From the NCBI RefSeq assembly GCF_024397855.1, contig NZ_CP073343.1:124001-188000 (forward strand): a DNA stretch of 64,000 nucleotides, given 5' to 3'. Both the position numbers and the translations under genes were made by a program. A model generated the notes under the pieces. It was not told the origin of the DNA. It was given only the letters and a program-made list of their open reading frames with translations, and made no database searches. This DNA is from Marinomonas rhizomae (lineage in GTDB: Bacteria > Pseudomonadota > Gammaproteobacteria > Pseudomonadales > Marinomonadaceae). Shown here in pieces: positions 1 through 64,000 of this stretch (the stretch's first letter is position 1; each line of letters opens with the position of its first letter).

Positions 1-19
1 CGAGCTGTGAGAGGCCCAT

Positions 20-1450
20 ATGAATATAGTTTCTTCTACTTTCTCTTCGAAAGATGATATTCACTCGGCTTTTTCTCGTCTGAAAAAGGTGACTCAGCAA
101 AATGCCTTTCCCTCTGCCCAAGAGCGCCGACAAGTTCTTATTCGTCTGCAAGCCTCATTAATGGATCATGAAACCGTTTTATTAGAGGCATTACGAAAAG
201 ATTTTGGGACACGTGCCCATGAAGAGTCTCGGTTGATTGAACTTGTTCCTTTGCTTGGGGAAATAAAACACGCAAAGCGTTACCTTGCTAAATGGATGAA
301 ACCGTCCAAACGTCATGTTCACATCAGCACCTTACCTGCCAGTGCTCAGGTGTTCTATCAGCCAAAAGGTGTGATAGGGATCATCTCACCTTGGAATTAC
401 CCTGTGTTGCTTTCCCTAGGGCCTCTGGTGGGGGCGTTAGCCGCTGGTAATCGAGTGATGATGAAGTTGTCTGAGTTCTGTCCTGAAACCAATCGAGTGT
501 TACGCGATGTAGTGACTCATGCGTTAGGAGGCGATTGGGTGGAAGTGATTGAAGGCGAGGCAGATATTGCTAATGAGTTTAGTAAGCAACCTTTTGATCA
601 CATATTATTTACTGGCTCGACGTCCGTTGGCCATATCATTATGCGTAACGCTGCCGAGCATTTAACGCCAGTGACTTTAGAGTTGGGCGGAAAATCTCCG
701 TTGTTGGTCGCACCATCAGCGGATTTGCGTGATACGGCTAAGAAGCTGGTCTTTGGAAAAATGCTCAACGCAGGACAAACCTGTGTCGCGCCTGATTACG
801 TTATGTGTCATGCCGAGCAAAAGCAGACCTTAATCGATTATATCAAACAGGAGCTCGCAACTTATTATCCAGAAGGTGTGTTGAGCCCTGATTACACGAG
901 TTTGATTAATACTCGCCAATTAGACCGCCTGAAAGGCTATCTAGACGAAGCCAGAGCCGCTGGTGTAGTGTGTGAGAATCTAATGTCCCAAGGGCCAGAG
1001 GAAAGTGATGGTAGGCTGGCATTGCATGTGCTGTATCAACCTGATGATTGGTTGAGCGTGATGCAGGATGAGATCTTCGGGCCTTTGCTGCCCATTTTAA
1101 CTTACAACGATCTATCCGACGCCTTGTCTTATATTCAGCAACGACCTCGGCCGTTATCCATGTACTTGTTTACGCAACACAATGAAGATCAAAAGCGATG
1201 CGAGGAAAATATTGCCAGTGGCAGCTTGGTGATCAACCATACCCTAGTGCAAGTGGCGCAAGCGGATTTGCCCTTTGGAGGCATTGGCGCATCGGGCATG
1301 GGCGCTTATCATGCTGAAGAAGGCTTTCGCACCTTTTCCCATAGCAAATCGGTATTACGTAAACGTGGGCCGAATGTTCTTGGTTTGTTAAGGCCGCCAT
1401 ACGGACGTTGTATTCATCGGTTAGTCGCAAAATACTGGCGATGGCTTTAA
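20..1450 (+). CDS. Coniferyl aldehyde dehydrogenase-type ALDH
   Basis: Predicted NAD(P)-dependent aldehyde dehydrogenase of 476 aa that oxidises an aromatic or aliphatic aldehyde to the acid in the cytoplasm. Visible family features are the oxyanion/nucleotide-site PWNYP around residue 124-128, the FTGS cofactor-loop sequence near 197-200, the general-base Glu in LELGGKSP near 221, and the catalytic Cys in NAGQTCVAP near 255. The length and the lack of an N-terminal extension match the coniferyl-aldehyde dehydrogenase (CalB) branch of the family. The ATG at 20 follows a GAGAGG ribosome site at the window edge. It is convergent with the chemoreceptor gene and shares a hairpin terminator with it. 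Substrate is inferred from family resemblance only; a general medium-chain or aromatic aldehyde role is equally possible. Confidence 0.85.
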   Translation: MNIVSSTFSSKDDIHSAFSRLKKVTQQNAFPSAQERRQVLIRLQASLMDHETVLLEALRKDFGTRAHEESRLIELVPLLGEIKHAKRYLAKWMKPSKRHVHISTLPASAQVFYQPKGVIGIISPWNYPVLLSLGPLVGALAAGNRVMMKLSEFCPETNRVLRDVVTHALGGDWVEVIEGEADIANEFSKQPFDHILFTGSTSVGHIIMRNAAEHLTPVTLELGGKSPLLVAPSADLRDTAKKLVFGKMLNAGQTCVAPDYVMCHAEQKQTLIDYIKQELATYYPEGVLSPDYTSLINTRQLDRLKGYLDEARAAGVVCENLMSQGPEESDGRLALHVLYQPDDWLSVMQDEIFGPLLPILTYNDLSDALSYIQQRPRPLSMYLFTQHNEDQKRCEENIASGSLVINHTLVQVAQADLPFGGIGASGMGAYHAEEGFRTFSHSKSVLRKRGPNVLGLLRPPYGRCIHRLVAKYWRWL

Positions 1451-1459
1451 TAAAATAAA

Positions 1460-1489
1460 AATCCCACGCTGATCTCTCAACGTGGGATT
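1460..1489 (-). terminator. Bidirectional hairpin terminator
   Basis: Arms AATCCCACG (1460-1468) and CGTGGGATT (1481-1489) form a perfect 9-bp stem with a 12-nt loop. Read leftward it is followed by a T-rich run (complement of 1450-1459), so it serves best as the terminator of the chemoreceptor gene; it may also end the aldehyde dehydrogenase transcript. Confidence 0.8.
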
Positions 1490-1514
1490 TGTCGTTCTAC
1501 TGTATTTTATATAT

Positions 1515-3500
1515 TTATTTCAACGCATTGAGTCGATTCGCAATGGCGTCGATCTCTTTACTCATGCGACTAAGCTGACTAGAGTCGCTGGCGTTACTGC
1601 CAGTTAACTCTTGCAAGCGAGAGACAAACTGGCTCAAGTCCTGTGACACTTTTTGCTGTTCGCCAGCGGCCACCGAGATTTGCGTTGCTTGATCTGTGAT
1701 CTGAGAGAAAGCGCTCACCACTTGTTGTAAGTGATTCGCTGTCGACTCTGCAGTTGACACGGCACGTTCAGTTTCGCTGTGCCCCAGTTCCATAGAGCTA
1801 ACGGATTCTTTCGACGCAACCTGCAAGCGTCCTAGCACTTGCTCTATTTCCACCGCTGAGCTTTCACTCTTCGCGGCAAGGTTGCGAACTTCATCGGCCA
1901 CTACCGCAAAGCCTCGACCTGTTTCCCCTGCTCGAGCCGCCTCAATCGCCGCGTTAAGAGCAAGTAGGTTAGTTTGCTCAGCAATGTCACGAATCACACC
2001 TAACATACCGTTTGCACGACGACTGTCTTCATCCAGCTTGAGAATATTGGTTTGTGCTTGACTCATGGCACTGGTAAGAGAGCGCATCGTTTCGATGACG
2101 GTATTCATTTCGTCGCCACTGCTGCGTACGTCTTTATGAATGCGTTCAACGGTTTCTCGGGTTTCATTAGCGTACATGGCAACGTCATGAGAGGTCGCTC
2201 CCAATTCTTCTGTTGCCGCCGCTAAGGTAGTGTTTTCATCACTTAGACTGTTTGCCTTATTTAAGAAGTCATTACTGAATACGCTTAAACGACCTGCATC
2301 TTTTACAAGGTTGGCAGATTCTATGTGGATTTGTTCGAGCAATTTCTTCAGTTTGTCGCCATAAGCATTCACTGCCTGACGTAAATCACCTAGTTCATTC
2401 AATTTACCCACTTCCAGTTCTTGGGTGCTGCCGCCATCAGCCAGCTCTTGAATTTGTTGCGTTGTTTGGGTGATCTGACCAAGTAAACTACGGAAGAAAG
2501 AAATGGCGATGATGCTAACAATGATGAGCAAAGCCCCAATGACAATCATCAAGAATAAGCCCATGCTTTGAGCGATTTCCGTCATTCTTTCTTTTGGTAC
2601 GACTAAGCCTATAGTCCAGCCTGTTTGTGGGTGTTTGATTAAATCCACATACGCTGCACCATCTAAAATAGCATCGTGATCAAGCGAGATAACTTGCTCT
2701 TTACCCTCTACTTTTTTCAATGCAGGCTTTAACCATGGAAGCTGATTGCCAAGCTCTGTTGCCGTAAGCATACTGCCATCGCTTTTTACTATATTCGCTT
2801 CCCCTTTTGGAAAGCTTAATACTTGGCCTGTTTGGTCAATGGCGAAGACATAACCTTGGTTTTCAGTACCATATTGTTCAAGAGATTTGGTAACGCCATC
2901 GAGCATCATATCGACCGTGGTGACACCGGTAAATTGATTGTTTTCTTTCATTGGAATGGTACAGGTTACCATTGGAATATTGGTGACAGGATCTATGTAG
3001 GCTTCGGACCAAGCACACAGTTTTTGTGAAGACGTTTTGCCAACAGTGTACCAAGACTCGTTGTGATAACCCGACCCAGCAGGATCATTGTAATCGTCGA
3101 GATAACTCATTTTAGAGCCATCACGTCCCCAGAAAAAACTACGTCGCTCTGTTCCGGATGTAAATGCAGAGGGTTCTGGCCAAATACCACCACCCGCTAT
3201 GCTTTTGTCATCATGGTTATTAATAATACTAGGGAATAGCTTTTTGAAGAGCGCTTCTTCTTTAGGAAGCTGAGAGCCTGCTAATGCAAGGGTACTAGTA
3301 AGTAATTGGATTTTCTCCAGCTTGGCACTGAGTAATTCAGTTAATCCTTTTTGATTTACGGTAATTTGCCTTTGCCGTTCTGCGGTTAAGTCGGGTTTTA
3401 CCTTCATTTCAATAACGATATAAATACTGGCAAGAGCGAGCAAGAGAATGACCACTAAACCAATATTAATTTGCTGTCGAATTCTTAACGGTGATTTCAT
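1515..3500 (-). CDS. Methyl-accepting chemotaxis protein (Cache-type sensor)
   Basis: Inner-membrane chemoreceptor of 661 aa. An N-terminal membrane helix (about residues 10-32) is followed by a periplasmic dCache-like sensor with the typical WYTVGK and [13 protein letters not shown] sequences, a second membrane segment near 315-340, a HAMP linker and the cytoplasmic methyl-accepting domain. The signalling hairpin tip [20 protein letters not shown] is intact, so it should couple to CheW/CheA. The reading frame extends upstream to 3587, but the Met at 3500 is preferred: it starts the signal-anchor helix and has GAGG just upstream. No C-terminal CheR/CheB tether pentapeptide is seen. The ligand cannot be predicted from sequence. 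Confidence 0.9.
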
Positions 3501-3660
3501 AGTAGCCTCATTCTGCACAACACGGGGAAGGGTGTATAAGACAATAGTCTTATACACAGACTGAGAGCAAGAGTATTTTTTATACAATCCATATAAAGGT
3601 TTTATCCTATCTTAGTTTTCCAAAAAAGATTTTTCATTTTATATATTAGACCTGTGATTG

Positions 3661-4410
3661 TTAATAGAGTATTTCAATGTTTTGATAACTCAGAATACTG
3701 AGTAAAGATGAGGAAGGTTTGTGGTCTGTAATAATACAATCGTAATCGCTCATTTTTCCCCATAAACAACGGGACTCTGTATCAAATTTAGTGCTGTCGA
3801 TAACCAAAACTCGATAATGACAATGTTCAACCAAGGCTTCTCGTGCCATGACCTCGTCATCAGTGAAATCAAATAAATGGCCCTGTTTATTAGCTGCGGC
3901 GACAGAGAAAATGCCAATGTCCGCTCTGTAGCGCTGAAAAAATCGCATGGCATCACCACCGATAACGTCTTGATCGCGCATTCTGACGCGCCCGCCTGAA
4001 ATAGTCAGTTCACAGTCTGGGTGCTCGCATAAATTACGTGCGGCATGAAGATTAGTCGTCATTACCTGCAAACCTTGAAATAGTGCAAGTTGGTTGGCGA
4101 CTTCGGCCACGGTTGAACCACTTCCAAGAAAGATGGATTGATAGTCGGCAAGCTTGCTTATACAAAGGTCGGCAATGTGCTTTTTTCCGGCAGCATGGCG
4201 TATTCGACGTTGATCGAAACTGATGTTTTCTCGATGAGGAAAAGGAATAACTTCGCCATGGCTGCGTAATACCAAGCCTTTTTCCGCTAATAACCGAATA
4301 TCTGAACGAACGGTTTGTACTGAAACCGAAAATTCGTCGGCAACAGCTTGTAGCGTCTGACGTCCTTGTTTATTCACCCATTGCACGATGTCATAGTGCC
4401 TTTTGTTCAT
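3661..4410 (-). CDS. DeoR/GlpR-family transcriptional regulator
   Basis: A 249-aa cytoplasmic repressor-type protein. Residues about 5-57 form the DeoR winged helix-turn-helix (LQAVADEFSVSVQTVRSDI, with the recognition helix in the second half), and residues about 75-235 form the DeoRC sugar-phosphate sensor domain, including the GSGSTVAEVA ligand-loop and the conserved TTNLHAA and SGG segments. Known members of the family sense phosphorylated sugars or polyol phosphates. It is divergent from the ABC importer/hydrolase operon that starts at 4556, and CGAAA-rich repeats in the shared 145-bp gap are candidate operators. I infer that it represses that operon and is released by a phosphorylated intermediate. 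Confidence 0.88.
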   Translation of the reverse strand: MNKRHYDIVQWVNKQGRQTLQAVADEFSVSVQTVRSDIRLLAEKGLVLRSHGEVIPFPHRENISFDQRRIRHAAGKKHIADLCISKLADYQSIFLGSGSTVAEVANQLALFQGLQVMTTNLHAARNLCEHPDCELTISGGRVRMRDQDVIGGDAMRFFQRYRADIGIFSVAAANKQGHLFDFTDDEVMAREALVEHCHYRVLVIDSTKFDTESRCLWGKMSDYDCIITDHKPSSSLLSILSYQNIEILY

Positions 4411-4451
4411 AGTGATCCAGTCCTTTTCATAAGGCTTTATAAGTGAAAATT

Positions 4452-4502
4452 GTCGAAACGAAAGTAATCCAGCATTAAACGAAATTTTTTCGTCACTATA
4501 GT
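4452..4502 (+). promoter_or_regulatory. Candidate DeoR-type operator and promoter
   Basis: In the divergent gap, CGAAACGAAA occurs at 4454-4463 and a perfect inverted repeat, ACGAAA-TTT-TTTCGT, at 4479-4493. A TATAGT -10-like hexamer lies at 4497-4502 inside the small palindrome CACTATAGTG (4494-4503... read from sequence). CGAAA/TTTCG repeats are typical of operators bound by DeoR-family proteins; the palindrome sits where it would block the promoter of the importer operon. Binding is inferred. Confidence 0.45.
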
Positions 4503-4555
4503 GTCAAATTATGTCGGTATTGTTGCAGCTCACTTATCAAAAAGAGAGTTTCTCC

Positions 4556-5533
4556 ATGACCGTTAAGAAGACCTTGTTGCTATGTGCTGCGGCGCTTGCT
4601 TTTCCTCTTTCCGTACAAGCTCAAGATGTTTTGACCTTGTATACCAGTCAGCCAAACAAAGATGCACAAATGACGGTGGATGCATTTGAAGCAGCCAATC
4701 CTGATATTAAAGTGGAATGGGTGCGTGACGGAACGACCAAGTTAATGACGAAGTTGCGTGCTGAGTTATCGTCTGGCGTGGTGAAACCCGATGTATTGCT
4801 TATTGCCGACAGCGTGACCATGGAATCCATGGTATCGGATGGTTATTTGTACTCCTACATGAGCCCTAATCGCGATCAATACGAAGACAGTTTGTACAGT
4901 GAAGATGGCTATTATTACGGAACGAAACTGATTACTACAGGTATTGTTCGTCATAAAAAGGCACCACAACATCCAACGGATTGGAGTGATTTCGTCAAGC
5001 CTGAATATAAAAACCAAGTCGCGATGCCAAGCCCTTTGTATTCTGGAGCAGCTTTGATTCATCTTGCGACGCTAACCGATGATGAATCACTAGGTTGGAA
5101 TTATTATGAGCAGTTGCATGCCAATCAGGTGATGGCACAAGGCGGCAATGGTGGTGTACTGAAAGCAGTGGCATCGGGAACGAAACCTTACGGCGTTATT
5201 GTGGATTTTTTGGCAATACGCGAAGCTGCGAAAGGCTCGCCGATAGAGTTTATTTTCCCTAAAACAGGCGTGTCCATGGTCACTGAACCTGTGGCCATTA
5301 TGAAGGAAGCTAAGAATAAAGCCGCGGCAAAACGCTTTGTGGACTTCTTATTATCCAAAAAAGGTCAGGGTTTGGTGTTAGAGCAAGGATATTTGCCAGC
5401 TCGTAGTGATATTGGCGTGCCAGAAGGCTTTCCAAAACGTACCGATATTCGCTTGATGCCGTTCGATGCAGCAAAAACATTGCGCGATAATGAGGCGAAT
5501 AAAGCGCGTTTTAGCAAGATCTTTGAAGGTTAA
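4556..5533 (+). CDS. ABC importer substrate-binding protein (Fe3+/phosphonate-type fold)
   Basis: Periplasmic binding protein of 325 aa from the start at 4556, which begins a clear signal peptide (MTVKKTLLLCAAALAF, cleavage likely after VQA) and has AAAGAGAG upstream; an in-frame start at 4511 would disrupt the signal. The mature part has the cluster D extracellular-solute-binding fold (LTLYTSQPN, PDVLLIAD, GKGQGLVLEQGYLPAR-like end) shared by ferric iron, sugar-phosphate and 2-aminoethylphosphonate binding proteins. It is the first gene of an operon with permease, ATPase and three hydrolases. No tyrosine pair typical of ferric-ion binding is obvious, and the phosphatase neighbours make an organophosphate or phosphonate ligand more likely than iron. 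Ligand remains inference. Confidence 0.85.
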   Translation: MTVKKTLLLCAAALAFPLSVQAQDVLTLYTSQPNKDAQMTVDAFEAANPDIKVEWVRDGTTKLMTKLRAELSSGVVKPDVLLIADSVTMESMVSDGYLYSYMSPNRDQYEDSLYSEDGYYYGTKLITTGIVRHKKAPQHPTDWSDFVKPEYKNQVAMPSPLYSGAALIHLATLTDDESLGWNYYEQLHANQVMAQGGNGGVLKAVASGTKPYGVIVDFLAIREAAKGSPIEFIFPKTGVSMVTEPVAIMKEAKNKAAAKRFVDFLLSKKGQGLVLEQGYLPARSDIGVPEGFPKRTDIRLMPFDAAKTLRDNEANKARFSKIFEG

Positions 5534-5538
5534 GAAAA

Positions 5539-7266
5539 ATGACACCTTCGTTAATAAAACGACGTTTTATGGACAGTACGTCAATGGACAACCAGCTACG
5601 CTGGTTGTCCATTGGGCTGTTCGTGTTGATCGCAACATTAAGCGTATTACCAAGTCTACGTTTATTGGTAGAAGCCTTGAGCCATACTACCTTTTCGGCA
5701 TCTTCACCAATGGCTGAAGTACTGCGCAGTGAACGAACTTGGATAGCCTTACGTAATAGTTTCTACACTTCAGGTTTAGGCACTCTTATCGCGGTGATTT
5801 TGGGGTGCGGCTTTGGTTTTGTGGTGACGTTAACCAATATTCGTGGCCGCGGTATTTGGGTATTTTGCTTTATGTTGCCGATGATGATCCCGCCACAAGT
5901 GACGGCGTTGAGCTGGTTGCAATTATTTGGACCTGCGAGCCCAATTTTAAATACTCTGGGAATAGAGCCAGCGTTGGGAAGCCCACAACCTATGTATTCG
6001 GCAGAAGGCATTGCCTTATTGTTAGGCATACAAAGTGCGCCCTTGGTATTTCTGGCTTTGCGTACTCAGCTTATTTCATTGCCTCAGGATTTATTAGAAG
6101 CCGCTCAACTATCTCGTGCTTCTCAGTTTCGAATTTGGGTCGATATCATTCTACCTTTGTGTCGCAGTGCGATCATCGCTGGCGCCGCGTTAGCCTTTGT
6201 TTCTTCTTTGGGTAATTTTGGTATTCCTGCGATGTTAGGGATTCCTGCAGGTTATATCGTTTTACCAACTTTGATTTATCAGCAAATGGCAGGGTTTGGT
6301 AACGATATGCTTAGCCAAGTAGCGGGCTTGTCGATGATTATTGCTTTGTTGGTGTTAGCGGGCATGTTGTTGCAACAATGGCTACAGCAACGCAGTTGTT
6401 ATTCCTTGTTAGGCCACACGGCGCAGTCGCTTTCTTTCCGTCTTAAGCAATGGCGTTTGCCCCTCGAAATTCTGTTGGCTTTGGTATTGTGTTTTATTTT
6501 GGTGGCCCCGCTATTTGCTTTGATTGTGAGCTCATTGGTGCCTGCTCTTGGCATGCCTTTGAACGCGGATACCATTACCTTCACCGCATTTTACGAAATG
6601 ATAGGGCGACAAGGCGTTACTTCACGAGCCTTTGAAAACAGCGCATTTTTGGCTTTTTTCAGTGCTTTAGTCTTGATGCTGCTGTCTTTACCATTGGGTT
6701 ATTTATTGATGCGTTTGCCAATGCGAACCAGAGCTGTGATTGCCAGTTTGATTGAAGTGCCATACGCCATCCCTGGTATCGTCTTAGCCATTGCTTTTAT
6801 TTTGTTGTTCGCCAAGCCTTTGCCTTTTATTGAGGTCAGCTTGTACGGCACTTTGGGCATTATTTTCTTGGCGTATCTGTCTTGTTTTTTGAGTGTGTGT
6901 TTGAAGCCGGTGTTAAGCGCCATGTCTCAGCTTGATCCTGCTTTAGAAGAAGCCGCACAGCTGGCAGGAGCAAGGCCGATACAGCGCTTGATTGACATCA
7001 TATTACCCCTCACTGCACCGGCCTTTTTTGCAGGTGGCTTACTGGTGTTTTTGATCTCGATTAATGAACTGACGGTGTCCGCTTTGTTGTGGAGCGCAGG
7101 CAATGAAACCCTAGGTGTGTTGATTTTTAATCTCGATGAAAGTGGCGACAGTGTTTTGGCCTCGGCCATTGCTGTGCTGGTGGTTTTGCTGGTCGCAGGG
7201 CTAATGAGTTTATTGAGTCTGTTTGCCCCTCGTCTGCCCAAAGGAGTGATTCCATGGCACGGTTAA
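5539..7266 (+). CDS. ABC importer permease, two fused membrane modules
   Basis: Inner-membrane protein of 575 aa with about twelve hydrophobic segments arranged as two binding-protein-dependent transport modules, the layout of FbpB/PhnV-like permeases. Each half has an EAA-type cytoplasmic loop for docking the ATPase: LLEAAQLSRASQFRIWVDII in the first half and ALEEAAQLAGARPIQR in the second. It starts 5 bp after the binding protein stop and overlaps the ATPase start by 13 bp, so the importer is one translational unit. Function as the pore for the ligand of the upstream binding protein is well supported; the ligand itself is not known. Confidence 0.88.
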   Translation: MTPSLIKRRFMDSTSMDNQLRWLSIGLFVLIATLSVLPSLRLLVEALSHTTFSASSPMAEVLRSERTWIALRNSFYTSGLGTLIAVILGCGFGFVVTLTNIRGRGIWVFCFMLPMMIPPQVTALSWLQLFGPASPILNTLGIEPALGSPQPMYSAEGIALLLGIQSAPLVFLALRTQLISLPQDLLEAAQLSRASQFRIWVDIILPLCRSAIIAGAALAFVSSLGNFGIPAMLGIPAGYIVLPTLIYQQMAGFGNDMLSQVAGLSMIIALLVLAGMLLQQWLQQRSCYSLLGHTAQSLSFRLKQWRLPLEILLALVLCFILVAPLFALIVSSLVPALGMPLNADTITFTAFYEMIGRQGVTSRAFENSAFLAFFSALVLMLLSLPLGYLLMRLPMRTRAVIASLIEVPYAIPGIVLAIAFILLFAKPLPFIEVSLYGTLGIIFLAYLSCFLSVCLKPVLSAMSQLDPALEEAAQLAGARPIQRLIDIILPLTAPAFFAGGLLVFLISINELTVSALLWSAGNETLGVLIFNLDESGDSVLASAIAVLVVLLVAGLMSLLSLFAPRLPKGVIPWHG

Positions 7267-8297
7267 TATTGGATGGCGTTGAAAAATCTTTTCATGGTGC
7301 GCCGGTTGTAAAAGGTTTGAATTTAACGATTGAGCCGGGTGAGTTTGTTGCCTTACTTGGGCCAAGTGGTTGTGGTAAATCGACCATTTTAAGAATGCTG
7401 GCAGGATTTGAGAAGGTTTCAGGTGGTCAAATCATTCATGGCGATGACTGTCTTTCTAGTTCGACGCGTCATGTGCCAACAGAAGAAAGAAACTTCGGCA
7501 TGGTGTTTCAATCGTATGCACTTTGGCCGCACATGACGGTGAAAGAAAACGTCGGCTATCCGCTTAAAGTACAGAAAACGCCGGTGGCAGAACGCAACAA
7601 ACGAATTAAAGACGCTCTGGAAATTGTTCAGTTAGAAGAATACGCCGATCGTTTGCCAGCGCAACTAAGTGGCGGTCAGCGTCAGCGAGTGGCGTTGGCG
7701 CGTAGTTTGGTCACCGAGCCAGATGTGGTGTTGTTTGACGAACCGCTTGCCAACTTAGATAGACATTTGCGAGCGACGATGGAAGAAACCTTCCGTGCCT
7801 TTCACAAACGTACTGGCGCGACCATGGTTTATGTCACCCACGATCAATCCGAAGCCATGTCATTGGCCGATAAAATTGCTGTGCTGAATAAAGGGCAATT
7901 GGTGCAATGGGGAACACCTCAGGAACTGTATGCAAGACCAAGAAACACTTGGCTAGCAAACTTTATTGGTCGAGGTTCCGTGTTGTCAGTGGCTGTGGTT
8001 GCTCCTTCGCAATACGTGAGAGGTACCAATTTGCACGAGTTGATACGTCAGCATTCGTCAGACAAAGCTTCTAGTTCTGTGCTCGTGCGTCCACAAGATA
8101 TTCATTTCGTCAGCGCGGATGATTCAGCACTGGCTGTAAGCGTTCACAGCTGTATTTTTCGTGGCGAGCGTTACGATATTGAATTGATGCTAAAAAATGG
8201 CCAGCGCTTACTCGCGTACAGCGATGTACCTATGACGCTAGAAAGCCAGCATCAGGTTCGTCTTGGGCAAGCTTGGTCGCTTGAGAGTGAGTCATGA
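7254..8297 (+). CDS. ABC importer ATP-binding protein
   Basis: A 347-aa ATPase that powers the importer. Walker [10 protein letters not shown] near residues 36-44, Q-loop MVFQSYALWP, signature LSGGQRQR near 139-146, Walker B VVLFDEP and the switch His in YVTHDQSEA are all intact. The C-terminal 110 residues form a TOBE-like regulatory domain, as in PotA/FbpC/PhnT ATPases. AAGGAG precedes the ATG at 7254, which lies inside the permease gene; the stop overlaps the next start by 4 bp. It is part of the importer/hydrolase operon. Confidence 0.9.
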   Translation: MARLILDGVEKSFHGAPVVKGLNLTIEPGEFVALLGPSGCGKSTILRMLAGFEKVSGGQIIHGDDCLSSSTRHVPTEERNFGMVFQSYALWPHMTVKENVGYPLKVQKTPVAERNKRIKDALEIVQLEEYADRLPAQLSGGQRQRVALARSLVTEPDVVLFDEPLANLDRHLRATMEETFRAFHKRTGATMVYVTHDQSEAMSLADKIAVLNKGQLVQWGTPQELYARPRNTWLANFIGRGSVLSVAVVAPSQYVRGTNLHELIRQHSSDKASSSVLVRPQDIHFVSADDSALAVSVHSCIFRGERYDIELMLKNGQRLLAYSDVPMTLESQHQVRLGQAWSLESES

Positions 8298-9379
8298 AGG
8301 TTAGCATTGATATTTTAAGTGGCGCAGGAAGGAAAACCGCCGCCGCGATTTTGGTGACTTACGAAGCAGACAATCAGTCAAAACCGATTCGTTTTTTGCT
8401 CGACGCGGGCGGCGCGTTAGAGGCGGGCGAAGACAAAGGCTGGACGCAACCGGATCATTTAGATGCGATTTTTATTTCCCATGATCATCAAGATCATATG
8501 GGCGGTTTGATCGATATTGATAGCCAAGTTCCGGTTTACGCGACTTCGCCCGTTCAGCAGCAATTGCCAACGCATTTGAACCTTCATACCTTGCCTATTT
8601 GTGGCTCGACGAATGTGTCTGGCATTAAGGTGACAACTGGTTCGGCAGGGCATTCTTTTGGCGGTGTGTGGCTGCATCTTGATATGGGTGATGGCGTATT
8701 TTACAGCGGTGATTTCAGCCTCGAATCCGGCTTGTATCCTTTTACCATGCCTCCGCACGCCAGTGTTGCTTTACTCGATGCGTCTTACGGCTTGTATGAC
8801 AATTCGTTAGAGCAATGTAAAAACGCCTTGCTGCATTATCTCAATGACGAGCGCGCCTTGCTGATGCCGGTTCCGCAAACTGGACGAGCGTTAGAAATGG
8901 CCTGTTGGTTAACTTCCCTAGGTTTCCATGATTGGACTCTAGGAGAAGATTGTATCGCGCCTGAAACTGTTTTGGCTGGACCTGAAGGCAGTGTTTGTAC
9001 CGAGATTCGACCTGTCTTGGAAAGCATGAAAAGCCAACCGTTCAATCCCAATGCCAAAGTGATTTTATGTGGTGATCCTGATGGATTGAGTGGTGAAGCG
9101 GCTGCTTTATTGCAACAACCAGAGCGATATTTGCCAGTTTATACCGGACATTTGCCAGAACACGCTCGTCAGGCTGTGAGTGAAGACAGGGCGCATTTTG
9201 AACGCTGGAATGTGCATCCGCGTAAGCAAGATCTAAAACTGCTGGTGGATCATCTTGGTTGCCGTATTTGTGTTCCACTTTTTCACACCATGAAAGACCT
9301 AAATGAGTGGCGACAGGCTTTTGGCCCAAGCGTCACTGCAGATTCTTATATTGAGTTAGATTATGACTTTACTTTCTAA
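8294..9379 (+). CDS. Metallo-beta-lactamase-fold hydrolase
   Basis: Cytoplasmic 361-aa hydrolase with the MBL-fold metal site HDHQDH at residues 63-68, a further His in GHSFGG near 118 and the metal-bridging Asp in YSGDFS near 138. The order of motifs resembles the RNase J/CPSF-like and phosphodiesterase branches rather than beta-lactamases or glyoxalases, but the C-terminal half has no assignment I can make. It overlaps the ATPase gene by 4 bp and the histidine phosphatase gene by 17 bp. In this context a phosphodiesterase acting on the imported compound is a reasonable inference; a nuclease role cannot be excluded from sequence. Confidence 0.78.
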   Translation: MKVSIDILSGAGRKTAAAILVTYEADNQSKPIRFLLDAGGALEAGEDKGWTQPDHLDAIFISHDHQDHMGGLIDIDSQVPVYATSPVQQQLPTHLNLHTLPICGSTNVSGIKVTTGSAGHSFGGVWLHLDMGDGVFYSGDFSLESGLYPFTMPPHASVALLDASYGLYDNSLEQCKNALLHYLNDERALLMPVPQTGRALEMACWLTSLGFHDWTLGEDCIAPETVLAGPEGSVCTEIRPVLESMKSQPFNPNAKVILCGDPDGLSGEAAALLQQPERYLPVYTGHLPEHARQAVSEDRAHFERWNVHPRKQDLKLLVDHLGCRICVPLFHTMKDLNEWRQAFGPSVTADSYIELDYDFTF

Positions 9380-9932
9380 ACCTTTTGTCTTTGCTCGCCA
9401 TGCGCAGAGTGTATTTAACGCCGCGTTTCGTATCGGCGGTTTTACCGACAGTCAGTTAAGTGAAACCGGAATTCAGCAAGCAAAAGACGCGGCGCCAATA
9501 TTAAGCGCCATTGATTGGAGCGTTGTGGCAACCAGTACTTTGAAACGTACGCAAGAGACCGCGTTTCATGCGGTGCCAAAGCAAACCATTATGGCTTATG
9601 AGCAACTCAAAGAGCGTAATTGGGGCGACCTTGAAGGCTGCCCGATAGAACAGCAATTACCTTATGACGTGACGCCACCGAATGGTGAATCTTGGCAAGA
9701 CTTCGAGACTCGTGTGCTGAGCGCATTGAATGAGATCCTCAGCGAGCATTCGTGGCCTCTGATTATTGCGCATTCTGGCGTTTATCGAGTGCTAAACAAT
9801 GTTATCAACGGCACGCCGTATTGCCCAAGAATCGGCAACGTTACTCCTATTTCTTTTGTGCCTAGCCAAGACGAAAACGGCTGGGAAATTACCCCTTTTA
9901 AAGGAAGTTTTACATGTTACCAAATGCCGTAA
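9363..9932 (+). CDS. Histidine phosphatase-superfamily enzyme (PGM-like)
   Basis: A 189-aa cytoplasmic enzyme of the phosphoglycerate-mutase-like histidine phosphatases. The phospho-acceptor His lies in FARHAQS (residues 10-16; Ala replaces the usual Gly of RHG), the second Arg in TLKRTQETA, the acid in LKERNWGDLEG and the second catalytic His in IIAHSGVYR. These are the complete catalytic set for a monoesterase or mutase. The gene overlaps both neighbours, so its product is made with the importer. It probably removes a phosphate from a small ester delivered or generated by the pathway; the substrate is unknown. Confidence 0.83.
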   Translation: MTLLSKPFVFARHAQSVFNAAFRIGGFTDSQLSETGIQQAKDAAPILSAIDWSVVATSTLKRTQETAFHAVPKQTIMAYEQLKERNWGDLEGCPIEQQLPYDVTPPNGESWQDFETRVLSALNEILSEHSWPLIIAHSGVYRVLNNVINGTPYCPRIGNVTPISFVPSQDENGWEITPFKGSFTCYQMP

Positions 9933-10366
9933 TTGTTGATTTAGATGGCACTCTTGCCGAATTTGATCACACCGAAGTCGCCCATTGGGTGCTCGGCGCA
10001 GAAAAACATTGGGACCCTTTTTTTGAACACATGAAACATGCACCAGTGATCGAAAACGTGCTGCGTTTGGTCAATATTCTCAAGCAACAAGGTCAACATA
10101 TTTTAATTTGCAGTGGCCGTCCTGAGTCCCATAAACAGCACTCGGTTGAATGGATTCAAAAACACCAAATTCCGTGCGATGGCATTTATCTACGCCCAGA
10201 TAATGCTGATGCCTTGCCAGACGAGGACGTTAAAAAAGCCTTGTTGGAGAAAATCCACGAAGATGGTTTTACGCCTTGGTTGGTATTGGACGACCGCGAT
10301 GCTGTGGTTCAAGGCTGGCGTAACTTAGGGCTGACTTGTCTACAGTGTGCGCCGGGGGATTTTTAA
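9914..10366 (+). CDS. HAD-superfamily phosphatase (polynucleotide-kinase-3'-phosphatase-like)
   Basis: Small cytoplasmic 150-aa HAD protein. The nucleophile motif is VDLDGTLAEF with Asp9 and Asp11; motif II is LICSGRPE, and the acidic motif IV is WLVLDDRDAVV. The size, the SGRPE sequence and lack of a cap resemble the phosphatase domain of T4 polynucleotide kinase and related stand-alone phosphatases. AAGGAAG at 9901 precedes the ATG, which overlaps the histidine phosphatase gene by 19 bp. It is the last gene of the operon. Two phosphatases of different folds in a row suggest a substrate with more than one phosphate or a two-step dephosphorylation; this is inference. Confidence 0.8.
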   Translation: MLPNAVIVDLDGTLAEFDHTEVAHWVLGAEKHWDPFFEHMKHAPVIENVLRLVNILKQQGQHILICSGRPESHKQHSVEWIQKHQIPCDGIYLRPDNADALPDEDVKKALLEKIHEDGFTPWLVLDDRDAVVQGWRNLGLTCLQCAPGDF

Positions 10367-10476
10367 TTAGAACGAAGCGCCAAGCAACATTGAATAAATA
10401 GCAGATTTTATCTTCATGGCTAGCCTTGTTATCTAGCTCGCGCTAGCATGAGGAAATTTCTTTCGGAGCTTGGTCC

Positions 10477-11652
10477 ATGTTTCAACTTGTTCTTCTTAGT
10501 AATCAACAGCATATTGATGTTGCTAACCTTTCGTTATCTGCAGAATTAATGGGCTTACCGAGAGAGGTTCCTGTTAGTGTGCAGCAGACGTGTCTAATAG
10601 GCGGTAAGCAAACCGGCTCACGCTTGATCACTTTGACGGTAGGCGATTCTGTGGTTCGCGTTGTGCCGACTCGCGGCATGACAGTGCTTGATGTTGTCAG
10701 AAAAGATAAAGCAGGGAAGGATGTACGCTTTGGTTGGGATTCGCCAGTTAAAGAAGTCGTACATCCAAGCTTTGTTAATCAAGAAGCATCTGGCGGCATT
10801 GGTTGGTTAGATGGTTTTAACGAGATGATCGTACGTTGTGGTTACCAGTGGGCAGGTCACCCAGGCCAAGATGGCGATGAGTTTTTGACATTGCACGGTC
10901 GTATTCAAAACACGCCAGCTGACGAGGTGATTTTAGAAGTTGAGCAAGTGCCACCGTATCGTGTGACCTTGCGCGGCCGAGTTGATGAGAAACGTTTCAA
11001 GTTCACCAATTTCGAGCTGCAAACTGTCTTATCACTGACGCCAGACGAGCCGTATTTGCTGGTTGAAGATACCTTGACTAACAAAGGCAGTTATCCACGC
11101 GAGTACCAAGCTATCTATCACAATAATTTTGCTCAACCGATTCTTGAAAAGGGGGCGCAATTGCATGTTCCTATGGCGGAAGTATCGCCGTTTAATGACT
11201 ATGCTGCGGGTGGTTTGAGTGATTGGAACCAGATGCCAGAACCAACCAAAGATTTTGATGAAATGGTGTTTAATCTTCGTCCTCTGAGTGACGAAAATGG
11301 TTTTTCTCATGCGTTATTGCACAATGCAAATGCAAGCTATGGTATTGAGGTGAGTTATCAAACCGACACCTTGCCAGTGCTTACCGTGTGGAAAAATACG
11401 GACACACTGGAACAAGGTTACGTGGTGGGTATCGAGCCGGGCACCAGCTTCGCTTATAACCGTTCTTATCAGAGAGAGTTAGGTTTGGTGCCGACGATTG
11501 CGGCTGGTGAATCGAAACACTTTGTGGTGCGTTTTGGTTTATTAACGGATGAAGGTCAGGTCCAAGCCAGTGTGGCGAATATCGCCAAATTACAAAGTGA
11601 TCACGCGCCTAAGGTGATGTCTACGCCGATTGTGCGCCTTGGTGAAGCATAG
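10477..11652 (+). CDS. DUF4432 family protein (aldose-1-epimerase-like fold)
   Basis: A 391-aa cytoplasmic protein whose sequence fits DUF4432, a branch of the galactose-mutarotase-like superfamily. Recognisable stretches are VVPTRGMTVLDV near 67-78, GGIGWLDGFNEMIVRCG near 107-123 and the C-terminal GYVVGIEPGTSFAYNR. Family members are found next to sugar or polyol catabolic genes, and their reaction is generally not established. RBS CGGAGC precedes the start. It lies 110 bp after the hydrolase operon on the same strand, so co-transcription is possible but not shown. Its 3' end overlaps the convergent gene by 32 bp. Confidence 0.8.
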   Translation: MFQLVLLSNQQHIDVANLSLSAELMGLPREVPVSVQQTCLIGGKQTGSRLITLTVGDSVVRVVPTRGMTVLDVVRKDKAGKDVRFGWDSPVKEVVHPSFVNQEASGGIGWLDGFNEMIVRCGYQWAGHPGQDGDEFLTLHGRIQNTPADEVILEVEQVPPYRVTLRGRVDEKRFKFTNFELQTVLSLTPDEPYLLVEDTLTNKGSYPREYQAIYHNNFAQPILEKGAQLHVPMAEVSPFNDYAAGGLSDWNQMPEPTKDFDEMVFNLRPLSDENGFSHALLHNANASYGIEVSYQTDTLPVLTVWKNTDTLEQGYVVGIEPGTSFAYNRSYQRELGLVPTIAAGESKHFVVRFGLLTDEGQVQASVANIAKLQSDHAPKVMSTPIVRLGEA

Positions 11653-12031
11653 AGGTTCGGGAGTATCGTTCCCAATCACCTGCTTCCATATAGGGGGCAT
11701 GGTCTAAAGATTTGTTGTAGACATAAATCCAGCCTCTACCGTAAGGCGAGAAAACGCGCTTTCTAATGTACAAAGAGCTATCTGGCGCCTTTGGGTCATA
11801 ACCTTCTAGTTGATCCAAAGACGCGAGTGTTTCGTCTGAGACGTCATACCACTCGACTCGGATGCGGCCACTTTCGTCGTGAGTTGAGGTAATGGCTGGA
11901 AAGTCTCCTAAATTGTGCATGCGAAACCCTGTCAACCAACCTAGTCCGATGCGTTTACATTCGGCAAGAAGCTCGTGATTGTTTAGTCCTTCACGAAGCG
12001 TTCCATATACAGCAACAATGTTTGTAGGCAT
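11621..12031 (-). CDS. Gamma-glutamylcyclotransferase-like protein (AIG2/GGCT fold)
   Basis: Small cytoplasmic protein of 136 aa with the GGCT hallmark YGTLREG near the N-terminus, which forms the substrate cavity, and a candidate catalytic Glu in LDQLEGYDP. The family includes gamma-glutamylcyclotransferases and gamma-glutamylamine cyclotransferases that release 5-oxoproline. The frame allows a start at 12043, but the Met at 12031 gives the usual beta-strand start and has a TGGA element upstream. The gene ends inside the convergent DUF4432 gene, an overlap of 32 bp. Substrate is unassigned. Confidence 0.75.
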   Translation of the reverse strand: MPTNIVAVYGTLREGLNNHELLAECKRIGLGWLTGFRMHNLGDFPAITSTHDESGRIRVEWYDVSDETLASLDQLEGYDPKAPDSSLYIRKRVFSPYGRGWIYVYNKSLDHAPYMEAGDWERYSRTSMLHQGAQSA

Positions 12032-12043
12032 GTTGAATTCCAT

Positions 12044-12301
12044 CTAATTACAATTAAAGTGTAGAAGATGAACTGGCTTAGCGGTCATTTCAAGCCTTGT
12101 AGAGGGAAATTACATTGCCATGACACAACCTTGATGTATTCATGAAACTACTGGCTTTTTAGTGCTCGGGTTTAGATTTTCCGAGGCGCTGACTTTGCAG
12201 ATGCTTATTTTGGAGGTTGCGGCCATGAATTCTTCACGATCATGTCGTCAGCGTGTTTTTTCTGCGGCGTCTATTATGCTTTAGTTTGATGCTGATATGA
12301 A
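12044..12301. other. Intergenic stretch with one possible micro-ORF
   Basis: The gap between the GGCT gene and the chemoreceptor is about 310 bp. Apart from the terminator at its right end, the only structure I see is a 19-codon reading frame on the + strand at 12225-12284 (ATG to TAG) with a strong TTTTGGAGG ribosome-site sequence 9 bp upstream. No match to a known gene is recognised. Confidence 0.4.
12225..12284 (+). CDS. Possible 19-aa micro-ORF
   Basis: Starts ATGAATTCTTC and ends at TAG; translation begins MNSSRSCRQR and is basic with a short hydrophobic end. It has TGGAGG at 12211-12216 with 8-bp spacing and is followed within 20 bp by a strong hairpin terminator, so it could be a tiny independent transcript. 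It could equally be chance; no homologue is recognised. Confidence 0.25.
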   Translation: MNSSRSCRQRVFSAASIML

Positions 12302-12336
12302 AAAACCTAACGCCAGCTATATCTGCGTTAGGTTTT
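12302..12336. terminator. Bidirectional hairpin terminator
   Basis: Arms AAAACCTAACGC (12302-12313) and GCGTTAGGTTTT (12325-12336) form a perfect 12-bp stem flanked by A and T runs on both strands. It ends the chemoreceptor gene that stops at 12355. Confidence 0.85.
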
Positions 12337-12354
12337 GTATTTTGTTTTCTAAAA

Positions 12355-14316
12355 TTAAGTGTTGCTAGACTTAAAACGTCCTACCATGGTGCTAAGCTCT
12401 TCGGATAATTGGTTAAGAGCGGTAGCGGTTTCCGCAACCTGATTCGATAAGTCATTGGATTTAATGGTGCCATCATGGATAACAATGACATTGGTATTGA
12501 TCTCTTCCGCCACTAGATGTTGCTCTTCTGCCGATGCGCTTATTTGGATCATCATGTCTTTAATTTCGAGCACCGAGCTGAGTATTTTTTCAAAAACATG
12601 ATGGGTCTGAGAGGCTAAAACCACTGAACCTTTTGCCACATCAACGCTGTGGTTCATTTTGGTCGCGGCAGAATCCGTTTGCTGTTGTAACTTGGTCAGC
12701 ATGTGATCAATTTCTTCTGTCGACTTAGCGGTTCTTCCTGCTAACGTACGGACTTCGTCCGCAACGACGGCGAACCCTCGTCCTTGCTCACCCGCGCGAG
12801 CCGCTTCAATTGCCGCATTTAAAGCGAGTAAGTTTGTTTGTTCGGCGATGGCTTTAATGGTGTCAAGAATACTCACGATGCTTTCAGAGTCTTTTGCTAG
12901 CTCGATCATGCTTTCATTTGAGCTGTAGAGTTCTTTCTCTAGGTCATTCAAAGAATCCATCGTTTGTTGAATTAGTGCATTGCCTTCTTGTACTTGTGTT
13001 TCACTGTTTTCTGCCGCTGCCGCAGCATTATTGCAGCTAGAGGCCACTTCATTTGCTGTCGCAACCATTTCGTTAAAGGCGGTAGAGACATGATCAACAG
13101 AATTAACCTGATGAGAAACAACACTATTAAGTTCCGATGATAAATGCTCGGACTGATGTGCAACCTTGCCAATTTTCTCGCATGAAGACTTGGTACGAGC
13201 AACGATATTATCGATTGAAGTAACAAACAGATTAAATGCCGAGGCCATTTGACCTGCTTCATCTTTGCTTTTCACTTCTAGACGCTGTGTTAAATCCCCT
13301 TCGCCGTGGCTAATATCTGTCAGTCTGTCAGCCATATGTTTAACTGGTTTGATGATCACACTGGCCAACGTTGCGCCAATTAACATGAATATGGCGATCA
13401 TAACCAAAGAAATGATGATAATAGTACTAATCAGATTGTTTGCGTGCGCATAAATAACACTACTTGGTACCAGTCCGATAAATTTCCAGTTAAGTTTTGG
13501 CGATGTATGTACTTTAGCAAGCCAGACTTCGCCATCTATCATTATTTCTTGAGAAGTATTAATACTGCTATCGAGAGTAGAGTAGGGACGTGATGCATTA
13601 CCGATTGATTTAAAATTATTTTGAGGGTCGGATGGATCCGCTAGGATGGTTCCAGTGTCTTCAACCATGACGACATAGCCTTCACCACCGAATTTTACTT
13701 CAGCGAGTAATTCAGTAAGTTTTTTCAAAGTCACATCGATACCGACAGAGCCATAGAAACCATCTTGTCCTTCAACGCGTTGTAGGTAATCAACAAGGAG
13801 AGCATTGGTTGAGCTATCTTGATAGGCTGGGATACGGACTGGAGAACGACTGTTAATGGATTGTTTGTACCAGCTTCTTTCTAAAGGATTGTAATTTTTA
13901 GAATTCTTACCTTTTGGCCATTGTAGGTAACCTTTATCGTTCGTTCCTAGCCAGATATACATTAAATCAGGGTGGGTTTTGGCGAAACTATCCATTAGAG
14001 CAAAAGCTTCTTGTTCTAATTTAGAGTTTTTATCAGGTGTCATGTTTTGGACTGGTTCGTTCGCGTAACTTTTGATACTGCCAGGGGATAATTTGGTAAG
14101 TGCATTGGATTGGGCAAAAAATGCAACGTTTTCAGCTAGGTTATTCAAATACATTGAAAAAATAGTATCGACATGGCCCATTTCTGATTGGCTCTGTTCC
14201 TCAAAATTTTGCAGAGCATTGGCGCGAATATTTTTTATAATAACGGCCGATACAATAAGAACAGGAAGAATTACGCCTGCTGCTACTAAGGCAATAATCT
14301 TGGATTTAACTGTCAT
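12355..14316 (-). CDS. Methyl-accepting chemotaxis protein (dCache), paralogue A
   Basis: Inner-membrane chemoreceptor of 653 aa. Domain order: membrane helix at about 7-29, periplasmic dCache sensor at about 35-280 (with [20 protein letters not shown] in the ligand half, typical of amino-acid or amine receptors), second membrane helix near 288-312, HAMP, and a cytoplasmic signalling domain with the intact tip [20 protein letters not shown]. It is nearly the same along its whole length as the receptor at 16637-18598, also 653 aa, which points to duplication. The ligand is not predictable here; divergence between the two sensors suggests different specificities. AT-rich, T-run-containing sequence lies upstream. 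Confidence 0.92.
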
Positions 14317-14608
14317 GGAAACCTCTTTACTTAATTACATCCAATAAAAGTAAGAAATTAGGGAATCTTTAACGAACAAAAGAGTAGCCTGTTAATAAGG
14401 TATTGTCTTTGAAGTTACATTCCTTGTGCTTCTTGATGGTGCGAAAGTAATCGATTTTTGTAAGCTTGTCTTGTTTTTTTTGTTCTTTTTTCTTTTTGTT
14501 AAAAAATCAAAGAGAGAAATATAACGTGTCTTTATATTTTTATTATGATGGCTTGCTAACCTCTTTCTTTGCTTGGTACCACTGTGTGTTTATATATGAG
14601 CGTTTAAT

Positions 14609-15679
14609 TTAGCTTTTGTCATGTTCCAATTGGTGTGTTGCTTCATGATCAAGCAGCCAGCGCTTTCGTTCTAATCCTCCCGCGTAACCAGTTAAGCTGC
14701 CGTCTTTGCCAATGACTCGATGGCAAGGAATAACAATGGCAATTCGGTTCATTCCGTTGGCTCTCGCAACCGCTCGCACGGCTTTGGGGTTATCAAGGCG
14801 TGTCGCTTGTTCTTGGTAGCTGGCGGTTTCACCAAATGGAATGGTGCCAAGCATCTGCCAAACGGCATTTTGAAAGTCGGTTCCTGGTGTATGAAGCGGT
14901 ACACTAAATTCAGTTCTATTACCTAGAAAATACTCTTCTAGTTCTTGTTTGAGTTGCTTAATATGCGCATTTTCTCCCGCTACGATGGGCGCTTTTAAAC
15001 GGCGCTGTAAGTCTTCAAATTCGGTTTCTAACATGCGTCGATCAACGAATTCCAATAAACAAATTCCTTCATCTGTTGCGCAAACAAACATAGGGCCAAT
15101 GGGCGTTGTTAGCCTATCAATTAAAATCACAGCATTCTCCAAATTTAGAGTCGGTGCATGACCGAGTAACTTTTTAAAAGTGTAACCGAAACCACTCAAC
15201 GAATCGTAGCCTGAATCCAGCGCAGTATTGGTGGCGCTTTTGCCTGTCTTTAATTCTTGAAAGGCATAATTAATTCGATACATACGCTGAAAGGTTTGAA
15301 AAGTCATACCGTAATGTTGATTAAACCAACGGCGCACAAAGATGGGCCGTATTCCAGATTCTCTTAATGCTTGGTCGGTGATTTTCGCCTTAGTGCAATC
15401 TCGTACAAGATTCATTGCCGCTTGCACTTCATAGGGGGCTTCATGGGCGTTTTCAGTAGGTCGACAGACTTTGCAGGGACGAAAACCAGCGTCCATGGCG
15501 TCTTTGAAATGCGTGTAAAACTCAACGTTTTCACGTTTTGGTTTGCGTGCTCGGCACGTTGCAATACAGAAAATTGAGGTGGTTTTAACACCAACAAAAA
15601 ACACACCAACATAGCTCGGCTCTCGGTTTAGTAGGGCTTGATAATAGCCATCGGCTTGTTTCTCATCGGTTATTAACAT
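14609..15679 (-). CDS. ada: Bifunctional Ada: methylphosphotriester/O6-methylguanine methyltransferase and activator
   Basis: Full-length 356-aa Ada. The N-terminal zinc domain has the four Cys ligands at residues 38, 42, 69 and 72 (FCIATCRAR and CKVC), Cys38 being the methylphosphotriester acceptor. An AraC-type DNA-binding domain follows (about 85-175). The C-terminal methyltransferase domain carries the acceptor Cys319 in IPCHRVIG, with GYAGGLERKRWLL after it. Known role: irreversible transfer of methyl groups from alkylated DNA to itself, then activation of repair genes. It is divergent from ypfH. I saw no clear Ada box in the 245-bp gap. A separate tag glycosylase lies at 36.3 kb. Confidence 0.95.
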   Translation of the reverse strand: MLITDEKQADGYYQALLNREPSYVGVFFVGVKTTSIFCIATCRARKPKRENVEFYTHFKDAMDAGFRPCKVCRPTENAHEAPYEVQAAMNLVRDCTKAKITDQALRESGIRPIFVRRWFNQHYGMTFQTFQRMYRINYAFQELKTGKSATNTALDSGYDSLSGFGYTFKKLLGHAPTLNLENAVILIDRLTTPIGPMFVCATDEGICLLEFVDRRMLETEFEDLQRRLKAPIVAGENAHIKQLKQELEEYFLGNRTEFSVPLHTPGTDFQNAVWQMLGTIPFGETASYQEQATRLDNPKAVRAVARANGMNRIAIVIPCHRVIGKDGSLTGYAGGLERKRWLLDHEATHQLEHDKS

Positions 15680-15924
15680 GCTCTAGTCCGTTGTTTAAAT
15701 GATAGTTGAGTTCATCTTTATTGACGTTGTGCTGATTGAATGAGATTAGCGTGTTTGCCTTTGCAGCAACAACCGAAAAGTGGACGAGTATTTTTTAATG
15801 TGAGTATTCTGTTTCTAATTATTTCTAAATATGAAATAGAGATTTAAGAAACAGCCTATATATATTGATTTTGTAAAATAATAGAGTACTCATGATATTA
15901 AGTGATTTTTTATAAGGATTCTGC

Positions 15925-16560
15925 ATGTCTACTCTTTTGATACAAGAACCTAGCTCGCCAACGCGTCTGTTTTTATTATTCCATGGTGTTGGTGCTACGC
16001 CGCAAAGTTTAGCTCCTATGGCGGATATTCTTGCTAAATCATTTCCTAATGCGGTTGTTGTTTCAATACAAGCTCCTGATGCGTCTGACTTTGGGCAGGG
16101 TTATCAGTGGTTCTCTGTGCAAGGAGTAACGGAAGAAAATCGTGTCGAACGAATAAAAGAAGCGATGCCGCGTTTTGTTGACACCATAAAGTATTGGCAA
16201 CAAAAAAGCGCACTAAACGCAGAGCAAACCACCTTGATAGGCTTTTCTCAAGGCGCGATTATGTCTTTATCTTCGGCACAAATGGTGGACGATTCATTAG
16301 CGGAAAAAATAGTGTCTTTATCGGGGCGGTTTGCTGTATTGCCTGAAGAGCCAGTAGATTCTGTGCTAACCCATTCTGCAGAGGATACGAAAGTGCATTT
16401 TATCCATGGCAATCAAGACAATGTGATTGATTACCAATGGTCTAAAGCGGCGTATGATGTGCTTATAGGCTGCGGTGCAAGGACGACTTATGACCTTATT
16501 CCTGACCTTGCGCACAGTGTGAATCAAGCTGTTGTTAATTGCTTATTAGAGCGTTTATAG
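15925..16560 (+). CDS. ypfH: Phospholipase/carboxylesterase-type serine esterase YpfH
   Basis: A 211-aa alpha/beta-hydrolase of the esterase YpfH type. The nucleophile elbow is GFSQG with Ser108, the oxyanion region is LLFHGVGAT near 17-25, the acid lies in HGNQDNVID and the catalytic His near 197 in DLAHSVN. The E. coli counterpart hydrolyses short acyl esters in vitro; its natural substrate is not settled. No signal peptide, so cytoplasmic. AAGGATT precedes the ATG. It is convergent with chemoreceptor B and shares a hairpin terminator. Confidence 0.87.
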   Translation: MSTLLIQEPSSPTRLFLLFHGVGATPQSLAPMADILAKSFPNAVVVSIQAPDASDFGQGYQWFSVQGVTEENRVERIKEAMPRFVDTIKYWQQKSALNAEQTTLIGFSQGAIMSLSSAQMVDDSLAEKIVSLSGRFAVLPEEPVDSVLTHSAEDTKVHFIHGNQDNVIDYQWSKAAYDVLIGCGARTTYDLIPDLAHSVNQAVVNCLLERL

Positions 16561-16580
16561 CGTTTTCATTGTTCATAAAA

Positions 16581-16614
16581 AAAACCTAGCGCCCAGATGT
16601 TGGGGCTAGGTTTT
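16581..16614. terminator. Bidirectional hairpin terminator
   Basis: Arms AAAACCTAGC (16581-16590) and GCTAGGTTTT (16605-16614), extended by CCC/GGG, with A and T runs on the two sides. It lies between the convergent ypfH and chemoreceptor genes and resembles the terminator of chemoreceptor A. Confidence 0.85.
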
Positions 16615-16636
16615 CTTGTTTTTGACAATAGGATGA

Positions 16637-18598
16637 TTAAGGCTGGCTAGACTTGAAGCGAGCTACCATGTTTTGTAGTTCAGCCGACAACTGATTAAGT
16701 GCGGTTGCCGTTTGTGACACTTGCTGAGAAAGATCGCTGGTTTTAATTGTACCATCGTGGATCACGATTACATTTGTGTTAATTTCTTCTGCCACCAAAT
16801 GTTGTTCCTCTGCAGAGGCACTGATTTGAATCATCATGTCTTTAATCTCCAACACAGAGTGAAGGATTTTTTCAAACACTTGGTAGGTTTGAGAAGCCAA
16901 TACAACCGAATCTTTTGCGACGGTAACACTGTTATTCATCTTGTTCGCCACGGAGCCTGTTTGCTGTTTTAGCTTCGTGAGCATGTTATCTATTTCGGTA
17001 GTCGATTCTGCCGTTCTTCCTGCTAGTGTACGGACTTCATCTGCTACAACCGCGAATCCTCGACCTTGCTCACCTGCACGAGCCGCTTCTATTGCGGCAT
17101 TTAACGCGAGTAAGTTGGTTTGTTCTGCGATGGCTTTAATCGTGTCTAAAATACCCACGATACTTTCAGAGTCTTTTGTTAACTCGATCATGCTTTCATT
17201 TGAACTATGGATTTCTTTTTCTAGGCTGTTCAAAGAGTCCATCGTTTGCTGAATCAGTTTATTGCCTTCTTGTACTTGTGTTTCACTGTTTTCCGCAGCG
17301 GCCGCTGCGCTACTGCAGTTCGAAGCCACTTCATTCGCGGTAGCGACCATTTCGTTAAAGGCGGTAGACACGTGATCAACAGAATTCACTTGATGAGATA
17401 CAATGTTGCTTAGTTCTGACGATAGACCTTCAGACTTGTTCGCTACCTGACTGATTTGTTCACAAGACGATTTGGCATGGCCAACGATACTGTCTATCGA
17501 TGTGACAAACTGATTAAATGCTGATGCCATCTGACCAGATTCGTCTTTGTCTTTTACTTCTAAGCGTTGTGTTAAATCCCCTTCGCCTTGACTAATATCG
17601 GTCAAGCGGTCAGCCATTACTCTGACAGGTCGAATAACAACACCAGATAAAATAGCACCAATTGTCATAAAGATAACGATCATGACGAGCGCAATAATCA
17701 CAGTAGTGACAATTAAGCTATTGGCTTGAGCGTAAATAACTTGGCTTGGTACCAAGCCAATAAACTTCCAGTTAAGGGCTGGAGACGTATAAACCATAGC
17801 GAACCATCTTTCTCCGCCTATGGTTAACTCTTGAAGTGAGCTGCTGTCGTTAAGTGTAGAGTAAGGGCGTGAGGCATCTTTAATGGCTTTAAAGTTGTTT
17901 TCGGGATCAACAGGGTCCGCGAGAACGGTTCCCGTATCTTCCACCATGACTACATAACCTTCTCCGCCAAACTTCACCTTAGCTAATAATTCTGTCAGTT
18001 TTTTTAAGGTTACATCAACACCGACAGTACCATACAGGCCGTTTTGACCTTCAAAACGTTGTAAGTAATCGACTAAAGGCGCGCCTGTAAATGAATCTTT
18101 ATAGGATGGTGTACGGATAGGCGTTTTGCTATTAATAGACTGTTTGTACCAGCTGCGCTCTGTAGAATCGTACTTTATGCCGTTCTTACCTATTGGCCAT
18201 TGAAGATAGCCTGAGTCGTTTGTCCCCAACCAAATATACGCTAAGTCTGGGTGTGTCTTACCAAAATCGTCCATTAGCGCAAAGGCTTTTTGTTCTTGCG
18301 GAGAGTTTTGATCCGGCGTCATCATTTCTTGGGTAGTTTTGTTTGCGTAACTGGCGATGCTATTTGGAGTCAGTTCGTTTAGGGCACCCGATCTTGCGAA
18401 AAACGACACATTTTCAGCAAGGTTATTCAAATACATCGAGAAGATTTTATCAACGTGGCCAATTTCTGCCTGACTTTGACTCTCAAAATTTTTCAGGGCA
18501 TTGGTTCGAACTTCACTGATAATAACGACGGAGACGATAAACACGGGGAGAATAACCCCAGCCGCCACCAGAGCGATAATTTTGGATCTAACTGTCAT
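16637..18598 (-). CDS. Methyl-accepting chemotaxis protein (dCache), paralogue B
   Basis: Second 653-aa receptor with the same architecture as that at 12355-14316: membrane helix, dCache sensor, membrane helix, HAMP, signalling domain with intact [20 protein letters not shown] tip. The first 22 residues and the signalling domain are almost identical to paralogue A, while the sensor differs at scattered positions (for example [19 protein letters not shown] against [19 protein letters not shown]). The retained WYKQ and DYLQR residues are those expected around the amine/carboxylate pocket of dCache amino-acid receptors. The pair probably arose by local duplication, with ada and ypfH now between them. 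Confidence 0.92.
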
Positions 18599-18858
18599 AA
18601 AAACCTCATCCGAATGTGGTAATAAGTCTGATAACTGTAGAATTAAAGAAGAATGCTGGGTGGCAGGTTTCTCTAATGTAATTTAGGTTTAATGCTTCAT
18701 TACTAATTTAGGCTATTTCTAGGGGCATGTCTGTATTAATTTGTATAGTTTTACGTTAGAAATGAAACCAAGAAACCTTTTGTTAATCCCGCCTCTTATC
18801 CTTATCATTCACCTCCTATTTTTCTTGATATATATAAAACCCATTTAAGGACAATGTT

Positions 18859-19620
18859 ATGGATTACAGTGTGTTCACTGTTTCGCTTTTGATCGGCACA
18901 GGTTTCATTGCCGGTATTATTAACACTCTCGCAGGCGGAGGGTCTAACCTGACATTGCCAGCTTTAATGGTAATGGGAATGCCAGCGGATATTGCCAATG
19001 CGACTAATCGGGTTGGCGTGTTTTTACAGAATGTGGCCGCGACGTTCGGCTTTCGTAAAGCGAAGAAACTGGATAACGCCGATATCCTTCCGGTGATGAT
19101 TCCGTCGTTACTTGGTGGTGTCGTCGGCGCATTTGCCGCCAGTTATGCTCCAGAAACTTGGCTAAAACCGCTTTTGCTGAGTGCCATGATCGGTATGACG
19201 TTAATCATGATCGTCCGTCCTACCATGATTGCGCCACCAGAAGGCACAGTCCCTTTCAAAGTCTCGGAAAAGCCAAGTGCTTGGATTGCTTTGTTTATTG
19301 CAGGTGTTTATGGAGGCTTTGTGCAAGCAGGTGTTGGCTTTATTCTTATTGCGGCTTTGGCTGGTACTTTACGTTACGATCTGGTTAAAACAAACGCGTT
19401 AAAAATGGTCTGTACGTTAGGTTTTACCGCTTTGGCATTAGGCGTTTTTATTTGGAATGATCAGATTCTGTGGATTCCTGGCCTAATACTGGCTTCTGGT
19501 ACCATGCTAGGGTCTTTCCTCGCCGTGAAAATGGCCATTAAAGCCAACCCGAAACACCTAAAATGGTTTCTTTTCATTATGACCGTTTGTGGCAGTGCTG
19601 CAGCATTGTTGAGTGATTAA
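18859..19620 (+). CDS. TauE/SafE family sulfite/anion permease
   Basis: Inner-membrane protein of 253 aa with about eight hydrophobic helices and the family motif near the N-terminus, INTLAGGGSNLTLPAL, repeated in diverged form as GGFVQAGVGFILIAAL in the second half. The family exports sulfite, sulfoacetate or related organic anions, or imports some of them; the substrate cannot be read from sequence. TAAGGACA precedes the ATG. The PaiB-like gene begins 28 bp downstream on the same strand and may be co-transcribed. Confidence 0.88.
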   Translation: MDYSVFTVSLLIGTGFIAGIINTLAGGGSNLTLPALMVMGMPADIANATNRVGVFLQNVAATFGFRKAKKLDNADILPVMIPSLLGGVVGAFAASYAPETWLKPLLLSAMIGMTLIMIVRPTMIAPPEGTVPFKVSEKPSAWIALFIAGVYGGFVQAGVGFILIAALAGTLRYDLVKTNALKMVCTLGFTALALGVFIWNDQILWIPGLILASGTMLGSFLAVKMAIKANPKHLKWFLFIMTVCGSAAALLSD

Positions 19621-19648
19621 ATACTTTAATGCTAAATAGGTAGCTGAT

Positions 19649-20272
19649 ATGTACACACCAAAGCATTTTGAAATAAGCGACCAAGAAGAGCAGCTCGCCT
19701 TTGTGAAAGCTTTTCCCTTCGCGACGTTAGTTTCGAATGGTGAAGACGGTTTAAACGCTGAACATATTCCTATGTTGGTTCATGTTGATGATGAAAATAG
19801 AGTTTGCTTGCAAGCTCATATCGCTAAGGCTAACAAGTTGTGGCAGAACGTTGCGAACCAAACGGATGTCTTGGTGATTTTCCAAGGCGAAAACGCCTAT
19901 ATTTCACCAAATTGGTACCCTTCTAAAAAGGTAGATGGTAAAGCCGTTCCAACTTGGAATTATCGAGCGGTTCATATCCAAGGCACTATCAATTTTATCC
20001 ACGACATTAAATGGAAATTAGCGTTACTGGAAAAACTCACCAATATCCATGAGAAAGAACAACCAGCTCCTTGGTCAATCTCTGATGCGCCGCAAGAATA
20101 CATCGATAGACTGCAAGCCGCTGTCGTTGGGATTGAAATTACGGTGACTGACATTCAGGGCAAATACAAGCTCAGCCAAAATCAGACAACTGAGAACAAA
20201 AACGGTGTAAGAGATGGCTTAGCCGAAGTTCAGCACCCAATGGCTGATGTGATGCAAAAAATGTCTAGTTAA
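19649..20272 (+). CDS. FMN-binding PaiB-like protein
   Basis: A 207-aa cytoplasmic protein that fits the FMN-binding split-barrel family named after Bacillus PaiB (negative transcriptional regulator). Characteristic stretches are MYTPKHFEI at the start, HIAKANKLWQ near 55, YISPNWYPSKK near 88 and VPTWNYRAVHIQG near 102. No DNA-binding motif is visible, so the regulator label of the family should be treated cautiously; a flavin-dependent enzymatic or heme-related role is possible. It follows the TauE/SafE gene closely and ends 21 bp from the convergent GGDEF gene. Confidence 0.85.
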   Translation: MYTPKHFEISDQEEQLAFVKAFPFATLVSNGEDGLNAEHIPMLVHVDDENRVCLQAHIAKANKLWQNVANQTDVLVIFQGENAYISPNWYPSKKVDGKAVPTWNYRAVHIQGTINFIHDIKWKLALLEKLTNIHEKEQPAPWSISDAPQEYIDRLQAAVVGIEITVTDIQGKYKLSQNQTTENKNGVRDGLAEVQHPMADVMQKMSS

Positions 20273-20292
20273 GTTTTTGATTATAAAACTTG

Positions 20293-21213
20293 TTATACAG
20301 TATCCTTAGTTGTAACGCTTTTCCATTTTACTTGGTTTTTACCATTATATTTTGCAAGATATAAAGCCTCATCTGCTGCTGCGAATAAGGACTCAAAATC
20401 AAGGTCTTTTTTAGGAGTAATAGAGGCAACTCCTGCACTTATAGTGACAACATGATTATCTTTTTTAGCACATATAGTCGCTATTTCGTGAACTTCGTCA
20501 ATGCATTTTTTAATGCGTAGTAATGCTTCTTTTTTAGATGTTTTAGGCATGATGGCAACAAATTCTTCTCCGCCATATCGAGCTACTAGATCACCGTTAT
20601 GATTAAAGTTATTGTCTAAAATAGTAGCTACTTTTTGTAGCACTTTATCACCAGCCGCATGCCCGTAAACGTCGTTATATTGTTTGAAATTATCAATGTC
20701 GATAACAGCTAAAGATAAGGTTTCGTTAAGCTCCCCCATTAGCTCCCATTCAGATCGAATGGTTTCTTCATATTTGCGTCGATTGGCTAAAGACGTTAAT
20801 GGATCTATTGTGCTTAAGCGTTCTAATATGCGGTGTTGATTGATAAGCTTTAGGTGCAAGGCGACCCTAGCTTTTATGATCGAAGCATGTATAGGCTTTT
20901 GAATATAGTCACTTGCTCCTAGTAAAAGGCCTTTTTCTTCATTTTCTATGTCATCTAATGCTGTGATAAAGATGACTGGAATATCGCATGTCCTTGCGTC
21001 TTGGCTAAGTCTTTTCATAGTCTCGAAGCCATCCATATCTGGCATTATAACGTCAAGTAGAATTAAGTCCGGTGAAAACTCTAACGCTTTACGGACGCCT
21101 TGTTCTCCACTTTTTGCCATTATAATACCTACTTCGTCACGCAAAATATCACTGATAATTTGTAGGTTGATTACTTCATCATCGATAATAAGGACACTTA
21201 ATGAATCTGGCAT
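20293..21213 (-). CDS. Receiver-GGDEF response regulator (diguanylate cyclase)
   Basis: Cytoplasmic 306-aa protein with an N-terminal receiver domain (acidic pair in LIIDDE, phospho-acceptor Asp in LILLDVIMPDMDG, Thr/Lys in FITALDD and QKPI) and a C-terminal GGDEF domain with the active variant GGEEF in ARYGGEEF. It is expected to make c-di-GMP from GTP when phosphorylated. The upstream inhibitory I-site is not RxxD (HNGD is found), so product inhibition may be absent. The Met at 21213 is chosen over 21270: it is one base past the stop of the kinase gene and begins the receiver strand. It is probably phosphorylated by the adjacent hybrid kinase. Confidence 0.9.
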   Translation of the reverse strand: MPDSLSVLIIDDEVINLQIISDILRDEVGIIMAKSGEQGVRKALEFSPDLILLDVIMPDMDGFETMKRLSQDARTCDIPVIFITALDDIENEEKGLLLGASDYIQKPIHASIIKARVALHLKLINQHRILERLSTIDPLTSLANRRKYEETIRSEWELMGELNETLSLAVIDIDNFKQYNDVYGHAAGDKVLQKVATILDNNFNHNGDLVARYGGEEFVAIMPKTSKKEALLRIKKCIDEVHEIATICAKKDNHVVTISAGVASITPKKDLDFESLFAAADEALYLAKYNGKNQVKWKSVTTKDTV

Positions 21214-21214
21214 T

Positions 21215-23956
21215 CTAACTACCTGGTAATTTGAGTAAAAGTTGACGAACAAGCTGTGCTGCTCGCTCATATTCGATATCGATAATATTTTTAATTATTT
21301 CCGTTGTATCTTTGCTATATTCCGTATTTCTCGATTTACTCTCTAAGATACTAAAATAATTTTCCACTTTGAAGTTGCTCTGTTCGAGCAATATTAGAAC
21401 GGTTCCTAGTGTGATTTTGAAGTCTATTTCTGGGTCAATATGCTCGCCCTCTGATCGATTGAATATAAAACCTAACTCGATTAAAAGCGTAGAAAGATTT
21501 TTTGAAACATCCGTCAAAGTAGAGCGGTCGATATTTTTTTTTCTTATCAATCTATCTTCTATGATTGAGCAATCTTTAAAAATATTTTGTGCGCCAATAT
21601 AAGCAGAGTTTGACTTTAAAGAATGTATATAGTTCAGGAGATGTTGGTTATCATGCTCTGAAAATATGAGGTTAGAGTCTTTTAAGAGAGGTTGATATTG
21701 TCTCCAAAAAGAACGAACTATCTTTAAGTATAGTTCAGAATCATTTTTTAGAGCGTCTATTGCTTTTTTAACGCCTAAGCTATGTATTTTGTGAAGCATA
21801 GACAGTTCATCACTTATCGCTGATTTTGCAGGAAGTTTGGGCTTAAGCGCTAAATTCTTCTGTGCATTTTTACGAACTAAGTGTTTTTCTAGTGTCTTAT
21901 AAAGTAAGCCGGCTGGAATAGGCTTGGGAATATGGTCATTCATTCCCACAGAAAGGCTCTTTTCTTCGTCTTCTGGAGATGTGTGAGCGGTCATTGCGAT
22001 AATTGGCAGCTCGTAATCAAGATCCATTTTACGAATGAAGGTAGAAGCCGTTAAACCGTCCATAATCGGCATTTGGATATCCATGAGGATAAGGTCATAT
22101 TGAGTCTGCTTTATCTTATTAATAGCAACTTGCCCGTTTTCCGCGTGATCCACTTTAATTTCAGTGTCTTTTAAGTAACCCAGTGCCACTTGCTGATTAA
22201 TCAAGTTGTCCTCTACCAATAGAATATGAAACTCAGACAAATTAGGTATTGGTTCGATTCTTTTATTCGGTATTGCTATTTTTTCAAGGCTAAAAAACTG
22301 ATTTAATGCATTGAACAGGGTTGATTTGCCAACCGGCTTTTCTATAAATTGCTTTACTACACCCGAATCCAAGTATGGCTGAACATGATGTTTGTCATAG
22401 GCTGATATCATCAGAATAGGCGGCGCTAATTCTTTAAACAGTTCTTTTATTTTTTTCGATGTTTCGATTCCGTTCATATCTGGCATCTGCCAATCCATGA
22501 AGACAATATCGAATGCACTATTAGATTGTTTTGATTGGCTTATAGCTTCGATAGCTTCCCAGCCACTTTCGACACACAAACTTTCTATACCAAAGCTTTT
22601 TAGTAGTTGTGCCAAGATATTCCTGGGGAGTGGGTGATCATCTACCACTAGTGCTTGGAGTGTATTATCAGAATATGTGGTCTCAACTCTTGGTTGCTGA
22701 GCGGGTATAAGCAAAGGCAAAAAGACTGAGAAAGTGGAGCCTTTACCTATTTCACTTTCTACTTTGATTTCGCCATTCATTAACTCACACAGCTGGCGAG
22801 AGATAGTTAATCCTAATCCGGTTCCACCATATACGCGTGTGACACTATTATCTGCTTGTGTGAAGGGAGAAAATAGCTCTTCTAGTTGGGTAGAAGGAAT
22901 TCCTGCGCCGGGGTCTATTACGTCGCAGCGCAGCAAAATATTCTCGTTATCCAACTTGTTGCAACCAAGTCGAATAATAATGCTCCCGAAATCCGTGAAC
23001 TTAATAGCATTACTCACTAAGTTGACTAATATTTGCTGAATACGGAGCGGATCTCCTAATAAAAATTCAGGTATGTCATCAGATATGTCTGTTATTAACT
23101 CGAGTTTCTTCGCATGTGCGCCGAACACATTCATATTGACTGTGGTTCTTATCAATTTCTCTATTGAGAAGCGAACTGATTCAGCGCTAAGTTTACCAGC
23201 TTCGATTTTAGAAAAATCTAATACATTATTGACCAGATTAAGCAGTATATCGCCGGAATCTTTTATTTTTCGCAGGTAGTCTTGCTGCTCCTCCTGATTG
23301 GGGTGAGTATTGAGAGCTAAATCGCTTAAGCCGATAACCGCGTTAATAGGCGTACGGATTTCATGGCTCATTCTAGCGACAAATGATGACTTTGCTTCTA
23401 GTGCCTCCTCTAATTCTGCTTTAGCGAGTTCTAGTGCGGCTGTTCGTTCTGTCACTTTTACATCAAGATTGTCGTTGATTTGTTTTAGCCCAATATTGTA
23501 TTCCTGTAGCTTTTCTCCAGCCTCAATAGCCATTTTTTCGGCGGTTTTGATTTTTGTGGTTTCATGGCTGATACCGCAAATAAAAACGGGCTTACTATGC
23601 TTATCAAAAATAGGTACTAACAAGGTGTTGTAAAATAAATCCGAACCATCTTTTACGAAATACTGTTCTATGGAAATGGGTTTTTTATTGTCGATTGCTT
23701 CCTGGTAAGTACGATAAAAACCTTCGACAATTTCCTCCGGAAACATCTCTCGAATAGGATTACGATGATAAATTTTGTTCGGTTCAATCCCCATCGCTAC
23801 TCGTGACGCCGCATTGTTATCATAAAGAGAAAATTCTCCATTCTCTTCTACGGCGATGATGAACATGAGGTCATCTGAATGACTCCATAATTGAAAAAGA
23901 CATTCTTTGATTAGAGTGTCATGTTCTTCTTGATCAAAAGACTTACTTAGTTTCAT
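21215..23956 (-). CDS. Hybrid sensor histidine kinase (PAS-HisKA-HATPase-REC-REC-HPt)
   Basis: A 913-aa multi-domain phosphorelay kinase with no membrane segment, so a cytoplasmic sensor. Order: PAS at about 20-135; coiled coil at 140-190; dimerisation domain with phospho-His198 in SHEIRTP; ATPase domain with N, G1 (DPGAGIP) and G2 (GGTGLGL) boxes; first receiver (VFMDWQMPDMNG); second receiver (LILMDIQMPIMDG); C-terminal HPt domain with the His in YIHSLKSNSAYIGA. GGAGG precedes the ATG. The cognate regulator is probably the GGDEF protein encoded one base downstream, and the DUF917 gene lies 43 bp upstream on the same strand. The signal sensed by the PAS domain is unknown. Confidence 0.92.
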   Translation of the reverse strand: MKLSKSFDQEEHDTLIKECLFQLWSHSDDLMFIIAVEENGEFSLYDNNAASRVAMGIEPNKIYHRNPIREMFPEEIVEGFYRTYQEAIDNKKPISIEQYFVKDGSDLFYNTLLVPIFDKHSKPVFICGISHETTKIKTAEKMAIEAGEKLQEYNIGLKQINDNLDVKVTERTAALELAKAELEEALEAKSSFVARMSHEIRTPINAVIGLSDLALNTHPNQEEQQDYLRKIKDSGDILLNLVNNVLDFSKIEAGKLSAESVRFSIEKLIRTTVNMNVFGAHAKKLELITDISDDIPEFLLGDPLRIQQILVNLVSNAIKFTDFGSIIIRLGCNKLDNENILLRCDVIDPGAGIPSTQLEELFSPFTQADNSVTRVYGGTGLGLTISRQLCELMNGEIKVESEIGKGSTFSVFLPLLIPAQQPRVETTYSDNTLQALVVDDHPLPRNILAQLLKSFGIESLCVESGWEAIEAISQSKQSNSAFDIVFMDWQMPDMNGIETSKKIKELFKELAPPILMISAYDKHHVQPYLDSGVVKQFIEKPVGKSTLFNALNQFFSLEKIAIPNKRIEPIPNLSEFHILLVEDNLINQQVALGYLKDTEIKVDHAENGQVAINKIKQTQYDLILMDIQMPIMDGLTASTFIRKMDLDYELPIIAMTAHTSPEDEEKSLSVGMNDHIPKPIPAGLLYKTLEKHLVRKNAQKNLALKPKLPAKSAISDELSMLHKIHSLGVKKAIDALKNDSELYLKIVRSFWRQYQPLLKDSNLIFSEHDNQHLLNYIHSLKSNSAYIGAQNIFKDCSIIEDRLIRKKNIDRSTLTDVSKNLSTLLIELGFIFNRSEGEHIDPEIDFKITLGTVLILLEQSNFKVENYFSILESKSRNTEYSKDTTEIIKNIIDIEYERAAQLVRQLLLKLPGS

Positions 23957-23999
23957 AGAACCTCCGTGTTAGGGATAAAAATCTAAAGATTGGTTTTAT

Positions 24000-25286
24000 T
24001 TAGATGTCTTCTTTCGTTAGAAGTTTGTCTAAAGATTCATATGACCCGTAATAGCCAAATTGCTTGGATAGAGCTGAGAAGACTTCCTTATTTTCATTCT
24101 TGAGCGTTTCAGGCGCTGGCAAACTAAACAAATACACCTCTTGGCCTTCTACAACGTCTTCTACAGATAGGCCATGCCATCCTGAAAGTGACTTATTAGC
24201 CTCATTTTGCACATCATTACTTAATGAGCTTAAGTTAGACAAAATGCCATCTTTAATCGTCTTGTCTAACTTACCTAGCATACAAATTGAGTCAGGGCAG
24301 ATTGTTAATGGGTGATCTTTATCCTTATCCCAAAGTAGTAAATTCTCGTTTTGGTTAATAATGATAAGTTCTTTCAACTGACCTTTGATAGTTTGAGTAA
24401 AAGACAGTTGATTGAAATCAAACCCACCTTTAGAGACAGTTTCTATTCTTTCAAGAGTAAAAGGTGAATTGCTCTCTGATATAGGGTACAGCGGAGTGTC
24501 GAACTGGCCTTCTAAAAAAATGGCTAAGTCTTGGAGAATATTCTGATCAGCTACATTGTATTGGTTTAGTTGTTGTCCAATACTCTGCGCGGTAGAGATT
24601 GTATTTTTTATGAGCGACGATTTTGCTTGATCACCATTCATTATCCAACCGGAAATAGCGCCAACTCCATCAAAATAACCTTCCGATGATAAAATGGGAC
24701 GAACCATATTCTCAATAATACTAGCTTGAGCCTTTTTGCTAGCAGCCCCTTCAAAGCCCTCATCATTGATGTTCGGCAAATTCAAAATAATATTACCTTC
24801 AACTAGAGCGCTTCCATGAGGGGCATTTAATACAACAAAAGGTGTGATGTTTATTTTCGAGCTATAGCTTAAGCAGGATAATGTTGGGACGGAGCGTCCC
24901 GCACCGTCAGCGTCAACTACACGAGCTGGCTCCAGCGTTTTGGCCGCAGCTAGCATAGCGACAAAAATATTGGAGCCCGTTTCAACAGAAATAGTGAAAG
25001 TGATTTTTTTCGACTTGTTTAGGTCTTGCATAACTTCAACTGCACGTGTTTCTGAGCCTTGTAAGCCTATTTTTGCAAAGCTTTCGGGAGACCCCATCGC
25101 TCCAACCACCACGCCGAAATCGCTACTTTTCATCGAATCGGGTGAGCACAAAGCAATAGATTTTTTTGTTTCTACTATTTGGCTAACAAATGAGTAGGCT
25201 GTCTTTATCGAACCACCGCCGCCACTTGCTAATAATGTCGAGCCATTGACGATATTGAAAAGTGCTTCTGTTGTTAAGATAGTCAT
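24000..25286 (-). CDS. DUF917 family protein (S-methylthiohydantoin desulfurase-like)
   Basis: A 428-aa cytoplasmic protein of the DUF917 family. The glycine-rich start LLASGGGGSIKTAY near 17-30, GSNIFVAMLAAAKTLEPARV near 103-122 and VVDADGAGRSVPTLS near 123-137 are the family signatures. DUF917 proteins often accompany hydantoinase/oxoprolinase-type enzymes and have been linked to S-methylthiohydantoin metabolism; the reaction here is unassigned. Unusually, no hydantoinase partner is nearby; instead the gene is followed 43 bp later by the hybrid kinase. AAAAGGA precedes the ATG. An inverted repeat lies about 70-120 bp upstream. Confidence 0.78.
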   Translation of the reverse strand: MTILTTEALFNIVNGSTLLASGGGGSIKTAYSFVSQIVETKKSIALCSPDSMKSSDFGVVVGAMGSPESFAKIGLQGSETRAVEVMQDLNKSKKITFTISVETGSNIFVAMLAAAKTLEPARVVDADGAGRSVPTLSCLSYSSKINITPFVVLNAPHGSALVEGNIILNLPNINDEGFEGAASKKAQASIIENMVRPILSSEGYFDGVGAISGWIMNGDQAKSSLIKNTISTAQSIGQQLNQYNVADQNILQDLAIFLEGQFDTPLYPISESNSPFTLERIETVSKGGFDFNQLSFTQTIKGQLKELIIINQNENLLLWDKDKDHPLTICPDSICMLGKLDKTIKDGILSNLSSLSNDVQNEANKSLSGWHGLSVEDVVEGQEVYLFSLPAPETLKNENKEVFSALSKQFGYYGSYESLDKLLTKEDI

Positions 25287-25853
25287 TAGGTTAAATCCTT
25301 TTAGACTGACGGACTTTGATGATTAATAGATGTTTTCTTTATAGCATTTTTAGAATGCATAATTATTACGCACCGAGACTAAACTTATACATCAAATGCA
25401 TTCTTGTACGCCATAGCTCACCTTGTAACCCACTATACTTTAAGGTTATTTTTTGTATTCGACTTATCAGAGATGTGAAGTAAATAGAGTGTTGATCCCA
25501 TTCGTGATGTCGTAAGCAAGCATAGACAAGGCAGCAAATGATGATATGAAGGGCTCTGCATTATTGAGCATAAGACATTTTTTTAAAGTGACCTGAATCA
25601 AGAGGAGCGCAATCAGATTCTGTTTGAAACAAATGACCTTTTGTAAGATGACTCATATACAAGAAAAAGAGTATTTAGGACGTTGTTACTACGATACTTC
25701 CCCCTTATCACTGCAAGCGTGTGTCACCCGATTTCTATGCCATCAACGCTTATTGTTTAGAGGGGGTTCAACGCAGAAGGAATTCCGGTGTGAGCAACAA
25801 TTAGCGCAGGGATGGCGTGATTCATATTTTCAGCCCCATCCCTGCTTGTTAGC
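25287..25853. other. 567-bp intergenic region
   Basis: No convincing gene. It holds a 9-bp inverted repeat with widely spaced arms, AGAATGCAT (25352-25360) and ATGCATTCT (25396-25404), in the likely promoter zone of the DUF917 gene, and a 10-bp hairpin at 25806-25845 near the end of the MFS gene. A 77-codon open frame at 25624-25857 has only a TTG start and runs through that hairpin, so I do not call it. Confidence 0.6.
25806..25845 (-). terminator. Hairpin downstream of the MFS gene
   Basis: Arms GCAGGGATGG (25806-25815) and CCATCCCTGC (25836-25845) form a perfect 10-bp stem with a 20-nt loop, 9 bp past the MFS stop codon. There is no real T run on either strand, so it may be a weak terminator or a 3'-end stabiliser. 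Confidence 0.5.
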
Positions 25854-27029
25854 TTAAGAGGCTGTAACGCGTTCATTCGTTTGATTGGACGGTTTTCGTT
25901 TTAACATCAACACCATTAGCAATCCAAACATGGCGGTTCCAGCACCGGCCAAGGCGATCGAAGGTAACCCAAGTCCTGCACTTATCACACCCCCACCCAA
26001 GGCCGCACCAACCGCATTACCGAGATTAAAGGCACCAATGTTCATTGCGGACGCTAAATTCGATGCATCGCTGGCCTCATGTACCACCAAGGATTGTAAG
26101 GGCGGAACCACCGCAAAACTGGCAATGCCCCAGAGAAAGATAAGTGGCACAACGATGATAGAAGAAGACATACTGACAGCGAAAACCACTAACAATAGAA
26201 TCACCGCTATTAAAGAAACAATCAAGGTGCCGTACAGAGAACGATCTGCATAGCGTCCACCAAGAATATTGCCAACCGCAAGGCCAGTTCCATAAAGCAC
26301 CAACATGAGTGTCACGAAGGTCGTAGAAGCGTGAGTTTCCTGTTGTAGTATTGGCACGATGTAAGTAAATACAGTAAACATCGAACTGGCACCCACGACC
26401 GTTAATAGCAACGCGGCTAATACGGGGCCTCTGCCCAACACAGATAATTCATTGCGGATATTCGCTTTCTCTTTATTGACCAATGTAGGTAGGCTCAAAC
26501 GCAATGCCGCCATAGTCACTAGTCCAATAGCCGCAATACCAAAAAAAGCATTTCGCCAGCCGAATGTCGTACCGACAAAGCTTGCTAATGGTACGCCGCC
26601 AATGGTTGCTACAGTGAGCCCCGAAAACATTGCAGCTACCGCGCCTGCGCGTTTGTTGGGTGGCACTATGTTGGTTGCTACTACAGCACCAACACCGAAA
26701 AACACACCATGATTAAACGACGTAATGATACGTCCAATCATCAACGCACTGTAACTATCAGCTAGCGCACTGACTAAATTACCGATCGTAAAAATTCCCA
26801 TAGATAAAATCAGCAATCGACGTCGTGGCATATTCGCAAATAACAACGTCATGATAGGCGCACCAACTAATACACCGAAGGCGTAAGCACTAATGAGCAT
26901 CCCCGCTGTTGGGATAGAGACACCTAAATCCCCCGCAATTACTGGCAACATCCCCATGGGGGAAAATTCCGTCACTCCAATTCCAAAAGCACCAATGGCC
27001 AACGCCATTAATGGAAAGTTGATCTTCAT
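25854..27029 (-). CDS. MFS transporter, DHA1 (AraJ/YdhP-like) efflux family
   Basis: Inner-membrane major facilitator of 391 aa with twelve predicted helices. The GVTEFSPMGMLPVIA stretch in helix 1, GVLVGAPIM in helix 2 and the RRRLL loop between helices 2 and 3 are typical of the DHA1 sugar/drug efflux branch that includes AraJ and YdhP. The frame is open up to 27230, but the Met at 27029 begins helix 1 and has GAGGG 8 bp upstream; the longer version would add an unrelated sequence reading through the LysR promoter. Divergent from a LysR regulator gene that probably controls it. Substrate unknown. Confidence 0.88.
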   Translation of the reverse strand: MKINFPLMALAIGAFGIGVTEFSPMGMLPVIAGDLGVSIPTAGMLISAYAFGVLVGAPIMTLLFANMPRRRLLILSMGIFTIGNLVSALADSYSALMIGRIITSFNHGVFFGVGAVVATNIVPPNKRAGAVAAMFSGLTVATIGGVPLASFVGTTFGWRNAFFGIAAIGLVTMAALRLSLPTLVNKEKANIRNELSVLGRGPVLAALLLTVVGASSMFTVFTYIVPILQQETHASTTFVTLMLVLYGTGLAVGNILGGRYADRSLYGTLIVSLIAVILLLVVFAVSMSSSIIVVPLIFLWGIASFAVVPPLQSLVVHEASDASNLASAMNIGAFNLGNAVGAALGGGVISAGLGLPSIALAGAGTAMFGLLMVLMLKRKPSNQTNERVTAS

Positions 27030-27129
27030 GTTTATCCCTCGTTTATTTATGATATGAAGGAATATAACCAGATAACAAACCCGCGAATAGTAGGTAAAAA
27101 AGCTATTCTGTTTTGCATTGGATTCACAA

Positions 27130-28035
27130 ATGAAGCAAATAAAAGTTGATAAAACCGCTGAAATGGAAACTTTCTTAACCGTCGCGACGACAGGAAGCTT
27201 AAGCGGCGCAGCAAGAGAACTTGGTCTCACGCCGTCGGCAGTAAGCCGAATGATGACAAGAATCGAAAAGCGTTTAGGTGTTAGGTTGCTGGTCCGTTCT
27301 ACTCGTAAGCTTTACTTAACCAGTGAAGGTGAATCCTACGCCCTTGCGGCGCGGCGCATTCTGAAAGACCTAGAAGAAACCGAACTGGCTATCGCTGATC
27401 GGGCCAGCCCAAGTGGATTGATTAAAGTCAGTACCGCGACGGCGTACAGCCGCTTGACTATGATCCCCTTATACAAAGAATTTTTACAGCGCTATCCCAA
27501 CATAAAAATAGAAGTTGAAGTAAGCGATCAGATTAGCAATGTGGCAGATGGTCATATTGACGTCGCGATACGTTTTGGCCCTTTACCCGATAGTAATTTA
27601 ACCGCTAAACGCCTTGGCGAAACGGGCAGAAGCGTTGTCGCTACACCCAACTATTTAGCACAAGCTGGCGTCCCAAAAACGCCAGCCGATTTGCGGCGCT
27701 TTAATTGTCTGGATTTTAGCTTTCAACGGATTGAACCCGGCTGGCCATTCCGCGAGAACGGTGAAGATTATATTTTACCGATACAAGGCAACATGACCTC
27801 CAACAATGGCGAAACGCTGGTGGAACTGGTGATGGAAGACATTGGCATCACCCGAGTAGGTAATTTCCATATAGAACAAGCCTTGTCATCGGGGAAACTC
27901 GTGCCCTTATTAGAAGACTTCAACCCACAGGACAAAGAAGTCATCCATGCCGTGTTTATTGGCGGACAACACATGCCAGCAAGAGTGCGGGTCTTTGTGG
28001 ATTATCTGGTTGAGAAAATGACTCAAAATTCTTAG
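27130..28035 (+). CDS. LysR-family transcriptional regulator
   Basis: A 301-aa regulator with the LysR helix-turn-helix at about 8-65 (FLTVATTGSLSGAARELGLTP, then SAVSRMMTRIEKRLGV) and the substrate-binding effector domain with SGLIKVSTATAYSRL and FIGGQHMP at the end. This start replaces a TTG 12 bp upstream in the same frame. It is divergent from the MFS efflux gene with a 100-bp gap, the classic arrangement in which the regulator controls the transporter. The branch resembles those of AaeR/PtxR-like regulators of efflux or dehydrogenase genes; the effector is unknown. Confidence 0.88.
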   Translation: MKQIKVDKTAEMETFLTVATTGSLSGAARELGLTPSAVSRMMTRIEKRLGVRLLVRSTRKLYLTSEGESYALAARRILKDLEETELAIADRASPSGLIKVSTATAYSRLTMIPLYKEFLQRYPNIKIEVEVSDQISNVADGHIDVAIRFGPLPDSNLTAKRLGETGRSVVATPNYLAQAGVPKTPADLRRFNCLDFSFQRIEPGWPFRENGEDYILPIQGNMTSNNGETLVELVMEDIGITRVGNFHIEQALSSGKLVPLLEDFNPQDKEVIHAVFIGGQHMPARVRVFVDYLVEKMTQNS

Positions 28036-28049
28036 ATTGCTTGAGTCAT

Positions 28050-29168
28050 TTAAACCTCCCCCGTGTTCAGCAGCATGCCTTGTGGGCTGGTGTCGAATAG
28101 CAAGACCCGGTTCAAATCGACAGACAAGGAGATGTGTTCTTGGCGTTTGACATGGGAGCGTAGGTCGAGTCGGGCTTTGGCGTCTTCGCCGCCGAGTTTG
28201 AACATGATTTCTTTATCGAAACCGAGATTCTCCACCAGTTCTACTTGTATGTCGTTGAATTCAAATAGGTTGTCACTTGGAGATCTCTTTAAAGACAAGG
28301 CACTGTCTTCAAAGAAGTCAGGGCGAATGCCCACTAACACAGTATCGTGGGATTTGAGGTCCTGTAAATCGACATTGGCGATTTTCGCCGCTGGCAGTCG
28401 GTAATTGTCGAATACCAGATCTTCGCCTTCTATCTTGGCTTCAATCAAGTTCATCGCGGGTGAACCAATAAAGGTCGCGACAAAGGTGTTGGTGGGTTGC
28501 AGGTAAATTTCCATCGGTGTGCCGACTTGTTCGACGATGCCATCGCGCATCACCACGACTCTATCGCCCAAAGTCATGGCCTCGATCTGATCGTGGGTAA
28601 CGTAGATCGCCGTCATGTTGTATTGATGCTGAATGCGGGCGATTTCTGTCCGCATGTGATGGCGCAATTTAGCGTCCAAATTCGATAGCGGTTCATCAAA
28701 CAAATATACGTCAGCATCTCGGGCAAGGGCGCGTCCCATAGCAACCCGTTGGCGCTGGCCACCAGATAAATCGGCAGGTTTGCGATCCAAGTAGTCGTCG
28801 AGCTTGAGCATTTCCGATACGTCTGCGAGTTTCTCTTTAATCGTTTCAGCGTCCGCCCCGGATTTTTTCAAGCCAAAGACGATGTTTTCTCGCACCGACA
28901 TATGCGGATACAAGGCGTAGTTTTGGAACACCATGGCGATGTTGCGTTTGTGTGGTGGCAAATCATTAATGGCGCGGCTGCCAATCTGGATTTCTCCCTG
29001 GGTGATGTCTTCCAACCCTGCCACCATGCGCAGTGTGGTACTTTTACCGCAACCACTTGGGCCAACCAGCACGACAAACTCACCGTCTTTTACTTCTAAA
29101 TTGAGGTTCTTTACGATCGGCAAGTTACCGTAGGATTTATTCACGTTACGTAAGATTACTGAGCTCAT
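28050..29168 (-). CDS. Sugar ABC importer ATPase (UgpC/MalK type)
   Basis: A 372-aa ATPase. Walker [10 protein letters not shown] near 38-46, Q-loop [12 protein letters not shown], signature LSGGQRQR near 135-142, Walker [13 protein letters not shown] and the switch His in YVTHDQIEA are present, followed by a C-terminal OB/TOBE regulatory domain of about 130 residues as in MalK and UgpC. It is the last gene of the LacI-SBP-permease-permease-ATPase cluster and starts 11 bp after the MalG-like gene. In many bacteria one such ATPase serves several CUT1 sugar importers, so it may not be exclusive to this one. Confidence 0.9.
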
Positions 29169-29179
29169 AATTCTATTCC

Positions 29180-30142
29180 TTATCCTTTAACACCGCCGTC
29201 TGTGAGGCCACCTGACAAATGCTTATTCGCCAACATGAAACAAATCACCACAGGTAATAGCGTCAACATGGACGCGGCCATGATGCGATCCCAAATAGCG
29301 TTTTTCGAAGTAAACAAAGTTTGTAATGCCAAGGGCAAGGTTTGGAAATCTTGGTATTGTTTGAGGAACACAGACGCAAACAAGTACTCATTCCAAGCGA
29401 TGACAAAACAATAGATAAACACGGTAAACAGCATAGGTTTCGACAAGGGCATGATGATGCGCCAGAAGGCTTCTACCCTTGAGCAACCGTCCATCATTGC
29501 CGCTTCTTCTAAGGAGAAGGGAATGGTACGAAAGTAATTTCCCAACATGTACATGGCGACTGGCAAGGTCTGAATCAGATAAATCAAAAACAGACTGAAA
29601 ATTGTCCCTGCGGCGCTGGATGCCAAGCCAACGTTGACGCTCATTTGATAGAGCGGAACCATCAGCAAAACACCGCCAACCATGTAGACAAACAAAACAC
29701 CGTTTGCCATCAAGGATTGCGCAGGGAAGCGTAAGCGTGCAATAGCATAGGCAGCAAGAGACGCCAAGAAAGTCGAGCAAATCCCTGTCACGAAGGAAAT
29801 CACAAAGGTATTGAGCATGTAGCGCCCGAACGGAAATACATCGCCGCCGGCGCTAAATTTATCCAGCAGCATCTGCTTTTTCTCGGCTGACAACGCGGGG
29901 TTGTCCAGTAGACGTTGCACACTAGCAGGCACATCCACTTCTTTTGCTGGCATCAAGCCAAGTAGCTCTTTGTAAGCATCCAAGTGTAAAACACGAGGAA
30001 TGAGTGATGGATTACCCCAATCTATCGGATGTTTTAACGAGGTCGAAAGAATCTGTAAAAAGGGAAACACGCAGAAAATCACTAAAGCAAGCACCAAGGT
30101 ATACAAGATCACAGATTGGGTGGTTGAGCGTTTATTCATCAT
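29180..30142 (-). CDS. Sugar ABC importer permease, MalG type
   Basis: Inner-membrane CUT1 permease of 320 aa with six core helices and the EAA loop [22 protein letters not shown]. It is longer than usual (about 280) because of a hydrophilic insertion of roughly 40 residues after the first helix (about 62-100: [17 protein letters not shown] through [11 protein letters not shown]), which would lie in the periplasm before the ALNTF-type NTFVIS segment. It pairs with the MalF-like permease encoded 9 bp upstream. The insertion may touch the binding protein; that is inference. Confidence 0.88.
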
Positions 30143-30151
30143 ATTCTTCCC

Positions 30152-31018
30152 CTACCACTTAAGGACTTTACGAACGTACAGCCAGATCAAGCCGACCAGC
30201 ACGAGTAATTGAATCACCGAAATCGCAGCCGCTACGCCTTGATCGACGATGCCAGCAAACGCTTGGTAATAGGTGAAAATCGGCAAGGTCTCCACATTGG
30301 GTGCAAGCAAGTAAACATCTTCAAAGCGGTTTAAATTCCAAATCACCCGTAATAGCACCACGGTGGCAATGACGAATCTCAGCTCTGGTAAGGTCACGTG
30401 CCAAAACCGTCCCCACGCATTTTGTCCATCTATCGCGGCGGCTTCGTACAAGTCTTTCGGTACGCTTTGTAATTTGGCGAGAAACAGCAAATAGGCGATC
30501 GGGAAATGCTTCCAAATATCGAAAACAATCACGACAAATAGAGCCGAGTCTGGGTTGCCGATGAGGTTTTCCCGTGTGTCCGTCAGATGTAAAACATCGA
30601 CCACCACGTGGTTATAAATGCCGTTCACTGGATCGAAAATAAACTGCCAGCCAAATACCACACTGATGACGGGGGCAAAGTAAGGTAGGAGAATCAAACC
30701 GCGAGCCAGGTTGCGAAAGCGAAACTCTTGATTCATCAAAATGGCGGCCGCCAAGCCCAATACCGTTGTCCCGATTACAGTGCCAATTAGATAAATAACC
30801 GACACGCCGATGGAATGGTAATAACGAGGATTGCCGAGCAAATCCGTGTAGTTTTCCATGCCGACGAACGTCTTGGTGCCATTGAGTTGAACGTCAAAAA
30901 AGCTCAGATAGATGTTGAATAGAATTGGGTAAATCACCAGCAAGCCAATGATGCCGACCGCGGGAGCGACCAGTTTTAGACCCAAGCGAGATTCGTTTTT
31001 TATGAGTACAGAAGACAT
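30152..31018 (-). CDS. Sugar ABC importer permease, MalF type
   Basis: Inner-membrane permease of 288 aa with six helices and the EAA loop YEAAAIDGQNAWGRFWHVTLPEL. Start at 31018 is chosen over 31039 because it has GGGAAGAA upstream at good spacing. The first helix (LKLVAPAVGIIGLLVIYPIL) is preceded by only about a dozen residues, so it lacks the extra N-terminal helices of E. coli MalF and resembles the UgpA/LacF type. It lies after the binding protein gene, separated by a 95-bp gap that contains a REPIN-like double palindrome. Confidence 0.88.
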   Translation of the reverse strand: MSSVLIKNESRLGLKLVAPAVGIIGLLVIYPILFNIYLSFFDVQLNGTKTFVGMENYTDLLGNPRYYHSIGVSVIYLIGTVIGTTVLGLAAAILMNQEFRFRNLARGLILLPYFAPVISVVFGWQFIFDPVNGIYNHVVVDVLHLTDTRENLIGNPDSALFVVIVFDIWKHFPIAYLLFLAKLQSVPKDLYEAAAIDGQNAWGRFWHVTLPELRFVIATVVLLRVIWNLNRFEDVYLLAPNVETLPIFTYYQAFAGIVDQGVAAAISVIQLLVLVGLIWLYVRKVLKW

Positions 31019-31041
31019 ATGTTCTTCCCTTTTTTGCATTT

Positions 31042-31127
31042 GACCCGACCCTAGCTCTCCTCTTAATAAGGGGAGGGAACTGATTACTGCTCCTCCCCCT
31101 TTACAAGGGGGAGGTTGGGAGGGGGTC
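31042..31127. repeat. REPIN-like pair of inverted palindromes
   Basis: Two GC-rich hairpins in opposite orientation: CCTCCCCCTT-TAC-AAGGGGGAGG (31092-31114, perfect 10-bp arms) and CTCTCCTCTTAATAAGGGGAGG (31056-31077, imperfect). Each is preceded on its outer side by a similar 13-base block: GACCCGACCCTAG at 31042 on the + strand and GACCCCCTCCCAA on the - strand ending at 31127. Two REP units facing each other is the layout of a REPIN. It sits inside an operon, between SBP and permease genes. No RAYT transposase is in the window. Confidence 0.7.
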
Positions 31128-31133
31128 TATTGT

Positions 31134-32489
31134 CTATTCGCCCATGATGGCTTTCATTTCCGCTTCGGCATCGTCCAGCGCCGCTTGCGGATCTTTTCCT
31201 TCAATGGTGACGCTGTAGATCATTCGTGGAATAACCGATTTAGCGAAGATGGCGCCGGAGGCTGGGAAGGTTTTACCTTCTACCACAGAGAAAGAGCGAA
31301 TATCGTCAAAACCCGATACGATCTGCTTCATCTTGTCTGCACCATAAAGCTTAAATACACCATTTGGGTCTTCCAAATAGGCTGGATCTTCAGCGATGCC
31401 TTTCAACATAGGATTCATACCGCCTGGAGCCATGTGTAGGAAGGTGATGTAACTGGCTGGATCGTACATAAACTCGATGAAGTCTTTGGTAGCTTTAGTG
31501 TTTTCAGCACTTTTCGTTTTCAGTGCGACAAGACCAGACAAGGTGCCGTAAGATGCGGCGCTTTTGTGGGTGATAATTGGCGCGAACGCGGTATTTTTCA
31601 CCAATTCAGGGTCGAAGGTGCCACCGCTGAGTTCTTTGAAGTTTGCTGAAGACAAAGAGCCTTTTGCCACTTCTGCGAGAGCAAGGTCATCCATTATGTA
31701 AGTGGAATAGAAGAACATGCCCATCTTGCCTTGTAAGTAATAATCCCGAGCGCGCCAGTTCTGTGGCCCTGGTGGATTGTATTTAGATAACTCTTTGTAA
31801 TACTTAATGGTTTCGAGAGTCGCCGGGCTGTTGAAGACCAAATTGCCTTTGGCATCAAACTCACTGGCATTATTGGATAGTGCCAGTTGGGTGAATACTT
31901 GTTCTGTGTAGCTGTCTTGTTTAGTGCCGATCAAAATGCCGTATTGATTATTGGCTTTGTCAGTCAGTTCCTTGGCGGCTGTTTCTATATTTTCCCAAGT
32001 GTTAGGTGCCGCTAGGCCTTTTTCATCGAACCAGTCTTTGCGATACCAAATGCCCTGAATGAAACCATGATAAGGCAAACCATAGTACTCACCAGAAGGT
32101 GAGGCCAGCGTGGTCAGCGCGCCTTTGTGGAAACGGCTTTTGCCGATGTCTTTGATGACGCCTTGGTGAGTTTTAGTATCGACAATGCCTTCTTCGCCCA
32201 ACGCCATGATGATTTCGGAGTTCACTTCAATCAGTTGCGGTGTGGTACCAGCGGCGACGGCGGCTGCCATTTGTGTTGCCATTTCATTTTCATCAACGGC
32301 GACGACTTTGACCGTTACGCCATCGTTTAACGCTTCAAAGGTACTCGCCAGTAATTCTATATTTTGTAAGCGGTCAGTTTGGGTTTGTGCGGTCCAAAAT
32401 TCTACCTTGGCGGCGTGAGTGAGCTGGCTTATCAGGAGTCCGTTTACCAGCATTGTGCCGGCGACGAATAGTGAAGTTTTACTTTTCAT
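31134..32489 (-). CDS. Sugar ABC importer substrate-binding protein (CUT1)
   Basis: Periplasmic binding protein of 451 aa with a signal peptide (MKSKTSLFVAGTMLVNGLLI, cleavage likely after THA). The mature protein has the family-1 sugar-binding fold: KVEFWTAQTQ at the start, the IEVNSEIIMALGEEGIV segment near 80, YGLPYHGFIQGIWYRKDWF near 135 and TSGLVALK-like sequence in the C-lobe. Length fits oligosaccharide or glycoside binders. No catabolic enzyme is nearby, so the sugar cannot be guessed. It lies 57 bp after the LacI gene, on the same strand. Confidence 0.88.
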   Translation of the reverse strand: MKSKTSLFVAGTMLVNGLLISQLTHAAKVEFWTAQTQTDRLQNIELLASTFEALNDGVTVKVVAVDENEMATQMAAAVAAGTTPQLIEVNSEIIMALGEEGIVDTKTHQGVIKDIGKSRFHKGALTTLASPSGEYYGLPYHGFIQGIWYRKDWFDEKGLAAPNTWENIETAAKELTDKANNQYGILIGTKQDSYTEQVFTQLALSNNASEFDAKGNLVFNSPATLETIKYYKELSKYNPPGPQNWRARDYYLQGKMGMFFYSTYIMDDLALAEVAKGSLSSANFKELSGGTFDPELVKNTAFAPIITHKSAASYGTLSGLVALKTKSAENTKATKDFIEFMYDPASYITFLHMAPGGMNPMLKGIAEDPAYLEDPNGVFKLYGADKMKQIVSGFDDIRSFSVVEGKTFPASGAIFAKSVIPRMIYSVTIEGKDPQAALDDAEAEMKAIMGE

Positions 32490-32546
32490 TATGGCTTCCT
32501 CTTGTTTTTATTTGTCTGCTTCTTAGGACTTTAAGAACACTTGTTA

Positions 32547-33602
32547 TTAAAGTCCTATCGTCACAACCCCCGGAACTAAAACGACTTGTAGGTCCTTCAC
32601 CGGAGTCCCTTTGATGCGCGCTACCATCATCTGGGCAAGCTGTTCACCGATTTGCGTTGGCGGCGCTTGCTGAATGCTGGTAATCCCCATACTGGCGGTC
32701 AGCTCATCTGCGGGTGTATCACAACCAATTACACACACAGGATTTTCTCTTTCATTTAGCTGTGTGTTGTGCAATCGCATGGCCGCCAATGCGGCGGCAC
32801 GCGCGCTGGTGCTGGTTAGGCAAATCAACGCGGTGATATCTGGGTGCTGGAGCAGAAATTCGGCACAAGCGAGGTAACTTTCTTCCTCGTCATAGCCCAC
32901 TTCTAACCATTGTTCAGACGCAAGAGAAAGCCCAATTTGCTCGGCGGCATTTTGAATCCCGCGTCGCCTTTCTTGGGCGAAGAAATATCGCTCGCTTACC
33001 GATACCACGCCAATCTTGCTGTGGCCTTGTTCGTGCAGACGACTCAGGCTTAAATGACCAACTTGGTAATTATCCAAATCGAGCCAAGCAAATTGCGCCG
33101 CGCGCTCGGTGCGTCCGTAACACACAAAAGGTACGTTAAGTTTCAGTAAACGATGGACTTTCGGGTCGTTAACCCGAGTGCGAAGGAGCAGAAAACCGTC
33201 TTGATCGCCTGCTTTTACTAGGCGTTCAAACTCGCTTAACTCCTGTTTGCCAGTATCGATTGCCACCACTTGCAGCAAATAGCCTGCTGCTTGCAGCGCT
33301 TGTCGAGTTCCAGCTAACACCTTCGAAAGAATGGGGTCGAGATATTGTGTGTCTTGGCAAGGAATGATTGCCGTAATCACACGTTTTGCTTGCACCCAAT
33401 GAGCCATTTCTGGCCCTTTCAATTGGTAGCCCTGTCGCGCTGCTTCTTTTAGCACTCGCTTCTTTGTACTCGGGCTAATGTCTGGGTAATCGTTCAGCGC
33501 TCGTGACACCGTGGATACCGACAGATCCAACTGGGTTGCTATCTCTTTAATTGACATAAATTCATTCACTGCACCATTCTTATTGTTACCACTGTCCATC
33601 AT
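32547..33602 (-). CDS. LacI-family transcriptional regulator
   Basis: A 351-aa repressor-type protein with the LacI helix-turn-helix and hinge at about 16-70 (IKEIATQLDLSVSTVSRALN) and a periplasmic-binding-protein-like effector domain to the C-terminus. Two adjacent Met codons occur at the start; an alternative start is the Met at residue 16. It precedes the sugar importer genes on the same strand and probably controls them and itself. A short palindrome at 33665-33677 upstream is a possible operator. Confidence 0.87.
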   Translation of the reverse strand: MMDSGNNKNGAVNEFMSIKEIATQLDLSVSTVSRALNDYPDISPSTKKRVLKEAARQGYQLKGPEMAHWVQAKRVITAIIPCQDTQYLDPILSKVLAGTRQALQAAGYLLQVVAIDTGKQELSEFERLVKAGDQDGFLLLRTRVNDPKVHRLLKLNVPFVCYGRTERAAQFAWLDLDNYQVGHLSLSRLHEQGHSKIGVVSVSERYFFAQERRRGIQNAAEQIGLSLASEQWLEVGYDEEESYLACAEFLLQHPDITALICLTSTSARAAALAAMRLHNTQLNERENPVCVIGCDTPADELTASMGITSIQQAPPTQIGEQLAQMMVARIKGTPVKDLQVVLVPGVVTIGL

Positions 33603-33664
33603 TCAAGTCTGATTGAAAAGACTTAATCGTGCATTTTGTGACCAGCAACAATTGACGTTAAGAC

Positions 33665-33677
33665 CGAAAATGTTTCG
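33665..33677. promoter_or_regulatory. Possible LacI operator
   Basis: CGAAA-ATG-TTTCG is a perfect 5-bp-arm palindrome about 65 bp upstream of the lacI-type gene. It lacks the central CG pair usual for LacI-family sites, so the call is weak. Confidence 0.3.
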
Positions 33678-33840
33678 ATGCAATACTTTATTTTTGCACA
33701 ATTAAAGTGCGTTTAATGGCAGAGAGTTAGTGGAAAAGGACAGTTTATTATTAACAGCCACCTCTTTCTTGCGTTGAAAGTGCAGGTAGTACCACCTACT
33801 ATCAAGGTATGATTGTTTTTAAGTGAATTTTCCAATCTGG

Positions 33841-34788
33841 ATGAAAAAGATGACAGAATCGGCAACCAATGTAAGAAAGCAAAAGCTGCTTGATGTGCTT
33901 TTTGACGATCCAGTGATTTCTCAGGCTCTTACTCAAATCAATGTTTTTGTTATTGATCATTACCCTGATGGTTTACGCATTACCAATAGTCTTGAGGGGC
34001 TGGCAAGAGAGTCCTCTAATGATGCCTTTACTTGGATAGAATCGATTCACCCTGAAGACAGAGAGCGCGTTCGGTCAGAGTGGTCAAAGGTTGTCTTTGG
34101 CCATGAGGATTTTTTTGAAAGTGAATATCGCTTCATGATCCAAGGAGAATATCGTTGGATTTCTTTGAAAGGCAGTATGATTTCTCGCTCCTCTGATGGA
34201 GAGCCTGAGCTCTATATTGCCGCGGATAGGGATATCACGGAAGAGCGACGATTACGTCAGCTATTAGAAGAAGAAAGAGCACTTCTGGCGCAGTTAGTGA
34301 TTAGAGACGAGTTTCTTAACATACTTAATCGGCGTTATCTTGAAACAAAGCAATCGCACTTTTTCCGCAACGATGGGCAAACACCCGTTGCTGTGTTGGT
34401 GTTGGATATCGATAATTTTAAGCAATTAAATACTCGCTTAACACATCACGGTGGCGATATGGTGTTGCAAGCCGTGGTTTGTGCCATTCAAACCTGTTTA
34501 GGCCGCTTAGACATTCTGGCTCGCTATGGCGGTGATGAATTTGCTTTGGTCTTTCCCCAGTCTTCGTTTGAATACGCTCATGATATGGCTGAACAAATCT
34601 TAGGCGCTGTCTCCAAGGTCGAGATTCCGAAGATAAGTGACATGACAATATCCGCTAGTATCGGCCTAGTTCACGGTAATCCAGTCGAAGGGCAGGGTTT
34701 CTGGAGCTATTTTGAAGAGGCGGACGCACTATTGTTGTTAGCTAAAAAGCTTGGTAAAGCACAAATACAAAGCAAATTACTGCCTTAG
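33841..34788 (+). CDS. PAS-GGDEF protein (diguanylate cyclase)
   Basis: Cytoplasmic 315-aa protein with a PAS fold at about 25-130 (RFMIQGEYRWISLKGSMI and YIAADRDITEERR are PAS_3-like) and a GGDEF domain at about 150-310 with the intact active site ARYGGDEFALVFP. It should synthesise c-di-GMP. The inhibitory I-site position reads GRLD rather than RxxD. A GTG at 33823 and the ATG at 33850 are alternative starts; none has a strong ribosome site. It stands alone, convergent with the PAS-PAS chemoreceptor. The ligand or cofactor of the PAS domain is unknown. Confidence 0.88.
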   Translation: MKKMTESATNVRKQKLLDVLFDDPVISQALTQINVFVIDHYPDGLRITNSLEGLARESSNDAFTWIESIHPEDRERVRSEWSKVVFGHEDFFESEYRFMIQGEYRWISLKGSMISRSSDGEPELYIAADRDITEERRLRQLLEEERALLAQLVIRDEFLNILNRRYLETKQSHFFRNDGQTPVAVLVLDIDNFKQLNTRLTHHGGDMVLQAVVCAIQTCLGRLDILARYGGDEFALVFPQSSFEYAHDMAEQILGAVSKVEIPKISDMTISASIGLVHGNPVEGQGFWSYFEEADALLLLAKKLGKAQIQSKLLP

Positions 34789-34884
34789 TAAAGATAGGTC
34801 GAGATACGCAAAATATAAAAAAATCGGTGAGGAGCACCTGTGAATCATCTATATTTTTGCTTTCCTCGACCATATCAAGCGGCC

Positions 34885-36183
34885 TTAATCCTTCATTTTG
34901 TCGACCATTTCGACAAATCTTGCTACGCCAGATGTAATCTCAGTGAGGCCGTGTGACACTTCATTAATACTTTCTTGTCCATGAAGGGCAATACCCGAAA
35001 CCGAGCTAAGCATCTCATCCATATCATTGATTAAATTGTGATTTTTTTGTACGACTTCACTAATTTCCGATGTCGCTGTAGCCGTATTACTGGCCAGTTT
35101 TCGAACTTCATCTGCAACAACGGAGAAGCCGCGTCCGGCTTCGCCAGCACGTGCCGCTTCTATCGCCGCGTTAAGGGCGAGTAAGTTGGTTTGATCGGCA
35201 ATAGAACGAATGGTGACGACTATATCGGAGATGCTCTTAGATTGAGTTTTCAGTAAATCTCCTAAATCTGCGGCCTGTTTTACTTTTTCGGCAATATCGT
35301 TCGAGGTTTGCACTGACGCATTAAGAATCTCTACGGCGTTGGACGACACTTGACTGGTTTGTTCCGAGGTGGCTGCAGCCAGTTCAATCGCGTTCATCGC
35401 ATTATTAACGCGTTCTGAAATGTCTGAAGCGAACTTAATGACTTTGTAGACGCGACCTTTTTCATCAAAAATTGGGTTGTATGTCGCTTCTAACCATATA
35501 ATTTTTCCTTCGCCATCAAAACGTTGGAAGCGCCCAGATGAATGCTGTCCATGTGCTAATTCGGACCAAAAATTAGGACGTTCTCTGTAGAATTTATCAT
35601 CACAGAACATTTTATGATGTTTGCCAACAATGTCTTTTAGGTCACATTTCATGGTCCTTAAAAAATTACTGTTGGCGTGAAGTATGTTGCCTTCAGGGTC
35701 AAACTCTATGACCGCAAGGGAGCGGTCTAATGCTGTCAACACCGCATTCTTATTTGCCAAGGATTCTTGCATTTCTGTGATGTCGTTCGCTATTTTGAGA
35801 ATCTTCGTCACCTTGCCGGTATCATCGGAGACGGGAAAGTAGCTGGCTTCTAAATGAATGGGTTGCTTGTTTTGTTTAAAGCGTAGAAAGGTACCATTGA
35901 AGGATTTTCCTGCCTTAAGGTCATCCCAAAATGCTTTGTATTCAGTGGATTTTATGTATTCGTTGTCACAAAAAATACGATGATGTTTGCCAATAATTTG
36001 ATCTAGTGAGTAGCCCACCGCTTCTAAAAAAATCGGATTGGCATCCAATATAATGCCATTCACATCAAAGCTAATACAGGCAGTATTTTGTTTGATGGCG
36101 TTTAATTCATCTTGGAACTGGCTTGAAGGCTGAACTTGTTCTTTCTTAGGCGACGACTTATCTTCTTTTTTACTGAAAAACAT
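34885..36183 (-). CDS. Cytoplasmic PAS-PAS methyl-accepting chemotaxis protein
   Basis: A 432-aa chemoreceptor without membrane segments. Two PAS domains lie at about 25-140 and 145-260; they share [12 protein letters not shown] and [12 protein letters not shown] and so are internal duplicates, each ending in an ISE/ITE-type DIT motif (IANDITE, FASDISE). The rest is a short signalling domain with the tip [20 protein letters not shown]. It resembles Aer-like and redox or energy-taxis receptors in which PAS binds FAD or heme, but I see no diagnostic cofactor residue. The C-terminus is shorter than usual, with no CheR/CheB tether. Confidence 0.88.
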
Positions 36184-36345
36184 CTAGGCTATCCTTAATT
36201 AACGGCTTTTAACCTTCTGAGCAAAGTGGAACTTCATCTTTGGCTGATGAGGAAAAAGATGCTTTCCATATGTATCTTTCGATTATGGTTGAAGATAATG
36301 ATATTTGCATAATCAAAAACACTATCTTCGAGTGATTTTTTTACT

Positions 36346-36936
36346 TTACGGCCTAACAAATCCCTTCCTTGCCCGATCAATTTCTTCTCGCATAAAGCAG
36401 TCTTCCGCATGGTCGTTGATGAGTCCCATGGATTGCATGAAGGCGTACATTGTTGTTGGTCCGACGAATTGCCAGCCGCGTTTTTTGAGCTCTTTAGAAA
36501 GGGCGATGGATTCAGCGCAGGTGGTTTGGGTTTCGGGCTGTGGAAGGATGTTTTCGTCAGGCTCGTAACGCCAGATAAAGGCTGCGAGGGAGCCTTCTTG
36601 TTCGATCATTTCAATAGCGCGTTGGGCGTTGTTAATCACCGCAAGAATTTTGCGTTTGTTACGCACTATGCCTTGGTTGTTAAGTAATTTTGCTATTTCT
36701 TTCTCACCAAATAATGCCACTTTATGAAAGTCGAAACTCTCGAAGGCGAGACGAAAATTGTCACGCTTGCTCAAGATCGTGCGCCAGCTCAAGCCTGACT
36801 GAAAAGTTTCTAAGCAGAGTTTTTCAAATAAACGCTGGTCGTCATCGACAGGAAAACCCCATTCTGTGTCGTGATAATGAGGAAAGTCTGGCGCGGTGTT
36901 GGCCCACGCGCAGCGGGGTTTATTGTGCTTAGACAT
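36346..36936 (-). CDS. tag: DNA-3-methyladenine glycosylase I
   Basis: A 196-aa DNA repair glycosylase that removes 3-methyladenine. The Tag signature is clear: RCAWANTAPDFPHYHDTEWG at the N-terminus and GLSWRTILSKR near 49. The zinc ligands are Cys and His in the N-terminal block and His and Cys near the C-terminus (NDHAEDCFMRE). It overlaps the LysR gene by 8 bp, which lies upstream on the same strand, so the two may share a transcript. With ada at 14.6 kb it gives the organism both branches of alkylation repair. Confidence 0.94.
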   Translation of the reverse strand: MSKHNKPRCAWANTAPDFPHYHDTEWGFPVDDDQRLFEKLCLETFQSGLSWRTILSKRDNFRLAFESFDFHKVALFGEKEIAKLLNNQGIVRNKRKILAVINNAQRAIEMIEQEGSLAAFIWRYEPDENILPQPETQTTCAESIALSKELKKRGWQFVGPTTMYAFMQSMGLINDHAEDCFMREEIDRARKGFVRP

Positions 36937-37858
36937 TGCTCGCGTCCTGTGGGAGTCGAGTCTGTATTTCCAGCTTGTGGATTAACTCGTCGTAAAAGTC
37001 TTTGGCGAGGCCAGACAATGGGCTTAAGTTAGAGGTTAGAACTTCGAGCGGCTCCACAATGTTGGGAGCGAAGGGTTTTAACACGACATTGGGCAATTGA
37101 AAGACTTTGTCAAAGTAGCGGAAGTTCAAAATATCGACGAGGGTAGCGCCCATTCCTAGGTTCACGAAGGATAAACCGTGAATGGTCGTATGGACTTCTA
37201 GGATGCGATTTAATGGCAATCCGGTTTCCGCATAAATGCGTTTGAGCGCTTTGGTGGTGGCGTTCTCGGAATCCAGGGTGATCCAGCTAAGATCCAATAA
37301 ATCTTTAGGATGAATAACGTCTAATAGCGCGGCTGGATGATCTTTCGGCACCGCGCAATAACAAGGTAAGTCGAAGGCGACCGCATCGTGTTTCGAAGAA
37401 CTTTGGGCTTTATCCACTAAGCCGATTTGATATTGCCCAGAGGCGATACCTTGGCGAATGGCAGAGCAACCTGAAAGATGCAGGCTCACGTAAACGCCCG
37501 GATTCGTCTTCATATAGTCAGCAATGAGCTCGGGTAAAAACTGGTAAGATGGGCCAAAAATAGTGGCGATTCGCAAACGACCAGTCTTGCTGTTTTTCGC
37601 TCTTTTAATGCTGTCTTCTAAGTGGTTCACGCCTTGTAATATGCCATAGACTTCTTCGTGCAAGTAGAGTGCTTCGTCGGTCGGAATAAGCTTGCCGTTG
37701 TTACGCACAAAGAGTTTATAGCCAATTTCTTCTTCAAAATTGGCGAGCATTTTACTGGCGGCAGGTTGGCTAACATAGCTTCGCTCCGCGGCTCTGGTGA
37801 TACTGCCAGTAACAAAGACCTCGTGAAATATACGCAATTTATTGATGTTCATAGGCAT
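36929..37858 (-). CDS. LysR-family transcriptional regulator, divergent from aap operon
   Basis: A 309-aa regulator. Helix-turn-helix at about 5-65 (LRIFHEVFVTGSITRAAERS, then YVSQPAASKMLANFEEEIGY) and LysR effector domain with RLRIATIFGPSYQF near 95. A second Met at residue 3 is an equally good start. The gene is divergent from aapJ with a 194-bp gap containing an FNR/Anr-type box, so it is the likely regulator of the amino-acid importer and oxidase. A perfect -10 hexamer TATAAT occurs on this strand at 37902-37897 with a weak -35, as expected for an activated promoter. Confidence 0.88.
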   Translation of the reverse strand: MPMNINKLRIFHEVFVTGSITRAAERSYVSQPAASKMLANFEEEIGYKLFVRNNGKLIPTDEALYLHEEVYGILQGVNHLEDSIKRAKNSKTGRLRIATIFGPSYQFLPELIADYMKTNPGVYVSLHLSGCSAIRQGIASGQYQIGLVDKAQSSSKHDAVAFDLPCYCAVPKDHPAALLDVIHPKDLLDLSWITLDSENATTKALKRIYAETGLPLNRILEVHTTIHGLSFVNLGMGATLVDILNFRYFDKVFQLPNVVLKPFAPNIVEPLEVLTSNLSPLSGLAKDFYDELIHKLEIQTRLPQDASNV

Positions 37859-37937
37859 AACCTAAAGTTATCAGACTATTAAAAATATTCAGTGTGATTA
37901 TAGAAAATCTTCACATAAGATCCTAACTGTTAGTTGT

Positions 37938-37951
37938 TTGATCTGCATCAA
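37938..37951. promoter_or_regulatory. FNR/Anr-type binding site
   Basis: TTGAT-CTGC-ATCAA is a perfect match to the consensus TTGAT-N4-ATCAA, extended to TTTGAT/ATCAAA. It lies between the divergent LysR and aapJ genes, centred 87 bp from one start codon and 108 bp from the other. A CRP-like reading is possible (TTTGA-N6-TCAAA) but has two mismatches. Confidence 0.6.
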
Positions 37952-38052
37952 AAGATTTAATAAAGCGGTGTGATCACGGACTCGACTCATAATAAAAATG
38001 GGTCCGAATAAAAAGAAATTAAAAATTCAACAGCATATAAAAGGAACGAACA

Positions 38053-39084
38053 ATGAAGAAATTTACTATGGCGTTAGCAGCAACCACCACGCTTCTAGCG
38101 GCAAACAGTTACGCAGCGGACACCACGTCTACCCTAGATGCAGTCAAAGAGCGTGGCTATGTAAACTGTGTAATTGGTAACTCTTTTCCCGGTTTTTACA
38201 GCTTAAACAAGGCTGGCGAATGGCAAGGCATGGACATTGATATGTGCCGTAGTGTTGCTTCTGCAGTGTTTGGTGATGCCTCTAAAGTGAAATTTTTGCC
38301 AGTACAGTGGGCGCAAAGTTTTACGTCTATTAAGAGCGGTAAAGGTGACATTCTATCGAAAGGCATGACATGGACGCTTTCCCGTGACGCGGCACAAGGT
38401 CTGGACTTCCTTGATACCTATTTTTATGACGGCCAGGGGTTCATGGTACGTAAAGACTTGGGCGTGAAGTCCGTAAAAGAATTAAAAGGCGCGACGGTTT
38501 GTGTTCTGACCGGAACGTCGAGCGAATTGAACATCGCAGATTACAGCCGTGCGAATAATCTAGACATCAAAACCGTGGTATTTGATGACTCATCTGTCCG
38601 TAACACGGCCTTTTTTAACAATAACTGCGATGCACTAACCAATGACAAATCCGGTTTAGCGGCTCAGCGTTCTGCTGCACAAAACCCAGATGGCTATATG
38701 ATTTTGCCTGAAACAATTTCCAAAGAAGCCTTATCCTTTGCTGTGAAACAAAACGACAGTGAATGGGCGAATGTTGTGAAATGGACCTTTGCCGCCATGG
38801 TGGCTGCGGAAGAGTTTGGTGTGAATTCACAAAACGTCGAGAAAATGCGTGACGAAAGCCAAAGCCCTGTGATTCGACGTTTGCTTGGTGTGGAAGGCGA
38901 CTTGAATGTCGGTTTAGGCCTTCCTCAAGATTGGGCTTATCAAGTGATTAAAAACGTCGGTAACTATGGCGAAGTGTATGAACGTAACGTCGGTACAGAC
39001 AGTGTGTTGGGGCTAGATCGTAAAGGCACCTTGAACGAGTTGTGGACGAATGGCGGTTTGATGTACGCGAAGTCTTTCCGTTAA
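38053..39084 (+). CDS. aapJ: General L-amino-acid ABC importer, binding protein AapJ
   Basis: Periplasmic binding protein of 343 aa with signal peptide (MKKFTMALAATTTLLAANSYA, cleavage after SYA). Family-3 amino-acid-binding fold with the AapJ hallmarks LDAVKERGYVNCVIG, GFYSLN, GMDIDMCRSVASAVFGD and GLPQDWAYQVIKNVGNYGEVYERN. Known Aap systems of alphaproteobacteria import a broad range of L-amino acids. RBS AAAGGAA precedes the ATG. It is followed by two hairpins and then the permease genes, which fits higher expression of the binding protein. Confidence 0.93.
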   Translation: MKKFTMALAATTTLLAANSYAADTTSTLDAVKERGYVNCVIGNSFPGFYSLNKAGEWQGMDIDMCRSVASAVFGDASKVKFLPVQWAQSFTSIKSGKGDILSKGMTWTLSRDAAQGLDFLDTYFYDGQGFMVRKDLGVKSVKELKGATVCVLTGTSSELNIADYSRANNLDIKTVVFDDSSVRNTAFFNNNCDALTNDKSGLAAQRSAAQNPDGYMILPETISKEALSFAVKQNDSEWANVVKWTFAAMVAAEEFGVNSQNVEKMRDESQSPVIRRLLGVEGDLNVGLGLPQDWAYQVIKNVGNYGEVYERNVGTDSVLGLDRKGTLNELWTNGGLMYAKSFR

Positions 39085-39093
39085 TACACGATT

Positions 39094-39152
39094 ACAGCGC
39101 TCTTAACACAGTGCTGTCTATGCGAATAGATAGGTCGCTTGGCCTATCTATT
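39094..39152 (+). promoter_or_regulatory. Two intercistronic hairpins between aapJ and aapQ
   Basis: ACAGCGCT (39094-39101) pairs with AGTGCTGT (39110-39117, one G-U), and AATAGATAGG (39125-39134) pairs perfectly with CCTATCTATT (39143-39152). Neither has a strong T run. They may stabilise the aapJ mRNA or act as a leaky terminator that lowers permease expression. Confidence 0.55.
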
Positions 39153-39189
39153 GCTACTTTGGTTTTCCTCCTTCGTTCGGTACATAGAT

Positions 39190-40422
39190 ATGATTCAGTC
39201 CTCTACGAGCAAGCCATCTAAAAGCCCAAGCAAGGGAGCTGGTTTGCCTTCGTCTACGACACAAAAATGGACATCTCTGCTCAATAACGATGCAAGCAGA
39301 GCGGTGATTCTACAAGCGATTGTCTTGATGCTGGTTTTGTTTGGTTTATGGTTTTTATTTGCCAACGCCAGTGAAAATTTAAACCGTCTAGGCATGACGT
39401 TTGGCTTTGATTTTTTGCAAGTGACCGCTGGCTTTAATATTAGCTGGAGCTTGATTCCTTACGACGCTGGTATGAGTTACTGGCGTGTATTTCTCGTCGG
39501 TATTGTGAATACGCTGATTTTGTCCTTCTGCGTGATTGTGGTCGGTACACTCATTGGTACGGTCGTCGGCATTCTAAGATTATCCGACAACCCTTTGGTG
39601 TCGCAACTTGCGCGCTGGTACGTCGAAGTTGTGCGTAATGTGCCTTTGCTGATCCAAATCATCTTTTGGTTTACCGTGGTTTTTTCGACCTTGCCTGCGC
39701 CTCGTCAAAGCTATCATCTTGGCGAATGGCTTTTCCTGAATAACCGTGGCTTGTATGTGACAACGATGGATACCAGCTTGTCATGGGGATGGATTATTGC
39801 CATTGGACTTGCCTTGATCGTCGCGCTTTATGCTTTGTTTCGCTGGTCGAAACCCTATTACACCGTGTCGGGCTCTCGTTCTAGCGGATTTTATATCGGC
39901 CTTGCTGTGTGGGTTTTGTTGGCTGGTTGGGCGGTTTGGACCTTTTCGCATGCGACAAGCTTGTCTGTGCCATCGCTGCAAGGTTTTAACTTCAGCGGCG
40001 GTGCGTTTCTTCCTGCGTCATTCGGTGCGGCGTTTGTTGCCATGACGGTGTATCGATCGGCAGCGATAGCTGAAACGGTGCGAGCTGGCATGCAATCCAT
40101 CGACCGAGGACAGCACGAGGCGGCGTTTACTATTGGTTTCTCACGTGTTCAATCGTTACGCTTGATTCTGATTCCTCAGGCGATTCGCTCCATTATTCCG
40201 CCAATGACTAACTCTTGGTTGGCGGCGACCAAAGATTCGTCACTTGCTGTGGCAATTGGTTTCCCTGAATTGGTGTCTGTGTTCATGCAAACCTCCATGA
40301 ACCAAACCGGACGCGCCATCGAAATCATCTTTATGGTTATGGGATTCTATATCTTCATCAGTTTGCTGATCTCTTACTTGCTCAACAAGTACAACGACAG
40401 CGTGCAGTATAAGGTGCGATAA
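39190..40422 (+). CDS. aapQ: General L-amino-acid ABC importer, permease AapQ
   Basis: Inner-membrane permease of 410 aa from the ATG at 39190; an in-frame TTG at 39139 lies inside the preceding hairpin and is rejected. An N-terminal helix and periplasmic region precede the transport module, as in AapQ. The amino-acid permease signature is EAAFTIGFSRVQSLRLILIPQAIR, and VRNVPLLIQIIFWF near 165 is typical of polar amino-acid permeases. Its stop abuts the aapM start. It forms the heterodimeric pore with AapM. Confidence 0.92.
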   Translation: MIQSSTSKPSKSPSKGAGLPSSTTQKWTSLLNNDASRAVILQAIVLMLVLFGLWFLFANASENLNRLGMTFGFDFLQVTAGFNISWSLIPYDAGMSYWRVFLVGIVNTLILSFCVIVVGTLIGTVVGILRLSDNPLVSQLARWYVEVVRNVPLLIQIIFWFTVVFSTLPAPRQSYHLGEWLFLNNRGLYVTTMDTSLSWGWIIAIGLALIVALYALFRWSKPYYTVSGSRSSGFYIGLAVWVLLAGWAVWTFSHATSLSVPSLQGFNFSGGAFLPASFGAAFVAMTVYRSAAIAETVRAGMQSIDRGQHEAAFTIGFSRVQSLRLILIPQAIRSIIPPMTNSWLAATKDSSLAVAIGFPELVSVFMQTSMNQTGRAIEIIFMVMGFYIFISLLISYLLNKYNDSVQYKVR

Positions 40423-41781
40423 ATGGACGATTTGAATGTGAAAAACCAACCTGCTTTAAAGCAATTTGTTCCGACTCCACCTCGTCCGCCACGTAAAAGC
40501 GAAAAAGGTATTTTCGGCACAATTCGCCATCGTTGTTTCAACAGCATTGGTAATAGCTTACTGACTTTGTGTGTGGCGACAGTGCTGTTTTATTTAGTGA
40601 AACATGTGTTGGATTGGGCGGTATTTAACGCGGTTTTCATCGCGGATAATCGTCGTCAATGTATGGATATCAGCCCAGACGGTGCCTGTTGGGCCGGTGT
40701 TATTAGCTGGTTTAATGGCTTAATTTACGGGCGTTTTCCGGTGGACGAGCAATGGCGCGTCAATATCGGCGTATTGCTCGGGTTGGTGTGGTTATTGCCG
40801 CTGATGTCGAAGCGCATTGCTTTGCGTAACTTCATCTTGTTGTCTTGGATTGGCCTGTATCCTTTTGTGGGCGGTTATCTTTTCTTAGGCGGCCGTTTTG
40901 GCGAGGAATTAGGCTTGGTACATGGCGCGATGACCTGTCTTGCCTTGGCTTTCCTAGCCATTATCTACGCAAACTGGATCTTGTCGGCGCTGGGGAAGAA
41001 AGGCTTAAACGAACTTTTTGTGCCGCTGGTATCACGCTTGGTTGAGCGCCGTATTCATCTGTTGAGCTTTGTTGCTGTTTGGCTGCTTGTCGCATTGGTG
41101 ATCGCGTCTGGGCTTAGCCAAGTGTCATTGGAGCCAGTGCCAATTGAGCGTTGGGGCGGTTTGTTCCTAACTTTCATTATTGCTGGCTTTGCCATCACCA
41201 TGGCGATTCCTGTGGGCGTGATTTTAGCGCTAGGTCGACGTTCTAAATTGCCAGTGATTCATTGGTTGTCGATGACAGTGATCGAGCTAGTTCGTTCTGT
41301 GCCTTTGATCACCGTCTTGTTTATGGCGGTGACCTTGCTGCCTATCTTTTTGCCAGCGGATATGGAGTTTAACAAGCTCACGCAAGTACTGGTCGCAGTG
41401 TGTTTGTTTGCTGGTGCTTACATGGCAGAAAACATTCGCGGTGGTTTGCAGGCGATTCCAAAAGGTCAGTACGAAGCCGCGGCTACGCTTGGCTTAGGCT
41501 ATCTGCATACCATGGTGCTGATCATTCTGCCACAGGCCCTAAGAATGATGATTCCGAACATCATGACGTCGTTTATCAGCTTGCTAAAAGACACCACACT
41601 GGTTTCCATCATTGGTTTGTTCGACATCATGTTGATGGCGCGCAACATTGCTAATGACAAAGACTGGGTGGGAATGCACACCGAGCCTTTGGTGATGATT
41701 TCCGTGCTCTTCTTTATCTTGTGCTACAGCATGTCCCAATACAGTTTGAATCTTGAAAAACGTTTAAAGGTGGATCGCTAA
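40423..41781 (+). CDS. aapM: General L-amino-acid ABC importer, permease AapM
   Basis: Inner-membrane permease of 452 aa. The N-terminal 200 residues hold additional helices, with the transport module at about 230-445. The docking loop [25 protein letters not shown] and [15 protein letters not shown] are the family signatures. The ATG directly follows the aapQ stop, and its own stop overlaps the aapP start (TAATG), so translation is coupled throughout. Confidence 0.92.
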
Positions 41782-42551
41782 TGACGACGTCATCAGGAAA
41801 TTTAGCCCAAAAAGCCGTCACTGAAACGGCGATTAAAATCGATAACCTGAACAAATGGTACGGAGATCATCACGTTCTTAAAGACGTATCTCTAGACATT
41901 AGCGAAGGCGAAATTATGGTGGTGTGTGGGCCGTCTGGCTCAGGTAAATCGACGCTGATTCGTTCTCTGAATCATTTAGAAGAGTACCAAGAAGGCGTGG
42001 TTTCCGTGTTTGGTCAGCCGCTTTCTCGGGATCGTCAAAGCCATAAGATCATTCACCAAACCATGGGCATGGTGTTTCAGAACTTTAATTTATTCCCTCA
42101 TCTTACTGTCTTGCAGAACTGTACCTTGGGTTTAACTTGGCTGCGCAAAATGTCAGAGCGCGACGCCGATAAAATGGTGATGCGTTTGCTGGATCGAGTC
42201 GGGATTGCTCATCTCGCGACACGTTATCCGGGGCAATTGTCTGGCGGTCAGCAACAACGGGTGGCGATTTCCAGATCCCTCGCCATGGAACCAAAAATCA
42301 TGCTGTTCGATGAACCAACCTCTGCGCTTGACCCTGAAATGGTCAAGGAAGTATTGGACGTGATGATCGACCTCGCCAAAACCGGCATGACCATGGTGTG
42401 TGTTACTCATGAAATGCAGTTTGCTCGACAAGTTGCTGATCGCGTGGTGTTCATGGCCGACGGAGAAATCATCGAAGTTGGGCCACCAGAACAGGTGTTG
42501 GTGAATCCCCAGTGGGATAGGACGAGAGAGTTTTTACAACACGTACTTTGA
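41781..42551 (+). CDS. aapP: General L-amino-acid ABC importer, ATPase AapP
   Basis: A 256-aa ATPase of the polar-amino-acid (GlnQ/AapP) class. Walker [10 protein letters not shown] near 50-58, Q-loop [11 protein letters not shown], signature LSGGQQQR near 154-161, Walker [15 protein letters not shown] and switch His in CVTHEMQFA. There is no C-terminal regulatory domain, as usual for this class. It overlaps aapM by one base and is followed by the FAD oxidase gene 92 bp later. Confidence 0.94.
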
Positions 42552-42643
42552 TGACTGATTAGCTCGCGACATCGTTCATACGATTTAAGTTGGCTGTTAA
42601 AGAAAAGTACGAACTTACCCTTATTTTATGGAATGAAATCGAT

Positions 42644-43954
42644 ATGTTGGCAAAAAATATATCGACGTATACCAACATGCCTTTTTGGCTGGCAGATACG
42701 TCTTTGGCGAGCAAAATCCACGCAAACGCACGCTTTGAAATCCCACAAAAAGCCGATGCTGTTATTGTCGGTGGCGGCTTTACTGGCATCTCTGCAGCCA
42801 TTACCTTGGCGCGAGCGGGACTCAAAGTGGTTCTACTAGAAGCTGGGCATTTAGGCGAAGGCGCGAGCTGTCGAAATGGCGGTTTGCTTGGGCCAAGCTT
42901 CAGCAAATTAGGCGTCGATGGACTCGAACGCCAGTATGGTCGTGACAATGTTCATGAGACGATTCGTGAAAGCTTAGTAGCCTTTAATTGGCTGGTAGAT
43001 TTTATTAAGGAAGAGCAAATTGATTGTGATTTGTCCTTGTGTGGCCGCTTTCGTGGTGCGAGTCATCCGAGTCATTACGCGGGCTTGATCGAGCAAGCGG
43101 AAGAGCTCGCGAAGGTCGTGGACTTCCCAGCGATTGCGGTGAGCCGTCAGGATCAATTCGAAGAAGTGGGTTCTAACGCGTATTACGGTGGTGTGATTTA
43201 TCCGACCGATGGTACCTTACAGCCCGCCAAGTTACATCGTGGACTTTGCCAAATTGCTCAACAAGCCGGAGTGTTAATGCTAGAACACACCAAGGTGCGC
43301 GATGTCAGTAAACAGAATGCCATGTACAAGGTTCAGTACGATGGCGGTGTTATCGATGCCGATCAAGTGATTATCGCGACCAATGGCTACACAGGCGGTG
43401 AATTTGATAAATTCAAACGTCGCATCATTCCTATTCGTTCTGCGATGATTGCCACCGAAGAATTACCTGAATCTGTGATTCGTTCCGTGAGCCCGAAATT
43501 ACGCGCCCATGGTGGCACCGAGCGTTTGGTTGCTTATTATCGACCTTCGCCAGATGGCAAACGCATCTTGTTTGGCGGACGAGCATTTGGTCGTGGTGAT
43601 CAGCCACAGCTGTATTCGAAATACCTACAAGACTTCATGATTCGTACTTTTCCTCAGCTGGAAGAGGCAAAAATTGATTATGCTTGGTCAGGTTATGTTG
43701 CCTACACTTTCGACCATGTGCCACACATCGGCAAGATGGACGATATGCATTACGCCATGGGTTATTGCGGATCGGGTGTGGGCCGTGCCAATTATTTTGG
43801 CCGCAAAATCGCCCAGCAGGTATTAAACCAAGTAGAAGGAAAAACGTCTTTCGACCAGTTTCCGTTCAATACTCGTCCGCTTTACACGGGTAAGCCTTGG
43901 TTCTTACCGATGATCATGAAATGGCACGACTTCGCGGATCGTCGCGGCTGGTAA
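42644..43954 (+). CDS. FAD-dependent oxidase (DAO family, PuuB/OrdL-like)
   Basis: A 436-aa flavoenzyme. The FAD-binding Rossmann motif is VIVGGGFTGISAAI near 41-54, followed by LEAGHLGEGASCRNGG, which is characteristic of gamma-glutamylputrescine oxidase, sarcosine oxidase-like and related amine oxidoreductases. VIIATNGYTGG and the C-terminal GYCGSGVGRANYFGRKIA close the FAD site. The ATG at 42644 is preferred over an in-frame TTG at 42590. It lies just after aapJQMP, so it probably oxidises an amine or amino acid imported by that system; the exact substrate is inference. Confidence 0.87.
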   Translation: MLAKNISTYTNMPFWLADTSLASKIHANARFEIPQKADAVIVGGGFTGISAAITLARAGLKVVLLEAGHLGEGASCRNGGLLGPSFSKLGVDGLERQYGRDNVHETIRESLVAFNWLVDFIKEEQIDCDLSLCGRFRGASHPSHYAGLIEQAEELAKVVDFPAIAVSRQDQFEEVGSNAYYGGVIYPTDGTLQPAKLHRGLCQIAQQAGVLMLEHTKVRDVSKQNAMYKVQYDGGVIDADQVIIATNGYTGGEFDKFKRRIIPIRSAMIATEELPESVIRSVSPKLRAHGGTERLVAYYRPSPDGKRILFGGRAFGRGDQPQLYSKYLQDFMIRTFPQLEEAKIDYAWSGYVAYTFDHVPHIGKMDDMHYAMGYCGSGVGRANYFGRKIAQQVLNQVEGKTSFDQFPFNTRPLYTGKPWFLPMIMKWHDFADRRGW

Positions 43955-43975
43955 TACCTTATGTAGAAAGGGAAT

Positions 43976-44002
43976 AAAACCTCAGCGATATGCTGAGGTT
44001 TT
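43976..44002. terminator. Bidirectional hairpin terminator
   Basis: AAAACCTCAGC (43976-43986) and GCTGAGGTTTT (43992-44002) form a perfect 11-bp stem with a 5-nt loop, flanked by A and T runs. It ends the aap/oxidase operon and overlaps the stop codon of the convergent GFA gene. Confidence 0.88.
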
Positions 44003-44402
44003 ATGATTTACGATCTGCAGGGTGATTAACGCCGTCGACTGTTTGGATTTCACCAAGATCATAAGGGTTCACTCCTTCAAGACACCCTATGTTGTAGCCG
44101 TATAAATCAGGAAAGGATCGACGTTGGTGGTGGGTGTAAATGCCACAGTTTGAACAGAAGAAATGCTTGGTAGTATTGGTGTTAAATTGATACAGCGTTA
44201 ACACATCATGGCCTTTTACTATGCGAAGGTTATCTAGTGCGACAGAGCCTACGATGGCGCCTTTTCGACGACAAATAGAGCAATCGCAGCGCCTTGGATT
44301 TTCGATACCGTTAGGTAGGGTTAATTCCAATTCAACCGCGCCACAATGACAACTGGCTTTGTGTTTAAGTCTTATCTCTGTTGGGCCGACTTGTTTGATC
44401 AT
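44001..44402 (-). CDS. GFA family protein (formaldehyde-activating enzyme-like)
   Basis: Small 133-aa zinc protein of the GFA/CENP-V family. Cys ligands are seen in SCHCGAVELE, CDCSICRRKG and FFCSNCGIYTHH, the three metal blocks of the family. The founding member was described as a glutathione-dependent formaldehyde-activating enzyme, a role since disputed, and most homologues have no known function. The start at 44402 follows GGGG at good spacing and lies 5 bp past the stop of the GNAT gene; a longer frame to 44435 would overlap it. Confidence 0.87.
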   Translation of the reverse strand: MIKQVGPTEIRLKHKASCHCGAVELELTLPNGIENPRRCDCSICRRKGAIVGSVALDNLRIVKGHDVLTLYQFNTNTTKHFFCSNCGIYTHHQRRSFPDLYGYNIGCLEGVNPYDLGEIQTVDGVNHPADRKS

Positions 44403-44407
44403 GATAT

Positions 44408-44863
44408 TTACCCCTTCAAAGGTTTCAGCAAACACACCACGCGTTCTATTTCGTTAAAGCCAAGTTGTTTGTGAAGGTTCACACTTTTTTCGTTGGAGAT
44501 CGGGGCGTCGCTGCCAAGCTCCTGAAAACCTTGTTGTATTGCCCACTCTTCGGCGGCGTGAATCAAGGCTTTGCCAATGCCTTGTCCTTGGCAATCTGGT
44601 GATACAAACCAAGCTTCGATGTAAGGGGTGGTTTGCTGGCTGCTGCCAGGGACATTGTCGCGAAGGTTTAACTCGATAAAACCAACCATCTTTTTTGAGT
44701 CATCAAGCGCAACTAACACCTCTTTTACATTGGGATAAGCTCCTAGAAAGAAAGCATCGACTTCCGCTTGGCTGATGTCTTTTATTTCTGGTAGAAATTC
44801 AACTCTTAGTGCAGACCATGCCGCTGCGTCGCTTGCTTGTATGGTGCGGATATTGATTGTCAT
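44408..44863 (-). CDS. GNAT acetyltransferase, aminoglycoside 6'-N-acetyltransferase-like
   Basis: A 151-aa GCN5-type N-acetyltransferase. The acetyl-CoA loop is SPDCQGQGIGKALI near 89-102. Two C-terminal stretches, ELGSDAPISNEKSVNLHKQLG and FNEIERVVCLLKPL, closely follow the pattern of AAC(6')-I enzymes (SDA-N-SH-HQALGF-E-ERVV-F-K), so I place it near that group. Whether it acts on an aminoglycoside is unproven; chromosomal relatives often have other natural substrates. It sits between a Vat/CatB-like acetyltransferase and the GFA gene. Confidence 0.8.
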   Translation of the reverse strand: MTINIRTIQASDAAAWSALRVEFLPEIKDISQAEVDAFFLGAYPNVKEVLVALDDSKKMVGFIELNLRDNVPGSSQQTTPYIEAWFVSPDCQGQGIGKALIHAAEEWAIQQGFQELGSDAPISNEKSVNLHKQLGFNEIERVVCLLKPLKG

Positions 44864-44885
44864 GAATTAACCTTTGTTATTTTAT

Positions 44886-45524
44886 TTACTCATCTTTAGC
44901 GGCTTGTAGTTTGGCTAAATCAGCACCGGCGATAGCTTTCAAATATTGAGTGATTTTCTCGGCGTTCCAATCCCACCAAGCAATGTTTTGTAATGCTTGA
45001 ATGGTTTGTTCGTCAAAACGGTATTTGATGATCTTGGCAGGATTGCCACCGACCACGCTGTAAGCTGGCACGTCGGATGTCACCACGGATTTGCTGGCGA
45101 TAATGGCGCCGTTACCGATTTGCACACCTGGCATGATGGTGGCGTCGTAGCCAATCCACACATCGTTGCCTATATTTGTATCGCCTTTGTAGGGTAAGTC
45201 GCCAGCTTCGGGTGCCGCTTTTTCCCAACCATTGCCGAAGATATAAAACGGATACGTTGAGAAACCAGCGTTGGCGTGGTTCGCGCCATTCATTATGAAT
45301 GTAACGTCTTTCGCGATGGCGCAAAACTTACCGATAATTAGCTTATCGCCAATAAAATCAAAGTGATAAAGCACATTACTTTCGAAGTGTTCTGGCCCAT
45401 CTGGATCATCGTAATAGGTGTAATCGCCAACGATTATATTGTCTCGGGTAATGAAATTTTTGAGATAACCCACTTGTGGGAAGCCTTTCATCGGTACTTT
45501 GTTATCTGGATTAGGTCCTTTCAT
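44886..45524 (-). CDS. Xenobiotic O-acetyltransferase (Vat/CatB-like hexapeptide)
   Basis: A 212-aa left-handed beta-helix acetyltransferase. N-terminal [17 protein letters not shown], the catalytic His83 in FIMNGANHA, the WEKAAPE loop and hexapeptide repeats from [17 protein letters not shown] to [13 protein letters not shown] match the Vat streptogramin and CatB chloramphenicol acetyltransferase group. The start at 45524 has GGAGG 5 bp upstream; 13 bp separate it from the dgt stop. Members confer resistance to chloramphenicol or streptogramin A in some hosts, but many chromosomal copies are untested. Confidence 0.85.
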
Positions 45525-45537
45525 ATTGCCTCCTTTT

Positions 45538-47055
45538 CTAATCAATCACATGCAAGGCGCGGTATTCGTCGTAGGCGAATTGGTCGGTCATGCCGCTGAT
45601 GTAGTCTTGAATTAAGCGACAACGAAAGTAAAACTCCCACGTATCGTCGCTAATGGGTTCAAGTGTGCTGCCTTTGAAATGAGTTTTGAAGTCAGTCAGA
45701 GTTTTGTCTTCGATGGCGGCTCGATAGGCACGAATGTGTTTTTGTGAGAGTTTTCTAAATACTCTCGCCTCGTATGCGGGTGCTTTTATATCGTTGTCTA
45801 GAACCTTGTTGAAGCTGGCTCTGTCTAGTTTGAGTAATGGGGCATAAATATCCAGTAGTCCATTGATGATTCGGTAGCCTTGTAGCTCTTGTCCTTCTAC
45901 TTCAGGCGTGCTGAAGGCGTATTTTCGAGCCACTGCTTTGAGTGTTTCGACCACGGCATGATGATAGCTACCATCCTCAATTAGGGCGTTGTTAAAAGAG
46001 CCGTGGAATACGGCATCGATATTGTCGATAAAACGTTTACAAGCGTATTTCGGCAGTTCTTTATTGATGCCTACACGCAGTCCAACAAAGAACATACTGT
46101 CGATTTTGTTTTGTCGATACATGGATTCGGCAGAGGCAATAATCTCATCCATCATTTGATTGACTGGCAGTTTGAAATCATCTGATTGGCAAGTATTGAT
46201 AAATTCTTCACGTAAAATGTTTGGTAAATCCGTAATAGATAAAATGCCTTTCTCTTCGGCATCTTCGATATCAGCCACACCATAAGAAATATCGTCAGCG
46301 GCTTCCATTATGTAAGCGAAGGGGGAGCGTCTTCCTTCTTGAATATTTAACGCTTCTCTTAATGCTTTGATAAAGGGCGCTTCACTCAAATAAAAGCCGA
46401 CCTTTTTTTGTAGGTAATTTTTGTCTGGCTTGGAAGTATCGCCACGACGAGTGTATTTTATAATGCCAGACAGTTGGCTATAGGTGAGGTTGAGCGCAAG
46501 CAAACTGTGTACTAAGCGAATGGCTTGAGCATTACCTTCAAAGTTACAGATGTCACGTTCTAGAGCGGTCAGTTCGTCGTTGAGTTTGATGTCTGAGTCG
46601 TCAGTATCTGGCATAAAACGCTTAAGAAATTGGCTTGTATGTTTCTCAAACCATTTGATCATGGTGTCTTCACCAAAGTGACCGAAGGGCGGGTTGCCCA
46701 CATCATGCATTAGACAAGACATTTCGACGATGGATTCAAATTGGCGGTCTAATCCAGTCAGTCCATATTCCTCTAGCTTTCCCCTGTCTTTCGATAAACT
46801 CTGAAACACCAACTGGCTAATGTATCGCCCAACTTGCTGTACTTCCATCGAATGGGTCAAACGACTGCGTACGGCGGCATTGCGCTCAAGAGGAAAGACT
46901 TGGGTTTTCTGCTGCAAACGACGAATAGCAGCGGAATTTATAATGCGCCCTCTGTCACTTTCGAAGTCGCCCTGTGGCGCTATTTTTGTGTCGTCAGAAT
47001 TTCGGCTGTTATGAAGGCGGTTAGAACGAATTTTTTGTCTAAAATTAATTGTCAT
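45538..47055 (-). CDS. dgt: Deoxyguanosinetriphosphate triphosphohydrolase
   Basis: A 505-aa dGTPase that cleaves dGTP to deoxyguanosine and triphosphate. [20 protein letters not shown] and [19 protein letters not shown] are nearly the E. coli sequence. The HD-domain metal ligands are His in RLTHSMEV and His-Asp in [15 protein letters not shown], with a later Asp in [15 protein letters not shown]. The start at 47055 (MTINFRQKI) aligns with E. coli Dgt; the open frame continues to 47124 without homology. It is divergent from the GAK-like locus and heads a set of four closely spaced genes. Confidence 0.95.
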
Positions 47056-47194
47056 GAAGTACATCCTTGATCTGAAAGCATTGCTTATCATTCGATAGTA
47101 ACGATATTTTGGACGACAAGTCATGTTTTAAGTGATGGTATTTTAAACAATGAAGCGGATGGTTCGCTTGTTTCTCATGCAGTTAGGTGTTGAG

Positions 47195-47212
47195 TTGTCA
47201 CAGAACTGTCAT
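47195..47212 (+). promoter_or_regulatory. Pho box upstream of the GAK-like locus
   Basis: TTGTCAC-AGAA-CTGTCAT: two heptamers with 11-bp period, matching the PhoB consensus CTGTCAT-N4-CTGTCAT at 12 of 14 heptamer positions, the two differences being the common C/T variants. A TATAGT -10 hexamer at 47234-47239 lies 21 bp further, which is the standard 10-bp gap plus one more helical repeat. It faces the kinase gene starting at 47269. Confidence 0.65.
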
Positions 47213-47268
47213 CTTGATGCTTTCTACTGTCTGTATAGTCAAAGGTAAAAGTAGTAGGGAAAAATGTT

Positions 47269-48954
47269 ATGCCTTCACCCCCAGTTGTGGCGACTCTGCA
47301 AGAGCATGTGTCTTTTCTCTTGCATGAGGTCGAAACACACTGTCATCTCGTTGAGCTTTTTTTTACATCAGGTTCTGTGGAGTTATTGTCGAGTATTCGC
47401 GGCCGCCGTGGTTATGTGCAAGCGCTGCGTGAAAAAGCAGACATTGAAACGGCACGTTTATTAGAGCGTCGCAAAGCCAATACCACTTTCCATGCGCAAG
47501 TCAGTGGCATGCATACCTTGGTGATAGCCCTTGAGATGTTGACCAAGCATTGCTTCGATTGTGTCCGTGAGGGCACGCTAGAGGAAGCCTACGAGCATCC
47601 AACAGGGCAAGAATGCCGTAAGTTGGTGAAACGTATCAGGCGTGCTTTGCGCTTAGTGAAAGTGGGCGTGAGCGACAATCGTCGACGGACAGGCATCAAG
47701 CTAGGACGACGTACGCATAAGTTGCTGGCGAGCTATAACGAGCTGCAAGCGTTAACTTTGCAAGCGAAGCTCGACTTGAGCGATGACCAATTGCGCGCTG
47801 CGATTCTAAGCAATGTCAGTGTGAAACGCCTGATAGAACAATTAGGCGTGGTGGCTGAAGCCTTGATTAAAGCGGATCTTGGCCAAGTGGCGACATTGCA
47901 AAATTACCCCCATTTATTGGACAGCGCGACCAACCTAAATTATGACCTGCGAGATTTGAAAGTTCGCCGCTTGGCGTTGACTCGCTCTGGCAGTGCGATT
48001 GCGGCGATTACTCATAAGGATGAATCTGGTAAAGAGGTGTTGGCGGTTTACAAAGAAGGCGATCGCGACAAGATTGAAGAAGAAGTGGCTGGCGTGAATC
48101 AATGGCGCAATATTGATCCTAGATTAGCCCCTAGCGTTCTTTCTCAAACAGGCACATCTCAAGTCAATGGGAAGAGCGATGACAGCAATGAGCAATCGTC
48201 TTTATTGATCGAACATATTCCAGGAAAGACCTTGGAAGCTTTGTTACTCGATGGTGACCAAGAGGGCACACAAGCCGCGCTAAAAGTCTTATTTAAAACC
48301 CTGAATCAAACGTGGAAAGCCAGTCTAACGCCGGAGTCTTGCTCGGCGAATTTCATGAAACAACTGCAAAAACGCATTGGCGACAGTCGTAAGGTTCATC
48401 CTGAATTTTTTAAAGACGAAGAACGCATTTGTGGTTACACCAGTCTAAGCTTTGATGAGTTAGTTCGTCGCGTAGCGGTAAACGAAGCCCAATGGCGAGC
48501 GCCTTTTTCCGTGCTGACCCACGGGGATTTTAACGTCGATAATCTGATTTACGATGACGCGGAAAAACGTGTGTATTTTATTGATCTGCATCGCGCGTCT
48601 TACTTTGATTATGTTCAGGACTTGTCGGTGTTAATGGTCTCGATTTACCGCTTGCAAGTATTAAGTGGTGAGACGCGAACGCAGATGATGGAAAGCGCCA
48701 AAGAGGTGTACCGCTTTGGTCGACGCTTTGCTGCTCGCCAACAAGATGCCACGTTTGAGGTGCGCTTAGCCGCCGGGCTTGCTCGCTCTTTTGCGACTTC
48801 GACACGATTTATTTTTGATAAAAAGCTCGCATCTCGAATGCATTTACGTGCTCGATATTTGCTGGAGCGCCTAGCAAAGCTGTCGTCAGAAGAACGCACC
48901 TCTGAACAAGCCCAAACATTTACTTTACCGCTTAAGGAGCTTTACGTTGAATAA
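47269..48954 (+). CDS. Helical domain + APH-fold kinase, first gene of GAK-like locus
   Basis: A 561-aa cytoplasmic protein. Residues about 1-220 are all helical and basic, of unknown type (a PhoU- or CHAD-like bundle is possible). Residues about 235-500 form an aminoglycoside-phosphotransferase/kinase fold: candidate ATP Lys in AVYKEGD near 262, catalytic loop HGDFNVDN at 418-425 and metal-binding Asp in FIDLHRAS at 439. Its target is unknown. RBS AGTAGGGA precedes the ATG and a Pho box lies 57 bp upstream. The stop overlaps the ATP-grasp start, so the two are translationally coupled. It is not one of the core GAK families I can name and may be an added kinase. Confidence 0.75.
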   Translation: MPSPPVVATLQEHVSFLLHEVETHCHLVELFFTSGSVELLSSIRGRRGYVQALREKADIETARLLERRKANTTFHAQVSGMHTLVIALEMLTKHCFDCVREGTLEEAYEHPTGQECRKLVKRIRRALRLVKVGVSDNRRRTGIKLGRRTHKLLASYNELQALTLQAKLDLSDDQLRAAILSNVSVKRLIEQLGVVAEALIKADLGQVATLQNYPHLLDSATNLNYDLRDLKVRRLALTRSGSAIAAITHKDESGKEVLAVYKEGDRDKIEEEVAGVNQWRNIDPRLAPSVLSQTGTSQVNGKSDDSNEQSSLLIEHIPGKTLEALLLDGDQEGTQAALKVLFKTLNQTWKASLTPESCSANFMKQLQKRIGDSRKVHPEFFKDEERICGYTSLSFDELVRRVAVNEAQWRAPFSVLTHGDFNVDNLIYDDAEKRVYFIDLHRASYFDYVQDLSVLMVSIYRLQVLSGETRTQMMESAKEVYRFGRRFAARQQDATFEVRLAAGLARSFATSTRFIFDKKLASRMHLRARYLLERLAKLSSEERTSEQAQTFTLPLKELYVE

Positions 48955-49873
48955 GCCGAAAATTGGGGTCATTGGCATCCCGGGAAAATGGTCTACAGAA
49001 GTATTGGCGGATCGCCTTGAAGAGCGTACAGGCTTTCGCGCTGTGATCGATATGAATCAAGTGGAATTGCGTTTAGATACTAATCAACTGATATACCAAG
49101 ACTTAGATTTGATGGCCTTAGATGGTTTGATCATCAAGAAGATCAGCGAAGTCTATTCACCTGCGACGGAAGACCGCATTCATTTGTTGTCTTATGCCGA
49201 GCGAGCGGGTGTTAAACTGTTTAGCCCAACGGCCAGTGTTGGTAACTTGGTGAACCGTTTAAGCGGCACCTTGGCGTTGCAGCAGGGCAATATCCCCATG
49301 CCGAGAACGCGCATCACAGAAAATCCAGAACAGGCTTTTGCTACCGTGAGAGAGTTTGGCTCCGCGATTTTAAAGCCGCTGTATTCCACCAAAGCCCGCG
49401 GCATGATTATGTTGACCGAAGACGACAGTGACGAATTTGTTCGCAACGCGTTGGAAGAGTATCGTCAGAGTCAGTCCATTTATTATATTCAGCAAACGGT
49501 GAAATTAGATGGCCGAGATTTAGGCATGGTGTTTGTTGGCGGTGAATACCTTTGTACTTACGCGAGGGTCGGCAATAAAGATTCTTGGAACACCACGATT
49601 AATAGCGGTGGCAAGTATGAGAAATTTGAGCCCGATGCCGAGCTGATTGAATTGGGCCGCCGTGCGCAATCTTGTTATGACTTGAGTTTTACGACTGTAG
49701 ATATCGCCCTGACCGATCAAGGTCCAGTGGTGTTTGAAGTGTCTGCATTTGGTGGCTTTAAAGGCGCTTTAGAAGGTTGCGATATCGACGCCGCCAGTGT
49801 GTATGCGGACTATATTTTGCGAGAATGTGTTGTACAAGAAGGCGTATTGCAAAAGAAGGAGATGGCATCATGA
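48947..49873 (+). CDS. RimK-like ATP-grasp enzyme, GAK system type
   Basis: A 308-aa ATP-grasp ligase-type protein. IGVIGIPGKWSTEVLADRLEE at the start, LVNRLSGTLALQQGNIPMPRT, ILKPLYSTKARGM (ATP-binding Lys) and VDIALTDQGPVVFEVSAFGG (metal-binding Glu) follow the RimK/GAK-associated pattern. Such enzymes join a carboxylate to an amine using ATP. The start is a TTG: AAGGAG lies 7 bp upstream, and the codon lies inside the end of the preceding gene. Its last bases overlap the HprK-related gene (ATGA). Substrates are unknown. Confidence 0.82.
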   Translation: MNKPKIGVIGIPGKWSTEVLADRLEERTGFRAVIDMNQVELRLDTNQLIYQDLDLMALDGLIIKKISEVYSPATEDRIHLLSYAERAGVKLFSPTASVGNLVNRLSGTLALQQGNIPMPRTRITENPEQAFATVREFGSAILKPLYSTKARGMIMLTEDDSDEFVRNALEEYRQSQSIYYIQQTVKLDGRDLGMVFVGGEYLCTYARVGNKDSWNTTINSGGKYEKFEPDAELIELGRRAQSCYDLSFTTVDIALTDQGPVVFEVSAFGGFKGALEGCDIDAASVYADYILRECVVQEGVLQKKEMAS

Positions 49874-50955
49874 TTAAAACCCTATTGAACTTGCCCCATG
49901 TAAACGAAGCGCTAAGTCATTGTGACGAAACGATTCGACTTCACTTTGCCGACTTATCGGTTATCGTGCATTCCAATGAAGGCATGTTGTTAGCTGGTAT
50001 TGCTGATTATTATCGTAGTTATTTGAAGGCCGAGGCTCACACCACAACGTCTTTGAACTTGTATGTGATGGAGCAAAACGTCGTTGGCGATGAGCTTGAT
50101 TGGTTAAATGTGCCACGTGAAGAAGGTAAACAAGGCCGTAAAGAAGGTTATCTTGATGTGGCTGGTGGACGTTGGATTAAAAAGTTCAAAACCGGTATGG
50201 CGTTTTTACAGCGCCCAGATCATGCGGTTGCTGTGGGGCCCTGCGCCTCTAACTTGGCACAAATCATCAACTTCATTAATAATCAGTTTTTGAATCATTA
50301 CTTACGCGAAGGCTTCACCTTGGGCCACGCTTCAGCGTTTTGTGTAAATGGTGAAGCGACAGCCATCGCCGCTGGATCGGGCGGTGGCAAGTCCACCTTG
50401 ATGCTGCGTTGTCTGGAAAATCCTGAGCGTGATTTTCTCACCAACGATCGCATTCTGTTTAAAAAGACTGAGCAAGGTACGCAAACCATCGGCTTGGCTA
50501 AACTGCCGCGAGTAAACCCAGGTACCTTGTTACATGCCGAGCGTTTACGTCACATTTTGCCAGAAGCGCGCCAGCAAGCCTTGCGCCAAATGCCGCAAAG
50601 TGAGCTGTGGTCTTTGGAAGAAAAATACGATGTTCAAATCGAAGATGAATACGGCCCAAACCGTGTTTGCCTGGCAGGGAACTTGTCTCGTCTCATTATG
50701 TTGGACTGGTCATTAGATAGCTCTGAGGCGACACAATTAGAGTCGGTTGATTTGTCGTCTCAGGCCGAAGTTATCGAAGGGTTGCGTAAACGTCCGGGGC
50801 CGTTTTATCAAGATCAGAGCGGTGAGTTTGCCGACCTAAACGCCATTGACTCTGTGGCGCACTATTGTAGTGAACTGGCGAATGCCGACGTTTATCGACT
50901 CACTGGCAAGATCGACTTTGATCGTGCTTATGAATTAATCGCTGCGTTGGATTAA
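49870..50955 (+). CDS. HprK-related kinase B, GAK system type
   Basis: A 361-aa protein related to HPr kinase. The P-loop is AAGSGGGKSTLMLR, with GSGGGKS at 169-175, preceded by FTLGHASAFCVNGEATAIA as in the HprK-related group, and LTNDRILFKK resembles the catalytic loop. HPr kinases phosphorylate a Ser on a protein; here no HPr is nearby, so the target is unknown, and the amphi-Trp protein or the ATP-grasp product are candidates only by context. It starts within the stop of the ATP-grasp gene, with AAGGAG upstream. The frame is open to 49777 but the ATG at 49870 is clearly the start. Confidence 0.82.
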   Translation: MIKTLLNLPHVNEALSHCDETIRLHFADLSVIVHSNEGMLLAGIADYYRSYLKAEAHTTTSLNLYVMEQNVVGDELDWLNVPREEGKQGRKEGYLDVAGGRWIKKFKTGMAFLQRPDHAVAVGPCASNLAQIINFINNQFLNHYLREGFTLGHASAFCVNGEATAIAAGSGGGKSTLMLRCLENPERDFLTNDRILFKKTEQGTQTIGLAKLPRVNPGTLLHAERLRHILPEARQQALRQMPQSELWSLEEKYDVQIEDEYGPNRVCLAGNLSRLIMLDWSLDSSEATQLESVDLSSQAEVIEGLRKRPGPFYQDQSGEFADLNAIDSVAHYCSELANADVYRLTGKIDFDRAYELIAALD

Positions 50956-51006
50956 ATGCCTCGCGTCTGATTAATGGCTCTTTTAATAGAAAAGGTAACC
51001 AATACA

Positions 51007-52332
51007 ATGCAAAGCCCCATCCCAACCGTCACAGACCGCCCTCATCATGCTGACATTATCGCTCGCTTACCGAGCGAGTGGACCGCTTGGCCTCGGGATG
51101 AAAGCTCGGTAAATAGTCATGTTTTAGAAGCAAACAAAACGCCGTCTTTATTCAAGAAAAATAAGCTGCGCTGGCCAAAGCGTTCCGTGGTGTTTATTTC
51201 TGATCCTCATGCAGATGCAGTAGCTTTTGAGGACTCTTTGATTGCCGCTGGCGTTGCAGAGCGTAAGAAGAAAGTGGGCTTGGGGCATCTTTCCCTAACG
51301 AAAAAGGGCAAGCAGTCTGAGATTATCGTCGGTGGTGATTGTTTGGATAAAGGGCCGAGTAATCTTGAGTTACTGCGCAGTGTAAAGCAGCTTTATAAAC
51401 TGAAAGCGCGTGTCACCTTGTTGGCCGGTAATCATGATTTGCGTTTACTGATGGGGTTATTGGCGTTGGCGCGTAAAAAAGACGTGGGCAACCAGCACTT
51501 TTTCGTGCGTATGGGAAAAAAAGTCGTGCCTTTATTTCGTGAAGTCTTCGATGAATATTTAGCGGATACGAAGTGGGATAAGAAAATTCCTGACGAAGAC
51601 GAGTGTCGAGAGTTGTTATTCCCCGGAGACGACTGGTTTAAAGCGTTTCCATTTCACGCGGCAGGCTTTTTGACTGCAGAAGGCATTGATCGTGAAGTGC
51701 GTAAGATGGAATCGAAAAACCACAGTTTCGAGAAGCACTGCTTGTCTGCAGGCTTGAGTCTACGACAAGTGTACGCAACCTCGTTGAAATGCCAGCAGTT
51801 ATTTTTGCACAAGAAGGGCGAATTCAATTGGTTTTTCCGTAAGATGGAATTGGTTGCAAAACGCGGTTCATTCTTGTTTTTGCATGCAGGTTTAGATGAC
51901 AGCATGGGGCAAATGCTACTGAAAAGCGGCACCAAGTATGCGAATAAAGCCTTCCACCAGAATTTGAAGCGTCGTGATTTGTTTAGCTTTTACTACAGCT
52001 CTATCGCCAACACGTTTAGAACCAAATACCGCGACGCCGACCTACCATTGACCCATCGAGGCGTTAAAGCCATTCACAAAGCCGGTATTCATGTTGTGGT
52101 ACAAGGTCATATCAACCGCCAGCAAGGCCAGCGTATTACTATTAAAAAAGGCTTGGTGCATGTGGAAGCGGATATCACCTTAGACTGTCATTCTCGTACT
52201 GCCGAGGGGTTAAAAGGCCACGGTATTGGTGCGACCTTGATTGGTAAAGACACTGGCGTTGTTGGGCTAAGCTGCGATTACCCGACCGCAAAAGTCATTT
52301 CGGCCGAAGAACTGCAAGGAATCTATGGATAA
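51007..52332 (+). CDS. PPP-type metallophosphoesterase in GAK-like locus
   Basis: A 441-aa cytoplasmic metallophosphoesterase. The metal motifs are complete: SDPHAD (Asp66, His68), GGDCLDKGP (Asp111, Asp114), AGNHDLR (Asn142, His143), HAG near 298 and QGHINR near 365. GD-x-x-D-x-G-N-H-D order is that of Ser/Thr PPP-family phosphatases and diadenosine tetraphosphatases. With two kinases in the same operon, a reversible phosphorylation cycle is an attractive inference. The start at 51007 has AAAAGG upstream; 50974 lacks a ribosome site. It ends 5 bp before the amphi-Trp gene. Confidence 0.8.
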   Translation: MQSPIPTVTDRPHHADIIARLPSEWTAWPRDESSVNSHVLEANKTPSLFKKNKLRWPKRSVVFISDPHADAVAFEDSLIAAGVAERKKKVGLGHLSLTKKGKQSEIIVGGDCLDKGPSNLELLRSVKQLYKLKARVTLLAGNHDLRLLMGLLALARKKDVGNQHFFVRMGKKVVPLFREVFDEYLADTKWDKKIPDEDECRELLFPGDDWFKAFPFHAAGFLTAEGIDREVRKMESKNHSFEKHCLSAGLSLRQVYATSLKCQQLFLHKKGEFNWFFRKMELVAKRGSFLFLHAGLDDSMGQMLLKSGTKYANKAFHQNLKRRDLFSFYYSSIANTFRTKYRDADLPLTHRGVKAIHKAGIHVVVQGHINRQQGQRITIKKGLVHVEADITLDCHSRTAEGLKGHGIGATLIGKDTGVVGLSCDYPTAKVISAEELQGIYG

Positions 52333-52337
52333 GCATT

Positions 52338-52607
52338 ATGAAATCGAAAACAGAATTTAAATACGAAGCCTTATTGGATGCCGACGATATTCAAGATGTC
52401 CTAAAAGCCCTGTCAAAAGGTTTGTCAAAAGGCAAACTGGAATTCAGCGAAGAAAAAGAAGGCACGTTAACGCTTGATCCAAAAGGTCTAATGCGTCTAA
52501 AAGTCAGCGCCTCGGAAGACGAAGACAGTCAGCAATTTGAAGTCAAAGTTCGCTGGGAAAAACGCCCAAAGCGACTTAATAAAACTGCTCCTAATATTTT
52601 GTCTTGA
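52338..52607 (+). CDS. Amphi-Trp domain protein
   Basis: An 89-aa acidic protein of the amphi-Trp family, typical of GAK-linked and related loci: KTEFKYEALLDADDIQDVLK (helix), GLSKGKLEFSEE, GLMRLKVSASED and the C-terminal strand FEVKVRWEKRPKR carrying the family Trp. No enzymatic motif is seen. GGATAAGC precedes the ATG. It is the last gene of the locus and is followed by a terminator for the convergent gene. Possible roles are a phosphorylation target or an adaptor; neither is shown. Confidence 0.85.
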   Translation: MKSKTEFKYEALLDADDIQDVLKALSKGLSKGKLEFSEEKEGTLTLDPKGLMRLKVSASEDEDSQQFEVKVRWEKRPKRLNKTAPNILS

Positions 52608-52634
52608 TGCTATTGCTGATGGAAATGATAAAAA

Positions 52635-52667
52635 GCCGCCTTTTGTTGATTAAAATAGCCAGGCGGC
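52635..52667 (-). terminator. Hairpin terminator of the phosphatase operon
   Basis: GCCGCC (52635-52640) and GGCGGC (52662-52667), extended by T/A, form a GC-rich stem; on the - strand it is followed by TTTTTATC. It lies 25 bp past the stop of the inositol-phosphatase-family gene and also ends the GAK-like locus region. Confidence 0.6.
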
Positions 52668-52691
52668 GAAGTTAGGAGGTAGTTGTTTAGA

Positions 52692-53501
52692 TCAGTTAAT
52701 ACCTGTCATATTGTGAAGTGAGCCTTTAATCCCCTTTGCAGATACTAAGATAGGGTTGCCTTTAAGCAGGCCTTCATCTGATAAAAAATTATTGGTTGAG
52801 CCGCCAGCTTCATCCACCATAATGAGTCCAGCTAGGCAATCCCATGAGTTGATGTGAGGTTCGTAGTAGCCAATCAAACGACCAGCAGCTACATAGGCCA
52901 GCATGAGCGCGCCAGAACCGTTGCGAATAAACATCCCACCTTGGTTTAACAGCTTATCGATGAAGTTTACACACAAGGATGCTGAAACTCGGTGAGACGT
53001 TCCTAACCCCATCACGCCTTCTTGTACTGAATTTACTGCTAATGTTGCGACTTTTTTGTCATTTACAAAGCAGCCTTTTCCAGCCACCGCGCTAAATAGT
53101 TCGTCACTGTTTGGGTCAAAGATCAGGCCACAGGCAATTTTATCGTTCACCATGAGTGCAACAGAAATACACCAAGAGTGCATACCATTGAGAAAACACG
53201 CGGTACCATCGATTGGGTCAATGACCCATAAATACTGGTTGTCACCTTTGGTAATACCTTGCTCTTCTCCAAGAAAGCCATCTTGCGGGAAGTGCTCTTG
53301 TAAGCCTTTAATAATGGTGATTTCCACATTACGGTCTGCGATGCTGACTACGTCTTGTGGTTCCATTTTGGTTTCGACGATTAACTTTTCTCGATTACGA
53401 AAATATTCCAGAGCTTGAGCCCCAGCGATTTTGATCACTTTCTCAGCATGGTTAAATCGGTCGAGAACCGTTTGATCTATTAGGTTATGAGCTAAAAACA
53501 T
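52692..53501 (-). CDS. Inositol monophosphatase-family phosphatase
   Basis: A 269-aa metal-dependent phosphomonoesterase. Metal ligands are visible: Glu79-Glu80 in FLGEEQG, Asp95 and Asp98 in VIDPIDGTACFLNG, and Asp in the C-terminal NSWDCLAGLIMVDEAGG. The family covers inositol monophosphatases, PAP phosphatases and FBPase/histidinol-phosphatase-like enzymes. It is the last gene of the LacI-controlled AfuABC-like importer operon, 17 bp after the ATPase, so its substrate is likely the imported sugar phosphate; this is inference from context. Confidence 0.86.
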   Translation of the reverse strand: MFLAHNLIDQTVLDRFNHAEKVIKIAGAQALEYFRNREKLIVETKMEPQDVVSIADRNVEITIIKGLQEHFPQDGFLGEEQGITKGDNQYLWVIDPIDGTACFLNGMHSWCISVALMVNDKIACGLIFDPNSDELFSAVAGKGCFVNDKKVATLAVNSVQEGVMGLGTSHRVSASLCVNFIDKLLNQGGMFIRNGSGALMLAYVAAGRLIGYYEPHINSWDCLAGLIMVDEAGGSTNNFLSDEGLLKGNPILVSAKGIKGSLHNMTGIN

Positions 53502-53518
53502 GAGGTTGACTCTCCACT

Positions 53519-54592
53519 CTAAGCTGTCTTAACTAACGCAAGACCGCGATTTGAAAACGCAATAGACACATCGGAACCGACGGGAATTGCTTGCTCAACA
53601 CGATAGTCGATGATGAATAAGCTACCCACTTCGGAATCAACATCGTATTGCATTTGGTTGCCTAAATAAGTGGCTCGTCTAACGCTACCTTTGAGTCCAG
53701 TGGACTGCTGGTCTCGCATGGATAAACGCACAGAACTTGGATGTACTGCTAATTGCACACGGCCTTTGTCAAATCCTCGTTGCGGTAAAGAGCAGCTCAA
53801 CGAGCCAACGGCAACTTCTGCGGTCTGTCCGTCGGTGGTAATGATGTCTGCCTCGATAAGATTGGCGTCACCAATAAAATCAGCAATAAAGCTTGAAGCA
53901 GGTGCTTCGTAGAGTTCACGTGGGCTACCTTCTTGGGCAATGACTGAGCGATTCATTACGATAATGCGATCCGATACAGCCAGCGCTTCTTCTTGATCGT
54001 GAGTCACATAAACTGCAGTTAACCCTATTTTTTGCTGAAGTTCGCGAATTTCTTCCCGAACATGGCGACGTAATTTGGCGTCTAGGTTTGATAGCGGTTC
54101 GTCTAGCAGAAGCACTTCAGGTTCTAGAACTAATGCTCGAGCCACAGCAACACGTTGTTGCTGTCCGCCGGATAGTTCACTCGGGTAACGCTGTCCGTAG
54201 CCTGCCAAGCCAACCAGCTCCAATCCTTCTTCGCTCTTTTCCTTGGCTTCGATTTTATTTACACCGCTGGCATTTAGGCCATAGGCGACATTTTCGGCCA
54301 CCGTCATATGCGGAAATAAAGCATAGGATTGAAACACCATACTGACGTCTCTATCTGTGGCAGGTAGATGCGTGACGTCTTTATTCCCAATCATTATGCG
54401 GCCGGAGGTTGGATGCTCTAACCCTGCCAACATGCGCAAAGTGGTGGTTTTCCCACAGCCGCTTGGTCCTAATAACGTGACAAGATTGCCTGGCTCTATG
54501 GTGAAAGACACGTTATCAATGGCAGTAACATTGCCAAAGGTTTTAATGACGTTTTCAAAGCTCACTGAGCCTGATTTGTAATGGAGACTCAT
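53519..54592 (-). CDS. AfuC/FbpC-like ABC ATPase
   Basis: A 357-aa ATPase. Walker A GPSGCGKTT near 38-46, Q-loop MVFQSYALFPHM, signature LSGGQQQR near 137-144, Walker [12 protein letters not shown] and switch His in YVTHDQEEA are intact, with a C-terminal TOBE domain. Its start overlaps the permease stop by 4 bp. It belongs to the ferric/sugar-phosphate-type (FbpC/AfuC) group and energises the permease encoded upstream. Confidence 0.9.
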   Translation of the reverse strand: MSLHYKSGSVSFENVIKTFGNVTAIDNVSFTIEPGNLVTLLGPSGCGKTTTLRMLAGLEHPTSGRIMIGNKDVTHLPATDRDVSMVFQSYALFPHMTVAENVAYGLNASGVNKIEAKEKSEEGLELVGLAGYGQRYPSELSGGQQQRVAVARALVLEPEVLLLDEPLSNLDAKLRRHVREEIRELQQKIGLTAVYVTHDQEEALAVSDRIIVMNRSVIAQEGSPRELYEAPASSFIADFIGDANLIEADIITTDGQTAEVAVGSLSCSLPQRGFDKGRVQLAVHPSSVRLSMRDQQSTGLKGSVRRATYLGNQMQYDVDSEVGSLFIIDYRVEQAIPVGSDVSIAFSNRGLALVKTA

Positions 54593-56823
54593 GCGTGTTT
54601 CTCCTTAAGAGAAGGGCCGGAAGTAGCCGATGATTGATTTAAGTGAGAGATAGCGTTGGTACGTCTTAAACGACGCTCTCCCACAAATAGATTGATTGCG
54701 ACAATGGCTGTTAGCATCACTAAAATCAGCACACTACAGTAGGCGATGGCAATGCCATACTCACCGTTTTCGACCAAGCCGATAATGTAAGACGTCGCCA
54801 TATTGTGATCCGCACTAACGAGAAAGATGACAGCACTGACGGAAGTAATAGCTCGTACAAAGCTGTAGACCAAAGCGGCAATAATGGCTGGTCGTAGTAG
54901 AGGAAGTATGACGCGTCGGAAGGTCATTAAGCTGTTTGCGCCTAAGGTTAAAGAGGCTTCGTCTAGGCTTTTGTCTAACTGGCTCATAGCGGCGATACCA
55001 CCACGTACACCAACAGGCATATTACGGAAAACAAAACAGATAATCAGGATCACGCCTGTGCCAGTAAGCTCTAGCGGTGGTACGTTAAAGGCAAGGATGT
55101 AACTGATACCAATCACTGTACCGGGAATGGCGAAGCTCAACATGGTGCCAAACTCAAAGGCATTTTTCCATTTGAATTGTTGACGTACTAACAAGTAGGC
55201 GGTCAGCAAACCAACGAGGGCAGTAAACGGTGCAGCGATGGCGGAAATGCTTAGCGTCGTCCATAAGGAATCCCATGCTGCGCCTTCCCAGATCACACCA
55301 AATTCGCCCCATCCGACAGAAAAAGCGTCTTGATAATGCTGCAAGGTAAAGCTGTTATCGTAACCCCAGTTTTGTACAAAACCACCGAACATGATCATGC
55401 CGTAAATGACGACGGTTAACGCAGCCCAAGGTAAAGCCGTCATATAACAGGCGAGCTTCATACCATGGTTTAGGCCCATGTAAGCGCCAGAATCCGCCTT
55501 GCCTGTGACCGTGGTGTAGGATTTTTTGCCGATCCAATGACGTTGAAGGAAAAAAGCACTCAAAGTAAAGAATAGTAAGAGTATGGCTAAGACCGCAGCG
55601 TAACCTTGATCGTTTTGTGCGCCTACAATGGCGAAAAATATCTCTGTAGACAGCACATCAAAGTCGCCACCAAGTACCATTGGGTTACCAAAGTCCGCCA
55701 AACTTTCAATGAAGGCGAGTAAAAATGCATTAGCTAAACCAGGGCGCATTAATGGCAGAGATACATTGATAAAGGTTCGCCAACGATCGGCACGTAAGGT
55801 CTGAGAGGCTTCTTCCATAGAAGGGCTAACGCCTTCCACCACGCCAATCAATACCAAAAAGGAAATCGGTGTAAAAGATAATACTTGAGCAAGTAATACA
55901 CCTGGCATGCCATAGAGCCATCGGCCAGGTTCGATATTAAAGACATCGGCGAAGAATTGTGTCACTACGCCAGAACGTCCGAATAATAGAATCAGCGCCA
56001 AGCCAATAACAAAGGGTGGCGTGATAATAGGTAAAACAGTGAGCAGGCGTAAGGATCTTTTCCAGCGAAACCCAGTGCGGGTGACGACCAGCGCAAAAGA
56101 TAAGCCAAGCAGGGTTGTCAATGTTGCTGTCAGAATTGCCAGCGTTAGGGAATTCCACGCAGTACCGCAAGCGTAGCCACCGCTGAGGCAGGACAAGGAC
56201 CAAATATTATCGCTAAAGAACTTACCGAAAAACGCTGTTGGAGCAAACATGCCGTCATTGTTCATAAAGGCGCTAATTAATACTTGGCTGACAGGGAAAA
56301 ATACAAATAAGCCAACCAACGCGACGATCAAACCAATGCTTCCGGTGACAAAGACATCACCTTTCAAAAAGCCTGTAGCAGCAAGTCCAGTGGTTAAAAG
56401 TATCAGGAAGGACAAACCACATAGCATGGCTCCATAGCCAAAACCATACTGTTGGTATTCTAGTTCGCCAAATAAGGATTCCAGTCCTGCAAATTGCCAA
56501 CCACTGACGCCAATGGCGAAACCTTGGCCCATCATATAGATAAGGCCAAAAGCGCCAGAATAGATTAGATAGCGGCTGTATCTAGGGTCGCTTTTCGTTA
56601 ATGAAATTAGGCGCAAAGGTGCAATTAAAGGTAAGGCTAATGGCAGTAACCAAAGTTTATCACCAAGCAAGCCTTGCAGAATTGCAGGGGCGTAGTAGAG
56701 GTCAGTAGGATAACCGTCGGTTAACCAGACAAATGACCAAAAGCCATCTTCGAGCAGATACCACGGCATCAGCAAAAAACCGATCCAGCCGAGTAACAGC
56801 CACGGAATAAAAGAGTGTTTCAC
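54589..56823 (-). CDS. AfuB-like two-module ABC permease with N-terminal extension
   Basis: Inner-membrane permease of 744 aa, longer than the usual 500-580 of FbpB-type proteins. About 170 N-terminal residues add several hydrophobic helices before the first transport module. Docking loops are SMEEASQTLRADRWRTFIN in the first module and SLDEASLTLGANSLMTFRR in the second. Large permeases with such an extension are known in the AfuABC group, which imports sugar phosphates rather than iron. It follows the binding protein gene after a hairpin at 56852-56878. Confidence 0.88.
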   Translation of the reverse strand: MKHSFIPWLLLGWIGFLLMPWYLLEDGFWSFVWLTDGYPTDLYYAPAILQGLLGDKLWLLPLALPLIAPLRLISLTKSDPRYSRYLIYSGAFGLIYMMGQGFAIGVSGWQFAGLESLFGELEYQQYGFGYGAMLCGLSFLILLTTGLAATGFLKGDVFVTGSIGLIVALVGLFVFFPVSQVLISAFMNNDGMFAPTAFFGKFFSDNIWSLSCLSGGYACGTAWNSLTLAILTATLTTLLGLSFALVVTRTGFRWKRSLRLLTVLPIITPPFVIGLALILLFGRSGVVTQFFADVFNIEPGRWLYGMPGVLLAQVLSFTPISFLVLIGVVEGVSPSMEEASQTLRADRWRTFINVSLPLMRPGLANAFLLAFIESLADFGNPMVLGGDFDVLSTEIFFAIVGAQNDQGYAAVLAILLLFFTLSAFFLQRHWIGKKSYTTVTGKADSGAYMGLNHGMKLACYMTALPWAALTVVIYGMIMFGGFVQNWGYDNSFTLQHYQDAFSVGWGEFGVIWEGAAWDSLWTTLSISAIAAPFTALVGLLTAYLLVRQQFKWKNAFEFGTMLSFAIPGTVIGISYILAFNVPPLELTGTGVILIICFVFRNMPVGVRGGIAAMSQLDKSLDEASLTLGANSLMTFRRVILPLLRPAIIAALVYSFVRAITSVSAVIFLVSADHNMATSYIIGLVENGEYGIAIAYCSVLILVMLTAIVAINLFVGERRLRRTNAISHLNQSSATSGPSLKEKHA

Positions 56824-56851
56824 GATCGATACTCCAAACAGTAACTTGAAT

Positions 56852-56878
56852 CTCTGCTGGGACTAAGGCCCAGCAGAG
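56852..56878 (-). promoter_or_regulatory. Intercistronic hairpin between binding protein and permease genes
   Basis: CTCTGCTGGG (56852-56861) and CCCAGCAGAG (56869-56878) form a perfect 10-bp stem with a 7-nt loop and no T run. Its position, just after the SBP stop, is typical for an element that stabilises SBP mRNA or reduces read-through. Confidence 0.65.
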
Positions 56879-56907
56879 CTCAGGAAAACCAAGGTGCGTC
56901 TGAATGA

Positions 56908-57939
56908 TTAACGAGGTAGAGATTTGATCTCATTGTCCCACCGTTGCAGCAAATGTTGGCGCGTGTCCGCAGAGCCGTATTTGGCAAAGTCGTAATCGAT
57001 CAGTTTTAGCGTATCGAAGTCAAGCGCGCCCGGTGGCGTTGTCGCTGACTTATTGGATGGTACTTGGTAAGCATTGGCTTTTTCAGCCATGGTTTGAATA
57101 TCTGGGCGCAAGGCAAACTCAGCCCAAATTTTCGCTTCTTTCAGATGGCGAGCACCTTTGACGATACTCATTGAGCCCACTTCATAGCCTGTACCTTCAC
57201 AAGGTGCGACGGCTTTAACTGGGTAGCCTTTTTTCACTTGTTTTACTATGTCGTGAATAAAAGTAATGCCGATGGCGGTTTCGCCATTGGACGCGGCTTT
57301 AATCGGTGCCGAGCCAGATTTTGTATATTGGTTAATGTTTTTATGCAGTTGAGCAAGGAAGTCGAAAGCCTGGTTTTCCCCCATCATTTGTACAAAGGTT
57401 GCTAGAGCCGTGTACGAAGTGCCAGATGAGTTCGGGTTGGCTATCTGCACCTCCCCTTTGTAAATCGGCTTGGCTAGATCTTTCCAGCATTGTGGGGCAG
57501 GTAGCCCTTTGGATTTTAGGATATCTTCATTGTAGCCAAAACCCAGTGCACCAGCGTAAACCCCGACTGTGCGGTAACCCGATACTTTCGCTTGATTTTG
57601 TGCCCAATCACGTAGGTTGGGAAGGGCTTTAGGCTTGTAAACTTGAGTGAGTTTTTCCGCTGCGGCTTGAAGATGAGGATCGCCAGTACCGCCCCACCAA
57701 ATATCAATTTTTGGATTTCGAGCTTCAGCACGTAGCTGTGCATAAGCTTCGCCAGAACTCTTACGAATAAGAGAGACATCAATACCAGTTTCTGCTTCAA
57801 AGCTTGTTTCCATCAAGCTACACCAATCGGTATCTGTGGAGCAAAGAACATTTAGCTTACCTTTGGCCATAGCGGGTGCAGCGCAGAATGCCGCCGCTGT
57901 CGCGAAAGCAAGGCTAAGGATATATGGAGAGTTTTTCAT
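56908..57939 (-). CDS. AfuA-like ABC importer binding protein
   Basis: Periplasmic binding protein of 343 aa with signal peptide (MKNSPYILSLAFATAAAFCA, cleavage likely after AMA). The mature start KLNVLCSTDTDWCSLMETSF, then ETGIDVSLIRKSSGEAYAQL and IWWGGTGDPH, resembles AfuA, a member of the ferric-binding-protein family shown to bind hexose and heptose phosphates. Two Cys (LCST and DWCS) may form a disulfide. Tyrosine pairs of true ferric-ion binders are not evident. GGAGG precedes the ATG and a strong palindromic operator lies just upstream. Confidence 0.85.
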   Translation of the reverse strand: MKNSPYILSLAFATAAAFCAAPAMAKGKLNVLCSTDTDWCSLMETSFEAETGIDVSLIRKSSGEAYAQLRAEARNPKIDIWWGGTGDPHLQAAAEKLTQVYKPKALPNLRDWAQNQAKVSGYRTVGVYAGALGFGYNEDILKSKGLPAPQCWKDLAKPIYKGEVQIANPNSSGTSYTALATFVQMMGENQAFDFLAQLHKNINQYTKSGSAPIKAASNGETAIGITFIHDIVKQVKKGYPVKAVAPCEGTGYEVGSMSIVKGARHLKEAKIWAEFALRPDIQTMAEKANAYQVPSNKSATTPPGALDFDTLKLIDYDFAKYGSADTRQHLLQRWDNEIKSLPR

Positions 57940-57966
57940 TTTTATATTGCCTCCTGATGTTTTAAA

Positions 57967-57992
57967 TAGTTGTGCATACGTATGAACAACTA
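57967..57992. promoter_or_regulatory. 26-bp palindromic operator, likely LacI-type
   Basis: Arms TAGTTGT (57967-57973) and ACAACTA (57986-57992) with ATACGTAT in the centre; 12 of 13 positions in each arm match, the only mismatch being 57974/57985. The central CG step is typical of LacI-family sites. It lies 28 bp upstream of the binding protein start codon and 132 bp from the lacI-type gene end, in position to repress the importer-phosphatase operon. Confidence 0.75.
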
Positions 57993-58123
57993 AATAAGCA
58001 TACTAGGCAAATCCCGATAGCGAAAGGTAAATTTCAAAAATAGTTTAAGGTGAAATAAAAATTCTATTGTGGTCAATAGGTAACGTATTTCGGTCGGTAA
58101 AAATAGTCGCTTTGGTTTCTAAG

Positions 58124-59149
58124 CTAGTTCGTTATGGGCTTGGCTAAAGTAGAGCGATAAACTAGTTCTGCTGAAATAGCCTGTTTAGTAGGTACTGATG
58201 TTGGGTGCTTCAATCTATTTAGCAAAGTTTGTAGCGCTGCTTTTGCTATCTCGTCTGAAGGCTGTCTTACGGTGGTTAAATCATAGGCTTTAAATCTGGC
58301 TAGGGCGATGTCATCACAGCCAATGACTCCGATGTCTTCCATATCCTTGGTGGTTATGAGTTGCTTGGCTGCATCTAGAAAGCCACACGCAATATGATCC
58401 ATACAGAAAAATACGCCGTCGGGTTTATATGCTGAGGCTAAGATTTCCTTGGCCACCTGATAGCCACCATCGTAGTTGCCCGATTCACACAAAACTTCTT
58501 TGGCCTGGATTTCGTCATTGCTCACATGAGAGGCTAAATAATTCAGGAAACCTTTAGCACGCATTACACTGCTGAAACTTGGCGTTTTGGCTCGTACAAC
58601 GATAAGGTTGGTTTTGCCTGATTTCATAAACGCTTCTGCCGCCATAGCACCGGCACTTTCATTATCTAAATTAACGATGTCAGCTTCATCAGAGTGCTCT
58701 GTTCGGTTTATCAATACCACTGGAATACCGTATTTTATAAAGGCTTTTCCGATGCTTTCACTAGGTGTTCCCGAGGTAATAATTACACCACTCAGCTGAT
58801 ACTGAATCAGTCCATGTAATTCCTCATCTATGGTTTGTCGATTTGACACATCCATAACCATGGGGCGAAGTCCGGAGTTTTGCACTTCAGCGATCAGTTT
58901 ATGGAGAAACTCAGAGCGAAAAGGGTCTTCCAAGCCTGCTGTGACAAGGCCAACGAGATCACTACGTTGTTTTATCATGGTCTGCGCAGCTTTATTGATT
59001 TGATAGCCAAGCTGCTCGGCGGCAGCAAAAACACGCTGGCGAGTCGCCTCCGAAATTCTACTATTGGAGTCAAAACTACGCGATACCGTAGATTGGGAGA
59101 CGCCTGCCAAAATGGCGACATCGGCAGAAGTGGCATTGCGCTTGTTCAT
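58124..59149 (-). CDS. LacI-family transcriptional regulator of the AfuABC-like operon
   Basis: A 341-aa regulator. Helix-turn-helix and hinge at about 6-60 (SADVAILAGVSQSTVSRSFD and ISEATRQRVFAAAEQLGYQIN), then the effector domain with SDLVGLVTAGLEDPF near 64 and IGVIGCDDIALARF near 275. It is encoded upstream of the importer genes on the same strand, separated by a 184-bp gap that contains the 26-bp palindrome. I infer that it represses the operon, with a sugar phosphate or derived sugar as inducer. Confidence 0.88.
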   Translation of the reverse strand: MNKRNATSADVAILAGVSQSTVSRSFDSNSRISEATRQRVFAAAEQLGYQINKAAQTMIKQRSDLVGLVTAGLEDPFRSEFLHKLIAEVQNSGLRPMVMDVSNRQTIDEELHGLIQYQLSGVIITSGTPSESIGKAFIKYGIPVVLINRTEHSDEADIVNLDNESAGAMAAEAFMKSGKTNLIVVRAKTPSFSSVMRAKGFLNYLASHVSNDEIQAKEVLCESGNYDGGYQVAKEILASAYKPDGVFFCMDHIACGFLDAAKQLITTKDMEDIGVIGCDDIALARFKAYDLTTVRQPSDEIAKAALQTLLNRLKHPTSVPTKQAISAELVYRSTLAKPITN

Positions 59150-59454
59150 TTTTTTGCTTTAATCCATTTCGCACAAGAAAGCTTGGGTAGTTTTGAGGCC
59201 GCTCGTTACATCTTTGATAAAACGATTAGTTGAGCAATTATTTATCAGCTATCAGGTTAAAACATTTAGTATAAAAAAGGCTATTTTTAAATTCATTATA
59301 TAAATTTGTTTGAAGTTTCCATTGATTTTAAGGGGTCTTGTTAGCGCTCTATTAATGACGGTTACAAATAATTACATTTCTTTTCGCTTCATATTAGATT
59401 TGACCTTCTATTTTTAGATTGGGATGTCTCGTTATTCAATTTGAGGTAAAGGAA
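59150..59454. other. 305-bp divergent intergenic region
   Basis: AT-rich gap between the divergent lacI-type gene and the HBM-type chemoreceptor. It should hold both promoters. I could not pick out a convincing -35/-10 pair, operator palindrome or ORF. Confidence 0.5.
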
Positions 59455-61440
59455 ATGCTCACTTTTTCAAGAAAGTTATTCTTAGGTTTTTCGGTTGTCA
59501 TTCTTCTGTTAGCTATTGTCGGCTCCACGTCGTATTTTGCTTTAACTAATACATCAACGGGTTTTGAAGAATACCGCTCTCTGGCGAGAGCGACTAATGC
59601 TGTTGGCCGTGTACAAGCCAATATGCTGATGGTTCGTATGGAAGAGAAGAGTTACATAGCGACAGGACATGTGAAAGACAAAGAGGCATTTGATTTTTAT
59701 TGGGGGAAAACTCAGGACTTAATTGATGACGCATCAAAAGACCTTCATAAACCGGAAGGTAAAAAAATTATAGGTGAGTTGGAAAATTCATTGAAAAACT
59801 ATGTTGCTGGTTTTGAACAAGTTGTCACGTTCAAAGAGCGAAGAAACGTCTTGTTTAATAATAGTTTGAGTACTGTAGGTCCTGCGATCGAAAGTAACCT
59901 GACCCAAATATTAGTTTCTGCAAAAGACGATGGTGATATGGCGGCGGCTTACAATGCGTCATTGGCAACAAGAAGTTTGCTGCTTGCGCGTTTGTATGTA
60001 ATGAAGTTTCTGGATTCCAACGAGCAAGCAGCTGTTGATCGAGTCGATCAGGAATTTACGGACCTAGATGGACAATTAAAAACCCTAGAAAGTGAATTGA
60101 AAAATCCTGCCCGCAAAGCCTTAATAGCGACCGTTATTCAAGATGTAGCGACCTATAAACAGTCATTTTCCGAAATAGTTTCTGTTATCGTCGCGCGTAA
60201 TAAAATTATCAACGAGACATTAAATCCAGTTGGGACTGAGGTTACTCAGCTGACAGAAGGCCTGAAGTTAGATATTAAGAAAAACCAAGACATACTTGGC
60301 CCACAACTGATAGATAGCAATGAAACCGCCATGTATGTGATTGAGGCGATTGTCGTTATTGCGATTATATTGGGTGGTGTAATTGCTTGGTTGATTACTC
60401 GTTCTACCACGTCGCAATTAGGTGGTGATCCTGCGTTGGTAACGAATGTTGTTCGACGTGTCGCTGATGGGGATTTAGAAGTTTATTTGCCGAATAATAA
60501 CGAACAAGAAGCCAGCTTATATGCCGCGATTCAGAACATGGTGAAGAGCTTAAAGGCCAAAGCGGTTCTAGCTCAAAAAATCGCCGATGGGGATTTGACG
60601 GCAAAAGTGGTTTTGGCATCAGACAAAGACAGCCTTGGGCAAGCCTTGCAAGACATGGTGAAGAATTTAAATACGATTCTCATGGATATTCAGAATGCAG
60701 GCGATCAAATTGCTGCTGGCAGTTCACAAGTATCAATCTTCAGCCATTCTCTTGCTGAAGGTGCGACTCAACAAAAAGACAACTTACAGACGATTTCGGC
60801 GGCATTGGAACAGTTGTCAGTGCAAACCAGTGAAAACGCCGAAAGCGCTAAAGAGGCGAATCTGCTAGCTGATAAAGCTCAAAAAGCGGTCGTTGAAGGC
60901 CAAGCACAGATGCGAGAAATGATTACAGCGATGAATGAAATTAAAGGCGCTGGAGAAAGTATTGCTGGCTTTATTAAGACGATTGATGAAATCGCCGAGC
61001 AGACCAATTTACTGGCGCTTAATGCGGCGATTGAAGCGGCAAGGGCGGGCGAGCAAGGACGAGGCTTTGCTGTTGTGGCCGATGAAGTGCGTGGCTTGGC
61101 TTCTAGAAGCACAGGGGCCGCGGCTGAAACGGCGAAGTTGATACAGCTATCATCGTCTAAGACCGCAAATGGTGTGGCTATTGCTGAAAGCACAAATAAA
61201 TCGCTTCAGGCAGTGTTTGACGGCATTAGTGAAACATCGGCCATTGTTGCAAAGATTGCCTCTGCCAGCGGTGAGCAAGCTTTGGCGGTGAATGAAGTCA
61301 CCCAAGCCATGTCTTCTGTTGGTGACGTTGTTGAGTTAAATGCAGCGGGTTCTGTTGAGGGGGCTGCCGCAGCGGAAGAACTCAATGGTCAAAGTACGGC
61401 GATGAAACAAACGATGGCGCGTTTTACCCTAGCGAGTTGA
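59455..61440 (+). CDS. Methyl-accepting chemotaxis protein (HBM-type sensor)
   Basis: Inner-membrane chemoreceptor of 661 aa. Membrane helix at about 7-29, an all-helical periplasmic sensor of about 250 residues as in helical-bimodular receptors such as McpS (which bind organic acids), second membrane helix near 290-312 ([20 protein letters not shown]), two HAMP-like segments ([10 protein letters not shown] and [10 protein letters not shown]) and a signalling domain with [20 protein letters not shown]. The start at 59455 follows GAGGTAAAGGAA; an upstream TTG frame is rejected. Ligand class is inferred from sensor length only. Confidence 0.88.
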
Positions 61441-61470
61441 TCGTTAACTAGCTATTTTCGGTTTATTGTT

Positions 61471-61495
61471 CGCCACCTATAAGGTTTGGGTGGCG
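61471..61495 (+). terminator. Hairpin terminator after the HBM receptor gene
   Basis: CGCCACC (61471-61477) and GGTGGCG (61489-61495) form a 7-bp GC-rich stem followed by TTTC. Weak T run, so moderate confidence. Confidence 0.5.
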
Positions 61496-61543
61496 TTTCA
61501 ATACTTTAGATAGTTATTTTTCGAGAATGCTGAAGGGTGACGT

Positions 61544-61786
61544 ATGCTAGCGCTAAGACCAAATTGCGAGTGTTGTGATAAGGATTTACCACCGTCGGCT
61601 GCAGATGTCATGATTTGCAGTTTTGAATGTACTTTCTGCCTCGATTGCGTTCAGACTAAGCTTCCTAATGGCCGCTGCCCAAACTGTGGTGGCAACTTAG
61701 TCTCAAGGCCTATTCGCCCCGCCAATAAACTGGCAAACAATCCTCCTTCTAATAAACGCGTGCTTTCTGAATGCAAAGCTAAATAG
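61544..61786 (+). CDS. DUF1272 family small zinc protein
   Basis: An 80-aa cytoplasmic protein. The DUF1272 signature is clear: MLALRPNCECCDKDLPP, then ICSFECTFCLDCV and GRCPNCGGNLVSRPIRP, giving four CxxC-type pairs that probably bind two zinc ions. The function of the family is unknown. It stands alone between the chemoreceptor and the secreted protein gene. Confidence 0.88.
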   Translation: MLALRPNCECCDKDLPPSAADVMICSFECTFCLDCVQTKLPNGRCPNCGGNLVSRPIRPANKLANNPPSNKRVLSECKAK

Positions 61787-61931
61787 GGCTTGTTTATTGT
61801 TTAGAGTACCGAAGTATTGTTGATAATTATTTGCGATAAGTTTTGTTTAAATTATCCTTAGTGTTATTTTAAGTATGCGGCTTACTGTTATCGTTTGAAC
61901 CGCTATAAAAATAATAACAAGGAGAAGGGCT

Positions 61932-62402
61932 GTGAAAACGAAAATCACCCTAATGTTTGTCATCGGTTTACTTTGCTCGCCTGCGATGTTTGCAGCGTCC
62001 CCTTCCATTAACGAACTGAACTCGTGTCTTGCTCTGGTGGAGTTTGTAGATACCAAACTGGATAACTTTTCCGATCATCATTCCTCGGAAGATATGGTTA
62101 TCGTTCACCGCGGTTTATCCGGCTATAGAAATTTTTTGCAGGATGACGTGATCACGCCAAAGTTATTAAGCATGTATGGCGGTAACGAAGCGCAAGCCAA
62201 GCTGATGCAGAAGCTTTTTGATAGACAAAAAAACACCTTTTTTAAGCACCTTAATGAAAGGTATTCAGAGAAAAAGCTCTTTACAGAATACGCTGCGGCC
62301 ATAAATGACTGTACGGCTTACACTCGAATCAGAGCGGAAGTTGCCAAGCCTTTGAATGTTGCGCTTGATAAGATGATCGTGATGGCCAGACAAGTGAAGT
62401 AA
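61932..62402 (+). CDS. Secreted protein of unknown function
   Basis: A 156-aa protein starting at a GTG with GGAGAAGGGC 3-8 bp upstream. The first 22 residues form a clean signal peptide (KTKITLMFVIGLLCSPAMFA). The mature part is helical, with two Cys (NSCLAL near 33 and NDCTAY near 136) that could form a disulfide. I recognise no family. It is followed by a strong terminator and stands in a phosphatase/receptor neighbourhood, which does not indicate a job. Confidence 0.7.
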   Translation: MKTKITLMFVIGLLCSPAMFAASPSINELNSCLALVEFVDTKLDNFSDHHSSEDMVIVHRGLSGYRNFLQDDVITPKLLSMYGGNEAQAKLMQKLFDRQKNTFFKHLNERYSEKKLFTEYAAAINDCTAYTRIRAEVAKPLNVALDKMIVMARQVK

Positions 62403-62422
62403 TAGTTTGAGTGTTTCAATAT

Positions 62423-62467
62423 AAAAAAACAGCCATGTGTGCGGTGAAGCATCTTGGCTGTTTTTTT
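62423..62467. terminator. Bidirectional hairpin terminator
   Basis: AAAAAAACAGCCA (62423-62435) and TGGCTGTTTTTTT (62455-62467) form a perfect 13-bp stem with A and T runs on both sides. It ends the secreted protein gene and the convergent histidine phosphatase gene. Confidence 0.9.
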
Positions 62468-62478
62468 ATGAACGTTTT

Positions 62479-63861
62479 TTATCGTTTATTGTAGCAACGT
62501 GTTAACTCAGAAAATTGATAAAAATAACTGCCAGCGCTAATGGGTTTACAGCTGTCTTTGAACGCGATTTCTTGCTCGTTATAAAGCATTTTTACCAACA
62601 AACTACCCGTTTGATTGCGATAAACATCCCATTGGATATTTGCACTGTACGGAGCGACCCAACCGCCGCGCCAAGGGCTAGTTTGCAAGGTATAACCAAG
62701 GTCACGTGACACGCCGGCCTCGCTGCCTTTTAACTGCATTTGCGCAGCAAACGGAATGATGGTTTCTGCATGGGCAAAACGTATTTTAGCGGCTTTGGTG
62801 TTTGTGCCGTCTTGCACGCCTTTGATTTCATTGAAGAAGTCATCTTCTAATACCGACGCCATTTTGTAGGTGATGTTGGTGTCGGAGAAGCTTGGGCCTT
62901 TCTCATAGAAATCTTCCCCATCCAGCACATAAGACAACCATTGAGATTCTTTTGGTGTGATGAATTGAGTGAAGTTCCATGGTTGTGTGCCAGCCTCGCC
63001 GGCTAAACCAGGGGCAATTAGATAAAGATTAAACAGTTGGATCGCCGCTTCCACATCGTTGTAAACGCTGGCTTTCTTCTTACCAACTTTCAGAAAAGAC
63101 AATTGACCTGCTTCAAGCTGATCAACAAAAGCCGGCTTGTAAACACGCTCTAGCATTTCTCGTGCGACTTGATGGGTTTTAGGTTGATCAAATAAGTGTT
63201 CAATAGCTTCCCGTAACTGCGGGTTTTCATCCTTGTAGTTTTGATAATCTTTGTTGTTGTCTTGTTTGTGGAAATAGAGCTGAGCCTTGTTTTTAACTGG
63301 CTTGCTGATGAGTGGTGCTAGGGCCGGATTGATGTTTTCTAAGCCTTGGACAAAAGCTAAACCACTGTCTCTAGCACGATCTTTCCCGGAGTATTCAAAG
63401 GCGATCTGTTGCTGATTTTTCACCGCACGATTGAGTAAACTGGCGTTGCGCTGTGCCATGCGTTCACCGATATGAATGTGTTCCTGTTTGCCCAACTCGG
63501 ATAAGTTGCCGTAGCCCATTTTTTTATTGGCAGCCATTAAACGTGCAATTTCAACTCCCAAGCGTTCACCCAAAGGTGTTAGTGCATTTTGTTCTTGCGC
63601 TGCTTGCCAGATTTTCAAGCTGATGTCGTCGTATTTTGGGCTCGAAAGCGCGCGCGAACCGTGGCGAGCGACTAATTCGGTGTAAATCAGTGTGTAGTTA
63701 TCAGGCACCGAGCTGTAGTTTTCTGCACTTTCTTGCGGAACATAAACGGATTTTGTCCCATAAATATAAGAGTCAGTAGAAGCGTTTGGTGTTGTGCCAA
63801 CTGAGCTGCAGCCAGTTAATGCTAGCATGCCGAGTATAGGAAGAAATGTCCTAGTATCCAA
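62479..63861 (-). CDS. Histidine-type acid phosphatase lipoprotein (phytase/MINPP-like)
   Basis: A 460-aa lipoprotein: signal MDTRTFLPILGMLALTGCSS with lipobox LTGC and lipidation at Cys18. The catalytic domain has the histidine phosphatase motif VARHGSR (Arg66, His67) and a C-terminal HAE motif in IRFAHAETIIPFAAQM, which is the multiple-inositol-polyphosphate phosphatase (MINPP) form rather than the HD of AppA phytases. It likely removes phosphate from inositol phosphates or other esters in the periplasm or at the outer membrane. It is the last gene in the window; 11-bp-spaced repeats lie upstream. Confidence 0.86.
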   Translation of the reverse strand: MDTRTFLPILGMLALTGCSSVGTTPNASTDSYIYGTKSVYVPQESAENYSSVPDNYTLIYTELVARHGSRALSSPKYDDISLKIWQAAQEQNALTPLGERLGVEIARLMAANKKMGYGNLSELGKQEHIHIGERMAQRNASLLNRAVKNQQQIAFEYSGKDRARDSGLAFVQGLENINPALAPLISKPVKNKAQLYFHKQDNNKDYQNYKDENPQLREAIEHLFDQPKTHQVAREMLERVYKPAFVDQLEAGQLSFLKVGKKKASVYNDVEAAIQLFNLYLIAPGLAGEAGTQPWNFTQFITPKESQWLSYVLDGEDFYEKGPSFSDTNITYKMASVLEDDFFNEIKGVQDGTNTKAAKIRFAHAETIIPFAAQMQLKGSEAGVSRDLGYTLQTSPWRGGWVAPYSANIQWDVYRNQTGSLLVKMLYNEQEIAFKDSCKPISAGSYFYQFSELTRCYNKR

Positions 63862-63901
63862 AACAAAGTCCTTATGAGTGGGGATGATTTTTTATCGGTG
63901 A

Positions 63902-63935
63902 ATATTAGTCATGTTATGTGACGTAATGATGACGT
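63902..63935 (-). promoter_or_regulatory. Possible tandem-repeat activator site and -10
   Basis: TGACGT occurs twice with exactly 11-bp period (63919-63924 and 63930-63935). On the - strand a TAATAT -10-like hexamer (63907-63902) follows 11 bp later. This geometry is that of OmpR/PhoB-family activators, but the heptamers match the Pho box poorly apart from GTGTCAC at 63938-63932. Confidence 0.3.
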
Positions 63936-64000
63936 GACACACTCTAGGGTTATTTGTATTTTTGCTATATTGCGCGTGAATCTTGCAAAGTATGATTAAC

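Follow-up and report, generated by a model that had tools for sequence, protein, structure and literature searches.

A five-gene operon of Marinomonas rhizomae may constitute a compact GAK cassette that is made under phosphate shortage and acts as a phosphoryl-transfer and ligation module, a reading to which we assign a probability of roughly 40%. The operon lies in a window of 64,000 nucleotides, the whole stretch of DNA analysed. Its genes, all found where the preliminary description had placed them, share one strand and are tightly packed, the stop codon of the ATP-grasp gene and the start codon of the HprK-related kinase gene overlapping as ATGA. The features are as follows.

47195..47212, + strand: Pho-box-like operator TTGTCAC-AGAA-CTGTCAT, a pair of direct repeats 11 bp apart that ends 57 bp upstream of the first start codon
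47234..47239, + strand: -10-like hexamer TATAGT, 21 bp past the box
47269..48954, + strand: PhoU-APH kinase, with a predicted PhoU domain at about residues 1-225, an APH fold at about residues 261-466 and the motifs HGDFNVDN and FIDLHR
48947..49873, + strand: GAK ATP-grasp ligase (RimK/MptN/LysX-like; TIGR04356), with E-x-S instead of the usual E-x-N metal-ligand motif
49870..50955, + strand: HprK-related kinase B (HprK-B), a PEPCK-like P-loop kinase
50974..52332, + strand: PPP-family metallophosphoesterase (Metallophos), weakly ApaH-like, with a probable true start at 51007
52338..52607, + strand: amphi-Trp protein (TIGR04354), one helix and four strands with a conserved C-terminal tail

The operon resembles the GAK system (TIGR04354, TIGR04355, TIGR04356, TIGR04357) in three proteins that exceed curated NCBIfam cut-offs, and its proposed GAK affiliation holds: the ATP-grasp protein scores 455.5 against 300 with grasp_GAK, HprK-B 283.1 against 200 with HprK_rel_B, and the small protein 63.3 against 31 with amphi-Trp (TIGR04354). 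The Pfam Amphi-Trp model gives 24.7, slightly below its 27. The first kinase reaches 40.2 against 23.2 with Pfam APH (PF01636), and the PPP protein 31.5 against 21.5 with Metallophos. Wherever computable, dN/dS of the window genes against loci L035, L036, L038 and L040 is 0.004-0.057, and dS exceeds 1 in roughly half of the comparisons; no value could be computed for HprK-B against L040 or for any of the five genes against L048. These ratios indicate strong purifying selection on all five genes.

The five proteins almost certainly form one conserved, co-inherited operon. Retrieval by the ATP-grasp gene yielded 83 loci: 80 picked up by the patterns [VI]VFEVSAF and IGV[IV]G[ITL][PA]GK, two plasmid loci and the window. 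HprK-B is present in all 83, the APH kinase in 82, and the PPP phosphatase and amphi-Trp in 81 each, with no violation of gene order. Missing genes in L098, L106 and L110 reflect contig ends, and PPP is truly absent from L108; four genes scored as present are broken into at least two frames (APH in L078, HprK-B and PPP in L076, PPP in L040). In a survey of 398 genomes of the phylum, with the ATP-grasp protein searched at E 1e-50 and the other three large proteins at E 1e-20, any of the four occurs in 16 genomes and all four in 13 of those 16. In G192 and G234 the set is cut by contig ends. The HprK-B match of G087 runs past the contig start, and on the other side its ATP-grasp match stops mid-contig (15.5 kb), at profile position 114, with no PhoU-APH after it; that locus is either rearranged or an assembly chimera. 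The PhoU-APH fusion model finds its matches exclusively alongside the cassette at E 1e-20 in the 398 genomes. The preliminary description, which had also proposed that linkage be checked, regarded the APH kinase and the PPP phosphatase as additions to GAK. Neither of the two outcomes that would have told against the description, sub-threshold family scores or a lack of linkage, was seen. The counts do overturn its view of the additions: both are core GAK members in the surveyed loci, although unnamed in the GAK models, and CofD is optional. Outside the cassette, clustering of neighbouring ORFs reveals little conserved neighbourhood; ORFs below 90 aa were left out, and amphi-Trp is therefore undercounted in that clustering.

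The APH family of the first protein was correctly named beforehand, and its "helical N-terminus" is a predicted PhoU domain that had gone unrecognised. Profile matches of this region span most of four PDB PhoU sequences (best 4q25, E 4.9e-10, profile positions 7-221); the Pfam PhoU model matches 12 of 18 family members, with the window copy scoring below it. The arrangement differs from those PhoU structures in its fusion to an APH kinase, whose HGDFNxDN and FIDLHR motifs are invariant in 18 homologues.

The second protein is assigned by its matches to the amino-acid ligase branch of ATP-grasp enzymes. It scores 141 bits with MptN, 103 bits with rimK_fam and 88 bits with LysX (cut-off 275.6), all below cut-off, and matches PDB RimK at 2.9e-18 as well as LysX structures. 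It differs from RimK in the metal-ligand motif, E-x-S-A-F-G-G replacing the E-x-N of aligned RimK chains. Since the retrieval patterns include this motif, its conservation is judged from loci found by family profile instead, where FEVSAFGG is present in all 14 checked.

HprK-B is predicted to adopt a PEP carboxykinase-like fold, with two domains over the whole chain, and to contain the P-loop kinase core common to HprK. The Foldseek TM-scores of its model against PEPCK are only ~0.4-0.5, and identity in aligned rows is 8-15%. Pfam PEPCK finds no match in the HprK-B family, and Hpr_kinase_C matches one of 25 members (E 0.0099). The sequence carries H-A-S-A, close to the H-C-S-A pattern of PEPCK, followed by GSGGGKST. 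Alignment of the full-length HprK chains 1knx and 1ko7 is confined to residues 148-362 of the model, where the predicted structure contains the HprK kinase-domain fold.

The phosphatase is complete, as proposed beforehand. D77, H79, D122, D125, N153, H154, H304 and H379 are invariant in 18 homologues, covering all of D-x-H, GD-x-x-D, GNHD, H and GH, which we take to be the PPP metal-ligand motifs. ApaH structures in the PDB match over 54 positions at E 0.0017. A start at 51007 would agree with the homologues, which are 441 aa long.

The absence of a CofD-like partner, also claimed beforehand, is confirmed locally and fails genome-wide: CofD_rel_GAK scores 483.4 against a cut-off of 340 at 596083-597174, unlinked and ~420 kb from the cassette. 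The model matches all 35 genomes of the genus, 34 over cut-off, including eight cassette-free genomes; CofD is linked to the cassette in 34 of 83 loci, and of 11 cassette-bearing genomes from other genera, 9 yielded no CofD match. The CofD_rel_GAK alignment matches UPF0052 structures, which we take to be YvcK, at 5e-33, and no F420 CofD structure at E 0.01. The XXXCH model has no match among the five window proteins. Larger cassettes, which the earlier account had missed, add Nudix domains, a SixA domain and a histidine phosphatase of the PGM type. The optional members apart from CofD (SixA-Nudix, histidine phosphatase, Nudix) are phosphoryl-group hydrolases. SixA-Nudix occurs in 17 of 83 loci and not at the window; its best Nudix matches are DIPP structures, which presumably act on small polyphosphates. 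A search of the window genome at E 1e-5, run without a positive control, found no histidine phosphatase.

Phosphate control of the cassette is likely, judging from its promoter. The operator is the sole one among 11 window matches with two mismatches to CTGTCATNNNNCTGTCAT, which we take to be the Pho-box consensus. The arrangement found here, a pair of TGTCA[C/T]-type repeats 11 bp apart followed by a -10 box, is that expected of a Pho regulon. The strict tandem repeat occurs in 25 of 82 cassette promoter zones against 10 sites in the remaining 2.68 Mb (both strands), a density ~370 times background. The -10 hexamer sits at one fixed offset in 23 of these 25 loci, and PhoB would most likely bind the operator. 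By genus, 16 strict-box loci are from Marinomonas (the window counted), seven from Halomonas or Vreelandella, and one each from Maribrevibacterium and Marinobacter. These 25 loci are related, which weighs against a general phosphate control. Pattern hits at ~10,500-10,600 of the locus, and at ~11,470 in L062 and L063, are internal to the histidine-phosphatase gene and were excluded from the operator count. The strict operator is absent from 57 of 82 cassette promoters, and a slightly relaxed repeat occurs in 2 of 10 testable cassettes of an evenly drawn phylum set, so phosphate control may be limited to some lineages.

Across the whole window genome the pattern is hardly enriched (30 sites versus 26 for the reversed pattern). 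Twenty-eight of the 30 sites were examined, the cassette's own and one of two overlapping phoX sites being omitted; at up to two mismatches, 10 of the 28 have an ORF start within 250 bp downstream, and most are not ahead of a phosphate gene. Six of those 10 ORFs were scanned, yielding three phosphate genes. The two overlapping sites precede phoX (PF05787, 416 bits), another precedes phnS2 (TIGR03261, 547 against 392.75), and a further one precedes a PstC-like gene, which scores 30 bits against a cut-off of 196 and whose frame is truncated at the end of the locus. Of seven other TGTAAG/TGTAAC variant sites in a Halomonas-type genome, none lies upstream of a recognisable phosphate gene, as judged by eye.

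We propose that the tandem 11-bp TGTCA[C/T] operator and -10 box, which precede the cassette in Marinomonas and relatives, would be bound by PhoB, and that the PhoU domain would gate the APH kinase, either in response to phosphate status or through contacts with the Pst/PhoR machinery. The two kinases would phosphorylate, and the ligase would add an amino acid to, one low-molecular-weight acceptor, from which PPP and, in larger cassettes, the PGM-type histidine phosphatase, SixA and DIPP-like Nudix enzymes would remove or trim phosphates. Instead of being the acceptor, amphi-Trp may serve as a subunit for binding or scaffolding. That the acceptor is a small molecule falls a little short of an even chance. 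It is likelier in this role than amphi-Trp because the latter has no invariant Ser or Thr over 81 sequences.

The preliminary description was right in its protein families and in its view that kinases, phosphatase and ligase act together; its suggestion that amphi-Trp is their target has so far fared less well. In such a circuit the kinases would phosphorylate amphi-Trp, the ATP-grasp enzyme would extend it and the phosphatases would reverse the modification, comparable to RimK on S6 and SixA on a phosphohistidine protein. The position of amphi-Trp at the end of the operon (81 of 83 loci) and the SixA domains of larger cassettes favor this arrangement, as do a residue 9 that is always His (66) or Tyr (15) in 81 sequences and a C-terminal tail, conserved after a variable linker (Ile/Val at position 87 in 79 of 81), that resembles a docking tail. 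The amphi-Trp structure model has a pLDDT of 76.3; L050, its frame seemingly disrupted, is in the 81-sequence count and omitted from the alignments. Besides the lack of an invariant Ser or Thr, a variable last residue argues against amphi-Trp as acceptor, as do the PEPCK-like build of HprK-B, with its HprK match confined to the kinase domain, and Nudix domains whose best structural relatives presumably take small polyphosphates. The acceptor role is only weakened, because residue 9 and the tail are conserved, and we consider the circuit unlikely. The variable last residue also bears on biosynthesis of the LysW/LysX/LysZ type, in which amphi-Trp would be an acidic carrier that the ATP-grasp enzyme loads and a kinase activates the load. 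The LysX score, the matched LysX structures and a small partner in the operon fit this scheme, but LysW ends in a fixed glutamate and the 81 amphi-Trp sequences have no such fixed acceptor residue. Neighbour clustering, in which flanking clusters were not annotated singly, linked no reductase or aminotransferase family across genera. The carrier scheme is already disfavoured and very improbable.

The PhoU domain, DIPP-like Nudix-SixA fusion, weakly ApaH-like PPP, histidine phosphatase and Pho-box-like operator would also suit a cassette that makes and degrades a diphosphorylated signal of phosphate status, an analogue of inositol pyrophosphates or a dinucleotide. This is improbable, given that SixA-Nudix is confined to a minority of loci and missing at the window, and that the ATP-grasp enzyme falls in the amino-acid ligase branch, with no PPIP5K-type kinase among its matches at the limits used. 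A broader form, equally a long shot, would give marine and halophilic bacteria a second, independent phosphate-response circuit in the form of GAK, a counterpart of inositol-pyrophosphate/SPX signaling: as phosphate falls, a PhoU-gated kinase and a PEPCK-like kinase would produce a messenger or phosphate store that is pyrophosphorylated and amino-acid-capped, and the ApaH-like, histidine-phosphatase and DIPP-like Nudix enzymes would erase it. Patchy spread (ATP-grasp over cut-off in 13 of 398 genomes), little conserved neighbourhood and TCAD9 matches among the kinase homologues (9 of 18) could instead mark a self-contained anti-phage or conflict system. None of the five proteins, however, has a significant PADLOC match (lowest E 0.013, for amphi-Trp), and two PADLOC families are matched by just one of 18 kinase homologues each (E 0.0013 and 0.0098). 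A Pho-type operator would be unexpected for defence, and within the genus the cassette is present in 27 of 35 genomes; a defence role is highly improbable.

We know of no role for GAK, whose proteins are annotated via NCBI models. The open-licence PubMed Central literature searched contains nothing under "GAK system", "amphi-Trp" or "HprK-related kinase", and nothing on PhoU fused to a phosphotransferase with ATP-grasp or histidine phosphatase; among its papers on the Pho regulon with ATP-grasp in a marine setting, none concerns the cassette by title and abstract start. It likewise contains nothing that brings together at least three of ATP-grasp, HprK, CofD and histidine phosphatase, or HPr kinase with PhoB, metallophosphoesterase and phosphate starvation; among the four GAK accessions and related terms, XXXCH alone has matches there. 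The preferred reading, a phosphate-controlled phosphoryl-transfer and ligation module, changes this position, since a PhoU-kinase fusion and a Pho-type promoter make a system of unknown function testable by a growth experiment. The definition of GAK is meanwhile corrected to a core that includes PhoU-APH and PPP, with CofD as an option. Marine microbial life is shaped by the scarcity of phosphate. If the reading is true, an enzyme set that is induced by phosphate exhaustion and has escaped recognition, although 27 of 35 genomes in a single genus carry it, would bear on marine phosphorus biology.

The five genes of the GAK cassette lie where the preliminary description placed them, all on the same strand of a 4.37-Mb, single-contig genome. 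The PhoU-APH kinase and ATP-grasp genes overlap (48947/48954), the ATP-grasp and HprK-related kinase B (HprK-B) genes overlap by an ATGA at 49870-49873, and the PPP phosphatase stop is 5 bases from the amphi-Trp start, an arrangement as in a single operon. The three families named as GAK components, ATP-grasp, HprK-B and amphi-Trp, all score far above their cut-offs. Purifying selection acts on all five genes, and the ATP-grasp protein is 97% identical to that of the nearest named relative, Marinomonas foliarum.

Features flanking the cassette in the window
45538-47124, minus strand: dGTPase gene (NF003429, 639 against a cut-off of 405), divergent from the cassette
52692-57939, minus strand: inositol-monophosphatase-like gene and PhnT2/U2/S2-like ABC transporter, both oriented towards the cassette and scoring under the named cut-offs throughout

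Eighty named loci, whose record titles are gammaproteobacterial and alphaproteobacterial, were retrieved with an ATP-grasp alignment and compared by phmmer gene content together with two plasmid loci and the window. None of the 83 loci departs from the gene order APH, ATP-grasp, HprK-B, [histidine phosphatase], PPP, amphi-Trp. HprK-B is present in all 83 of these loci, chosen by ATP-grasp, APH in 82, PPP and amphi-Trp in 81 each, and histidine phosphatase in 73, with Nudix in 23. Nine loci, the window among them, consist of just the five genes, making the window locus a minimal version of the cassette. The sole real exception among the named loci, a Tropicimonas cassette (L108:8825-10529), lacks both PPP and histidine phosphatase, and its amphi-Trp directly follows HprK-B. 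Separate frames split the PPP of L040, the HprK-B and PPP of L076 and the APH of L078, and the amphi-Trp frame of L050 (12037-12264) looks disrupted past about residue 28. The GAK ATP-grasp gene also occurs on five plasmid records from Rhodobacterales-type hosts, at 53-55% identity; in the two that were read (L033, L034), the whole cassette sits on a plasmid predicted to be non-mobilizable.

Because the 83 loci had been chosen by ATP-grasp, 398 evenly drawn phylum genomes were searched with each model separately. At E 1e-50, 14 genomes contain ATP-grasp, 13 of them with a score above cut-off; at E 1e-20 the counts are 16 for HprK-B (14 above cut-off), 15 for PPP and 13 for PhoU-APH. The union of these searches is 16 genomes, 13 of which carry all four on one contig; in two others (G192, G234) the set is interrupted by contig ends. 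The four proteins are thus inherited as a unit, and the APH kinase and PPP phosphatase, earlier regarded as extras to GAK, are not additions. In the remaining genome, G087, the HprK-B match runs past the contig start, and the ATP-grasp match breaks mid-contig at profile position 114 with no PhoU-APH beyond (L187, G087:C41:1-12000), a rearrangement or assembly chimera.

The CofD-like partner, described as absent, is indeed missing from the window locus but is encoded elsewhere in the same genome, at 483 bits against a cut-off of 340.

CofD gene of the window's own genome (G000)
G000:C1:596083-597174 (L127:7988-9184): CofD/YvcK-like GAK gene, about 420 kb from the cassette, unlinked

CofD, UPF0052/YvcK-like by structure-library profile, occurs in 34 of 83 loci, on the opposite strand ahead of the cassette. 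All 35 genus genomes contain a match (34 above cut-off, one copy split by stops), including eight without the cassette, and 2 of 11 cassette-bearing genomes outside the genus do so; CofD is accessory. An ATP-dependent zinc protease gene (PF05618) lies on the other strand about 1.8 kb from the own-genome CofD gene, and in 11 other genus genomes the coordinates place CofD roughly 3 kb away from a long ATP-grasp gene of the RimK type.

The optional enzymes apart from CofD are phosphoryl hydrolases. The histidine phosphatase is PGM-type, and in 17 of 83 loci a SixA-Nudix gene, whose Nudix domain has its best PDB matches in diphosphoinositol polyphosphate phosphohydrolases (DIPP), is placed between it and HprK-B.

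Fused hydrolase of larger cassettes
L062:9981-10940 and L091:10033-11010, among others: fusion of a SixA phosphohistidine-phosphatase domain with a DIPP-like Nudix domain

L101 has lost the RHG motif of its SixA domain. Among the core enzymes, PPP is weakly ApaH-like, and the ligase, closest to MptN, RimK and LysX, has an E-x-S motif where aligned RimK chains have E-x-N. The first kinase is a PhoU fusion: its helical N-terminus can be aligned with four PhoU structures (lowest E 4.9e-10, profile positions 7-221), and the kinase motifs in its C-terminal half are intact. Pfam PhoU is matched by 12 of 18 homologues (best 4.1e-13); the window copy alone falls short of it, and it is therefore the family profile that carries the assignment.

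Amphi-Trp, predicted with moderate confidence to form one helix and four strands, retains Phe7 in all 81 sequences, Trp73 in 80, His (66) or Tyr (15) at residue 9, and, towards its C-terminal end, Ile/Val at position 87 in 79. No Ser/Thr is invariant across the 81, and the final residue varies. We take it as a putative binding or scaffold subunit, although it may instead be a substrate.

Upstream of the first gene, the sole match within two mismatches in the 64-kb window to CTGTCATNNNNCTGTCAT, the Pho-box consensus, spans 47195-47212 and ends 57 bp before the start. The whole genome holds 30 such sites against 26 for the reversed pattern, so single matches mean little, and comparison across loci is a far stronger test. 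At least 12 of 14 positions match in 18 of 82 promoter regions, with 0.25 expected from shuffles. Of the 82 promoter zones, 18,122 bases in total, 25 contain a strict tandem TGT[CA]A[TCG] pair at a spacing of 11 bp, always on the sense strand and never on the other; these loci are related, so the occurrences are not independent. The remaining 2.68 Mb holds 10 sites when both strands are counted, and the reversed control gives 0 in zones and 2 overall. Spacer letters vary while repeats and spacing stay constant, and a -10-like hexamer starts exactly 39 bases past the box start in 23 of the 25 loci (runner-up, 5 loci; offsets 20-59 scanned). Among 28 other sites checked in the own genome, 10 have an ORF start within 250 bp downstream; a scan of six of these ORFs gave three phosphate genes, namely phoX, which has two overlapping sites, phnS2 and a PstC-like gene. 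Evidence against phosphate control comes from the 57 of 82 zones that lack the strict pair, from the phylum-set cassettes, where 2 of 10 testable ones have a tandem pair, one via a relaxed letter, and from a Halomonas-type genome in which none of seven TGTAAC-variant sites could be linked by eye with another phosphate gene. We conclude that PhoB probably controls the cassette in Marinomonas and close relatives; elsewhere such control is putative. L038 and L039, in which no histidine phosphatase gene fills the HprK-B/PPP gap, each carry a second Pho-box-like site (CTTTCATCTTACTGTCAT) there, at position 10073.

The cassette is a real, conserved and so far uncharacterised enzyme set, and the definition of GAK needs correction. 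Phosphate limitation offers a specific hypothesis for its role that is cheap to test.
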